A stretch of DNA of 44,273 nucleotides from Planctomycetota bacterium. GTDB lineage: Bacteria; Planctomycetota; Planctomycetia; Gemmatales; Gemmataceae. The first letter of the stretch is position 1; each line of letters begins with the position of its first letter. The notes below the pieces were generated by a model. That model made no database searches. It had not been told where the DNA came from and saw only the letters and a list, made by a program, of their open reading frames with translations. The translations under genes and the position numbers were made by a program. Below, piece by piece: positions 1 to 44,273 of the stretch. The DNA is taken from the NCBI GenBank assembly GCA_016872605.1, contig VGZI01000028.1, positions 1-44,273 of the forward strand. Reading direction: 5' to 3'.

Positions 1-119
1 ATTGATTTTGGCGATCCAGTGGCAGCTTCACGCCGAACTGCCGACTCCTCGCCACGGGCAACCTGGTAGGCACGATGAATTTGATCGATTTGACCAGGGG
101 AAAGTAGTCGCGAACGCGG
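1..119 (-). other. window-edge stretch, no confident gene
   Basis: This is downstream of the vapC-like gene on the minus strand. One minus-strand frame stays open from about position 111 to the window edge and reads like protein (…DYFPLVKSIKFIV…), but it has no convincing start codon or Shine-Dalgarno site. It may be the beginning or a remnant of a neighbouring gene cut off by the window. No function can be given. Confidence 0.2.
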
Positions 120-533
120 CTATTTCAGAAGCGCGACGAATCCGGCCGATTCGAAATGCCGGTCCTTCGTAAGGGCGTCGCGCAATGTCAGCTCCTTCAT
201 TAGCGCAAAGCTGATGCAATCGGTGAACGACCAATCCTGGTCGATGTGTTTCAAGAAAAACGCTTGCACTTCATGAAATCGATCCGGATCGGTCCATTCA
301 ATTCGGCAAACCTGAGAACCCAGCAGCTTTTCGAAAAACGCCGGCAGAAGGTGACGCAGTCCACGTGCCTTCAAGAGCGTCGCCGTCTCGTCCAGCACGT
401 AATCGGATGTGACAAATCGGCGCCTTCGGCGTCGGGCCTCGCGCAGATGGCGAACAGCCGTGCGATGCCGATCGTCCGACTTGACGAGGATCGCGTAGAA
501 CCCACTTGTGTCCACGAAGATCTCATTGGCCAT
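120..533 (-). CDS. vapC: PIN-domain ribonuclease toxin (VapC type)
   Basis: This is a 137-residue single PIN domain, the usual VapC length. The four acidic residues that coordinate the catalytic metal are all visible: D8 in FVDTSGF, E49 in VLDETATLL, D105 in FTDCIS and D124 near the C terminus (LTKDRHF). VapC toxins are Mg-dependent endoribonucleases that usually cut tRNA or rRNA and are held inactive by the partner antitoxin. The start overlaps the last 11 bases of the upstream antitoxin gene, so the pair is translationally coupled, as is typical of toxin-antitoxin operons. A poly-Arg stretch at residues 33-39 is unusual but lies between the first two motifs. The family assignment is firm; the RNA target cannot be read from sequence. 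Confidence 0.88.
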   Translation of the reverse strand: MANEIFVDTSGFYAILVKSDDRHRTAVRHLREARRRRRRFVTSDYVLDETATLLKARGLRHLLPAFFEKLLGSQVCRIEWTDPDRFHEVQAFFLKHIDQDWSFTDCISFALMKELTLRDALTKDRHFESAGFVALLK

Positions 534-759
534 AGAGGATGTCGTCGATCTGATCGTTGTCCAGCGATGCGGCGGCTTCGTCGCTCAACTCGTCGAGCGA
601 GTAAAATGGATCGTCATCGGTCTGCGATTTCGCGGCGATTGGCTCCAATCGCGCCACCGGCTTGCCTCGCCGCGTGAGGATCATGCGCTGCCCTTTCTGT
701 ACCTGAGCGATGATTTCTTCCGCATGATGGCGAAATTCGAGCATGGTGATCGTCTTCAT
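523..759 (-). CDS. Phd/YefM-family antitoxin
   Basis: This is a 78-residue antitoxin, starting at the ATG at 759; a GTG at 771 would add four residues. The N-terminal half (MKTITMLEFR...QRMILTRRGKPVARLEP) is the typical Phd/YefM DNA-binding fold, and the 'TRRGKPVARL' turn is diagnostic. The acidic C-terminal tail (DDDPFYSLDELSDE) is the flexible segment that normally plugs the toxin active site. It precedes and overlaps the PIN toxin by 11 bases, in the antitoxin-first order that gives autoregulation. A short palindrome just upstream (778-794) is a good candidate operator. Phd/YefM antitoxins often pair with PIN toxins, so calling this a VapBC-type module is safe. Confidence 0.85.
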   Translation of the reverse strand: MKTITMLEFRHHAEEIIAQVQKGQRMILTRRGKPVARLEPIAAKSQTDDDPFYSLDELSDEAAASLDNDQIDDILYGQ

Positions 760-777
760 GCGAGGCCCCACGTGACA

Positions 778-794
778 TTTAACTTGATGTTAAA
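778..794 (-). promoter_or_regulatory. palindromic candidate operator of the toxin-antitoxin pair
   Basis: This is a perfect inverted repeat, TTTAAC-N5-GTTAAA, 19 bases upstream of the antitoxin ATG, in an AT-rich patch of an otherwise GC-rich region. Phd/YefM antitoxins bind palindromes overlapping their own promoter, so position and symmetry fit an autoregulatory operator. No clear -35/-10 pair was recognised, so the promoter itself is not called. Confidence 0.4.
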
Positions 795-945
795 GTTTAT
801 CTTGACTCCGCGCCGGCTGTCAAGGGGCCAACGGAAGAAAACGCGCGAGACGACGAGAACCAAGAGGGAAGCCGTCGCCTTTGATTCGGTTTCGTCCCTT
901 TCGTCGTGTTGCCCCTTCGTGATGCCGGTTTAGCTAACGCCAGGC

Positions 946-2244
946 CTACATCCGATTCCACGGCCAGCGGTTTTCGCGGTAGCGAAGGCGGTTGGCCTCG
1001 GTGTTGTCGACGAACTGCTCGCGGACGGGGTCCCAGCGGAGCATCTGCCTGAGCTGGTAGCCGATGTTGGCGAGTTGGCAAATGCTGGCGGTGCGCGCGC
1101 CGATCTCGACGTCGGCGACGGGGGTGCGGCGGGAGCGGATGCAGTCGAGCCAATTTTGCCGATGGTTCGCCGGCGCCGCGGGAAGATGGAAGTCGCGCTC
1201 GCCCAGCGGTTGTTGCAGGATGGCCGCGGGCATCGACGAGATGGCGCCGCGGCTCACGTCGATGCGGCCTTCGGTCCCCTCGAATCGGCAATCGGTCGGG
1301 CCGCCATGGAACATCTCGACGCCGTTGGCATATACGAAGCGCAGGCCGGTCTCGCCCTGGGCCGGTGGATGGATTTCGACCGGGCCGCTGTTGTCCATGT
1401 CGAGGGCCCACTGCGCGATGTCGAAATGATGGGCGCCCATGTCGGCCAGATAGCCACCGGCGTATTCGCGATAGGCGCGGAAGGCCGGGAAGTGGTTGTG
1501 AATGCCGATCGGGCAGAGATCGCGATGGAACGCGCGGACCGGCGACGGGCCGTTCCACATTTCCCAGTCGATGCCTTCGGGCGTCGCTTCGTCGGGTAGG
1601 GTGCAAGGCCGAGGCGGCGCGCCCACGCCGATGCGGATGGTGCGCAGCCGTCCAATGCGTCCGGACCGCACGTATTCAACCGCGTGGCGGAAGCGTCCGC
1701 CGAACTCGGTGCGCTGCTGGCTGCCGGTCTGAAAGATGACGTTGTTGTCGCGTGCCGCCCGCACCATGGCCCGGCCTTCGAAAATCGTCAGCGACAATGG
1801 CTTCTCGCAATAGACATCCTTGCGCGCCCGGCATGCCAGGATGGCGGGGATGGCGTGCCAGTGGTCTGGCGTGGCGATGACAACGGCGTCGATGTCGCGG
1901 CGTGCCAACAGCTCGCGGAAGTCGTTGTACGCCGCGCAGCCGCGATATGTGCCGGCCTTGCGTTCGGCGGCGTAAGCGCGGTGCACGCGCTCGACCGCAT
2001 CGTCCCTTCGAACGCGGTGCACATCGCAGACGGCCACGACCTGCGTCGAACGGTTGCCGAGGAATCCGCCCAGATGCCCACGTCCCATCATGCCCACGCC
2101 GATGAAGCCGAGGTTGATTCGGTTGTTCGGCCCCTGGCCCTGGCGTTCTTGTGCCCAGAGGTGGGAATCGAGAATGAACGGCGCCGCCATGCCCAGGCCG
2201 GTGGCGCCGATGAACTCGCGGCGGGTGAACGATGACGCACTCAT
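946..2244 (-). CDS. Tat-exported Gfo/Idh/MocA family oxidoreductase
   Basis: This is a 432-residue NAD(P)-dependent oxidoreductase of the Gfo/Idh/MocA family. A twin-arginine signal is visible at the N terminus (FTRREFIGATGLG), so the protein is exported folded. The Rossmann nucleotide-binding motif follows (NLGFIGVGMMGRGHL), then the characteristic 'VVIATPDHWHA' and 'DVYCEKPLS' motifs, the latter with the family's catalytic Lys. The C-terminal half is the alpha/beta dimerisation and substrate domain. Planctomycetes carry many Tat-exported paralogues of unknown sugar or polyol substrate, so the substrate cannot be assigned. The ATG at 2244 has an AAAGGA-like ribosome binding site. The gene stands alone, with a short palindromic repeat upstream. 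Confidence 0.9.
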   Translation of the reverse strand: MSASSFTRREFIGATGLGMAAPFILDSHLWAQERQGQGPNNRINLGFIGVGMMGRGHLGGFLGNRSTQVVAVCDVHRVRRDDAVERVHRAYAAERKAGTYRGCAAYNDFRELLARRDIDAVVIATPDHWHAIPAILACRARKDVYCEKPLSLTIFEGRAMVRAARDNNVIFQTGSQQRTEFGGRFRHAVEYVRSGRIGRLRTIRIGVGAPPRPCTLPDEATPEGIDWEMWNGPSPVRAFHRDLCPIGIHNHFPAFRAYREYAGGYLADMGAHHFDIAQWALDMDNSGPVEIHPPAQGETGLRFVYANGVEMFHGGPTDCRFEGTEGRIDVSRGAISSMPAAILQQPLGERDFHLPAAPANHRQNWLDCIRSRRTPVADVEIGARTASICQLANIGYQLRQMLRWDPVREQFVDNTEANRLRYRENRWPWNRM

Positions 2245-2263
2245 GGTGTCCTTTCAAGTTTAG

Positions 2264-2288
2264 CCCCGCCTCGTAGAGGCGGGCGGGG
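2264..2288. repeat. palindromic repeat (TTTAGC-type) between tandem genes
   Basis: An 8-bp perfect inverted repeat, CCCGCCTC-gta-GAGGCGGG, is preceded by TTTAGC and followed by more G/C repeats. It lies between the oxidoreductase start and the upstream membrane-protein gene. The same TTTAGC-plus-GCCTC/GAGGC pattern recurs at 6064-6091. Confidence 0.6.
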
Positions 2289-2362
2289 AGGAGAGTTCGT
2301 GACGTGCCGATAACATAACCGGGCTGACGTGCGAAAGCAAGCGCCGAGCGGATCGGCGCCGA

Positions 2363-3016
2363 TCACTTCTTGTCGACCTCGCGGATGAGTAGGCTTTGAG
2401 TCCGCTCCTGTGCGCGAATGTTGTAGGCTCGTTCGCTGGCCCAGAGCCACCCGGCGGCGCCGCCGATGAATACCGCGATGAATAAGCCGCCGTGGTCGCG
2501 GAAATACGCCCATGCCGGTGACACCGGGACGCCAGGCGACGTCTCGGCAGCTCCTGGTTGGGCCCAGGGGATGTAGCCGAATTGTTCGAGCGTGAGGTAG
2601 ATCGCACCCGTCGCCGCCGCCAAGATCGGCATCCAGATGAAGTATTGCAGCGGATAGTAAGGGGAAGTGCCCCCCATCGCCAAGGTCGTCAGCAACAGTC
2701 CTGCGATCGTGATGGCTAAGATTAGCCAATTTCGTATCGGGTTTTGCTCATCGGAGGCGTCAACTGGCGCCATCGGCGCAGCGACCTCGGCGGTCGGCGT
2801 CGTTGCGCCGGGCGCCGCCTCGGTTTTGTCGGGGCTTGGCGACTCGGTCCGTTTTTCGGCAGTGATCTCGTAGGTTGCCCCATCCTTGTCCTTGACCGAG
2901 ATGCGCGTCACCCGATCGATGAGTCCCGACAGCGGCTTCACAAACACGAGCATGGCAACCAGCACTACCAGCGGCCAAAGCCCCGCCTTGATTAGGTCGA
3001 CCATCATGGGATCCAT
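2363..3016 (-). CDS. membrane protein of unknown function
   Basis: I do not recognise this 217-residue protein. It has four likely membrane helices, at about residues 10-27, 97-114, 124-144 and 177-194. A 65-residue loop between the first and second is charged and Pro/Ala-rich. It contains 'VKDKDGATYEI', which resembles the cytosolic segment found in small membrane proteins fused to or partnered with trypsin or cation-channel modules; this is only a resemblance. It ends in a charged tail (REVDKK). The start ATG is 3016 and another ATG lies three codons in. It is divergent from the alcohol dehydrogenase gene across a 254-base gap. It appears to be a single-gene unit. Confidence 0.6.
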   Translation of the reverse strand: MDPMMVDLIKAGLWPLVVLVAMLVFVKPLSGLIDRVTRISVKDKDGATYEITAEKRTESPSPDKTEAAPGATTPTAEVAAPMAPVDASDEQNPIRNWLILAITIAGLLLTTLAMGGTSPYYPLQYFIWMPILAAATGAIYLTLEQFGYIPWAQPGAAETSPGVPVSPAWAYFRDHGGLFIAVFIGGAAGWLWASERAYNIRAQERTQSLLIREVDKK

Positions 3017-3270
3017 TTTCGTGCGTCCTCAACGAATGTGCGTCTCAACGAATTGCACCCACAACACAGATGTCGCCATAGCCGAATGCTACATGGCGAT
3101 TGGCGTCGCGGGAAGAGCATAACCTGCTGACAGACGCAAATCAAGCGCCGAACGCCAAAGGGAACCAGGCGCCCGGTGTATTCTGATTTTTGATCGCGTT
3201 CGCCTGATATTCGGATATACTTATGATGTGGTATGATTCCCGCCGAAATGAGCCTGTCCGTTAGCGAAAT
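3017..3270. other. divergent intergenic region
   Basis: This 254-base region lies between the membrane-protein gene (minus) and the alcohol dehydrogenase gene (plus), so it must hold promoters for both. The segment around 3185-3245 is clearly AT-richer than its surroundings (TATTCTGATTTTTG; ATATACTTATGATG), as expected of a promoter. I could not settle on a specific -35/-10 pair. No palindromic repeat of the kind found elsewhere in the window is present. Confidence 0.35.
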
Positions 3271-4476
3271 ATGCAATCGACGTCGACTATCATGAATTCG
3301 GTTCGGCTAGTCCCTCCCGCCACGATGCCGCTGCAGCCGTTCGATTTTCACACGCCGACACGCGTCGTGTACGGCGCCGGCACGCTGGGTCGGCTCGGCG
3401 AGTTGGCGCGCGAGCTGGGCGACACGAGGGCGCTGCTCGTCACCGATCCGGGTCTCGAAGCGGCCGGCCACCCGCAGCGCGCGGTGCAATCGCTCAAGGG
3501 CGCCGGGCTCGAAGTGTTCGTCTTTGACGACGTCGAGGAGAACCCCACTAGTAAACACGTCGATCGCGGCGTGCAGTTCGCCAAGCCGCTCGACATCGAC
3601 ATGATCGTCTCCGTCGGCGGCGGCAGCGCCATGGACTGCGCCAAAGGCATCAACTTCCTCCTCACCAATGGCGGGTCGATGCGCGACTACAAGGGCTTCG
3701 GCAAGGCCAAGAAGCCGATGCTCCCGTCGATCGGCGTTCCCACCACGTCGGGCACCGGCAGCGAAGCCCAATCCTATGCCCTCATCGCCGACGAAAAGAC
3801 ACACCTGAAGATGGCCTGCGGTGATCGCAAGGCCGCCTTCACCGTCGCCATTCTCGATCCGGAAGTTACCGTCACGCAGCCTGCCAAGGTCACGGCGCTG
3901 ACCGGCATCGACGCCCTTGCTCATGCCGTCGAATCGTACGTTTGCACCAAGCGCAGCCCGGTCTCGCAGATGTTCGCTCGCGAAGCGTGGAAGCTCTTGG
4001 AGATGAATCTCGAAAGAGTCATGAACGAGCCGACCGACTTGGAAGCGCGCGGCGCCATGCAGATGGGCGCCTTCCTCGCCGGCACTGCAATCGAGAACTC
4101 CATGCTCGGCGTCTGCCACGCCTGCGCCAATCCGCTGACCGCGCACTACGGCGTCACGCATGGCCTGGCCATCGGCATCATGCTGCCTCACGTCGTGCGT
4201 TTCAATTCACCCGCGGTTTCGGAATTGTACGGCGACCTGGTCGAAGAAGCGGGTTGGCCGAACGGGCACGTTGACAACGCCGCCGAATTGCTGGCAGAAC
4301 GTCTGGTCGAACTGATGCGGCGAGCGGGCTTGCCGACGCGCTTGCGCGAATGCGACATCAGCCGCGGCATTTTGCCGTTGCTTGCCGAGGAAGCATCGCA
4401 ACAATGGACCGCCCGCTTCAATCCGCGGCCCGTTACCGAAGACGACATCCACGAGCTCTACCTGGCGGCGTTGTAA
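3271..4476 (+). CDS. iron-containing alcohol dehydrogenase
   Basis: This is a full-length (about 400 residues) group III Fe-dependent alcohol dehydrogenase, catalysing NAD(P)-linked interconversion of an alcohol and an aldehyde or ketone. The nucleotide-binding signature SVGGGSAMDCAKG and the loop GVPTTSGTGSEAQ are intact. The four metal ligands expected for the family are present: D214 and H218 (GIDALAHAVES), H283 (LGVCHACANPL) and H297 (YGVTHGLA). The start is uncertain: ATG codons at 3271, 3292 and 3325 are in frame and the conserved fold begins right after the last (MPLQPFDFHTP). No good ribosome binding site separates them. It is a monocistronic unit converging on the OmpH-like genes. 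The substrate cannot be assigned. Confidence 0.92.
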   Translation: MQSTSTIMNSVRLVPPATMPLQPFDFHTPTRVVYGAGTLGRLGELARELGDTRALLVTDPGLEAAGHPQRAVQSLKGAGLEVFVFDDVEENPTSKHVDRGVQFAKPLDIDMIVSVGGGSAMDCAKGINFLLTNGGSMRDYKGFGKAKKPMLPSIGVPTTSGTGSEAQSYALIADEKTHLKMACGDRKAAFTVAILDPEVTVTQPAKVTALTGIDALAHAVESYVCTKRSPVSQMFAREAWKLLEMNLERVMNEPTDLEARGAMQMGAFLAGTAIENSMLGVCHACANPLTAHYGVTHGLAIGIMLPHVVRFNSPAVSELYGDLVEEAGWPNGHVDNAAELLAERLVELMRRAGLPTRLRECDISRGILPLLAEEASQQWTARFNPRPVTEDDIHELYLAAL

Positions 4477-4519
4477 CCTCTTCGTTTCGCGCTCGCGTCC
4501 CGCCTCGTTGATCAAAGCA

Positions 4520-5137
4520 CTATTCCTGTTTCTCGCGACGGCGTTTCCGCATCATGTTCATCACGCCGTCCGTAATGTCTTCGCTGTTGCGAAACAGAAG
4601 TGGAACGCTGGCCCCCGTGTCGATGGCCTGATTCTTGCGATTGATGTTCGGAAAGGCATTGAGCAACTCGATCTCGAGTGGTTCGCCGTAGCCGAGCACA
4701 ATGTGAATGCCATGCTGCTCGGCATAGGCTTTGACCGCACCCTGAATCTCAGTCCAATACTGGGTCAAGGACTCTTCTTGGTACTTTTCGAGAAGGCATT
4801 TGATCTCCGCATCAAGCTCAGCCGAGTGTTTCTTCGCACGCGTGATATACTGCCGCAGATGCCATTTGGCGTCGTCGCGGAAATCAGAATTGTTGAGAGT
4901 CGTCTGCCACAAAGCGATGTTCGTGGTGATCTGGTTGATTTCGTCATGCCGTTTGTGAACCTGCGACATAAGCGAAAGAGCATTCCATCGGTTACGATGG
5001 TCAAAATACGAAAAGACTCTGCCGATGTTCACGACGGCGACGCGGGTCGGGCCGACAGGTTTCTTGACGGGGACTTCCGGTGAATTGAATCCCGTCGCGA
5101 TGACGAACGAAACGACGCTGATTATGGTAGCGTTCAT
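4520..5137 (-). CDS. OmpH/Skp-like periplasmic protein, paralogue 1
   Basis: This 205-residue protein belongs to the OmpH (Skp) family: a hydrophobic N terminus (a probable but weak signal, residues 1-17), then 'TRVAVVNIGRVFSYFDHRN' as the opening beta strand, a long charged helical hairpin (about residues 55-130), and a closing segment with 'GIHIVLGYGEP'. Skp-type proteins are trimeric periplasmic chaperones for outer-membrane proteins. Planctomycetes have many divergent relatives whose clients are unknown. It is the downstream member of a tandem pair with the gene at 5257-5931, sharing 'GAVKAYA(D/E)(E/Q)HG' and the C-terminal domain. The pair is separated by a 21-bp-arm palindrome. The C-terminal end is very basic (RKRRREKQE). 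Confidence 0.75.
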   Translation of the reverse strand: MNATIISVVSFVIATGFNSPEVPVKKPVGPTRVAVVNIGRVFSYFDHRNRWNALSLMSQVHKRHDEINQITTNIALWQTTLNNSDFRDDAKWHLRQYITRAKKHSAELDAEIKCLLEKYQEESLTQYWTEIQGAVKAYAEQHGIHIVLGYGEPLEIELLNAFPNINRKNQAIDTGASVPLLFRNSEDITDGVMNMMRKRRREKQE

Positions 5138-5156
5138 TTTGTGGCCCGTATGGCGT

Positions 5157-5209
5157 GGGGCACGTTTTCAACGTGCCTCAAGAAAACGGGCACGTCGAAA
5201 ACGTGCCCC
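5157..5209. repeat. palindromic repeat, 21-bp arms
   Basis: Two arms (5157-5177 and 5189-5209) form an inverted repeat matching at 20 of 21 positions around an 11-base loop. The core is GGGGCACGTTTT / AAAACGTGCCCC. It lies between the two tandem ompH-like genes. No U-tract follows on either strand, so it is not a canonical intrinsic terminator. Confidence 0.85.
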
Positions 5210-5256
5210 GCGAACATGCTGAATGCCCGCCGGGCGGGCGCTAGACCAAGCCATCG

Positions 5257-5931
5257 CTACTTCGGATCATCCTCCGACGATTCGGCCTTCTTCTCGCGGT
5301 ACTGCCGATTGAGCATCTCCACAATCGCTTCGCTGATGTCGACGCCAGGGCTGACGAAAAACGGCACTCCGCCGCCCTGGTCCATGGCTTGCATCTTGCG
5401 AGCGATGTTCGGCACGGCGTCCACCAACTCGGCCTCCTTGGGGTCGCCATAGGCGATCACGAGTTGCAAGCCGTGCTCGTCGGCGTAGGCCTTGACCGCG
5501 CCACGAACGTCCTTCCAGAGTTCGGTCAACCTGGCGTCCTGCGACTTGCTGACCTGCACGCGCATCTGGCGGTCAAGGTCTTCGAGCCGGCGTTTGGCGT
5601 TGATGATCTTCTCGTCGTAGAGTTCCTTCCGGTCGGGGCTGATGTCGCTCTTCATCCGGGCGGTTTCCCAGGTTTTCAGATTCTGCACGAGTTCCTTCGC
5701 TTCGGCCTGGAACCGTTTGACGTCTCCAGCGATCGCTTGTTTCACGGCGATGGCGGGATCGTACTTGCTCAGCACGATGCCGATGTTGAAGACGGCGACC
5801 TTGGTCGTTCCGACAGCAGGCTTCGACACATTCGTCTTGTCGGCGTGCGTCGCCGCCACGCGCGTTGTTTGTGCCGTGACGGGCACGACCGTCAGACTTA
5901 TGGCGAAAAGTGCAATCAACATTCGGCTCAT
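5257..5931 (-). CDS. OmpH/Skp-like periplasmic protein, paralogue 2
   Basis: This 224-residue OmpH-family protein has a clear Sec signal (MLIALFAISLTVVPVTAQ, cleavage near residue 20). The first core strand is 'TTKVAVFNIGIVLSKYDPA', followed by a long coiled-coil hairpin rich in K, E, R and Q (about residues 65-135) and the returning strand 'LQLVIAYGDPKEAELVDAV'. The role is inferred from the family: a periplasmic holdase for outer-membrane or cell-envelope proteins. It lies upstream of a diverged paralogue in the same orientation, so a local duplication is likely. The tail is Glu/Asp/Lys-rich (REKKAESSEDDPK). The C-terminal 'FFVSPGVDISEAIVEMLN' segment is shared with the paralogue and is typical of planctomycete members. 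Confidence 0.8.
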   Translation of the reverse strand: MSRMLIALFAISLTVVPVTAQTTRVAATHADKTNVSKPAVGTTKVAVFNIGIVLSKYDPAIAVKQAIAGDVKRFQAEAKELVQNLKTWETARMKSDISPDRKELYDEKIINAKRRLEDLDRQMRVQVSKSQDARLTELWKDVRGAVKAYADEHGLQLVIAYGDPKEAELVDAVPNIARKMQAMDQGGGVPFFVSPGVDISEAIVEMLNRQYREKKAESSEDDPK

Positions 5932-6063
5932 GGGGAAGATTCCTTTCTTGACGAGGATCCGAAGCAGTGAGGCGTATCCAGTGGCCTCGGTTGGAAAAGT
6001 GTACCACGATGGATGTGACGAAACAACGCGTGCTCGAGGCCGTCAAGATGTGCAAACGGCGTT

Positions 6064-6091
6064 GTTTAGCTCCGCCTCGGTGAGGCGAGCG
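6064..6091. repeat. short TTTAGC-type palindromic repeat
   Basis: A GTTTAGC-led element with a GCCTC-ggt-GAGGC stem lies between the ompH-like gene and the kinase gene. It is a near copy of the element at 2264-2288. Confidence 0.5.
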
Positions 6092-6101
6092 AGTATTGTC
6101 T

Positions 6102-7418
6102 TTAGACCATGTCCTTGTCGGAGACAGCGGTGAAGTAGCACTTGCATGTCGGACACGGGACGCTCGCGCCGCGGGACTTGAGCGGCACGCGCGTGCGCGT
6201 TTGGCAGAATGGACACTGTGCGGCGAACCCCGGCGGCTCGGGACGCGCGGGCTCAACGACCGATGGCGGAGGTGGTGACGGCGCCCGCTTGGCGGTTGGC
6301 TTCGCGCTCGCCTTTCCAGGCTGAGTGAATGGATCGAGCGCCTTGACCACGTCCGCCGGCGTCTGGTAACGGTCCGCAGAATCCGTCGCAAGCATCGTGT
6401 TGATGACGGCTACCAGGTCGTCCGGAAGGTCGTGACGCAGATCGGTAATCGGCCGCGGCGGACGATAGGTGCGCTTCTTCGTCGGGTTCGGGACCGCCTC
6501 CTTGGCCGGCGGAGATTCACTCGTCAAAAGAAAGAACAATGTGCAGCCCAAGCCGTAAATGTCCGCGCGAATGTCGGCCTGGCTCGGATCGGCGATGTGC
6601 TCCGGGGCCATGTAAGACGGCGTTCCCATCACGTCGCCCATCTGCGTCTGTTCCGGTCGGCCGCCTCCTTCGGGCATCGCTTCGTCCATTTGAGCTTCAC
6701 TTGCTAGCCGGGCCAGGCCGAAGTCGAGAATCTTGATCTGGCCTTTGCGCGTCAACATGAGATTCTGCGGCTTGATGTCGCGATGCACCATGCCGGCTTC
6801 GAAGGCGTGCTGCAGTCCCCGTGCGGCCTGGCGAATGAACGAACACGCCAGCGGCACATCGAGCGGCCCTTTTCTCGCCACCAACTGGCCCAGGCTCGTG
6901 CCATCGACATACTCCATGACCAGGAAGTGAATGTCGCCCGCCTGTTCGGCATCATACGCGGCCACGATATTCGGATGCGACAATCGCGCCGCCGCCTTCA
7001 CTTCTTGGCGAAAGCGATCGATAACACGCGGATGACGCGTCAATTCAGGATGAATGATCTTGATGGCAACGACGCGATCCATGACTTTGTGCTCGGCTCG
7101 ATACACCGCGCCCATGCCACCGGCGCCCAGAAATCTTCCGATGCGATAGCGCGGATGCTCTTGCAGTTCTTTCGGAACCGGCTGTTCCTCGCGGCGTGAG
7201 CGCGCGGCACCGGATCGCTCCGGCTGCTCGGCCGGCGCGGTGGCCTGGCGAATCTTGGCGACGCTAGGATCTTCCGGGAGTTCACGCAGCGTCTGACAGC
7301 ACGCGTCACACTTCTCGATGTGCCGCGCGATCGACTCCTGCCCGGCCTCGCTCAACTCTCCTGCCAGGAACGCAGCCAGCAGTTCACGTTTGGGATGTTT
7401 GGCAGCTCTGCCCGCCAT
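6102..7418 (-). CDS. soluble Ser/Thr protein kinase with zinc-binding ends
   Basis: This 438-residue Hanks-type kinase has an N-terminal zf-HC2/anti-sigma-like zinc motif (H33, C37, C40 in RHIEKCDACC). The kinase domain runs about residues 90-365: glycine loop GAGGMG 98-103, catalytic Lys K120 (VAIK), HRDIKPQN 212-219 and DFG 232-234, all intact, so it should be active. A Pro/Ala/Lys linker leads to a C-terminal zinc ribbon of the CxxC...CxxC type (CPFC / CPTC). There is no transmembrane helix, unlike the PknB group, so it is cytosolic. An anti-sigma-like zinc domain in front of a kinase is common in planctomycetes and suggests partner-switching signalling; that role is inferred. It is transcribed divergently from the suf regulator. 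Confidence 0.9.
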   Translation of the reverse strand: MAGRAAKHPKRELLAAFLAGELSEAGQESIARHIEKCDACCQTLRELPEDPSVAKIRQATAPAEQPERSGAARSRREEQPVPKELQEHPRYRIGRFLGAGGMGAVYRAEHKVMDRVVAIKIIHPELTRHPRVIDRFRQEVKAAARLSHPNIVAAYDAEQAGDIHFLVMEYVDGTSLGQLVARKGPLDVPLACSFIRQAARGLQHAFEAGMVHRDIKPQNLMLTRKGQIKILDFGLARLASEAQMDEAMPEGGGRPEQTQMGDVMGTPSYMAPEHIADPSQADIRADIYGLGCTLFFLLTSESPPAKEAVPNPTKKRTYRPPRPITDLRHDLPDDLVAVINTMLATDSADRYQTPADVVKALDPFTQPGKASAKPTAKRAPSPPPPSVVEPARPEPPGFAAQCPFCQTRTRVPLKSRGASVPCPTCKCYFTAVSDKDMV

Positions 7419-7529
7419 TAACGCACCTCGCGGTCATTCTATCACCAACGTTCACGCCGTGGCAGCACATTCGTTTGGCGCCGCCTCGCGAAGGCTGGCG
7501 ACCGATGCGCAACTACGAACACTAAAATC

Positions 7530-7557
7530 TTGACAAAAAAGTCTACATTACTAGAAT
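7530..7557 (+). promoter_or_regulatory. sigma-70-type promoter of the suf operon
   Basis: TTGACA (7530-7535), a 16-base spacer and TAGAAT (7552-7557) make a strong housekeeping promoter; the -35 box is a perfect consensus match. It drives the Rrf2 regulator at 7589 and the suf genes behind it. Because the -10 box overlaps the upstream ATG at 7556, that ATG cannot be the translation start. Confidence 0.75.
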
Positions 7558-7567
7558 GAACGTAGAC
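7541..7567 (+). promoter_or_regulatory. inverted-repeat candidate operator for the Rrf2 regulator
   Basis: GTCTACATT-N9-AACGTAGAC is an inverted repeat matching at 8 of 9 positions, centred on the -10 box. Binding there would block RNA polymerase. Rrf2 proteins bind comparable dyads over their own promoters, so autorepression controlled by Fe-S status is the natural reading. It does not match the E. coli IscR type 1 consensus in spacing. Confidence 0.5.
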
Positions 7568-7588
7568 ACGACGTTGCGGAGCTTTCCC

Positions 7589-8101
7589 ATGAAGATCAGC
7601 GCTCAAGAAGAGTACGGCTTGCGATGCCTGCTTCGGGTTGCCAAATCCGAAAGCGGCGCTGCTTCGTTGCCGGAAATCGCGACTGCGGAAGGACTTTCGG
7701 TCGCCTATGTCGGCAAGCTCATGGCGGTGTTGCGACACGGTGGGGTGCTCGACAGTGTTCGCGGACGCTCCGGAGGTTACACCCTGGCAAAGCCAGCTGA
7801 GGAAATCGGTCTGGGTTCGATCCTTCTGATTCTCGGCGAACCGCTCTTTGACGAAACCGACTACTGCAAGAAACATGCAGGCACCGAAGCCCCTAACGGC
7901 GTATGTACAAATCGCTCCGGTTGCACGCTGAAATCGCTTTGGCAGACGCTCGAGCACTGGATGCGAAAGACTCTCGATCAGATCACGCTCGCCGACCTGA
8001 TTCAGAATGAAGGCCAGCTTCCGGAATTGTTGCGCGAACGTCTCGCCGCCGCCGTATTCGCCGACGAGCCGCAACTGTTGACCTTGAACGTCGTGAGATG
8101 A
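7589..8101 (+). CDS. Rrf2-family Fe-S-responsive regulator (IscR/SufR-like)
   Basis: This is a 170-residue winged-helix Rrf2 regulator. The start is the ATG at 7589, with GGAG seven bases upstream; the earlier in-frame ATG at 7556 lies on the -10 box. The N terminus ([15 protein letters not shown]) and '[23 protein letters not shown]' with 'GGYTLAKP' are the standard helix-turn-helix and wing. Three cysteines (C93, C106, C112) in the effector region suit a [2Fe-2S] cluster, as in IscR, although their spacing differs from E. coli IscR. It is the first gene of the suf operon and probably represses it when clusters are plentiful. It could equally be named SufR; the name is left open. Confidence 0.88.
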
Positions 8102-8107
8102 ACGTGC

Positions 8108-8143
8108 AAGCCCAGGAGTTCGGAGTACCTCACACCTGGGCTT
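8108..8143. repeat. palindromic repeat (AAGCCCAGG type) inside the suf operon
   Basis: Perfect 9-bp arms, AAGCCCAGG (8108-8116) and CCTGGGCTT (8135-8143), flank GTTCGGAGTACC-like sequence. It belongs to the same family as the 35-bp-arm element at 18726-18807. It fills the gap between the regulator stop and the sufB ribosome binding site, where a hairpin could lower read-through or protect mRNA. Confidence 0.75.
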
Positions 8144-8160
8144 CAAAGAGGAGACGGATC

Positions 8161-9612
8161 ATGACCACCGCAACCCAAACCATCGAGCAACTCGCCAACA
8201 AAGAATACGAGTGGGGCTTCACGACCGATATCGACGCCGACACCCTGCCCAAGGGGCTGAATGAGGACATTATTCTCCGCATCTCCGCCATCAAGAAAGA
8301 ACCGAAATGGCTGCTCGACTGGCGGCTCAAGGCCTATCGTTTTTGGACAACGATGGAAGAGCCACGCTGGTGGCCGAACGTGACGTTTCCGGCGGTCGAT
8401 TATCAGAACATGATCTACTACGCGGCCCCGAAGCCGAAGAAGCAGCTTACCAGCCTCGATGAAGTCGACCCGGAGCTCTTGAAGACGTTCGAGAAGCTCG
8501 GCATCTCGCTCGATGAGCAAAAACGATTGACCGGCGTTGCGGTCGATGCGGTGTTCGACAGCGTTTCGGTCGCCACGACGTTCAAGGACAAACTCGCCGA
8601 AATGGGCGTCATCTTCTGTTCGTTTTCGGAAGCGGTGCACAATCATCCGGAGTTGATCAAGAAGTATTTGGGCAGCGTGGTGCCTTACAACGACAACTAT
8701 TTCGCGACGCTAAACTCCGCCGTCTTTAGCGACGGGTCGTTCGCATACATCCCCAAGGGCGTGCGCTGCCCGATGGAGCTGTCCACGTATTTCCGCATCA
8801 ACGCCAAGGAGACGGGGCAGTTCGAACGCACGCTGATCGTCTGCGAAGAAGGGGCGTATGTCAGCTATCTTGAAGGCTGCACCGCTCCGATCCGCGACGA
8901 GAACCAACTCCATGCCGCCGTCGTCGAACTCGTCGCGGTCGGCGAAGGATCGCAGATCAAGTATTCGACCGTGCAGAACTGGTACCCCGGCGACAAGGAA
9001 GGCAAAGGCGGCATCTACAACTTCGTCACCAAGCGCGGCGCCTGCCGAGGACGCAACAGCAAGATATCCTGGACGCAGGTCGAGACCGGTAGCGCCATCA
9101 CTTGGAAATATCCGAGTTGCATCCTGATCGGCGACAACTCCGTCGGCGAGTTCTACTCCGTCGCTCTCACTAACCACAAACAACAGGCCGACACCGGCAC
9201 CAAGATGATTCACGTCGGCAAGAACACTAGGAGTACGATCGTCTCGAAGGGCATCAGCGCCGGCCGCGGCCAAAACACCTATCGCGGCCAGGTCAAAGTG
9301 CTCAAGGCGGCCGAGCATTCGCGCAACTACAGCCAGTGCGATTCGCTGCTCTTGGGCGACAAATGCGGCGCCCACACGTTCCCCTACATCGAGGTGAAGA
9401 ACACCAGCTCCACCGTCGAGCACGAAGCGTCCACGTCGAAGATCGGCGAGGACCAGATCTTCTACTGCAAACAGCGTGGTCTTTCCGCGGAAGACGCCGT
9501 CAGCATGATCGTCAACGGCTTCTGCAAGGAAGTCTTCCGCGAGCTGCCGATGGAGTTCGCGGTCGAGGCCCAGAAGCTGCTGGGAGTGAGTTTGGAGGGA
9601 AGCGTTGGCTGA
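8161..9612 (+). CDS. sufB: Fe-S scaffold protein SufB
   Basis: This is a 483-residue SufB, the scaffold on which the SufBCD complex builds Fe-S clusters. The ATG at 8161 has a GAGGAG ribosome binding site; the open frame extends upstream only through the palindromic repeat. The beta-helix core contains '[17 protein letters not shown]', '[13 protein letters not shown]' and '[15 protein letters not shown]'. The residues equivalent to E. coli SufB C405 and E434 are present as C393 ([10 protein letters not shown]) and E422 (VEHEAS), with the same 29-residue spacing. These transfer sulfur and bind the nascent cluster. Length and all core motifs are normal. The stop codon overlaps the start of the broken hicA gene (CTGATG). 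Confidence 0.97.
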
Positions 9613-9810
9613 TGCCCAAGAAAGTGCGCGAGTTGAAGCGGATGCTGACAAATGCCGGTTTCTCTGGCGGCCGGGCTATGGAAGCCACACCGTTTGGTGG
9701 CACGCTGTGAAAACGCACGTGTCGGTCGCGGTCATGATGGCGATGATGCACCGCCACACTTGGAGCACAAGGTGAAGAAAGCGATTCGGCAAGCGAGAGG
9801 CAATCCGTGA
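9612..9810 (+). pseudogene. hicA-like mRNA interferase, broken by two frameshifts
   Basis: Read across three frames, this short gene gives a complete Hic[18 protein letters not shown] lies in the first frame from the ATG at 9612. WRPGYGSHTVWWHAV...HVSVA follows in a second frame (from about 9664). GHDGDDAPPHLEHKVKKAI ends in a third frame (from about 9730 to the TGA at 9808). The HicA hallmarks G-x-GSH and GHDGDD (normally before a C-terminal helix) are recognisable, and the catalytic His of the GSH motif is kept. Each shift is explained by one missing base. HicA toxins are small double-stranded-RNA-binding-fold mRNA interferases. The stop overlaps the GTG of the HicB gene, the typical coupled hicAB arrangement. 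As sequenced, no HicA can be made; two sequencing errors are an alternative. Confidence 0.7.
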
Positions 9811-10058
9811 AGATGCAGTATTCGGTGGTGATCCAGTGGTCCGAGGAAGATCAAGCGCACCTCGTCACGCTGCCAGAATTTGGTCCGGAACCGCAGACAC
9901 ACGGCGCGACTTACAAGGAGGCCGTCATGCACGCGCAGGAAGTGATGGAAACATTGATCGAGTTCTACGAGGAGCAGGGCCGCGCGTTGCCGACGCCAAA
10001 GACATACGCAGAGAAGAAATCCAAGAAACCGATTCGTCACAAACATCAAGTGGCTTGA
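9807..10058 (+). CDS. hicB: HicB-family antitoxin, inside the suf operon
   Basis: This 83-residue protein has the HicB partial RNase H fold: opening strand 'YSVVIQWSEEDQAHLVTLPEF' followed by 'THGATYKEAVMHAQEVMETLIEFY'. The start is GTG 9807 or ATG 9813; the GTG overlaps the hicA stop. No C-terminal DNA-binding domain is visible, so it is the short single-domain type; the tail is basic (KKSKKPIRHKHQ). It normally binds and silences HicA. Here the partner is frameshifted, so it may be an orphan. It is embedded between sufB and sufC, with sufC starting four bases after its stop, so it is co-transcribed with the Fe-S genes. Confidence 0.82.
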   Translation: MKMQYSVVIQWSEEDQAHLVTLPEFGPEPQTHGATYKEAVMHAQEVMETLIEFYEEQGRALPTPKTYAEKKSKKPIRHKHQVA

Positions 10059-10061
10059 TAC

Positions 10062-10820
10062 ATGAACATGCTGACCATCAAGAACCTCCATGCCCGCGTT
10101 GCCGACAAGGACATCCTGCGCGGCATCAACCTCGACGTCAAAGCCGGCGAAGTGCATGCCATCATGGGGCCCAATGGCTCTGGCAAGAGCACCCTTGCCG
10201 GCGTCCTCACCGGCAAGGATGCATTCGAGGTCACGCAAGGCGAGGTTCTCTTCGAAGGCAAGAACCTCCTCGACATGGACCCCGAAGAACGCGCCGGCGA
10301 AGGCATCTTCCTCGCCTTCCAGTACCCGGTCGAGATCCCCGGCGTCACCAACAGCTACTTTCTGCGGGCGTCGGTCAACGCCGTCCGTAAGCATCGCGGC
10401 GAGCCGGAACTCGACGCTGCCGCGTTCCTCAAGATCGTCAAGCAGAAGATGAAGATCTTACATATGCCCGAGGATTTGCTCAAACGCAATGTCAATGAGG
10501 GCTTTTCCGGCGGCGAGAAGAAACGCAACGAGATTTTTCAGATGGCGGTTCTGGAGCCGAGATTAGCGATCCTCGACGAAACCGATTCCGGCCTCGACAT
10601 CGACGCGATGAAAGCGGTGGCCGAGGGGGTCAACGCGCTGCGCTCCAAGGACCGGGCGATGATCGTCATCACGCACTACCAGCGGCTGCTCGACTACATC
10701 GTGCCCGATTACGTGCATGTGTTGGCGGAAGGCCGGATCGTGAAGTCGGGTCCAAAGGAGTTGGCGTTGGAGCTGGAGAAGCACGGTTACGACCCGATCA
10801 AGATGACCGTCCCGGCATGA
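10062..10820 (+). CDS. sufC: Fe-S assembly ATPase SufC
   Basis: This 252-residue ABC-type ATPase is the energy module of SufBCD. Walker A is GPNGSGKST (K42), the signature is 'FSGGEKKRNEIFQM', Walker B with catalytic Glu is 'LAILDETDSGLDID', and the H-loop is 'VITHYQRLLDYI'. The 'SGGEKKRNE' and 'DETDSGLD' wording separates SufC from transporter ATPases. The length is normal. Start is ATG 10062 (or 10068), only three bases after the hicB stop, so translation is coupled. It interacts with SufB and SufD in the cytosol; ATP hydrolysis reshapes the scaffold to expose the cluster site. Confidence 0.97.
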   Translation: MNMLTIKNLHARVADKDILRGINLDVKAGEVHAIMGPNGSGKSTLAGVLTGKDAFEVTQGEVLFEGKNLLDMDPEERAGEGIFLAFQYPVEIPGVTNSYFLRASVNAVRKHRGEPELDAAAFLKIVKQKMKILHMPEDLLKRNVNEGFSGGEKKRNEIFQMAVLEPRLAILDETDSGLDIDAMKAVAEGVNALRSKDRAMIVITHYQRLLDYIVPDYVHVLAEGRIVKSGPKELALELEKHGYDPIKMTVPA

Positions 10821-10858
10821 GATGCAGATTGCAAATTGCAGTTTGACGGGGCCAGAAG

Positions 10859-10887
10859 CCCGCAGGTGAGCGTAGCGAAACCGCGGG
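10859..10887. repeat. short palindromic repeat between sufC and sufD
   Basis: CCCGC / GCGGG arms enclose GGTGAGCGTAGCGAAACC. It lies just upstream of sufD and extends the sufD open frame with non-conserved residues, which is why the later ATG at 10905 is chosen as the start. Confidence 0.5.
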
Positions 10888-10904
10888 ATCGAGCATGCAA
10901 GATC

Positions 10905-12131
10905 ATGGAAAAAACAACATTCACGAAACTGTTCACCCCATTCGATAATCAGGCGGATGCGCGATTTGCACAGCTGCGCCAAAGCGGCCGCGAGTGTTTT
11001 GGCGCAGCGGCCTTGCCCACGACGCGTACAGAAGATTGGCGGTTTACGAATATATCGCCGATCACGGCGACGCCTTTCACGTTGGCGAACAATGTTCATG
11101 CGCGAGTGAAGCTCGATTCCGATCACCCAACTGTCCTGTTTGTCAACGGACGATTCGCCAAACAGGCGCCCGAATCGATCGGGGCGAGTGCCGAAATCGG
11201 CTCATTGGCCAGGGCCACAACGAAACTATCACAGTTGGCACGCATTGCAAGCGACCGAGACAGCCCATTCACGTCCCTGAACACGAGCTTTCTCAATGAC
11301 GGCGCCTATGTGGTGGTTCCCGATGGCAACGTCATCGCGACACCGATTGAGATCAGATTCCACTCTCTCGTGGAAGGAAACGCGCCGGCGATTCATCCCC
11401 GTACGTTGGTTGTCGTCGGCAAAAATGCCTGCGTCACGATCGTCGAGCGATACTCCGGAAATGCAGCATACTTCACCAACGCCGTCACCGAAATCGCCGT
11501 CGGCGAAGGTGCGGTCGTCGATCACGTGAAAATCCAGGACGAAAGCACGACCGCTTACCACATCGCCCACACGGCGGTCGTCATGGGCGCGCGCAGCAAC
11601 TTCACGACGCATTATGTCTCGCTAGGCGGCGCTTTAGTTCGCAACGAGGTCCGCGTTCGCTTCGACGGCGAACATGCCGAGGCCACCGTCAATGGTCTTT
11701 ACCTCGCGTCAGGCACGCAGCACATCGATAACTTCACCCTCATCGATCACGCTCAGCCGAATTGTGCGAGCCATGAGCTTTACAAGGGCATCCTCGACGG
11801 CAAGTCGCATGGCGTCTTCAACGGCAAGATCTTCGTCCGCAAGGACGCCCAGAAGACCGACGCCAAGCAGACGAATAAGGTGCTGCTGCTCTCCGACGAC
11901 GCGACGATCAATACGAAACCGCAGCTCGAGATTTTCGCGGACGATGTCAAGTGCACGCATGGCGCGACCGTCGGCCAACTCGATCCGCTGCAACTGTTCT
12001 ACCTGCAATCGCGCGGCATCCCGCTGGACCAGGCCCGGCGACTGCTGACGTTCGCGTTTGCCAACGATATCGTAGGGCGATTGAAGATTGAGGCGCTGCG
12101 CGACGAACTGGAGCAGCGCATCGTGCGTTGA
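10905..12131 (+). CDS. sufD: Fe-S assembly protein SufD
   Basis: This 408-residue SufD is the SufB-related partner that completes the SufBC2D complex. The N-terminal region carries 'ALPTTRTEDWRFTNISP', typical of SufD. The beta-helix core and the C-terminal signature 'KCTHGATVGQLDPLQLFYLQSRG' follow, where the His corresponds to the conserved SufD residue involved at the SufB-SufD interface. The start chosen is ATG 10905 (MEKTTFTKLF); upstream residues come from the palindromic repeat and are not family-like. The ribosome binding site is weak, so coupling from sufC is interrupted. The role is iron entry and cluster formation with SufB, from family knowledge. Confidence 0.95.
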   Translation: MEKTTFTKLFTPFDNQADARFAQLRQSGRECFGAAALPTTRTEDWRFTNISPITATPFTLANNVHARVKLDSDHPTVLFVNGRFAKQAPESIGASAEIGSLARATTKLSQLARIASDRDSPFTSLNTSFLNDGAYVVVPDGNVIATPIEIRFHSLVEGNAPAIHPRTLVVVGKNACVTIVERYSGNAAYFTNAVTEIAVGEGAVVDHVKIQDESTTAYHIAHTAVVMGARSNFTTHYVSLGGALVRNEVRVRFDGEHAEATVNGLYLASGTQHIDNFTLIDHAQPNCASHELYKGILDGKSHGVFNGKIFVRKDAQKTDAKQTNKVLLLSDDATINTKPQLEIFADDVKCTHGATVGQLDPLQLFYLQSRGIPLDQARRLLTFAFANDIVGRLKIEALRDELEQRIVR

Positions 12132-12134
12132 GTT

Positions 12135-12194
12135 GTTTAGCCGCTCGCCATCGGCGCGGGCGGCCGCGCGTTCGCCAAAGGCGAGCGGCTAAAC
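12135..12194. repeat. palindromic repeat, 15-bp perfect arms
   Basis: The arms GTTTAGCCGCTCGCC (12135-12149) and its exact complement (12180-12194) enclose a 30-base GC-rich loop. It fills the whole gap between sufD and sufS. It is a member of the GTTTAGC group with 21155, 27209 and 38607. Confidence 0.85.
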
Positions 12195-12207
12195 GGGAAC
12201 GTTGAAA

Positions 12208-14031
12208 ATGTCCATCGCAACCACAACCCCGGAAGCCGCACACCCAGCGTTCGATGTCGAACGCGTCCGGGCCGACTTTCTGATTCTGCATCAACTCGTT
12301 CGCGGCAAACCGCTCGTCTACTTCGACAACGCCGCGTCGAGCCAGAAGCCGCGCGCCGTCATCGATGCGATCAAGCATTACTATGAAAACGATCACGCCA
12401 ACGTGCACCGCGGGGTCCATGCTCTGAGCGAGCGTGCGACGGAGCTATATGAAGAAGCCCGGGTCAAAGTGCAGAAGTTTATCGGCGCCCCGTGCCTGCG
12501 CGATCTGATCTTCACGCGAGGCACGACTGAGGCAATCAATCTGGTCGCGCAGACTTTTGGCCGAATGAACGTCCACGCCGGCGACGAGGTCATCGTGTCG
12601 GCCCTGGAGCATCACAGCAACATCGTACCTTGGCAAGTCCTGTGCTGGGAGAAGCACGCCAACTTGCGTGTGATTCCCGTCAACGACGCCGGCGAACTGG
12701 ACCTGGCCGCGCTGGAGAAGATGATCAATCCGGCCACGAAGATCATCTCGATCGCGCATGTCTCCAATGCACTCGGAACGATCAATCCGGTCAAAAAGAT
12801 CATCGAGCTCGCACACCAGCACGGCGTCTATGTCGTGGTCGACGGCGCCCAGGCCGTGCCTCACTTAAGGATCGATGTGCGCGAGCTGGATTGCGACTTC
12901 TACGCCTTCAGCGGCCACAAGGTCTATGGCCCCACGGGAATTGGGGGGCTCTACGGCAAGCCGCGCCATCTGGAGCTGATGCCCCCCTATCAGACCGGCG
13001 GCGACATGATCAGCTACGTCAGCTTCGCCAAGACGACCTGGAACGAGTTGCCGTACAAGTTCGAAGCCGGCACGCCGAACATCGCCGGCGCCATCGGCCT
13101 GGCGGCAGCGGTTGATTACGTCGAAGACCTTGAACAGTCTTTTCTCCGTATTGCAGGCGGCTCGCCTGCGCCGCTTGTCCTTCGCCCGAACAAAACAGAC
13201 GAACTGCCTGCACCGCGTCCCGTCGCTGAACACGAGCACTGCTTGCTGACCCATGCGACCGAGCGCGTCGCGGCGATCCCCGGCGTTCGCATCATCGGCA
13301 CGGCCAAGGAAAAAGCCGGCGTGTTGTCGTTCGTCGTCGAGGGCATGTCGGCGCTCGATGTCGGCACGCAACTCGACCTTGAAGGCATCGCGGTTCGCAC
13401 CGGGCATCACTGCTGCCAGCCGCTCATGGAGCGATTCGGCATCGCCGGAACCGTGCGGGCGTCGTTCGCCATTTACAACACACTGGATGAGGTCGATGTC
13501 TTCGCGGACGCGCTGGAGAAAATCGCGGCCAGCGTCAAGCCGCGAATTGCCGTGCCGGAAATGAGGCAATTCCAATACGCCCCTGCCACTGGCGCCAACC
13601 CGATCGCAGTCGCTGAAGAGTTGGCCAGTGATTTCGAAATTCTTGACGAATGGAAGGATCGATACGAGTACATCATGGACCTGGGCAAGAAGCTCGCACC
13701 GATGCCCGATGTCTTGAAGACGGAACCCAACCGGGTGAAACGCTGTCAAAGCACGGTGTTCATGCACCTGCGCATCAGGCCGGGCACGATCGACATCGTC
13801 GAGTTCCTTGCCGACAGCGATGCGACCATCGTCCGCGGCGAATTGGCGCTTCTGGAGAAACTGTTTTGCGGCCAGCGGGCGGTGGAGATCGTTGCGTTCG
13901 ACATTCACGGCTTCATGGAACGCATCGGCCTTGAGCAGCACTTGAGTCCCGGTCGCCGCACCGGCCTTTCCGAGATGATCGCACGGGTGAAGCACTTTGC
14001 GGCGCAAGTGACCCAGCAAAGCGTGCCATAA
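12208..14031 (+). CDS. sufS: SufS-SufE fusion: cysteine desulfurase plus sulfur acceptor
   Basis: This 607-residue fusion has a SufS-type cysteine desulfurase in residues 1 to about 450: PLP Lys K238 (FSGHKVYGPTG), persulfide Cys C402 (TGHHCCQPLMERF) and the 'HANVHRGVHALSERAT' group II motif. A SufE domain occupies about residues 470-600, with acceptor Cys C513 (RVKRCQSTVFMHL). The desulfurase takes sulfur from cysteine and hands it to the tethered SufE and on to SufB. Start ATG 12208 is preferred to TTG 12202. Odd: about 30 residues (SFLRIAGGSPAP...PRPVA, about 311-340) interrupt the desulfurase. They are encoded partly by a perfect 7-bp palindrome, and a normal SufS runs directly from 'EDLEQ' to 'EHEHCLLTHATE'. 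Confidence 0.95.
   Translation: MSIATTTPEAAHPAFDVERVRADFLILHQLVRGKPLVYFDNAASSQKPRAVIDAIKHYYENDHANVHRGVHALSERATELYEEARVKVQKFIGAPCLRDLIFTRGTTEAINLVAQTFGRMNVHAGDEVIVSALEHHSNIVPWQVLCWEKHANLRVIPVNDAGELDLAALEKMINPATKIISIAHVSNALGTINPVKKIIELAHQHGVYVVVDGAQAVPHLRIDVRELDCDFYAFSGHKVYGPTGIGGLYGKPRHLELMPPYQTGGDMISYVSFAKTTWNELPYKFEAGTPNIAGAIGLAAAVDYVEDLEQSFLRIAGGSPAPLVLRPNKTDELPAPRPVAEHEHCLLTHATERVAAIPGVRIIGTAKEKAGVLSFVVEGMSALDVGTQLDLEGIAVRTGHHCCQPLMERFGIAGTVRASFAIYNTLDEVDVFADALEKIAASVKPRIAVPEMRQFQYAPATGANPIAVAEELASDFEILDEWKDRYEYIMDLGKKLAPMPDVLKTEPNRVKRCQSTVFMHLRIRPGTIDIVEFLADSDATIVRGELALLEKLFCGQRAVEIVAFDIHGFMERIGLEQHLSPGRRTGLSEMIARVKHFAAQVTQQSVP
13136..13222 (+). repeat. in-frame palindrome-containing insertion within sufS
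   Basis: Compared with the normal SufS pattern, about 87 bases appear to be inserted in frame. They contain GCAGGCG-gct-CGCCTGC (13153-13169), a perfect 7-bp palindrome. The reading frame is preserved and the encoded residues (AGGSPAP...) look like a solvent loop between an interdomain helix and the following helix. Boundaries are estimated from the family pattern. Confidence 0.5.
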
Positions 14032-14494
14032 AGGCGTTACTTCTCGCCGAACTCCAACGCCCCGATTGCCTCGCACGGGTCGTACCTGGCGCGGCTCCTC
14101 TTCAGTCCGATCCCCATTGCTCGCAACCGACCTGCCAGCCCGGACACCTGACCACGTTGGCGACTGTTACTTCGAAGTCGCAACCGATCAAAGCCGTGAA
14201 GGACGGGGCAGCGACAATCGGGTCGAAACGTCGTAGAAGAGCATCCATGGCAAGCTCCATCGGTGGCCGGCAACTCCGCTAGCTCCCAGTCTATTCCAAG
14301 GAGCAGATCATGCCTCGCGTGCCTTTAGGGCTCGGCCTCGCCCTGCAATCCGTGGACATTTTTCCGTCGCCGGTCCAGGCGTCGACGCCAAAGACCCGAT
14401 TTTTTGCAGAATTGTCAAAAAAACAGGTGCAAATCAAGCCGCAATCGATGATACTACTACATCCCCGCATCCCACCCATTGGAGTGTGTCCGCC
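14032..14494. other. 463-base intergenic region with doubtful small ORFs
   Basis: No confident gene is present. Two small frames were considered. A 48-residue minus-strand ORF at 14102-14248 (MDALLRRFDPIVAAPSF..., four Cys/Trp-rich positions near its end) has no clear ribosome binding site. A 62-residue plus-strand ORF from 14310 has an AAGGAG site but runs into the protease start and is not protein-like. The AT-rich stretch at 14399-14460 probably holds the promoter of the protease gene. Confidence 0.35.
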
Positions 14495-15967
14495 ATGAAG
14501 AGAATGCCATTATTGCTTGCGTTTTGCATCCTCCTATTGCTTGCGCCGTTTGTGTCGGCACAGAGCGACTTGCCTCGGTCGTATGACCTGCGCAAATCCG
14601 GCGGTGTCACGCCGATTAAAAAGCAGCAAGGCGGCACGTGCTGGGCGCACGGCACCATGGCTGCCATCGAGAGCAATCTCATCGTCTCGGGGAACTGGAA
14701 GAAGTTCGGCAACGGAGGCGCGCCGGCCTTCTGCGAATACCACCTCGACTGGTGGAACGGTTTCAACCGCCATCAAAACCGCGACCTCGCCGATGCGACC
14801 AAGGATCCGACCGGCATGACCGTGCACCAGGGCGGCGACTATCGCGTCGCCACGGCCTACATCTCCCGCGGCGACGGCGTCGTTTGCACCAAGTTGCCTG
14901 AAAAACTCGGCGCCAACCCGGCGTACGCCACGCCCCCGGCCTACACCGATCCGAAGTGCGAAAAGTTCTATGTCCGTGATGTCGAGTGGTTCACCATCGG
15001 CGATAACCTCGAAGGCATCGACGTCATCAAACGGCGCCTCATGACACAGGGGGCGATCGGCACCGCCATGACCGTCAACATCGGCTTCATGGCGAAAGAC
15101 TTCGTGCACTATCAACCACTCGACAATACCAAGAAGCCCAACCATGCCATCGCCATCGTCGGCTGGGACGATGACAAGACGACGGCCGACCCGAATAAGA
15201 AGCTGCCCAAGCCTGGCTGCTGGCTGATCAAGAACAGCTGGGGCGTCGAACGAGGCGACAAGGGGTATTACTGGATCAGCTATTACGACCGCGTTTGCTG
15301 CCGCGATCCGGAGATGGGGGCTGTTTCGTTCCGCAACATCGAGCCGCTCAAGTACTCGCACGTCTACTATCACGACTATCACGGCTGGCGTGCGACCATC
15401 AAGGACATCTCCAAGGCCTGCAATGTCTTCACCGCGACGGCCGATCATAAACTGAACGCGGTCAGCTTCTACACGGCGGCCGACAACGTCAAGTACACGG
15501 CGACGGTCTACAGCAAGTTCGAGAAGGGGGAACCGAAGCTGGCGCTGGCGACGAAGACTGGCGTTATCGAACGGACCGGCTTCCATACCGTTGATCTCGA
15601 CGCTGCCGTCGTCGTCACCAAGGGCCAGCAGTTCGTCGTCTGCCTGGAGGTCTCTCACGGCGGACAGGCCATCGACCGCACCTCGGAGATCGAAGTCCTA
15701 CTGCAGGGCGATCCGAAGAAGGAGCCGGACAAGACGCCCGATGTCAAGCAGCCGACGCCGAAGAAGAAGTTCGTGCCGAAGGGCCCGCGCGGTCCCAACG
15801 GTGGTCCGATCGTCCTCTCCAAGGCGAACCCGGAAGAAAGCTACTACTACAACGGCGTCATCTGGCGCGACCTCTATGAATATCGATTCGAGAACCCGAG
15901 TTGGGCGATGTTCGACCGCACGGCCAACTTCTGCATGAAGGCGCTGGCCGTCGATGCGCCGAAGTAA
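14495..15967 (+). CDS. secreted papain-like (C1) cysteine protease with lectin-like domain
   Basis: This 490-residue exported protein has a strong signal peptide (residues 4-22, ending APFVSAQ). The mature N terminus 'LPRSYDLRKSGGVTPIKKQ' is the usual start of papain-type catalytic domains. The catalytic Cys is C49 (GGTCWAHGTMAAIES), the His is H217 (NHAIAIVGWDD) and the Asn is N247 (LIKNSWGVERGDKGYYWISY), so the triad is complete. The paired Gln before the Cys motif is shifted by one or two positions relative to papain. Residues about 285-400 form a beta-rich 'lectin-like' domain often attached to bacterial C1 peptidases. No propeptide is seen. A GTG at 14486 gives a slightly longer frame; ATG 14495 is preferred. 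It probably degrades or processes cell-surface or environmental protein. Confidence 0.9.
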   Translation: MKRMPLLLAFCILLLLAPFVSAQSDLPRSYDLRKSGGVTPIKKQQGGTCWAHGTMAAIESNLIVSGNWKKFGNGGAPAFCEYHLDWWNGFNRHQNRDLADATKDPTGMTVHQGGDYRVATAYISRGDGVVCTKLPEKLGANPAYATPPAYTDPKCEKFYVRDVEWFTIGDNLEGIDVIKRRLMTQGAIGTAMTVNIGFMAKDFVHYQPLDNTKKPNHAIAIVGWDDDKTTADPNKKLPKPGCWLIKNSWGVERGDKGYYWISYYDRVCCRDPEMGAVSFRNIEPLKYSHVYYHDYHGWRATIKDISKACNVFTATADHKLNAVSFYTAADNVKYTATVYSKFEKGEPKLALATKTGVIERTGFHTVDLDAAVVVTKGQQFVVCLEVSHGGQAIDRTSEIEVLLQGDPKKEPDKTPDVKQPTPKKKFVPKGPRGPNGGPIVLSKANPEESYYYNGVIWRDLYEYRFENPSWAMFDRTANFCMKALAVDAPK

Positions 15968-15975
15968 GAATTTCT

Positions 15976-16028
15976 TTAGCTTGCGGCTTTACGCTCGCAA
16001 TGCGCCATGCGAGCGCGAAGCTGCAAGC
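15976..16028. repeat. palindromic repeat between tandem secreted-protein genes
   Basis: This interrupted inverted repeat has CTTGC, GCTT and GCTCGC facing GCGAGC, AAGC and GCAAG. Its right half (GAGCGCGAAGCTGCAAGCG) is nearly identical to elements at 35804 and 40987, so it belongs to that family. Confidence 0.65.
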
Positions 16029-16107
16029 GTCGATAACACATGCTGCTCGGATGGATTGTCCTCTCTCGTTCAACTCTTCGCCCCTCGGCAATTTCAGGAA
16101 TCAACTC

Positions 16108-18702
16108 ATGCGACGCCACCTCCTCTGCGTGCTGTTTTTCGCGTTAACGATTCCGCTGCTCTTGAATATTGGGCCAAGCGTGGCCCAGGACAAGGCCGCC
16201 GTCGATCCGAAGCTGCTCGACGTCTTCCAGGCCCGCAACATCGGACCAGCCAACATGGGCGGTCGCATCGTCGATCTCGCCGTCCTCGACAAGAACCCCG
16301 ACACGTACTATGTCGCGACAGCGACGGGCGGCGTCTGGAAAACGACCGACGCGGGCGCGAGCTTTACGCCGCTCACCGATGATCTAACGTGCAGCATCGG
16401 CGCGGTTGCCGTTTCTCAGTCCAATCCCGATGTCGTCTGGTTCGGCGCCGGCGAGGCCAACCCGCGCAATAGCGTCACCTGGGGCGACGGCGTCTATCGC
16501 TCCGTCGACGGGGGTAAGACCTGGCAGCACATGGGCCTGAAGGAAACTCGCCACATCGGCCGTATCGTCATCCACCCGACCAATCCGGACATCGTCTACG
16601 TTGCCGCCCTGGGCCGAGTCTGGGGTCCGAATCCCGAACGCGGCCTTTTCAAGACCACCGATGGCGGCAAGACGTGGCAGCACGTGCTCAAGCTTGACGT
16701 CGACACCGGCTGCATCGATGTCGCCATCGACTTGTCCGAGCCGAACATCCTCTACGCCGCTGCCTATGCGGTCCGCCGTGATGCCTTTTCTGGCGGCGAT
16801 CCGGCCAAACAGTACAGCGCCAAGGCGGGATTGTACAAGACAATCGACGGCGGCGCGAAGTGGCAGAAGATGACCAAGGGGCTGCCCGAAAATCAGTACG
16901 GCCGCTGTGGGCTCGCCGTCTATCGCAATGATCCCAAAGTCGTTTACGCCGTTGTGCAGTCCGACAAGACCGGCGTCGGCACGAAAGGCAACGTCGCCAA
17001 CAAGAAGGACCTCAACGTCGGGGACGGCGGAGTTTTTCGCTCCGACGATCGCGGCGCGTCGTGGACCCATGTCAACTCCGTCGTTCCCCGGCCGTTCTAC
17101 TATGGCCAAATTCGCATCGACCCGGTCGACGATCAACGCATTTATGTTCTGGGCACCGCGTTCTATGTTTCCTCCAATGGGGGAAAGACGTTTCAGACCG
17201 TCGGCGGCGCGGTCAAAGGCGGTAAGGCGGCAGGTATCCATCCGGACCATCATGCCCTGTGGATAAACCCCGCCGACAACAAGCACCTCATCCTCGGCAA
17301 CGACGGCGGCCTGTATGTCTCGCGCAGCCGCGCCACATCCTGGTCCGCCAACCGCATGATTCCGCTCGCCCAGTTCTACGGCATCGCCGTCGATATGAGC
17401 AAACCGTACCGCGTCTATGGCGGCTTGCAGGACAACGGCTCCTGGGGCGGCCCGAGCCGAACGCGCAGCGCCGAAGGCATCACGCTTGCCGACTGGAAAC
17501 GCATCGCCGGCGCCGACGGCTTCCAGTGCCAGTGCGACCCGAGCGACTCCAACATCGTCTACTCCGAAGCCCAGTACGGCCGACCGCAACGCTTCGATGT
17601 CGCCGCCAACAAGGGCAAGCCGATTCAGCCCAAGTCAGGCGACAAGAGCGATCCATTCCGTTTCAACTGGAATAGCCCCATGCTCCTGTCGCCGCACAAT
17701 CCAAAGACGCTCTACTACGGCGGCAACTATCTGTTCAAAAGCGACAACCGCGGCGACTCGTGGAAAAAGATCAGTGGCGATCTCACCTTCGGCAAGACCG
17801 GAGTCGCGTACGCCAGTACGGGCCACACACTGACCGCGATTGCCGAGTCGCCCAAGAAAGCCGGGCTCCTCTATGTCGGCAGCGACGATGGCCGAATCCA
17901 CGTCACCACCGACGCCGGACAAACCTGGACCGATCTCTCCGACAAGATCCCGGGTGTTCCGAAGAATCGCTGGATCACACGCATCGAATGTTCGCACCAT
18001 CATGAGGGAACCGCTTACCTCGCGATCGGCCGACATCGCAACGACGATCTCAATCCGTACGTCTTCAAGACGACCGATCATGGCAAGACCTGGCAGAACA
18101 TCACGAACAACCTGCCCGGCGATCAGCCGGTGCACGTCATCCGCGAATCGTCGAAAAATCCGAATCTGCTCTTCGTGGGCACGGAGAACGCCGTTCACGT
18201 CACGTTCGACGCCGGCAAGAACTGGCTCCCCTTCAAGGCCGGGCTGCCGAAGTTGCCGATGCACGATCTCGTCATCCATCCGCGCGAGCGCGACCTCGTC
18301 ATCGGCACGCATGGCCGAAGCATCTACGTCGTCGACATCGGCCCCGTGGAGGAGATGACCCCGGCGATGTTGGCCAAGCCCGCGCATTTGTTTCGCATCC
18401 GCCCGGCCCTGGCCTACGTTCCGACGCAACCTGATACGAAAGCGAAGGGGTACATAGCGCCAAATCCGCGGGTCGGCGCGGCGATTTACTATCACCTCCA
18501 ATCGCCCGCCAAGCAATTGGAGTTTACTGTAAGGAAGAACGGCGATCTGTTCGGCGCCGGCAAGCTTTCCGAACGGTACGCCACGGCGGGGTTGCACCGC
18601 TACGTGATGCCATTCGACGGCCTGGGCGAGGCTCCCGGCGATTACACGTTTGAACTGAACGTAGGCGGTCAACGCTTGACGCAACCGCTGCGCATCGAGT
18701 GA
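16108..18702 (+). CDS. secreted Asp-box (BNR/sortilin-like) beta-propeller protein
   Basis: This 864-residue protein starts at ATG 16108 (AGGA upstream) with a signal peptide (residues 2-28, ending PSVAQD). About ten Asp-box motifs of the S/T-x-D-x-G-x-T/S-W type run through it (SVDGGKTWQ, TTDGGKTWQ, TIDGGAKWQ, SDDRGASWT, SSNGGKTFQ, SDNRGDSWK, TTDAGQTWT, TTDHGKTWQ and others). They indicate two stacked beta-propellers, like the sortilin/VPS10 or xyloglucanase (GH74) folds. No GH74 catalytic pair was identified, so enzymatic activity is not claimed. The C terminus (about residues 770-864) is a separate beta domain. In planctomycetes such proteins are abundant; function is unknown. It lies in a run of exported-protein genes. 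Confidence 0.85.
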   Translation: MRRHLLCVLFFALTIPLLLNIGPSVAQDKAAVDPKLLDVFQARNIGPANMGGRIVDLAVLDKNPDTYYVATATGGVWKTTDAGASFTPLTDDLTCSIGAVAVSQSNPDVVWFGAGEANPRNSVTWGDGVYRSVDGGKTWQHMGLKETRHIGRIVIHPTNPDIVYVAALGRVWGPNPERGLFKTTDGGKTWQHVLKLDVDTGCIDVAIDLSEPNILYAAAYAVRRDAFSGGDPAKQYSAKAGLYKTIDGGAKWQKMTKGLPENQYGRCGLAVYRNDPKVVYAVVQSDKTGVGTKGNVANKKDLNVGDGGVFRSDDRGASWTHVNSVVPRPFYYGQIRIDPVDDQRIYVLGTAFYVSSNGGKTFQTVGGAVKGGKAAGIHPDHHALWINPADNKHLILGNDGGLYVSRSRATSWSANRMIPLAQFYGIAVDMSKPYRVYGGLQDNGSWGGPSRTRSAEGITLADWKRIAGADGFQCQCDPSDSNIVYSEAQYGRPQRFDVAANKGKPIQPKSGDKSDPFRFNWNSPMLLSPHNPKTLYYGGNYLFKSDNRGDSWKKISGDLTFGKTGVAYASTGHTLTAIAESPKKAGLLYVGSDDGRIHVTTDAGQTWTDLSDKIPGVPKNRWITRIECSHHHEGTAYLAIGRHRNDDLNPYVFKTTDHGKTWQNITNNLPGDQPVHVIRESSKNPNLLFVGTENAVHVTFDAGKNWLPFKAGLPKLPMHDLVIHPRERDLVIGTHGRSIYVVDIGPVEEMTPAMLAKPAHLFRIRPALAYVPTQPDTKAKGYIAPNPRVGAAIYYHLQSPAKQLEFTVRKNGDLFGAGKLSERYATAGLHRYVMPFDGLGEAPGDYTFELNVGGQRLTQPLRIE

Positions 18703-18725
18703 ATTGGAGTGATTTCGGTGGTTTG

Positions 18726-18807
18726 GAAGCCCAGGGGTGAGGTACTCCGAACCTCTGGGACCCTGCGGCGCATCCCAGGGGTTCGGAGTACCCCACCCCT
18801 GGGCTTC
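18726..18807. repeat. long palindromic repeat, 35-bp arms
   Basis: The arms 18726-18760 and 18773-18807 are inverted copies matching at 33 of 35 positions around a 12-base loop. Each arm starts or ends in GAAGCCCAGGGGTG / CACCCCTGGGCTTC and contains GGTACTCCGAAC. It is the longest palindrome in the window and would form a very stable hairpin or cruciform. It lies immediately before the next start codon. Shorter relatives are at 8108 and 29137. Confidence 0.9.
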
Positions 18808-18822
18808 TTTGCGAGAAACCTC

Positions 18823-21144
18823 ATGTTCATCGAGCGATGTTTGCTTGCTGCAACCGCCCTGTGGATCGTCAGCACGGCATATGCACAGGACCACCCCGAC
18901 GATTTCTTCGGCCGATCGTTCCACGGCGAAGTCTTCAACGAAGGTCCGCGCCAAAAAGCCTACCTCATGGGCAAGACCGGCAACGTTCGTTTTCCGATCA
19001 CCACCAGGTCGGCAGAGGCCCAGAAGTTCTTCGAGCAAGGCGTCGGCCAACTACACGGTTTTTGGTATTTCGAGGCCGAGCGATCGTTTCGCCAGGTTGC
19101 ATTGCTCGATCCGGACTGCGCAATGGCGTACTGGGGCATGGCGATGGCCAATCATGAAAACGCCAAGCGCGCTGCCGGCTTCATCAAGAAGGCCCGCGAT
19201 CGGCTCGTCAACACCACGCGGCGCGAACGGCTCTATATCGAGAGCATGTGCGATCTACTCCTGACCACCGGCGGCAACAAACGCCAGCAGGTCATGGACG
19301 CATTCAAGAAAATCTGGGAAGAGAACCCCGGCGACATCGAGGCCAAGGCGTTCTATGTCGTGCGCGGCTGGCAGTGGAGCCTCGGCGGCCAAACGGCACA
19401 GCGCGACAAATTGCTCGACGAGATCTTCAAGGCCAACCCGCTGCACCCCGCGCATCACTACCGCATTCACCTGTGGGACGGCGCCAATCCGTCGAACGCC
19501 CTCGGCTCGGCGGCGCTGTGCGGCTCGGCGGCGCCGAATATCGCCCACATGTGGCACATGCCGGGGCACACCTACGATCGGCTCAAACGATACGCCGAGG
19601 CCGCCTGGCAGCAAGAGGCGTCGAGCCGGGCTGATCATTATCACATGATGCACGATCGCGTGCTGCCCGATCAGATACACAACTACGCCCACAATCAAGA
19701 GTGGCTGATTCGCAGCCTGAGCCACTCCGGGCGTGTGAAAGACGCCGTCGCGCTGGCGAAGAATCTGATCGAGTTGCCGAGGCATCCGAGGTACAACACG
19801 TCCGCAAAGGGGGGCAAGTCGGCGTCGTATGGCCGGACGCGGCTGTTCGAGTTGCTCGAACGCTTCGAGTTGTGGGATGAGACACTCGCCTTGGCCGACA
19901 CGATGTATCTCGACCCGACAGAGCTTGCCAACGAGCAAGTCAAACGGCTGCGCCTCATCGGCCTGGCGCATGCAGGCAAGGGGAACAAGGACAAGCTTGC
20001 GCAAACGATCGACGCACTTCAACAAGGCGGCGGCAAAGGAGCCGACAAGCCGACTAAACCGAAGGCTATCAACAACGAGAATGAGCGTACCCTTCCTTCT
20101 CCCTCCCCCCTTGTGGGGGAGGGTGGGGGTGGGGGGTATGTAGCGTGGGTGAGTCTGGCAACCCCACTCCACGTTTCCCCGGCAGCCAATCCTAAGAAGC
20201 CGCCCGAGTTCAAAGGCAAAGGCAAAGGCCCTCCCGGCCTCGACGGAATTGCCGCACGCGACAACGCTGTCAAGGAGCTTCAGATGCTGCAAAAGCTCCT
20301 TGCCGACGATCCGAAATCGGCGCTTGACGACATCAAGGCGCTCAAAAATGCGAGCCAATCGCGGCAAGCACGCTACTACCTTCTCGCCGGCGACAAAGTG
20401 AAGGCCGAGCAATTCGCCAAGCAAGCGTCTGATTCCGGCAAGAACCAGGTTGCGCCGCTGGCGCTCTACGTTGAATGCCTGCACGCCGTCGGCAAGACCA
20501 AAGAATGCGCTGACGCATTCGACCGGTTGCGAAAAATCTCCGGCACGATCGACTCGCTCGAGACGCCGATGTTCAAGCGTCTGACGCCAATCGCCAAGGA
20601 GTTAAAGCTGCCGGCCGACTGGCGCGTCAAGACGCCGTTCCCCGCCGATTTCGGCAAGCGACCGCCCATCGAGTCGATCGGCCCGCTTGTCTGGCAGCCG
20701 ACGCCGGCGCCGGAGTGGACCTTGCCCGACGCAAACGGCAACGCGATGTCGAGCAAGGCGTACTCCGGCAAGCCGGTGCTGGCGATCTTCTACCTCGGTT
20801 ACGGCTGCTCGCACTGCATGGAGCAACTCCAAAAGTTCGGCGAGCAGAAGAAGGCGTTCGAAGCCGCCGGCATCGCGATCGTCGCAATCAGCACGGACAC
20901 GACCGAGGCGCTTAAGGCGGCGCTCAGCGGCGGCAAGACGATCCCGTTCCCGGTGGCGTCCGACGCAAAGCACGTCGCATTCCAGCGCTTCCGCGCCTAC
21001 GATGACTTTGAAGGGCTGCCCCTGCACGGCACGTTCCTGATCGACGAACGGGGCCTGGTCCGCTGGCACGACATCGGCTACGATCCGTTCATGGACGCGA
21101 CGTTTGTGCTGAATGAGGCGAAGCGGTTGCTGGCGATGCGCTAG
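18823..21144 (+). CDS. exported TPR-type protein with C-terminal thioredoxin-fold (AhpC/TSA) domain
   Basis: This 773-residue protein starts at ATG 18823 with a signal peptide (CLLAATALWIVSTAYAQ). Residues about 55-400 are helical-repeat sequence (GQLHGFWYFEAERSF, MAYWGMAMANHENA) like the TPR proteins that hold 'HDPLH...HMPGH' segments; 'MWHMPGHTYDRL' and several His-rich stretches are seen. The last 150 residues are a peroxiredoxin/TlpA-like domain (APEWTLPDANG) with C662-S-H-C665, so a redox-active CxxC exported protein is likely. Odd: residues about 416-457 (NNENERTLPSPSPLVGEGGGGG...) are encoded by an inserted palindromic repeat. The open frame upstream of 18823 comes from the 35-bp palindrome and is not coding. 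The substrate is unknown. Confidence 0.85.
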   Translation: MFIERCLLAATALWIVSTAYAQDHPDDFFGRSFHGEVFNEGPRQKAYLMGKTGNVRFPITTRSAEAQKFFEQGVGQLHGFWYFEAERSFRQVALLDPDCAMAYWGMAMANHENAKRAAGFIKKARDRLVNTTRRERLYIESMCDLLLTTGGNKRQQVMDAFKKIWEENPGDIEAKAFYVVRGWQWSLGGQTAQRDKLLDEIFKANPLHPAHHYRIHLWDGANPSNALGSAALCGSAAPNIAHMWHMPGHTYDRLKRYAEAAWQQEASSRADHYHMMHDRVLPDQIHNYAHNQEWLIRSLSHSGRVKDAVALAKNLIELPRHPRYNTSAKGGKSASYGRTRLFELLERFELWDETLALADTMYLDPTELANEQVKRLRLIGLAHAGKGNKDKLAQTIDALQQGGGKGADKPTKPKAINNENERTLPSPSPLVGEGGGGGYVAWVSLATPLHVSPAANPKKPPEFKGKGKGPPGLDGIAARDNAVKELQMLQKLLADDPKSALDDIKALKNASQSRQARYYLLAGDKVKAEQFAKQASDSGKNQVAPLALYVECLHAVGKTKECADAFDRLRKISGTIDSLETPMFKRLTPIAKELKLPADWRVKTPFPADFGKRPPIESIGPLVWQPTPAPEWTLPDANGNAMSSKAYSGKPVLAIFYLGYGCSHCMEQLQKFGEQKKAFEAAGIAIVAISTDTTEALKAALSGGKTIPFPVASDAKHVAFQRFRAYDDFEGLPLHGTFLIDERGLVRWHDIGYDPFMDATFVLNEAKRLLAMR
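20068..20190 (+). repeat. in-frame palindromic insertion in the TPR-thioredoxin gene
   Basis: CCCTCCCCC (20101-20109) and GGGGGAGGG (20115-20123) form a palindrome followed by G-rich sequence. This pattern normally occurs in bacterial intergenic repeats. Here it is translated in frame into a low-complexity Pro/Gly segment between two domains. Boundaries are estimated. Confidence 0.55.
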
Positions 21145-21153
21145 CGCTGTTTA

Positions 21154-21191
21154 CGTTTAGCGTTCAGCGTGCGCCATGCGGGCGCTCAACG
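21154..21191. repeat. GTTTAGCG-type palindromic repeat
   Basis: GTTTAGCG and CGCTCAAC pair at 7 of 8 positions around GCGCCATGCGG. The loop sequence GCGCCATGCGGGCG is shared with the element at 38607. It ends just before the next ribosome binding site. Confidence 0.6.
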
Positions 21192-21205
21192 AAAAGGGGA
21201 CATCG

Positions 21206-22711
21206 ATGAGACCGATCTACCGCTTGTTTGTAGTTGCCGTCACAGCCTTCCTATTTACAGGGACGACGCAGGCCCAAGCGCCGCGCATAGATCCGGCCGG
21301 CATCAGCGGGGCGCTCCTCTTGTGCGGCCAGGGCGATGTGTCGACGACGGCGCTCGAAAAGCTCCTGGAGCTGGCCGGTGGCGACAAGGCGAAGATCGTC
21401 GTCCTGGCTGCCAACGAAAAGACGAAGCTCCCAGCCGGTCTGGCCCAATCCGGCGAGAGGCTGCGCGTCGTCCTGGCCAAGAACGCCGCCGATCCGCTGC
21501 GCGACGCCACGGCCGTCTGGCTCATGGTCGAGTCGGCAGGCGACTGGCGCGACGTGATCAAGCAGCATCGCCTCATTGAGCAATGCCAGGCAGTCCTCAA
21601 TCGCGGCGGGCTCATCGGCGCGGCCGGCATCGGCGCGGAGTTGATCGGCAATGAACTCAAGCTCCTGCCTGCCGGCGTCGTCGAAACGCCCGCGGCCGAG
21701 GCAACGCCAATGCTCGCCGATCGCCTCAAGAAAATGCCGGGCTTCGTCGGCTATCAGATTGACCCCGGCGCCGCGATGCTGCTCAGGGGCCGAACCATCA
21801 GCGCGATCGGCGAGAAAAAAGTCACCTTGCTCGTAGCCGGCAATCCGTCGGTGCAATCGTTCGTCGCCCAGGGCAAGAAGCAGCAGGATCTGACGGCGCT
21901 GCGGCGTCATGCCATCGACCGCGTCGCCGGCTTCCCGCCCAAGATGGTTGAACAACCGAGCGTCGAGAAGGGCACACTGGTCATCGTTGGCGGGGGCGGC
22001 ACGCCGCCCGGCCTCTATAAGAAGTTCGTCGAGTACGCCGGCGGTGAAGGCAAGGCGAACATCGTCATCTTTCCAACCGCCAGCGATCCGATCCCCAAGC
22101 GCGACTTTCTTGCCGACCTATTTCGAAAGTCCGGCGCCAAGAGAGCCACTGTCCTTTACGGCAAGACGCAGGCCGAGGTCGAAAGCAAGGAGTTTCTCGA
22201 TACGCTCAAGGAAGCCACGGGTATCTGGTTCGACGGCGGTCGCCAGTGGCGCTTTGTCGATTGCTATGAACAAACCAAGGCGCTCCCCCTCATGTTCGAC
22301 GTGCTCAAGCGAGGCGGCGTCATCGGCGGAACCAGCGCCGGCGCCACCATTCAGGGCGATTACCTCTGCCGCGGCGGCGTCTTCAACAACTTCGACATCC
22401 GCTACGAAGGCTACGAACGCGGCCTCGGCTTCCTCAAGGGCGTCGCCATCGATCAGCACTTCACCCAGCGCAAACGCCAAAAGGACATGACCGAGCTCAT
22501 GAAGCTCTATCCGCAATACCTCGGCATCGGCATCGACGAAGCCACCGCCATCGTCGTTCAGGGTTCGACCGCCGACGTGATCGGCAAGGGCAAGGTCCAC
22601 TTCTACGACTCGACCCGAAAGTTTGCAAAGGGCGATCCCGACTCTGAGGCGATCTCCGCGGGCGGGCGGTATGATTTGAAGGAACGGAAGGTTCTTACGA
22701 AGGCCAAGTGA
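21206..22711 (+). CDS. exported tandem cyanophycinase-like (S51) protein
   Basis: This 501-residue protein starts at ATG 21206 (AAAAGGGGA upstream) with a signal peptide (residues 2-24, ending TTQAQA). It has two tandem domains of the cyanophycinase/peptidase S51 fold. The second (about 253-501) keeps the nucleophile Ser S377 in GGTSAGA plus 'GIWFDGGRQWRFVD' and 'AIDQHFTQRKRQKDM', the expected Ser-His arrangement. The first (about 28-250) has 'GGLIGAAGIGAELIG' where the nucleophile motif should be, so it is probably catalytically dead. Cyanophycinases cut beta-Asp-Arg polymers. Secreted planctomycete relatives have unknown substrates, so S51-type peptidase activity is as far as I go. It ends convergent with the metal efflux operon. 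Confidence 0.88.
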   Translation: MRPIYRLFVVAVTAFLFTGTTQAQAPRIDPAGISGALLLCGQGDVSTTALEKLLELAGGDKAKIVVLAANEKTKLPAGLAQSGERLRVVLAKNAADPLRDATAVWLMVESAGDWRDVIKQHRLIEQCQAVLNRGGLIGAAGIGAELIGNELKLLPAGVVETPAAEATPMLADRLKKMPGFVGYQIDPGAAMLLRGRTISAIGEKKVTLLVAGNPSVQSFVAQGKKQQDLTALRRHAIDRVAGFPPKMVEQPSVEKGTLVIVGGGGTPPGLYKKFVEYAGGEGKANIVIFPTASDPIPKRDFLADLFRKSGAKRATVLYGKTQAEVESKEFLDTLKEATGIWFDGGRQWRFVDCYEQTKALPLMFDVLKRGGVIGGTSAGATIQGDYLCRGGVFNNFDIRYEGYERGLGFLKGVAIDQHFTQRKRQKDMTELMKLYPQYLGIGIDEATAIVVQGSTADVIGKGKVHFYDSTRKFAKGDPDSEAISAGGRYDLKERKVLTKAK

Positions 22712-22769
22712 AGAACGGCCGTCCACGCGTCAAGGTGTCCGTGTAGGTCCACTGGCCACAGGCCGTTCT
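22712..22769. repeat. outer palindrome in the cyanophycinase-efflux pump gap
   Basis: AGAACGGCC (22712-22720) and GGCCGTTCT (22761-22769) are perfect 9-bp arms. It directly abuts the larger palindrome at 22770-22841. Confidence 0.65.
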
Positions 22770-22841
22770 GGCGAGCGTCGAGGCGTAAGCCCGACTTGTT
22801 TTCTCAGCGAGGCACGTCGGGCTTACGCCTCGACGCTCGCC
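22770..22841. repeat. palindromic repeat, 26-bp perfect arms, overlapping the pump gene
   Basis: The arms 22770-22795 and 22816-22841 are exact inverted copies 26 bp long. The right arm encodes the last residues (ASVEA) and stop codon of the CusA-like gene on the minus strand. It lies between two convergent genes. No U-tract is present on either side. Confidence 0.9.
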
Positions 22842-25800
22842 TCGGCTGCTGGGGACCCATTCGCCGCGCGTTTCTTCTCCTCCTGAATCTCCAGCCAGCG
22901 CGCTCGCCGCACCCAGTAAAAACGCACCGGCAGGAAGATATCCACCACCTCATCCGATATCAACAACCCGCCCAGCACCGGCAGGGCCATCGGCGCTAGT
23001 ATCTCGCCGCCGACGCCTGACGCGAACACCATTGGGAAGATGGCGATGATGGCGACGCCTTCGGTGAGAAGCTTGGGCCTCAGGCGATGGACCGCGCCTT
23101 CGATGACGGCCTGGCGAAGCTCGTCGAGCGATTGAATGTTCTCCAGGCCGCCGCGCTTGTCGATCGCCTCGCGCAGGTAGACGAGCATGATGATGCCGGT
23201 CTCGGTCGCCATGCCGAAACAGGCGATGAAGCCGACCCAAACGGCGACGCTGAAGTCCATGGGGGGCGCGTCCCAGCCGTTCATGATCTTGGGGAACAGG
23301 TACATGAAGAACGCTCCGCCCGCGAGCGCTTCGGGCACGGCCAGCATCATCAGCGAGGCGTCTTCGAGATCCCGGTACGTCAGATAAAGGATCACGAAGA
23401 TCAGCACGATGACCGCGGGAAAAACGAAGCGCAACGTCTGCGCCGCCCGCATTTGGTGCTCGAACTCGCCGCTCCATTCGATGTGCACTCCCTCGGGCAA
23501 ACGCACCTTCTCAGCGACGATGCGTTTGGCCTCGTCGACAAAACCGACCATGTCCCGGCCACGCACCATGAGGGTGACGTAGTTGAGCAGTTGCCCATTC
23601 TCGCTCTTGATCATCGACGGACCTTCGACAATTCTGACGTTGGCAAGGGCGCTGAGCGGAATGGGCGATTTCTTCCCTCGCGATCCATGCTCCGGAGCGG
23701 CCTGATGCACGCGATCGCCGGTCGGCGGCGGCACGGAGTCCGCCGGCGCGCCGGGCAACGCCATCGCGGCGGGAGCGGCCATGCTGCCTGGACTCACCAA
23801 GAGCCGCTTGACCGACTCCTCATCCTCGCGGTTGTTGCGGGCATAGCGAATCCGCACCGGATAGCGATCGCGTTTCTCAACCGTGTACGTGATGATGCGC
23901 CCGCCGAGCGCGACTTCGATTTCGTTCTGAATGTCTTCGACCGTGATGCCATAGCGAGCAGCCTTCTCGCGATCGATGTCGATTTCGAGGTAGCCCTTGC
24001 CCATGATCGGAGCGGCCAGAACGTCACGGGCGCCCGGGATCGGCTTGACAACGGCTTCGATCTCCTTGCAGACCTTTTCAATGACGACCTCGTCCGGGCC
24101 GAACACCTTGATGCCGATATCGGTGCGCACGCCGGTCGAGAGCATCTCGATGCGATTGATGATCGGCTGCGTGAAGATGTTGCCCCAGCCGGGAACCTGA
24201 ATGACGCGAGTCATCTCGTCGTCGACCAGATCTCCCTTCGGCCCGCCTTGTCTTGGCCAAAAGAACACGCGATCCTTGAACGGCTCTTCCAGCTTGGGCC
24301 GTAACGCCAGGAACGGCTCGAACGCCCTTTTGTCGTGCGCTTTGTTGAGTTGCGCTCGAATCGCCTCGGTGGTGAACCGGCCCGCGGCGTCGCCCTTGGC
24401 GCTGTCGGCCAGCAGGCGAATGTCCTTGGCACTTTTGACTGATTCCTGTATGGCGTACCAGGTGTACGCCTCGATGCCGCGGTCGAAGAGTTCGCCGTTG
24501 ATCTTGTGCACGCGTTCGCGCCAGAGCGCCTGCCGCTGCGCCTCGGTGGCGGCGAGAACTTCGCCGGCGAACGTCTTCGGCGATCCGCCGAGGAACTCGC
24601 CCAGCAGCGACCACGAGCGGCCGAAGATTCCTTCCTTCACCGCCAACGCATCGCCCGCCTTTAGGCCTCTGCGAAACAGCTTTTGCCTGGCGAGGTCCGT
24701 CGAAACGTGCTGGGTGATCCGCGTCACGTCTTCGAGTGATGGATACTTTGCGAGCCAGGCGCCGAATTCGGCGGCCAGGTCGTTGGTGAAGTCGGCGCCA
24801 AGCTTGTTCTTTTGATCGGCAGAAATGCGTAAATCACGCCCCCTCTCGAAGCGGCCCAGTGTTTCGTCGACGATGAAGCGCGTCAACGTCGGCCCGAGCT
24901 CATTCTCGAACTCGCGATAGCGTTGCAGGGCCAGCTCGCGCATCGTTTCATCGAATCGCGTCAGTGCTTTCTGCGTGGCGTCATTGATCACGCTGTCGCG
25001 ATCATCGTCGTACTTCGCGCGCTGGACGTAGCCTTCGTCCTCCAATGTGGATAGCACGGCTCGTGTCTGCTGGACGGCATCGTTGAACTTGAGCACGCGC
25101 TTGGGCCAATGCGCCTTGGGGCGAAAGTTGACGATCGTCTCGAACATGTCGAGCGGCGCCGGGTCGGTCGGCGTGTCGGCCCGGCCCGCTTTGCCGACGA
25201 CCGATTCGACTTCGGGGAAACTGCGCAGAAGGCCATTGCGATGCTTGAGATCGTCGGCCGCTTGCGTAACGCTGACCCTCGGCACGCTGGTCGGCATGTC
25301 GAGCGTCGTGCCTTCGTCGAGCGCCGGCATGAACGAGACGCCGATCTTTGGGAAGTGATACGCCCAGAGCGCCAGCGCCGTCAGCGTCACCAAGGCGACC
25401 CCTTGCCACAGCAAGCCGTCGGTCGCGATCACGGTGACGGCGGTGACGATAAAGAACACCAGGAGAAACGTCGTGCGCCAAGCCGTCTCCGACGCGCCGA
25501 GGCCGATGATCGCTTGCAGCGGAAACATTCCCGCCGCCAAAACCAAGAGGGCGGCGAACATCCACATGACAAGATTCAGCCGCGGCAGAAACCATGTCAA
25601 GAGCGGCTTGTAGATCATGATGAAGCTGTGGACGATCCAGTTGTCTTCTTCCCGTTTCAGCTTCCCCTTCAGAAACGTCGGAATGAGCGCCGGCACCACG
25701 GTCACCGAAATGATCGCCGTGCCGATCAACACGAACGTCTTGGTGTACGCCAGCGGATGAAACAGCTTCCCCTCCCGGCCTGACAGCATGAACACTGGAA

Positions 25801-27187
25801 TGAACGAAATGAGCATGATCATGACGGAAAAGAAAATCGGCCGGCCGACTTGCTGACAGGCGGGGATGACGAGTTCGGTCGTGTCGCCCGTCACCGGCTC
25901 GTCGCCGACTTTCTCCGTCAGATGATGCGTGGCGTTTTCGACCATGACGATCGCTTGATCGACGAGGATGCCGATGGAAATGGTGATGCCCGCCAGCGAC
26001 ATGATGTTGGCCTGGATGTCAATGATGCCGAGCTGCCGCAGAATCCACATCACCAAAAATGAGAACAGCACCGACAAGGGCAATGTGACGCAGATCACGA
26101 AGACGCTACGGATGTGCATGAGAATGAGCAGGATCGCGATCGAGGCGATGACCATCTCGTGCCACATGACTTCGGTGAGCGTGTGGATGGCGCCGGTGAT
26201 GAGTTGGGTGCGATCGTAGGCCGGGATGATGCGCACGCCTGTCGGCAACGCGGGCTGCAACTCTTGGATCTTTTCCTTGACGCGCTGCGTGACTGCGAGA
26301 GGGTTCTCGCCGTGGCGCATCATAACGATGCCGCCGACAACCTCATTGCCGTTCTTCTCGTAGACGCCGCGGCGAAACTGCGTGCCCATCTGTACGATGG
26401 CGACGTTCTTGACATAGATGGGGGCGCCGTTGGCCTCCTTGATGACGGTGTTTTCGATATCCTTCTTGTCGCGAATCCAGCCGACGCCGCGGACGAGGAA
26501 TTCGGCGTTATTCTTCTGCACGACGCCGCCGCCGACGGCGAGATTGCTTTTGGCGACGGAGTTGTAGAGTTCGCCGAGCGTGATGTTGTAAGCGCGCAGC
26601 GATTCGGGGCGAACGTCGATCTGGTACTCGACGGGCATGCCGCCGAGCGTGGCGACGTCGGCGACGCCGGCGGCCGAGTTGAGCACCGGCACGACCTGGA
26701 ATTTATTCAGGGCCCAGAGCTTGGCCGGGTCGAGCGGCTGCGCCCTACTTGCCTCGAGCGTGTAGAAGAAGATTTGGCCCAAAGCGGTCGTGTCGGGCGC
26801 GAGATAGGGAACGACGCCGGCGGGAAGGTAGTTCGTCGCCTGGGTCAGCTTTTCGGTGACGCGCTGGCGGGCGAAGTAGAAGTTAACCTTGTCCTCGAAG
26901 ATGATGGTGATCATCGAGAAGTTGAACTCCGACGACGAGCGGACCGCCTTGATGCCGGCCAGGCCTTGCAGCTTGCGCGACAGGGGATAGGTAACCTGCT
27001 CTTCGATCTCCTTTGGGCTGCGTCCCATCCAGTCGGTAAAGACGATGACCTGGTTTTCGCTGAGATCGGGGATAGCATCGACGGGCGTGTTCAGCGTGGC
27101 GTAAATGCCGAACACCGTCAGCGCCGCCGCCAGAAAGATGACGAGGAAGCGATTGCGAATCGATAGTTCGATGATTTTTTCGATCAT
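22823..27187 (-). CDS. CusA/CzcA-type RND heavy-metal efflux pump with a large insertion
   Basis: This 1454-residue inner-membrane pump is of the heavy-metal RND class. The start is typical (MIEKIIELSIRNRFLVIF) and 'NTPVDAIPDLSENQVIVFTDW' follows. The proton-relay helix is 'GILVDQAIVMVENATHHL', and the class hallmarks 'ALDEGTTLDMPTS' and 'DPAPLDMFETIVNFRPK' are present. Normal CusA/CzcA proteins have about 1050 residues; here about 290 residues (about 698-986) are inserted in the periplasmic part between 'KAHWPKR' and 'NRIEMLSTGVRTDIGIKVFG'. A Pro/Ala-rich insert precedes 'PIPLSALANV'. The inserted region is charged and helical. The pump exports Cu(I), Ag(I) or divalent metals; the ion is not determinable. 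The C terminus EASVEA and its stop come from a palindromic repeat. Confidence 0.93.
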   Translation of the reverse strand: MIEKIIELSIRNRFLVIFLAAALTVFGIYATLNTPVDAIPDLSENQVIVFTDWMGRSPKEIEEQVTYPLSRKLQGLAGIKAVRSSSEFNFSMITIIFEDKVNFYFARQRVTEKLTQATNYLPAGVVPYLAPDTTALGQIFFYTLEASRAQPLDPAKLWALNKFQVVPVLNSAAGVADVATLGGMPVEYQIDVRPESLRAYNITLGELYNSVAKSNLAVGGGVVQKNNAEFLVRGVGWIRDKKDIENTVIKEANGAPIYVKNVAIVQMGTQFRRGVYEKNGNEVVGGIVMMRHGENPLAVTQRVKEKIQELQPALPTGVRIIPAYDRTQLITGAIHTLTEVMWHEMVIASIAILLILMHIRSVFVICVTLPLSVLFSFLVMWILRQLGIIDIQANIMSLAGITISIGILVDQAIVMVENATHHLTEKVGDEPVTGDTTELVIPACQQVGRPIFFSVMIMLISFIPVFMLSGREGKLFHPLAYTKTFVLIGTAIISVTVVPALIPTFLKGKLKREEDNWIVHSFIMIYKPLLTWFLPRLNLVMWMFAALLVLAAGMFPLQAIIGLGASETAWRTTFLLVFFIVTAVTVIATDGLLWQGVALVTLTALALWAYHFPKIGVSFMPALDEGTTLDMPTSVPRVSVTQAADDLKHRNGLLRSFPEVESVVGKAGRADTPTDPAPLDMFETIVNFRPKAHWPKRVLKFNDAVQQTRAVLSTLEDEGYVQRAKYDDDRDSVINDATQKALTRFDETMRELALQRYREFENELGPTLTRFIVDETLGRFERGRDLRISADQKNKLGADFTNDLAAEFGAWLAKYPSLEDVTRITQHVSTDLARQKLFRRGLKAGDALAVKEGIFGRSWSLLGEFLGGSPKTFAGEVLAATEAQRQALWRERVHKINGELFDRGIEAYTWYAIQESVKSAKDIRLLADSAKGDAAGRFTTEAIRAQLNKAHDKRAFEPFLALRPKLEEPFKDRVFFWPRQGGPKGDLVDDEMTRVIQVPGWGNIFTQPIINRIEMLSTGVRTDIGIKVFGPDEVVIEKVCKEIEAVVKPIPGARDVLAAPIMGKGYLEIDIDREKAARYGITVEDIQNEIEVALGGRIITYTVEKRDRYPVRIRYARNNREDEESVKRLLVSPGSMAAPAAMALPGAPADSVPPPTGDRVHQAAPEHGSRGKKSPIPLSALANVRIVEGPSMIKSENGQLLNYVTLMVRGRDMVGFVDEAKRIVAEKVRLPEGVHIEWSGEFEHQMRAAQTLRFVFPAVIVLIFVILYLTYRDLEDASLMMLAVPEALAGGAFFMYLFPKIMNGWDAPPMDFSVAVWVGFIACFGMATETGIIMLVYLREAIDKRGGLENIQSLDELRQAVIEGAVHRLRPKLLTEGVAIIAIFPMVFASGVGGEILAPMALPVLGGLLISDEVVDIFLPVRFYWVRRARWLEIQEEKKRAANGSPAAEASVEA

Positions 27188-27208
27188 GGTGCGGTACCGG
27201 CCTGTCTT

Positions 27209-27246
27209 CGTTTAGCGCTCGCGTAGCGCCACGGGAGCGCTAAACG
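27209..27246. repeat. GTTTAGCGCTC-type palindromic repeat
   Basis: CGTTTAGCGCTC (27209-27220) and its exact complement (27235-27246) are 12-bp perfect arms. It occupies the gap between the adaptor stop and the pump start in the efflux operon. Confidence 0.8.
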
Positions 27247-27255
27247 AAAACGGGA

Positions 27256-29124
27256 TCATTTCGCCGCCTTGGCCTTGAGCCGGGCGACTTCGTCGAGTGT
27301 GCGCTGGGGATTGACGCGAGCGCCTTTCTCACAGCCGGCGCAGCAGACATAAATCGGCTGTCCGAGGATCGTGAGCTTGGTCGGTGCGCCCATGGAGCCG
27401 AGCGGGCTGCCCTTGAGGATCGGGCAGTACTTTTGCGCGTCGGCCAATTTGCGGTCCGGTTCGCTAAGCTTGGCGAGAGCAGCGGCGATCTTGGCTTCGA
27501 GATCTTCCGGCGTGGAGGGGCGAACGCTGGACGCGCCCGCGGACTTTCCGGCCGAGCCGCCGCCGAAGTATATCGAACCGGCAGCAGGATTGAGACGAGT
27601 CTCGGCATCGAGCAGGAACGATCCGGCGGTGACGATGCGATCGCCGAGTTCAAGACCACGGAGCACCGGGAAATAATGTTTGTCGTCGGCGCCGACGAGG
27701 CGAGGCCCGAGCTCGACGCGAACGCCTTCGTATTCGCCGGCGGCGACTTCGCGATACACGATGGTCAGGTTGCCCGTGTCGATCACTGCCGACTCGGGGA
27801 TCGCGAGTAGAAGCCCTTGCTCGAGCGTGGACATGCGCGTCCAATGACGCCAGAGCGGCTGAAAACTCGCTGGGCGGAACGGCGCCTGCCAGGCCTGCGA
27901 AATGCCGTCGCCGGCCGCATCGGCGAGCCAATCGTCGGCTAAACTGCGCCGGAACAATTCGACCTGCTTGGGCTCTACCTTCAGTTTGATCGTCGCCGAC
28001 GTTCCGGGCCGCAGCTTGTGGTCCGGATTTGGAATCTCGAAGCGGACGACGACGGTGCGCGTGTCTTGATCGACGTGCGGATGGATAAACGTCAGGTTGC
28101 CTTCGAACTTATCGTTCGGATTGGCCCGCGTGAACGCCATCACCGGTAGTTTGGGCCGATCCCCGTCTTTGTGAAAAGCGCTTTGCGGCGGCAGGAAGAT
28201 CATGTCGTCTTCGTAGACCTGCCCCTGAATCCAGACCTTCGAAATATCGACGATGTCATAAAGCGGTGTTCCTTCATCGACGTACTGGCCTTCCTTGACG
28301 TACTTTTTCAGCACGTGCCCCTTGATGGGCGAGCGGATTTTCAGATGCGTGTTCGCCTTGCCGGTATCGATGATCTTCATGACCTGATCGTCGCTGATGC
28401 CCCAGAGCTTCAAGCGATCCTTGGCGTTTTGCAACAGCGTCGGATTGCCGGTGGGCTTGGCGGCGTCGAGCAGGTTCTGGACGGTGACGACGAGTTCAGG
28501 ACTGTATAGCGAGGCGAGTTCTTCGTTGGCATGAACGAATTGGCCGGTCTTGTCGACGAACAACTTGTCGAGCCGGCCCTTGACGCGTGCGGCCACCTGC
28601 TTCATCTCGGCTTCGTTGAACTCGACGAAGCCGACGGTCGCGATTTCCTTGCTCAGTGACAGATACGCGACGGGCCAGGTTTCGATGCCGGCAAGCACCA
28701 CACGGTAAGGCGAGAGCTGAACTCGGTTGACGATGCCGGGCGGCAGGGCTTCCTCCGTGCTGTCCCCCTTCTTGCGTTTGGAGAGCGGCATGAAGCAGAT
28801 GGGGCATTTCTCCTTCGCATTGTCGCGGACCACCGTCGGGTGCATCGGGCAGAAGAACTCAAAATCGGCGCTCGCCGTGCGCGCGCTCCCCGGACGTGTC
28901 CACTTGTCGTAGTAGGCGGTCAGCAGGTCCCATTTGACGATGATCACGCCGATCACCAAGAGGATGGCGATGAAGCGCAAACGGGCCAACTTGACGAGAA
29001 TGAGAAAATCAAACCACCACCAGGCCTTGCCCCAGAAGCCGAGATCGTCGGGCGGCCAGAGTCCGCCTTCGTCCTCCGGCTTCGGCAGAGGTGACGATGG
29101 GTTGTGTGCATTGCTTTCGGTCAT
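27256..29124 (-). CDS. CusB/HlyD-type periplasmic adaptor with metal-binding domains
   Basis: This 622-residue membrane-fusion protein pairs with the RND pump immediately downstream. One membrane helix anchors it (about residues 50-66). Next is a heavy-metal-binding domain with C91, H94, C106 and C109 (FFCPMHPT...KCPICFMPL). The adaptor core follows: 'VAARVKGRLDKLFVDKTGQFVHANEELASLYSPEL', 'SPIKGHVLKKYVKEGQYVDEGTPLYDI' and the beta-barrel. A second Cys-rich YHS-like module sits at the C terminus (YCPILKGSPLGSMG, YVCCAGCEKGA). The adaptor gathers ions and links the pump to an outer-membrane channel; no TolC-like gene is in this window. ATG 29124 is preferred to TTG 29136. Confidence 0.92.
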   Translation of the reverse strand: MTESNAHNPSSPLPKPEDEGGLWPPDDLGFWGKAWWWFDFLILVKLARLRFIAILLVIGVIIVKWDLLTAYYDKWTRPGSARTASADFEFFCPMHPTVVRDNAKEKCPICFMPLSKRKKGDSTEEALPPGIVNRVQLSPYRVVLAGIETWPVAYLSLSKEIATVGFVEFNEAEMKQVAARVKGRLDKLFVDKTGQFVHANEELASLYSPELVVTVQNLLDAAKPTGNPTLLQNAKDRLKLWGISDDQVMKIIDTGKANTHLKIRSPIKGHVLKKYVKEGQYVDEGTPLYDIVDISKVWIQGQVYEDDMIFLPPQSAFHKDGDRPKLPVMAFTRANPNDKFEGNLTFIHPHVDQDTRTVVVRFEIPNPDHKLRPGTSATIKLKVEPKQVELFRRSLADDWLADAAGDGISQAWQAPFRPASFQPLWRHWTRMSTLEQGLLLAIPESAVIDTGNLTIVYREVAAGEYEGVRVELGPRLVGADDKHYFPVLRGLELGDRIVTAGSFLLDAETRLNPAAGSIYFGGGSAGKSAGASSVRPSTPEDLEAKIAAALAKLSEPDRKLADAQKYCPILKGSPLGSMGAPTKLTILGQPIYVCCAGCEKGARVNPQRTLDEVARLKAKAAK

Positions 29125-29136
29125 GGGATTCTCCAA

Positions 29137-29165
29137 CCCAGGGGTTCGCTGCGCTCACCCCTGGG
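29137..29165. repeat. CCCAGGGGT palindromic repeat in the efflux operon
   Basis: CCCAGGGGT (29137-29145) and ACCCCTGGG (29157-29165) are perfect 9-bp arms around GCTGCGC. It is a relative of the 18726 element and lies between the adaptor gene and the HMA-domain gene. Confidence 0.7.
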
Positions 29166-29173
29166 ATTCACGC

Positions 29174-29497
29174 TTACTTCAGAACCTTGCCGCCGAAGCC
29201 TTCCTTCTCGAGTGCTGCGACGATGGCGGCTTCGTCGTAGCGTTCGGTCTCGGCGGTGAACGATGCTTGTTTCTTGTCGAAGTCAACCTTCACGTCCTTT
29301 GCCCACGGCAAAGTCGCTAGCGCTTCGCGCGCTCGCGGTGCGCATCCTTGCGCTCAGGACATTCCGGTGACTTCGACGAGCACCTGTTTAGTCTTGGATG
29401 CTGCTGGCACGTTACCGTCGGATGCCTTCTGTTGGCAGCCAACGATGAGAAACAGAATGGCGACGAACGAGGTCGAACCAAATAGACCACTTCGCAT
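29174..29497 (-). CDS. HMA-domain lipoprotein with in-frame TGA at a metal-binding Cys (selenoprotein candidate)
   Basis: Read through one TGA this is a 107-residue protein. It has a lipoprotein signal with lipobox IVGC (C21), a short linker, then a heavy-metal-associated (MerP/Atx1-like) domain: KQVLVEVTGMS-[TGA48]-AQGC52APRAREALATLPW...VKVDF...EKEGFGGKVLK. TGA stands exactly where the first Cys of the metal-binding loop is expected and the second Cys is kept. The frame stays open to a TAA at the correct domain end, with normal HMA sequence after the TGA. It lies in the efflux operon between the Cys-rich protein and the adaptor. A hairpin 17-39 bases after the TGA could act as SECIS. Alternatives are a TGC-to-TGA mutation or a base-call error. 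As a metal carrier feeding the pump it would be unusual if selenocysteine is used. Confidence 0.6.
29315..29337 (-). promoter_or_regulatory. SECIS-like hairpin after the in-frame TGA
   Basis: On the minus strand a 9-position stem with one G-A mismatch begins 17 bases after the TGA. It closes a five-base apical loop (GCGAA) whose first base, a G, is at +26. Bacterial SECIS elements need a stem-loop within roughly 15-40 bases with a G near the start of the loop, so the geometry is compatible. GC-rich DNA forms such hairpins often, so this is weak support on its own. Confidence 0.3.
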
Positions 29498-29628
29498 CGG
29501 AAGTTACTCCATGGGAAAGAAAACAGGCGAAGAGTGCGAGAGCTTTGGGAGATCGGTGCGTTGGACGACGCGGAATGCCGCATAGTGCGCTGTGCGCAGG
29601 GAATCTGCGCCGGCTCAAGGGAGAGGTG

Positions 29629-30135
29629 TCAAATGGTCAAGCGATGAAGAACGGTGACCAGGTCGGTAGGTGGTGGAATAGTGTCGAATCGCCAGGGAGT
29701 GGCGCTGTGAGCAGCATTGGCGTCGGGGGCGATGGCGACATCGACCCTCACCGCCGACGTGTCCTGGGTATTGCCATTCGGCTTGACTTCAACGCGGCAG
29801 AAAGAGCGATCTTCGGGCTTCACCAGAGTTCGCTGGCAATGGGTTTGCTCAATGGTTGGACCCGCGTCGGAGGCTTGTTTCGCCGTCGGAATTTCGGCGT
29901 TGTTGCAGCAGCTTCGTTTCGCTGGTTCTTTTGTCGCCTTGCAGCACGATTTCTTCCTTTTTTGGAAACCGTTCGGCGACGTGCAGCACGATGATGGAGC
30001 TGTGGACGCGAAGCCGTCGTTCTTGATCGAGCCGTCGGGGCATCGGCAAGCGTAATGCGGGCTGGCCGCCAGCAGCATCGACGCCGCCGTCGCCCACACC
30101 AAAGCCGCCATGGCTGTTCTGCGCAATAATCGCAT
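29629..30135 (-). CDS. exported Cys-rich protein, probable metal binding
   Basis: This 168-residue protein is the first gene of the efflux operon. A signal peptide is clear (residues 1-24, ending MLLAA). The mature part holds C30/C32 (ACRCPDG), then three adjacent-Cys pairs (SSCCTS, KSCCKAT, RSCCNNA), then two single Cys (THCQRT, SFCRVE) in a basic context. No known domain was recognised. Position and Cys content suggest periplasmic metal capture or sensing ahead of the pump; this is an inference. The C-terminal 50 residues lack Cys and look unstructured. The closest comparison is with the small Cys-rich proteins that often accompany Cus-type loci in planctomycetes. Confidence 0.65.
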   Translation of the reverse strand: MRLLRRTAMAALVWATAASMLLAASPHYACRCPDGSIKNDGFASTAPSSCCTSPNGFQKRKKSCCKATKEPAKRSCCNNAEIPTAKQASDAGPTIEQTHCQRTLVKPEDRSFCRVEVKPNGNTQDTSAVRVDVAIAPDANAAHSATPWRFDTIPPPTDLVTVLHRLTI

Positions 30136-30287
30136 GATGCACCACTTACATTGTGTGCGTGCGCCGCCTCGGCGTCAAGGCGAACTGTTCTACGAGGTGC
30201 GCCAGAAAAAGCTAAGATGCTCTATGTGAGCCGTGTCGCTCCATGTGCGCGCATCGGACATCCGATGATCGACGGGGAGGATCAAGA

Positions 30288-31457
30288 ATGAAATGGGGCG
30301 CTCCTTTGGTCTGCGGCCTCGTTTGGCTCGTTTGCACCGACGGCGCGGGCGAACGCGCGCTTGCTCAGGCAGGCAAGCCGGCCAAGCCGCGATTTGAACA
30401 TCTCCACGACATCCCGCACAAAGGCGAAGGCGTGCCAATGACGATGATCCGCGACGCCGCCGATCGGCCCTTTCTGTACGTCGTGGCCAGCGAAGCCGGG
30501 CTGCTGGTCTATGACATGAAGGCGGCGCCGCGGCTTGTGCGGACGATTCCCGCCTCGAAACTTGCGTCGCTGAACGTCATAAGCCTGTCGCAGGCTGGCA
30601 CGCGCCTCTACCTGGCGCTTGGAAACCATTGGGGCAAGCGCGGGAATGCGGGACTGGCAATCATCGATGTTGCCAAGCCGGCCGAGGCGAGCGTCACGGG
30701 GGTATGGAAGGACTCGGAACTCAACGGCGCGGGGGGGCGCGGTCGTTGTTGACGGGAATCCGCATATCTGGCGGCCATGGGCAACGGGCTTGTCGTGTTG
30801 GAAGTCGGCAATCCGGCGGCCATTCGCCCAAGCGCACGCCTCCTGCCCGAGCTCGCCTTCCCCGACGCACGGCCCGATCGCGGCAAGATCAACGCCCGCG
30901 GTCTGGCGCTGCGGAAGAACCTGCTCTTCCTTTGCTACGACGCCGGCGGCCTTCGCGTCATCGATGTCGGCAACCCGAAGAAGCCCACCGAGATCGGACG
31001 CTACTCCAACCCCGCCATGAACGGCAAGCCTCGCGCCTACAACAACATCGCCCTCAACGGCAATCTGGCCTACGTGACCGCTGATTACGTGGGTCTGGAG
31101 GTTCTCGACATCTCCAATCCGCGCGCGATCAAGCTCGTTTCGTGGTGGAACCCGTGGAACCCGAAGCTCGACGGGCTGCGCTGGTTCACGAGCCCTGGGC
31201 ACGCCAACGAGATCGTGTACGATGCGCGGAGCAAGACGGTGTTAATGTCGGCGGGCCGCAGCGACCTGGTCGCCGTTAATGTGTCTGATCCGGCCAAGCC
31301 GCGCCAGGTTGGCAGCATCGGCGACGTGGACGATACCAAAGCGACCTGGGGCCTATCGATGCACGGCGACCTGATTTACCTTTCGTACATACGAACCCTG
31401 GGCATCCCGTTTCGTGCCGATTGGCCGGGCGTAAAGGTGTTTCGCTATCGTCCGTGA
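30288..31457 (+). pseudogene. LVIVD-repeat exported protein with two compensating frameshifts
   Basis: Starting at ATG 30288 (GGGGAGG upstream), with a signal peptide ending near 'ALAQAG'. LVIVD-type repeats follow: GLLVYDMK, GLAIIDVAKPAEAS, GLVVLEVGNPAAIR, GLRVIDVGNPKKPTEI, GLEVLDISNPRAIK and LVAVNVSDPAKPRQV, forming a beta-propeller of about 390 residues. Frame is lost at a run of seven Gs (30731-30737, one G too many) and regained near 30762, where one base is missing. The short middle stretch 'AVVVDGNPH' reads in another frame. The two lesions restore the original frame. The compensation and the homopolymer make sequencing error as likely as true decay. Secreted LVIVD proteins have no known enzymatic role. 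Confidence 0.7.
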
Positions 31458-31479
31458 GCAGGGCGAGGGCCACGGTAGA

Positions 31480-32031
31480 CTATTTCTCCTTCTTCGCCTC
31501 GGCTTGTTTTTCTTCGTCCTTGGGGAAATAGCTCGTGATTCTCTCCCAGCGAGCTTTGTGTTTAGCCCGGCGCTCGGCCAATTCGGGCGAGTCCTTTTTC
31601 TCGTCGCCGTAGAACTCCCGCTTGCCATCGAAGAGCTCGGAGCGGGTGGTTTCCACCTCTTCGCGGCCATAGCGTTCCTTGCGAAGCACCTTATTGTCCG
31701 AATCGAACACGATGACCTCAAAGCGATCATCGCTCGGTTTTGCGAAGTCGTAGTGAATCTCCATGACGACGAGGCCGCGCGACGTGCGTTTTTCGCTGCG
31801 GAAATAGAGCTTGTCGACGCCGAGTTGAAACGCATTCGTGCCGACATAGATGTCGAGCAGCTGCTGATGATCGATCTTGTCGAGCTCGGCAAACGCCTTT
31901 TCCCACGACTCGGCGAGCTTCTTCTGCCCTTCTTCCGTGGGCCGCGGCGCCATCGGCGAACGCAAAGGCCCGCAACCGACCACGCACAACGAAAATGCCA
32001 TCAACATCCCGAAAAACCCGATGCGGTTCAT
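31480..32031 (-). CDS. lipoprotein of unknown function
   Basis: I do not recognise this 183-residue protein. It begins with a lipoprotein signal (residues 2-20, lipobox VVGC, C20). An alpha/beta domain follows with 'SRGLVVMEIHYDF', 'DRFEVIVFDSDNKVLRKERYG' and 'ELFDGKREFYGD'. The tail is strongly charged (PKDEEKQAEAKKEK). It would be anchored at a membrane facing the periplasm. It converges on the LVIVD gene with a 22-base gap, too short for the palindromic repeats seen elsewhere. There is no obvious operon partner. Confidence 0.7.
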   Translation of the reverse strand: MNRIGFFGMLMAFSLCVVGCGPLRSPMAPRPTEEGQKKLAESWEKAFAELDKIDHQQLLDIYVGTNAFQLGVDKLYFRSEKRTSRGLVVMEIHYDFAKPSDDRFEVIVFDSDNKVLRKERYGREEVETTRSELFDGKREFYGDEKKDSPELAERRAKHKARWERITSYFPKDEEKQAEAKKEK

Positions 32032-32186
32032 GGCTCGCTCCTCGGAAAGGCGCCGGCGAATGGACCAATGAAATGATCCGCACGGGCAGCGATTATTCCC
32101 AGAAAGACGTGCCGGTCTGATGGCTCGGCTCAGTTGCAGTAACCCGGAATTCCAGATTATGGTGAACCGTACGAAACGCTAAAGGC

Positions 32187-32336
32187 TTATTCCCCCGCTC
32201 CTTTCACCTTGAGTACGACGACCTTTGATTGATGCACGATTCCGTCGATACGGACCGTTGCCCAGAATTCGGCGTCAAAAAACACGACTTTTTTCTTGAC
32301 GTAATGTTCAGTCCAGACCGGACTCGGCGGCGGCAT
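32187..32336 (-). CDS. 49-codon ORF following the GH5-like gene in the same frame
   Basis: This small ORF starts at the ATG six bases after the GH5-like stop, in the same frame (TGA CCG ATG), and gives a 49-residue peptide with protein-like content (EHYVKKKVVFFDAEFWATV, then VVVLKVKGAG). Either it is a separate microprotein made by re-initiation, or the hydrolase originally continued through it and the TGA is a nonsense change. I do not recognise a domain. Confidence 0.4.
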   Translation of the reverse strand: MPPPSPVWTEHYVKKKVVFFDAEFWATVRIDGIVHQSKVVVLKVKGAGE

Positions 32337-32339
32337 CGG

Positions 32340-33833
32340 TCAGGCCATCCAGGACCAGTAATAACGCGGCTCACTCGACTTCAGACGCGGATACTTGAAG
32401 TCCGAGTCAAGCACCAGCACCGCCCTGAGATCATTCTTGAAGACCGAGAACTCCTCTCCGGGCTTGAGCATCTTGGTTTCATTGTCTGTCTTGTCGGCCC
32501 AGCGCACCAAGGTCAGGGTGTGCGCCCGCCCACTCTCCTTGCCATAGATCGTGTGCGCGTGAATGAACAAATCGGAACGCCAACCCCCGGAGTAGTTGGA
32601 TGGCACGACGATCGGCTTGTCGGTCCCGTTGCGAATGATGCACTCGGCATAGCTTTTTTCCGGTTTGCGCGGGTCGAGGCTATCGACCGAGAACCGCAAG
32701 CGCACGCTGACTTTCTTGTTGGTAACGTCCTTGATCTTCTTCACTTCGATTTCGTCGTAGGGCTTGCCATTGGACCGCAGGATGTCGTGGAACCAGACCT
32801 TTGGCTCCGCAGTGTATTGCTTCTGCCAGGAGTCCCAAGGATAGATCGTCTGCGACTTGCCGGCGACGAAGCCCCAGCAGTACGCGCCGATTTTGTGCTC
32901 GTGAAAGTACGGAAGATGCGTCTCGAATCGGCTACCGAGCGGCCGAGCCATAAACTCGGTGCAGAGGATCGGACGATTGTAGCGTTTGAGCGATTCGACC
33001 GATTTCTTGGTCGCTTCCAGGTTCTCGTAGCGATGGAACGTGATGATGTCGGAGTTGTCGAACAAGAAACGATTGAGTGGGCTGAGCTTGGATTCGTCGG
33101 ACCAGTCGCCGATCCACGGGGCGGCCGTGATCGGTTGCGTTGGATTGACGTCGCGCGCCCAGGCAAACACCTGCTTGACCAGAGGCAAGACGACCTTCTC
33201 CTTGTTTTTCAAATCGCGATCGCCATAGGACGAGGCGTTGTTGTTTTCCGGTTCGTTCCACAGGTCCCAGCAGAGAATTTCTTTGCGATGCTGAAACGCT
33301 CGCATGACTTCGTGAACGTATTCTGCCATGGCTGCCCATTTGGCGTGATCTTTCAGCACAGCGACGCCCGGCGATTGCACCCAGCCGGAGTTGTGGCGGT
33401 GCGGCGTCGGCTCGGGCTGCTTGCCGGCCTTGGGCTCGGGATGCCAGCAACTATCGAAGAGGACGAAGATGACCTTGAGACGATGCTTGTCGGCGGCGCG
33501 CAGAAAATAGTCCATGCGATTGATGAACTGGTTGCGTTCCTTCTGCCAGGCGAGATCGTGCAGAAACACGCGCACGCTGGTGAAGCCGAGGTCCGCCGCC
33601 CAGCCCAGTTCGCGGTCGATAGTCTTGAGGTCCCACGTGTCGGCTTGCCACATTTCGAGTTGATTGATCGCCGTGGACGGGATGTAGTTGCACCCGACGG
33701 GCCAGGGTTGCTCTTTGTACCATGCGTTCGCCTTCTCCGGAGACCAACGCTCCGTGGCGGGCTTTTTTTTCTGCGCCGAAGCGGGGCAGACGAGAGCCAG
33801 GAGAAGTGCAAAGGCGATGCCGACACGCATCAT
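32340..33833 (-). CDS. exported glycoside hydrolase family 5-like protein
   Basis: This 497-residue protein starts at ATG 33833 with a GGGAG site; the upstream frame is not family-like. A signal peptide ends near 'CPASAQ' (residue 20). The TIM-barrel glycosidase signature is clear: acid/base E194 (LCWDLWNEPENN), 'DIITFHRYE' and nucleophile E293 (RPILCTEFMAR). This is the GH-A arrangement of cellulase or mannanase families. Trp-rich loops (NSGWVQSP, YYWSWMA) suit polysaccharide binding. A beta-sandwich-like C-terminal domain spans about residues 375-490. The substrate cannot be read, but beta-linked polysaccharide is expected. It is divergent from the DapA-like gene. A same-frame ORF follows the TGA stop. 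Confidence 0.85.
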   Translation of the reverse strand: MMRVGIAFALLLALVCPASAQKKKPATERWSPEKANAWYKEQPWPVGCNYIPSTAINQLEMWQADTWDLKTIDRELGWAADLGFTSVRVFLHDLAWQKERNQFINRMDYFLRAADKHRLKVIFVLFDSCWHPEPKAGKQPEPTPHRHNSGWVQSPGVAVLKDHAKWAAMAEYVHEVMRAFQHRKEILCWDLWNEPENNNASSYGDRDLKNKEKVVLPLVKQVFAWARDVNPTQPITAAPWIGDWSDESKLSPLNRFLFDNSDIITFHRYENLEATKKSVESLKRYNRPILCTEFMARPLGSRFETHLPYFHEHKIGAYCWGFVAGKSQTIYPWDSWQKQYTAEPKVWFHDILRSNGKPYDEIEVKKIKDVTNKKVSVRLRFSVDSLDPRKPEKSYAECIIRNGTDKPIVVPSNYSGGWRSDLFIHAHTIYGKESGRAHTLTLVRWADKTDNETKMLKPGEEFSVFKNDLRAVLVLDSDFKYPRLKSSEPRYYWSWMA

Positions 33834-33886
33834 AGTGGGACTCCCAAACGGGCGAGCTGATTCCCATAATATACGTGATATTGAAC

Positions 33887-33926
33887 CCCGCACGCCGCTT
33901 GCGGCTTAGCGCTCACCTGCGAGCGG
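33887..33926. repeat. CCGCTTGCGGCTTAGCGC-type repeat in a divergent promoter gap
   Basis: CGCTC/GAGCG pair around ACCTGC, preceded by CCGCTTGCGGCTTAG, an inverted copy of the family seen at 35804 and 40987. It lies between two divergently transcribed genes, where a terminator would make little sense. Confidence 0.5.
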
Positions 33927-33940
33927 GAAAAGGACCATCC

Positions 33941-34822
33941 ATGCAAATTCGCGGTATCATTCCCCCTGTCGCCACGCCGATGAAGGCCAATGAGGACCTC
34001 GACATTCCTCGACTCAAGTGGTTTCTTGACCATCTCATCGCCAACGGAGTTCACGGCGTGTTCGTCCTGGGCACGAACAGCGAGTTCTATGCCTTAGACG
34101 AGGCGGAGAAGCAATTAGTTGTGGCCACGGCCGTCGAGCATGTGAAGCACCGGGTTCCGGTATTCGCCGGGACGGGGGCGGAGACAACGCGCGAGGCCGT
34201 GCGCCTGACCAAGATGGCCGAGAAGGAAGGCGCCGACGGGGTGTCGGTCATCACGCCGTACTTTGTCCTGCCGAGTCAGCAGGAGATTTACGATCACTAC
34301 CGCCGCATCGCCGAGGCAACGAAGCTGCCGGTGGTGCTGTACAACAATCCGGCGACGTGCGGGGGGGTCAAGATTGAGCCAGACACCGTGGGCCGACTGG
34401 CGGAGATTCCGAACATCTTGGGCGTGAAGGATTCGTCGGGCGATTTGACGAACACGATTGAATACGTCCGCGTGACGCCGGACCGTTTCAGCGTGTTGAT
34501 GGGGCGCGACACGCTGATCTATTCGGCCATGGTGCTCGGCGCTCGCGGCGCGGTGCCCGCAACGGGCAACATTGCGCCGCGGCTTCTGGCCGACATCTAC
34601 GGCTGTTTCGTGCGTGGAGACCTGGCCGGTTCGTTGGCGGCGCAGCGCAAGCTGCATCCGGTCCGCATGGCGTTGACGCTGGGCACGGCGCCAGGAGGCG
34701 TCAAGGCAGCGCTGGATTGCTTGGGCTTGTCGATCGGTCCGTGTCGTTCGCCGGTCGCGCCCTTGCCGCCTGACAAAATGCAAAAGATGCGCGGTGCGTT
34801 GCAAGCGGCGGGCCTCCTGTAG
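33941..34822 (+). CDS. dihydrodipicolinate synthase/N-acetylneuraminate lyase family protein
   Basis: This 293-residue class I aldolase is of the DapA/NanA superfamily, starting at ATG 33941. The Schiff-base Lys is K163 (ILGVKDSSGD), the proton-relay Tyr is Y134 (VVLYNNPA) and the substrate carboxylate loop is 'VLGTNSEFYAL', a variant of the usual GTTGE. The variant loop and the wider family suggest a sugar-acid or keto-acid aldolase rather than lysine biosynthesis, but this is not proven. A HAD phosphatase gene converges from downstream. The TAG stop is supplied by the left arm of a palindromic repeat. Confidence 0.88.
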   Translation: MQIRGIIPPVATPMKANEDLDIPRLKWFLDHLIANGVHGVFVLGTNSEFYALDEAEKQLVVATAVEHVKHRVPVFAGTGAETTREAVRLTKMAEKEGADGVSVITPYFVLPSQQEIYDHYRRIAEATKLPVVLYNNPATCGGVKIEPDTVGRLAEIPNILGVKDSSGDLTNTIEYVRVTPDRFSVLMGRDTLIYSAMVLGARGAVPATGNIAPRLLADIYGCFVRGDLAGSLAAQRKLHPVRMALTLGTAPGGVKAALDCLGLSIGPCRSPVAPLPPDKMQKMRGALQAAGLL

Positions 34823-34927
34823 GGTGCGTGAAACGCACCACACGGTAGGCGTCACGCTCCGCGTGACGGATTCCTCACGTGGACCGTGACATCAACGTTA
34901 GGGCACGGTGCGTTTCACGCACCCTAC
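34819..34927. repeat. palindromic repeat with 21-bp perfect arms and nested palindromes
   Basis: The outer arms 34819-34839 and 34907-34927 are exact inverted copies (GTAGGGTGCGTGAAACGCAC...). Each arm is itself palindromic (GGTGCGT-gaa-ACGCACC), and an inner GTCACGC/GCGTGAC (34851-34867) lies between. It sits between convergent genes and supplies the dapA-like stop codon. Confidence 0.9.
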
Positions 34928-34945
34928 GATGCCGTGGATTCTCTA

Positions 34946-35755
34946 TTAGCCGAACAGAAAACGCATCAACTCGTCGGTTTGCCGGTAGTCGCCGATCACG
35001 AGGTCGGCCCCGGCGCGCACCAGGCGGTCGCGCTTCCAGGCGTGGATGCCGCGGCGGTTCGCCTCATCGCTGGCGACCGCGACGGCGACGCCTCCGACGC
35101 GCTTGACCTCTTCGATCTCGACAAACCCATCTCCGAAGCCAAGCAGTTCCTCCCCGCGAAGATTATTCTCCTGGATAATGCGTTCGACGATCATTTTTTT
35201 CGAGAAGTTCTGATAATCGTCGAGCGCGCCGTAGATGTGCGAGCCGAAGAACGGCGTCAGGCCAAGCAGCTCGGCTTCGCGCTTGACGAAGGCGATATCG
35301 GTGCCGCTGGCGAGGTAAAGCTGCAACCCGCGTTCGCGCAGGTGCGACAGGATCGCGTGGGTGCCGGGGACGGTCCAGTCGTCGCAGGTGGCATGGCCCG
35401 ACGCGAGGGCGTCGATGCGCCCCTGAATGCGCAGCATGAGCCGCCCATGATATTCATGCTTGTAGGCAAGCGGTTCGAGCGGTGTGCCGCCGCGTTTCTT
35501 GACTTCCTCGGCGAGCTGGATCATCTGGTAGATCGTCTGCCGGCCGTTGAGCCGCATCACGAAGTCTTCGACGATTGCGGTCAACGTGGCGTCGTCCTCG
35601 CGCGTGCCGGTGTCGGCGAGCACCTCGACCATCATCGGAATCATGACCTGCGGCCAGCCTTCGCGGATGAGTGAGAGGGTGCCGTCGAAATCGAAGAGCA
35701 CGAAGCGAAATCGGCCGCGCGGGATCGATGGGTTGATGATCTCGAGATCGGTCAT
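34946..35755 (-). CDS. HAD-superfamily hydrolase (probable phosphatase)
   Basis: This 269-residue protein starts at ATG 35755 (GAGGAA upstream); the longer frame upstream overlaps a palindromic repeat. HAD motif I is 'FDFDGTLS' (D22, D24), motif II is 'LYLASGTD', motif III Lys is in 'NFSKKMIVERI', and motif IV is 'LLGFGDGFVEIEEV'. The insert after motif I is a large helical cap, so small-molecule phosphatase activity is most likely. The substrate is unknown. Adjacency to a sugar-acid-type lyase could indicate a shared carbohydrate pathway, although the two genes converge and are not co-transcribed. Confidence 0.85.
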   Translation of the reverse strand: MTDLEIINPSIPRGRFRFVLFDFDGTLSLIREGWPQVMIPMMVEVLADTGTREDDATLTAIVEDFVMRLNGRQTIYQMIQLAEEVKKRGGTPLEPLAYKHEYHGRLMLRIQGRIDALASGHATCDDWTVPGTHAILSHLRERGLQLYLASGTDIAFVKREAELLGLTPFFGSHIYGALDDYQNFSKKMIVERIIQENNLRGEELLGFGDGFVEIEEVKRVGGVAVAVASDEANRRGIHAWKRDRLVRAGADLVIGDYRQTDELMRFLFG

Positions 35756-35778
35756 GGCCAGTTCCTCGTCCGCGTACG

Positions 35779-35820
35779 GCTCCGCGCTCACCCGGCGCCT
35801 CGCGAGCGCGAAGCCGCAAG
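35779..35820. repeat. CGCGCTC/GAGCGCG palindromic repeat in a divergent gap
   Basis: CGCGCTC (35783-35789) and GAGCGCG (35804-35810) pair, followed by AAGCCGCAAGCGGCG. It lies between the HAD gene start and the YbaK gene start, which diverge. Same family as 15976, 33887 and 40979. Confidence 0.6.
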
Positions 35821-35965
35821 CGGCGCCGTTACAGTCGTTATTCTCAGCACGCCCGGACCATCGGCAACACGCACTCTTGGGAATCCAGGCAATCTGATCG
35901 CGAAATGCCGACGGAAACATGCTTCAATGGGGACTCTCAGCGATACCCCGTGATTCGAGCGATCG

Positions 35966-36454
35966 ATGCGCGTATCCCAATACCTTGCCGATCAACAAGT
36001 CGCTTTCGAAGAACTCGTACATGCGCCGGCGTTCACGGCTCAGAAGCTGGCCAAGACCCTGCATCTGTCGGGCCGGCTGGTGATGAAGAGCGTCCTTCTC
36101 CAGGGACCGCGGGTGCATCTGCTCGCCGTGCTACCAGCGGCGATGCGGATCGACCTATCAAAACTAAGCAAAGCACTCGGCGGCGTGGTTCGCATCGCCA
36201 GCGAAGACGAATTGCGAGATCATTTCCCAGACTGCGAATCGGGGGCCCTTATGCCGTTTGGCCAACTCTATGGCTTCCGGACGTTGCTGGAGGCGACGGT
36301 GCCTCTCGAGAGCGCCATCGTTTTCGAAGCACAGCGCCACGCCGTTGCAATTCGCATGCGCTGCCGGGATTTCGTCATGCTGGAGCGGCCTGAGCGGTTG
36401 GCGTTTGCGGTAGAACACGTCAGCCCGAAACACCCACGACCGCAGGCGGGATAG
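35966..36454 (+). CDS. YbaK/EbsC-type aminoacyl-tRNA editing domain protein
   Basis: This 162-residue single-domain protein is of the YbaK/ProX/EbsC family, which hydrolyses mischarged tRNA such as Cys- or Ala-tRNA(Pro). The family signature 'GALMPFGQLYG' (substrate pocket) and 'RLVMKSVLLQGPRVHLLAVLPA' are present. The domain is complete and stands alone rather than inside ProRS. The C-terminal end (SPKHPRPQAG) is disordered. The specific tRNA substrate is not determinable from sequence. The gene is followed by a composite palindromic region and converges with the sigma-factor gene. Confidence 0.85.
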   Translation: MRVSQYLADQQVAFEELVHAPAFTAQKLAKTLHLSGRLVMKSVLLQGPRVHLLAVLPAAMRIDLSKLSKALGGVVRIASEDELRDHFPDCESGALMPFGQLYGFRTLLEATVPLESAIVFEAQRHAVAIRMRCRDFVMLERPERLAFAVEHVSPKHPRPQAG

Positions 36455-36518
36455 CCACAAAAAACGCAAAAGACGCGATAAGAAGAGAAAGAACAGGAAC
36501 GTGTGTAGAAGCTGGACT

Positions 36519-36589
36519 GTAGGACGGCTCTCCAGAGCCGTCGTTTGGCGATAAAGCCGGTCAGGGACGGTTCTGGAGATCCGTCCTAC
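36519..36589. repeat. palindromic repeat, 24-bp arms, nested in a larger inverted pair
   Basis: The arms 36519-36542 and 36566-36589 match at 22 of 24 positions; each is itself palindromic (GACGGCTCTCCAGAGCCGTC). Outside them, ACAAAAAACGCAAAA near 36454 and an approximate inverted copy (TTTTTGCGTTTTCTTGCGG) near 36637 form a second, outer pair. Together they fill the gap between convergent genes. Confidence 0.85.
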
Positions 36590-36666
36590 GGAGATCATTG
36601 CCGGGATCGACAGCACTCACAACGTGCAAATGCTTGTGTTTTTGCGTTTTCTTGCGGCTAATGGAA

Positions 36667-37438
36667 TCATTGCTGCCGGTAGCGATCCAGGGCGGCACGG
36701 CGCGGCGCGTCCAGAAGCTGCAGTTCGACCATCTCCTCTTCGATGCGATCGATAGTGACGATCTCGTTTGGCTCGCGCTTCAGCGACCGCGCCACTTCCT
36801 CGACCAGCAGGTCGTTGAGCAACTCATGGCCACGCTGCAAAAGCTTGCGAATATTGTCGGCCGTGAATTGCTGGCCGAGCACGGTCGTGAAGTGGCGCGC
36901 CATCGCTTCGGATCGTACCTTCGGATTCTGCGCCTTGTACAAGAGCAGCGAATGATAAGGCCGACCTTTCGTTCGCTCGATCTCTTCCAAGCCTCTCCAG
37001 GCGTGGTTCATGAGTTCTTCCGTCCACAGCTTGCGGAACTCTGCTTCCTCAGTCGCCGAGGTCTTCCGGCTGGGTGGGATCCGCCTCGTCCGGAAGCGAC
37101 TGCGGAGCCTTCGCTTGTTGCCGATACCAGTCGATGACCATTCGGCTCAACACCGCCCGCAGGTAATCGCGGAATCGGCCCTTTTCCGGATCGGCACGCT
37201 GCAAAAACGGATGGATTTCCAGTACCCGCTCGGCAAAGCGGCTGAATAATTCGCCGGCGGCATCGGGGTCGCCAAGTTTGACGACGAGGTAGCGATAAAC
37301 CGCGTCGTGATAATGCACGAGCAGTTCGTTACGCGCCGCCGCAGCCGAATCGCCTTGAACCTTCCCCGCGTCGAGCACCATCGACCAGCGCGTACTGCCG
37401 AACTGAAACCGCGACGCCAGGTTGCTGAAATCGCTCAT
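36667..37438 (-). pseudogene. ECF sigma factor with one frameshift
   Basis: Two ORFs on the minus strand form one protein of about 257 residues. Part 1 (37438-37049) has the sigma-2 region: 'FGSTRWSMVLDAG', 'LVHYHDAVYRYLVVKLG', 'RFRDYLRAVLSRMVIDWYRQQ'. It stops at a TGA after PEDLGD. The next frame continues directly as 'EEAEFRKLWTEELMNHAWRGLEEIE' and holds the sigma-4 helix-turn-helix ('FTADNIRKLLQRGHELLNDLLVEEVA'). One extra base near 37051 explains the break. It belongs to the ECF type widespread in planctomycetes, normally uninterrupted. The frameshift may be a mutation, a sequencing error or, less likely, programmed. No anti-sigma gene is adjacent. Confidence 0.72.
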
Positions 37439-37529
37439 GATGGATTACCCGCACGAATGCCGCACATTGGAAACGTGCGCCACGGAACCGTATAACGTCT
37501 TTGTCGTCCGCCTCAATTGGGAGCATGTT

Positions 37530-38600
<1,071 letters not shown>

Positions 38601-38606
38601 TGTGCA

Positions 38607-38650
38607 ATTCGTTTAGCGTTCGCGCCGCGCCATGCGGGCGCTAAACGAAT
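38607..38650. repeat. palindromic repeat, 12-bp perfect arms (GTTTAGCG type)
   Basis: ATTCGTTTAGCG (38607-38618) and CGCTAAACGAAT (38639-38650) flank GCGCCATGCGGG, the same loop sequence as at 21154. It occupies the gap between convergent fbaB and rsmA. Confidence 0.85.
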
Positions 38651-38661
38651 TATCGGATTCG

Positions 38662-39603
38662 TCATAGGTCCAGTTGATCCGCAAGCGACCCCATTGCCTC
38701 GCACAGCGCGCCATGTTTTTCAATCGACAGCGTCTCCGCTCGCTCCGTCCCTGTGTAACCAAGCTTGCCCAGCATCGCGTCAACGAACGCCTTCCGCTCG
38801 GATTGTGCTTTCCCTTCACTCGTCATCCCCACCAGCGCCCCGCGCAGGTTTTTGCGGCGATGCGCGTAAAGATCGCGCAAGAAAATCCGAAATCGCTGCA
38901 CGTCCGGAATGAGGCTTCGCTTCTGGGCGTTCGGCACGATCTTGACGATCGCGGAATCGACTTTCGGCCTGGGCCAGAAAACGCTCGGCGGCAGCTTGCG
39001 CAACACCTCGACGTCGGCCAGGCTTTGCATCAAGATCGCCAACGCGCCATAATCCTTCGTGCCCGGCTTGGCAATGAGCTTCTGGGCAATCTCCCACTGC
39101 ACCATGACAATCATTCGTTCCACAGCGATGCCCGCGATCAGGAGATTCGAGATCACCGGCGTGGCGACCGCGTAGGGCAAGTTCGCAATCAGTTTCACGC
39201 GCTGCGGTCGATACTGCTCTCTGGTCGCTTCGAGTGCCGTCAGCACGTCGGGATTGAGTTGATTCTTGTTCTTGAGCACGTCGCCTTGCAGGAGGCGGAC
39301 GTTCGAGAACCCGCGCACGGCTTCCGTGGCCAGGGCAAAAAACGAGGGATCGATTTCAACCGACAAAACCGCGCCGGCATGTTCCGCCAGCCGGGTAGTC
39401 AGGCCGCCCGTGCCGGAGCCGATTTCCAGCACGAGGTCGGCACGCGTCAACTCGGCGGCGTTGACGATGAAGTCGATGAGATTGAGATCGATCAGGAAAT
39501 TTTGGCCGAGCCGATTCTTCGGATGCAGGCGATTCGAGTGAAAAAGGTTGCGCAAGTACGATTGCGTCTGTCTCGGCGTGGGATGGTTGGCGGCGTCGCT
39601 CAT
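38662..39603 (-). CDS. rsmA: 16S rRNA dimethyladenosine transferase RsmA (KsgA)
   Basis: This 313-residue SAM-dependent methyltransferase dimethylates two adjacent adenosines near the 3' end of 16S rRNA. Start ATG 39603 (MSDAANHPTP); a longer frame upstream is not conserved. Motifs are 'RLGQNFLID' (31-39), SAM site 'LEIGSGTGGLTT' (59-70), acidic motif 'VEIDPSF' and catalytic 'NLPY' (141-144), with the C-terminal helical domain containing 'YAHRRKNLRGAL'. Length is slightly above E. coli KsgA (273). It is intact and likely a housekeeping gene. It converges with fbaB. Confidence 0.96.
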   Translation of the reverse strand: MSDAANHPTPRQTQSYLRNLFHSNRLHPKNRLGQNFLIDLNLIDFIVNAAELTRADLVLEIGSGTGGLTTRLAEHAGAVLSVEIDPSFFALATEAVRGFSNVRLLQGDVLKNKNQLNPDVLTALEATREQYRPQRVKLIANLPYAVATPVISNLLIAGIAVERMIVMVQWEIAQKLIAKPGTKDYGALAILMQSLADVEVLRKLPPSVFWPRPKVDSAIVKIVPNAQKRSLIPDVQRFRIFLRDLYAHRRKNLRGALVGMTSEGKAQSERKAFVDAMLGKLGYTGTERAETLSIEKHGALCEAMGSLADQLDL

Positions 39604-39765
39604 GCGGCAATTATAGGTTGCGCCCGAAAAAAGAGCGGCGCACAAAGGAAGCGGCTTGCGCGGATTTTTGTAACATGTGATTGCTTACGGCGGCAAGATC
39701 GGATACATTCGAGAGAGTTGGAGTTCAATCCCGCCAAGCTAAGCTTCTTTCCATGAGTGTAAGCC

Positions 39766-40961
39766 ATGACGCCGTCGATTCTTGCCGTGTTTCTTGTGCC
39801 GTCGCTGGCATCATCGCAGGCGACAGAGTTTCCGGCGCCGGCCAAGCTGCGGCAAGCCGTCGAGCGCAGCCTGCCGTACCTGGAGCGGGAAGGCGTCGAC
39901 TGGATCAATGACCGCAACTGCATGTCATGTCACGTCGTGCCGTTCATGCTGTGGAGCCACAACGAGGCCAAGGCCATCGGCGTCAAAGTCGACGCCAAGA
40001 AGCTCGACGAATGGACGACCTGATCGGTCGACGCCTCGCTAAAGTTGCGCCAATGGTACAAGCTCACGGGCGCAGCGGTAAAGCAGCTCCGCACCGACGG
40101 CGTCGACGATGCCACCCTTGAGAAAGTAAAGCCGATCCTCGACAAAGCGTTCAGCACGGACCAGGAATTCATGAAGGCGCTCAGCCCAATGCTAAAGGCG
40201 GACGAGATCGACAAGCACAAATCCGCGCTCGTCAAAAGAGCACAGATGAGCCGGCAGGAAGGGAAAAACGACGGCGGCAGCATGGCGACGATCGGGCAAC
40301 TTCTCGTCGGTCACGTAGGCGTCAAGAATGCTCACGTAGACCCGTTTCTCCAGGCGGCACCGGAAATGATGCGCAAATGGCAAGAACCATCGGGAGCATT
40401 CCGCGGCACCGGCCAGCTGCCTCGCCAGAACCGATCGGCACCCGAATCCGATGCGATCACTACCGGCTGGGCCATCCTTGGCCTTGACGCATTGAAAAAC
40501 ACCGATGCGGCCACGAAGAAAACAATCGAAGCCGGCCTGGCGTTCTACAGAAAAACAAAGGCGAGCAAGAGCCACGAGCGATTGCTCGTCGACATGCTCA
40601 TCGACGATCGGTTCGGCAAGGCAGACGACGTCGGACGGCTGATGGCCGATGTGCTCAAGAGGCAAAACGCCGACGGCGGCTGGGGCTGGATTCCTGGCAA
40701 CCCCAGCGATGCGTTCGCAACCGGGCAGACGCTCTACGCCCTCCACGCGATGAAAACGAAGGTCGCCGACCGTTCAGCCATCGGCAAAGCGCAGCAGTAT
40801 CTGCTGAGCACGCAGAACAAGGAAGGTTACTGGGCCGTGTCCCCAAAGGCAGTGACCGATCCGAAATCGAATGACGCGCGCGTCAAGAAGCTCGATCCGA
40901 TCTATCACTCTATTGGGGGACCGCATGGGCAACGATTGGCCTGGCGCGCTCGGTGCGGTAG
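39766..40961 (+). pseudogene. exported heme-motif protein with squalene-cyclase-like repeats, broken
   Basis: A signal peptide (residues 1-19) is followed by CMSCH (C52, C55, H56), a c-type heme attachment motif. Then come prenyltransferase/squalene-oxidase-type repeats ('DAITTGWAILGLDALKNT', 'QNADGGWGWIPGNPSDAFATGQTLYALHAM', 'NKEGYWAVSPKA'). The frame is cut twice. Codon 86 is TGA (40021-40023), where Trp is plausible (DEWTT-[TGA]-SVDASLKL). A one-base shift lies near 40908, after which 'YWGTAWATIGLARSVR' ends at a TAG at 40961. Without lesions it would be about 398 residues. Secreted planctomycete relatives exist; the terpene-cyclase fold does not prove an enzyme. Sequencing error is possible for each lesion. 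Confidence 0.65.
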
Positions 40962-40978
40962 GTGGTGTGAAAGTGAGG

Positions 40979-41009
40979 CGCCGAGCGAGCGCGAAGCCGC
41001 AAGCGGCGA
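40979..41009. repeat. GAGCGCGAAGCCGCAAGCGGCG repeat, partial
   Basis: This is an internal hairpin (CCGC-aag-GCGG) with a flanking GCGCCGAGC. It is almost identical to the right half of the element at 35779-35820. It lies between the broken cyclase-fold gene and the ParA-like gene, which converge. Confidence 0.55.
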
Positions 41010-41016
41010 AGAAGGG

Positions 41017-41934
41017 TCACACGTCGACACGGGTGTGGATCAAGCCGCGCAAACGCCCGCCGGCAGTCGCGACCCCACGAACGAAATCCTGATGCGCCGC
41101 CGCCGACTCGCCTTGCGGAAGCACGAGATAAACGCCGTCGGCATGAGTCAGCAAGTTGGTGACGGCCGAATCATTCTTGCCGGCGCCGTCGATCAGAATC
41201 AACTCATAACGGCTGCGCAGCCAATTCGCCAGCCAGCTTACTGCCTCCATGGGCATGGTCGTACCCGTGCCGGCCGACAGCAGATCGAGCAACGGCAGCC
41301 CCGTCTGCACTACGGCCTGCTCCAGTGCCAGTGAGCCATTCAACACCGCGCCGAATCCGCCGCTCGTCCTGATTTTGGGATCACCGGCTTTCGTTTCGAC
41401 GACAAGCGTACGGAGCTTTCGCATCCGCGCGGCGCATACGGCGAGATTCAGCAACACCGTGCTCGTGCCGACGTTGGACCATCCGCCGGCAAGCAACAGC
41501 ACGCGAGGCCCTGCCATCGTGACGTTGTCGAGCAAGGCGTCCAATAGGGCGACATACTCCCGGCTCACGGGATGTTCGGGGTGATGGTAGGCGACGATTT
41601 CCGGCCCAAACGCGAATGCAGCGGACGCCGGCCACGGCTCGAATGCCGCTTTCATCGGTTCGACCGGCGTGAGGCGAGCGACCGGCGTCGGCGTCGGCGT
41701 CGGCTCGACGGCCAAGTGCGGCGGCTGCGGGGTGGGCTGCGGCGGATGCTGCATCAAGCTCGCCGACAACTCCATCTTCTTCCCAGGAGCACCGACCTCG
41801 ACGAACGGAACCTCCGCGCCGATCTCCCAATCGACGACGCAATCCACAACCGGCGACGCATCGCCAGGCCCGCTCACCGGCGCCGTCGCCTTGCGCGTGT
41901 CGCCGAGCTTAAGTGTTTCGAGCATTCTGCCCAT
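41017..41934 (-). CDS. ParA/CpsD-like P-loop protein with altered Walker A
   Basis: This 305-residue protein has a Pro/Thr-rich linker (about 63-95) before an ATPase-like domain resembling CpsD/BY-kinase and ParA proteins. The phosphate loop position reads 'GGWSNVGTSTVLLNLA' (150-165), and the Lys of the expected GKS/T is Thr157. The loop may be inactive or bind nucleotide weakly. 'LRTLVVETKAGDPKI', 'YELILIDGAG' and 'ADGVYLVLPQGE' are the Walker A' and B-like strands of the MinD/ParA fold. It lies just downstream of an ExeA-like ATPase in the same direction, as in exopolysaccharide export loci. The role is inferred: assembly or regulation of surface polysaccharide or secretion. Confidence 0.75.
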   Translation of the reverse strand: MGRMLETLKLGDTRKATAPVSGPGDASPVVDCVVDWEIGAEVPFVEVGAPGKKMELSASLMQHPPQPTPQPPHLAVEPTPTPTPVARLTPVEPMKAAFEPWPASAAFAFGPEIVAYHHPEHPVSREYVALLDALLDNVTMAGPRVLLLAGGWSNVGTSTVLLNLAVCAARMRKLRTLVVETKAGDPKIRTSGGFGAVLNGSLALEQAVVQTGLPLLDLLSAGTGTTMPMEAVSWLANWLRSRYELILIDGAGKNDSAVTNLLTHADGVYLVLPQGESAAAHQDFVRGVATAGGRLRGLIHTRVDV

Positions 41935-41957
41935 GAATGATCACCTTGTCTCAACGA

Positions 41958-42080
41958 ATCAACCACAGATGAACACAGAAAAACACAGATGGAATTTGAG
42001 CCCGAGGATGTTGTCCGCCGCCAGACCGGGAGTTTGCTTGTTATCTCTCATCCGTGTTCATCTGTTTCCATCCGTGGTTC
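41958..42080. repeat. AACCACAGATGAACACAG-type inverted repeat
   Basis: AACCACAGATGAACACAG (from 41961) and CATCCGTGTTCATCTG, then CCATCCGTGGTT (42049-42079), form an approximate inverted repeat around a 50-base centre. It separates the ExeA-like and ParA-like genes. Confidence 0.65.
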
Positions 42081-42090
42081 TCTTAGATCG

Positions 42091-42966
42091 TCATGCTGAT
42101 TGTTGAAAGCGTTGAATGCTAGGATGGCCTTCCGCGTCGGTCTCCGCTTCATCACCGGCGGACAGGCCAAGTTGGGCCAACGCTTCGAGCGCCGCCTCGG
42201 CATCGACCTTGGCCAATTCCCCCTCGGCGGCTAACACCATGGCCTGATGCGCCGCCTGATTGAGGCAGCGCGGGATACCCTGCGCGCCGCGAGCGATCGT
42301 CTCCAGAGCGGTGTCGTCGAATATCTTCTCCGGCTTGCCTCCGGCGAGCCGCACGTGGTGCAGCAAATAGTCGTAGGCTTCCTCGACCTCCAACCGATGC
42401 AGCACCGGGCGCACGGCAATGCGTTGCTGCAATGACTCTAGGCCGGGCTGGCGGAGCGTCGTCACGATGCTCGGCTGGGCCAGGAGTACGATCTGTATCG
42501 CCTTGTTGCCCCCCGCTTCGAGGTTGGCCAGCAGACGAAGTTCTTCGAGCAGGTCGGCGTGCAACAGATGCGCTTCGTCGATCACCAGGATGGTTCGTTT
42601 CCGCTCCGAACATGTCTTCAAGAGTTGATCTGTCAGGCGCAAGCGCAGTGTCTGTTCCGTGCCTTGATCGAACGGCAGGCCGAGGTCATAGAGAATCGCT
42701 TGCAGCAACGCCGAACGATCGGAAAGGTGGCAGTTCGTCAAGAAGGCGTTGACGACGTTCTCCGGCATCCGCTCCAGAAGCGTGTAGCCGACCAGCGTCT
42801 TGCCCAGGCCAGCTTCGCTAGTGAGTAACACGATGCTCTCGTCTTCTGCCATGCCGCGCGTCAAGGCGACGATGGCGGACTCGTGACTCGTCGCGGGATA
42901 GTAGAGGGCCGTGTCCGGCGTCGGCGCGAACGGCCGACGATTGAGGCCGAAGTGTTTTTCGTACAT
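42091..42966 (-). CDS. ExeA/GspA-like AAA ATPase
   Basis: This 291-residue AAA ATPase starts at ATG 42966 (MYEKHFGLNRRPFAPTPD), exactly the start of this family. Walker A is 'EAGLGKT' (K56) and Walker B 'ILVIDEAHLL' (D130-E131); sensor-type 'IQIVLLAQPS' follows. Members resemble ExeA (type II secretion) and the ATPases linked to exopolysaccharide/exosortase loci. There is no TM helix or peptidoglycan-binding domain, so it is the short cytosolic form. It precedes the ParA-like gene in the same orientation, and the pair could act together in surface export. Confidence 0.88.
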   Translation of the reverse strand: MYEKHFGLNRRPFAPTPDTALYYPATSHESAIVALTRGMAEDESIVLLTSEAGLGKTLVGYTLLERMPENVVNAFLTNCHLSDRSALLQAILYDLGLPFDQGTEQTLRLRLTDQLLKTCSERKRTILVIDEAHLLHADLLEELRLLANLEAGGNKAIQIVLLAQPSIVTTLRQPGLESLQQRIAVRPVLHRLEVEEAYDYLLHHVRLAGGKPEKIFDDTALETIARGAQGIPRCLNQAAHQAMVLAAEGELAKVDAEAALEALAQLGLSAGDEAETDAEGHPSIQRFQQSA

Positions 42967-43380
42967 CGAACCGACTCCCCCAGGCCGAGATCGCATTTTG
43001 GCGGCGCTCTATCAGAATCGGCCAATCGAGGCGTCAAAGTTTAACATTCCGACGGCGAGTGAACTCTGCCATTTCCCAGCTTGCGCAGCCTGCCAAACGA
43101 CTCACGAACGCGTGAAATTCCCATACGAGCCGGAAGCGTTAGCGACGGTCCACGCAGAATCCGTCGCCTATGCTTGGGTGCACGACACGGTCTGCGCGGC
43201 CCCCTTTGGGAGGGCGAGGCTCCTGCCGAGCCGGAAGCGTCAGCATCGTAATGTCAACTCAGATTATTCGCGGGCTCGCGGCTCGGCAGGAGCCTCGCCC
43301 TCCCGTGCCGTTTGCAAACCATGTCGTGCACCCCCTGTGCTTCCAGCTCGTGAGTCCATCTTGCGGCGCCAGATGAAACG
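42967..43380. other. 414-base gene-free region holding repeats
   Basis: I see no gene here. It holds the 25-bp-arm palindrome at 43208-43304. Two copies of GAGCCGGAAGCGT also occur, at 43129-43141 and 43228-43240, with the second inside the palindrome loop boundary. The promoter of the ExeA-like gene must lie near 42970-43060, but no clear motif was found. Confidence 0.5.
43208..43304. repeat. palindromic repeat, 25-bp perfect arms
   Basis: The arms 43208-43232 (GGGAGGGCGAGGCTCCTGCC...) and 43280-43304 are exact inverted copies, separated by 47 bases. The spacing is too wide for a tight hairpin, so it resembles terminal inverted repeats or two facing copies of a unit rather than a terminator. 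Confidence 0.88.
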
Positions 43381-43848
43381 TCAAAAGTCGCGCGTATATC
43401 CCGCCGTCCAGCCGCCGTCGACGGTTAGGATGTGGCCGTTCATGTAGCTATTTTCCGGATCGGCGTTGTTGACGACGATGTCAAGTCGGCCGAACTGCGC
43501 GACGAACTTGTCGATGGCGGCGTTGATCTCGTCCGGCTTCGTGACATCCACCTTCATTGCGACGCTGCCTTTGACTTGCGCTGCGGCATCACTGGCGCCA
43601 TCGCCGTCGACATCGTTGAACACGACCTGGCTGCCGTTGGCGGCAAAACGGTTGGCGATCGATTGCCCGATGCCTCGCGCCGCCCCGGTGCGTGGATCGA
43701 TCAATTCAACCGATGCAGCACTGCCGAGTTGCCCGATCGCTTTGAGGGCTTGATGCACCATGTGACACAATGCGACGACGGTCAGGTCTGTCCCTTCGCG
43801 CACAACCGCTGCCTGACCGAACGGAATCTCATACGGCTCGGCCGGCAC
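43381..43848 (-). pseudogene. chimeric remnant: 2-oxoacid dehydrogenase E1-beta fragment fused to a broken short-chain dehydrogenase
   Basis: One open frame of 155 codons joins pieces of unrelated proteins. Residues 1-54 (43687-43848) match the middle of an E1-beta subunit ('AEPYEIPFGQAAVVREGTD...VELIDPRT'). Residues 55-129 (43462-43686) are the NAD-binding half of a short-chain dehydrogenase, without its first strand ('GAARGIGQSIANRF...DIVVNNA'). Residues 130-155 (43381-43461) are its extreme C terminus ('NGHILTVDGGWTAG'). The Ser-Tyr-Lys catalytic part is missing. In-frame deletions explain the joins. The product could not be an active enzyme. Confidence 0.75.
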
Positions 43849-43854
43849 AGCGCC

Positions 43855-44273
43855 TTTTGCTCGGCTCGCTCATGGGCGGCGGAAACGCTGGCGGTAATGT
43901 CACGAGCGATGGCGTCTAGGGCAACGTCGGTGGCGAGGCGGCGCTCGACCAGCGTTTTTCGCAACAGCTGAATCGGACAGCGCGTCTTCCACGCTTCGAC
44001 GTCATCCTTCGTCCGGTAGGTAAAGTTCCCCATCCCCTCGGCATGCGGGCGCGTGCGATAGGTTTCGCATTCGAGCAGCGTTGGTCCGCCGCCGGCGCGC
44101 GCTCGGGCAATGGCGGCGCCGGCGACTTCGTGGATCGCGCGGGCGTCGTTGCCATCGACTTCGATACTCGCCATGCCGTAGGCGCCGCCACGCTCGGATT
44201 TCCGGCGACCGACTCGAAGGAACCTTCGGTGGCGCACTGATTGTTCTCGCACATGAAGAGCACCGGCAGCTTC
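43855..44273 (-). pseudogene. C-terminal part of 2-oxoacid (pyruvate/acetoin type) dehydrogenase E1-alpha, frameshifted, cut by window edge
   Basis: The minus-strand sequence from the window end begins inside an E1-alpha subunit, at 'LPVLFMCENNQCATEGSFESVAGNPSVA'. It shifts frame by one base near 44188 and continues 'AYGMASIEVDGNDARAIHEVAGAAIARARAGGGPTLLECETYRTRPHAEG...AWKTRCPIQLL'. This is the thiamine-diphosphate/heterotetramer region of E1-alpha. The end 'SAAHERAEQ' runs directly into the E1-beta fragment, because the start of the E1-beta gene has been lost. The 5' part lies beyond the window. Confidence 0.75.

Follow-up and report, generated by a model that had tools for sequence, protein, structure and literature searches.

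A predicted selenocysteine at the first metal ligand of a putative HMA-domain lipoprotein encoded beside CusB and CusA in a planctomycete

An HMA gene with an in-frame TGA in a Cus-type cluster

The stretch of DNA analyzed here (the window, 44,273 nucleotides of a Gemmataceae genome) carries on its minus strand a row of four genes, encoding a Cys-rich predicted secreted protein, a small HMA-domain protein, a CusB-like membrane fusion protein and a CusA-like RND pump (Table 1). Homologues of CusA and CusB are thus found together in one cluster, by which we class it as a Cus-type efflux locus. The sequence-only reading from which we started had placed the HMA gene between the Cys-rich and CusB-like genes, had held that it encodes one HMA protein, normal on either side of an in-frame TGA and ending in TAA, if that TGA is decoded, and had located the TGA at the first ligand of the metal-binding loop. 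The gene positions, the 107-residue translation and the Pfam score given below bear out all of these points. With regard to the pump genes, the CusB-like protein has at its end a tail with Cys residues (KYCPIL...YVCCAGC), which resembles an additional metal-binding module, and the CusA-like protein is long, with its ACR_tran match divided over separate stretches, which suggests a large insertion.

Table 1. Positions in the window of the predicted selenoprotein gene, its putative ligand codons and hairpins, and the neighboring genes.
Feature	Positions	Strand	Remarks
CusA-like RND pump, 1454 aa	22823..27187	minus	ACR_tran 657 bits, 3 stretches
CusB-like membrane fusion protein, 626 aa	27256..29136	minus	HlyD_D23 193 bits
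Predicted HMA-domain lipoprotein selenoprotein gene, 107 residues	29174..29497	minus	ATG 29497-29495, TAA 29176-29174
HP2, 7 bp, loop GUG	29297..29313	minus	Over codons T-L-P-W-A-K; 47 nt from TGA to loop
HP1, candidate SECIS stem-loop	29315..29337	minus	Loop GCGAA, 25 nt from TGA to loop, -12.5 kcal/mol
TGC codon, Cys52, putative second metal ligand	29342..29344	minus	TGA there in 22/59 homologue rows
In-frame TGA, predicted Sec48, putative first metal ligand of GMS-U-AQG-C	29354..29356	minus	Homologue alignment
Cys-rich predicted secreted protein, 168 aa, next gene upstream	29629..30135	minus	No Pfam match

The start codon of the HMA gene is preceded by GGAG 10-13 nt 5' of the ATG, and translation of the plus strand over the same positions gives an unrelated frame only. 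When the TGA is read as U, the translation runs ...VTGMS-U-AQGC-APRAREALATLPWAK... with an intact HMA domain, and with C substituted for U the protein scores 39.5 bits against Pfam HMA (PF00403, gathering cut-off 24.8). The predicted fold likewise places it in this family: the model has the order beta-alpha-beta-beta-alpha-beta (mean pLDDT 73.7, pTM 0.55, the N-terminal third being of low confidence), and its best match in the PDB, as found by Foldseek, is MerP (1osd, E 2.7e-6), the next matches being for the most part domains of copper and zinc chaperones and ATPases. At the N-terminus, a signal peptide was judged by eye to be present, together with the sequence LIVGC, which we take to be a lipobox.

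For the part of the gene that follows the TGA, we compared the window gene and two relatives from the same genus with one another. The three pairs gave dS values of 0.66-1.19 and dN values of 0.17-0.31, and hence dN/dS ratios of 0.18-0.34. Since dN is low relative to dS, the part downstream of the TGA behaves as translated sequence, and the comparison indicates that it is under purifying selection.

Selenocysteine machinery and homologues

A search of the genome for selA, selB, selC and selD had been proposed as a check on decoding of the TGA as selenocysteine (Sec), and all four are present. In this genome, a 6.7 Mb draft in 372 contigs that is 92.8% complete, profile searches found SelA at 580 bits (cut-off 268), SelB at 368 bits (cut-off 242), SelD at 346 bits (cut-off 125) and a tRNA-Sec at 72.9 bits, which ARAGORN also calls as tRNA-SeC with anticodon tca. 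The SelD gene (L090, G000:C92:3351-4280) has an in-frame TGA of its own in the motif SCAGU-AGKL and served as a positive control; strong hairpins lie 3' of this TGA, and SelD is itself a predicted selenoprotein. Elsewhere in the window, TGA serves as an ordinary stop, for example in the ORFs of CusB and the Cys-rich protein. Sec machinery is recorded for some planctomycetes in the available part of PMC4807772.

Of 397 genomes of the class that we searched for homologues, 115 have a match, and 47 matches, from 41 genomes, contain an internal TGA. We aligned these 47 together with 12 matches that lack one, Cys controls picked by hand and mostly among the higher-scoring. Within the aligned matched stretches, all 69 in-frame TGAs of the 59 rows fall in the ligand columns: the first holds TGA in 47 rows and Cys in the other 12, the second TGA in 22 rows and Cys in the remainder, and the other 121 columns contain none. 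No TGA was seen in the lipobox Cys column, where 34 rows have C. In other words, the TGA aligns with Cys or TGA inside a protein that is conserved on both sides, as is asked of a bacterial selenoprotein. The loops found in this way are of the types UxxxC (the window), UxxxU, UxxC, UxxU, CxxxC and CxxC. All ten of the best non-self matches have TGA at the first-ligand codon, so that the comparison of homologues at this site, also suggested in the sequence-only reading, shows close relatives with TGA rather than TGC. Because the same TGA is common to relatives, a sequencing error is very unlikely.

The presence of the TGA also tracks that of the machinery. SelA or tRNA-Sec was found in 40 of the 41 genomes with a TGA homologue, versus 37 of the 74 with other homologues only (Fisher p 2e-8, these being species counts and not independent events) and 213 of all 397 genomes. 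Before counting, 11 weak SelA matches had been excluded, some of which may exceed the family cut-off; tRNA-Sec is likewise without a match in 10 of the genomes concerned, and counting the two weak matches of the non-TGA group gives 39/74 (p 1e-7). The single TGA genome in which neither SelA nor tRNA-Sec was found (G157) is 88% complete.

The window's genome contains a second predicted HMA selenoprotein gene (L050, G000:C13:2402-2665), with a UxxxU loop (GMSUPGGUPPR); both an HP1-like stem and HP2 are present in it, and no efflux genes were recognized by eye in the surrounding 6 kb. In another genome of the class (G327, L053, G327:C383), a Cys-type HMA copy directly follows a TGA-type copy, and both precede CusB and CusA. 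Outside the class, TGA occurs at HMA ligand positions in at least seven genomes (L172, L173, L175-L179), after leaving out two of nine rows (G569 and G558), in which the TGA is terminal only. A wider scan of contigs gave eight loci, four of them in planctomycete assemblies already counted (G330, G274, G137, G101) and four in Bacteroidota, and a tblastn search of 72,556 plasmid records gave no match at 1e-5, which speaks against carriage on plasmids.

Two hairpins downstream of the TGA

The stem-loop that had been noticed 17 nt after the TGA, with a G opening its loop at +26, is present (HP1). According to the available part of PMC13188914, a bacterial SECIS has a loop of 3-9 nt with a G in its first two positions and an upper stem of 4-16 bp, lies 16-37 nt from the TGA, and folds at -7.5 kcal/mol or below. 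HP1 proved compatible with this description, as had been proposed, having a 5-nt loop that begins with G, the spacing given in Table 1, and the energy given there when one internal mismatch is included; its unbroken 5-bp stem by itself reaches -7.4 kcal/mol, just short of the limit in a strict scan, and its loop GCGAA has G in first position, yet not the commoner G[G/U]. In the window gene taken singly, HP1 does not go beyond chance, as the 67-nt fold of the hairpin region has a z of -1.62 and 24% of synonymous shuffles do equally well in the strict SECIS scan, and its significance therefore rests on the homologues. Among these, 24 of 47 TGA genes pass the strict scan (4.2 expected from synonymous shuffles), as does 1 of 12 Cys genes (0.7 expected). 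The mean z of the folding energy of the whole region, -0.86 for TGA genes and -0.95 for Cys genes, does not separate the two groups.

Within the class, the second hairpin (HP2) is better conserved than HP1. At least 6 of its 7 pairs can form in 38 of 47 TGA genes, where 4.2 are expected and at most 10 were seen in 300 shuffle trials. It is found in 1 of the 12 Cys controls, in 2 of 3 further Cys genes and in none of another six, two of which were anchored on the wrong Cys pair. HP2 makes use of rare codons, with GTA at its Val codon in 34 of 47 TGA genes versus 23 of 479 Val codons in the pool. Across the 30 UxxxX genes, its covariation score is 0.259 versus 0.141 when shuffled (reached by 0/500 shuffles), and at most 0.107 when the pairing is slid along; pairs changed on both sides number 9 versus 6.9 when shuffled, a value that 54 of 500 shuffles reach, and the shuffles in both cases ignore relatedness. 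In the window's clade, a change that we read as GTA to GCA (Val to Ala) is accompanied by one from TTA to TTG (Leu), so that the pairing of HP2 was kept despite the change of amino acid. The window gene and its two genus relatives have the same 17 nt at HP2, with agreement at 22-33 of 53 third positions elsewhere. The idea that the hairpins are conserved in TGA genes thus stands on the shuffle and pair counts and on RNAalifold for the 10 nearest genes, for which the core of HP1 and HP2 are predicted; it did not stand in RNAalifold for all 30 UxxxX genes, for which no common structure was predicted.

We also considered the two hairpins together as a general SECIS of the genome and rejected this: a covariance model, with which 150 of 3106 first-look candidates were scored, matched only the two HMA genes (69-71 bits), both of which were in its training set, and the next match had an E of 0.17. 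Among the genes from outside the class, two (L173 and L175) have a loop GGUCC or GGUCU at the place of HP1. A Cys-type HMA gene with a CGAGC loop (L174, G569:C27) has a strong hairpin with a GGUCU loop at the same place, possibly the relic of a lost Sec codon.

As to which hairpin serves which UGA, the loop of HP1 lies within range of the first UGA; that of HP2, at 47 nt, is beyond the 16-37 nt of the SECIS model for the first, and the only ligand codon within its range is the second (35 nt). Among the TGA genes of the class that we read, HP2 is found in all 27 double-Sec ones (22 + 5) versus 18 of 28 single-Sec ones (16/25 + 2/3), a contrast with a Fisher p of 7e-4 that is not corrected for relatedness; the tree, with 74 columns kept and 4 starred of 70 inner branches, is too weak for a test on independent pairs. 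Outside the class, HP2 was seen in none of the seven TGA genes among the matches listed, three of which are double-Sec. This speaks against a general pairing of HP2 with the second Sec and marks HP2 as a feature at the level of the class, and the idea of one hairpin per UGA is unproven. Since HP2 has been kept in the window gene, which has no second TGA, either it still matters there or the second Sec was lost only recently. A wider reading that we put forward tentatively is that a family of Sec metallochaperones spread over the class takes the place of CusF in planctomycete Cus pumps, descending from a UxxxU ancestor and including the UxxxC form of the window, with tandem SECIS elements of which HP1 would serve the first UGA and HP2 the second, HP2 being retained in single-Sec descendants.

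Proposed carrier role, alternatives and known systems

The order Cys-rich gene, Sec-type HMA gene, CusB and CusA is found again in four other genomes (G101, G137, G274, G327), and a fifth (G330) has the last three genes of the row on a contig that ends there; CusB and CusA thus lie 3' of the TGA gene in five other genomes, four of which have the Cys-rich gene 5' of it. A search for CusF (PF11604) gave no match at E 0.001 in the window's genome, where a gap is possible given its completeness; the E. coli control was positive. We propose that UGA codon 48 would be read as Sec by the cell's own SelA, SelB, SelD and tRNA-Sec, directed by the stem-loop just 3' of it, HP1, probably with the help of HP2. 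The product would be a periplasm-facing lipoprotein, in which a soft metal, with Cu(I) or Ag(I) as the likeliest and Hg(II) as a further possibility, may be bound between the Sec48 selenolate and the Cys52 thiolate and then passed to the neighboring CusB/CusA pump, in the place that CusF takes in E. coli. Compared with a thiolate, a selenolate is expected to have the higher affinity for soft metals and to remain deprotonated down to a lower pH. The predicted fold and the neighbor genes suggest that delivery of a soft metal to CusB is the role of the protein.

Decoding of codon 48 as Sec is, on the sequence evidence, very likely. If the TGA were instead a sequencing error or a true nonsense mutation, the gene would be a pseudogene or encode a 47-residue fragment. 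The genome is indeed a draft in many contigs, TGA is ordinarily a stop and ends several ORFs of the window, and another ORF of the window (30243-31457) looks broken: it is interrupted by a TGA (30750-30752) shortly after seven consecutive Gs and seems locally out of frame, which makes a lesion more likely than Sec at that place. Against a lesion in the HMA gene stand the recurrence of the same TGA in 41 of 397 genomes at ligand columns only, the purifying selection after it, and the Sec machinery of the genome, and we regard this explanation as extremely improbable. Reassignment or readthrough of the TGA as another residue, such as Trp, or Cys by way of a near-cognate tRNA, would likewise keep the frame open; reassigned TGA is known in other lineages, and Sec at residue 48 is itself a prediction. 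Here, however, TGA still terminates ORFs, the ligand columns contain TGA or Cys codons and nothing else, and the TGA goes together with SelA and tRNA-Sec, so that this possibility is also very improbable.

A further alternative accepts the selenoprotein and disputes the carrier: the protein could be a thiol/selenol redox protein or a metal-stress reductase, in which the UxxxC motif might form a selenenylsulfide, and uncharacterized selenoproteins are mostly probably redox proteins (PMC13188914, section 7, in the part available). The HMA domain with MerP as the nearest solved fold, the position of the gene ahead of CusB and CusA in six genomes including the window's own, and the 22 of 59 rows in which not one but both ligands are Sec argue against a redox role, which we consider unlikely. 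The account as a whole, with Sec48 decoded and a soft-metal carrier handing its metal to CusB/CusA, is in our view probable, if clearly less secure than the decoding itself.

Should this account be correct, selenium appears here to act as ligand to a metal within a carrier, a use that recurs and involves both ligand positions, and seems to have taken over the usual role of sulfur in gripping metal in an environmental phylum. Automatic annotation presumably truncates these planctomycete genes at the TGA. The system could be used to test why a cell pays for Sec in a metal-binding site, and the tandem hairpins offer a case for testing the spacing of bacterial SECIS elements.

A redox function is assumed for most selenoproteins, and selenium in contact with metal is known from the active sites of enzymes, namely formate dehydrogenase and NiFeSe hydrogenase (PMC13188914, in the part available). 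Table 1 of this 2026 review lists, as HMA-type or related selenoproteins of metal transport, NF041115 (UxxU, entered as 'Metal-binding protein (putative mercuric reductase)'), a cation ATPase (UxxC) and MerT (C/SxxU), and has no HMA entry with UxxxC or UxxxU. We recognized no published account of the UxxxC/UxxxU variant in the literature covered, which includes little from subscription journals, and the term HMA was not found in the available part of PMC12013277. NF041115 is the best NCBIfam match of the window protein, and shares with it a small HMA-type domain with Sec in the metal motif; however, at 37.9 bits the window protein falls far below the cut-off of 95 and has UxxxC, not UxxU, and among 392 genomes of the phylum no match exceeds the NF041115 cut-off. 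The fusion-like MerT/CopZ selenoprotein NF045683 is by name a Sec heavy-metal transporter, and its C-terminal part matches the HMA domain of the window protein, but its profile spans 235 positions including a MerT part, whereas the window protein is a predicted lipoprotein with an HMA domain alone (24.2 versus a cut-off of 375). A selenoprotein named 'Mercuric transport protein MerP' was predicted from two metagenome sequences of the Global Ocean Sampling survey (PMC2398784, in the part available), and is alike in being a MerP-type periplasmic carrier with predicted Sec, MerP being also the closest PDB match to the model of the window protein; against the MerP family (TIGR02052), however, the window protein scores 25.7, with a cut-off of 92.55. 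In the E. coli CusCBAF system, CusF is the periplasmic metallochaperone of the CusB/CusA pump (PMC6235853, in the part available), and we propose the same place in the pathway for the window protein, although CusF belongs to another family (PF11604). HMA selenoproteins as a kind have thus been predicted before.
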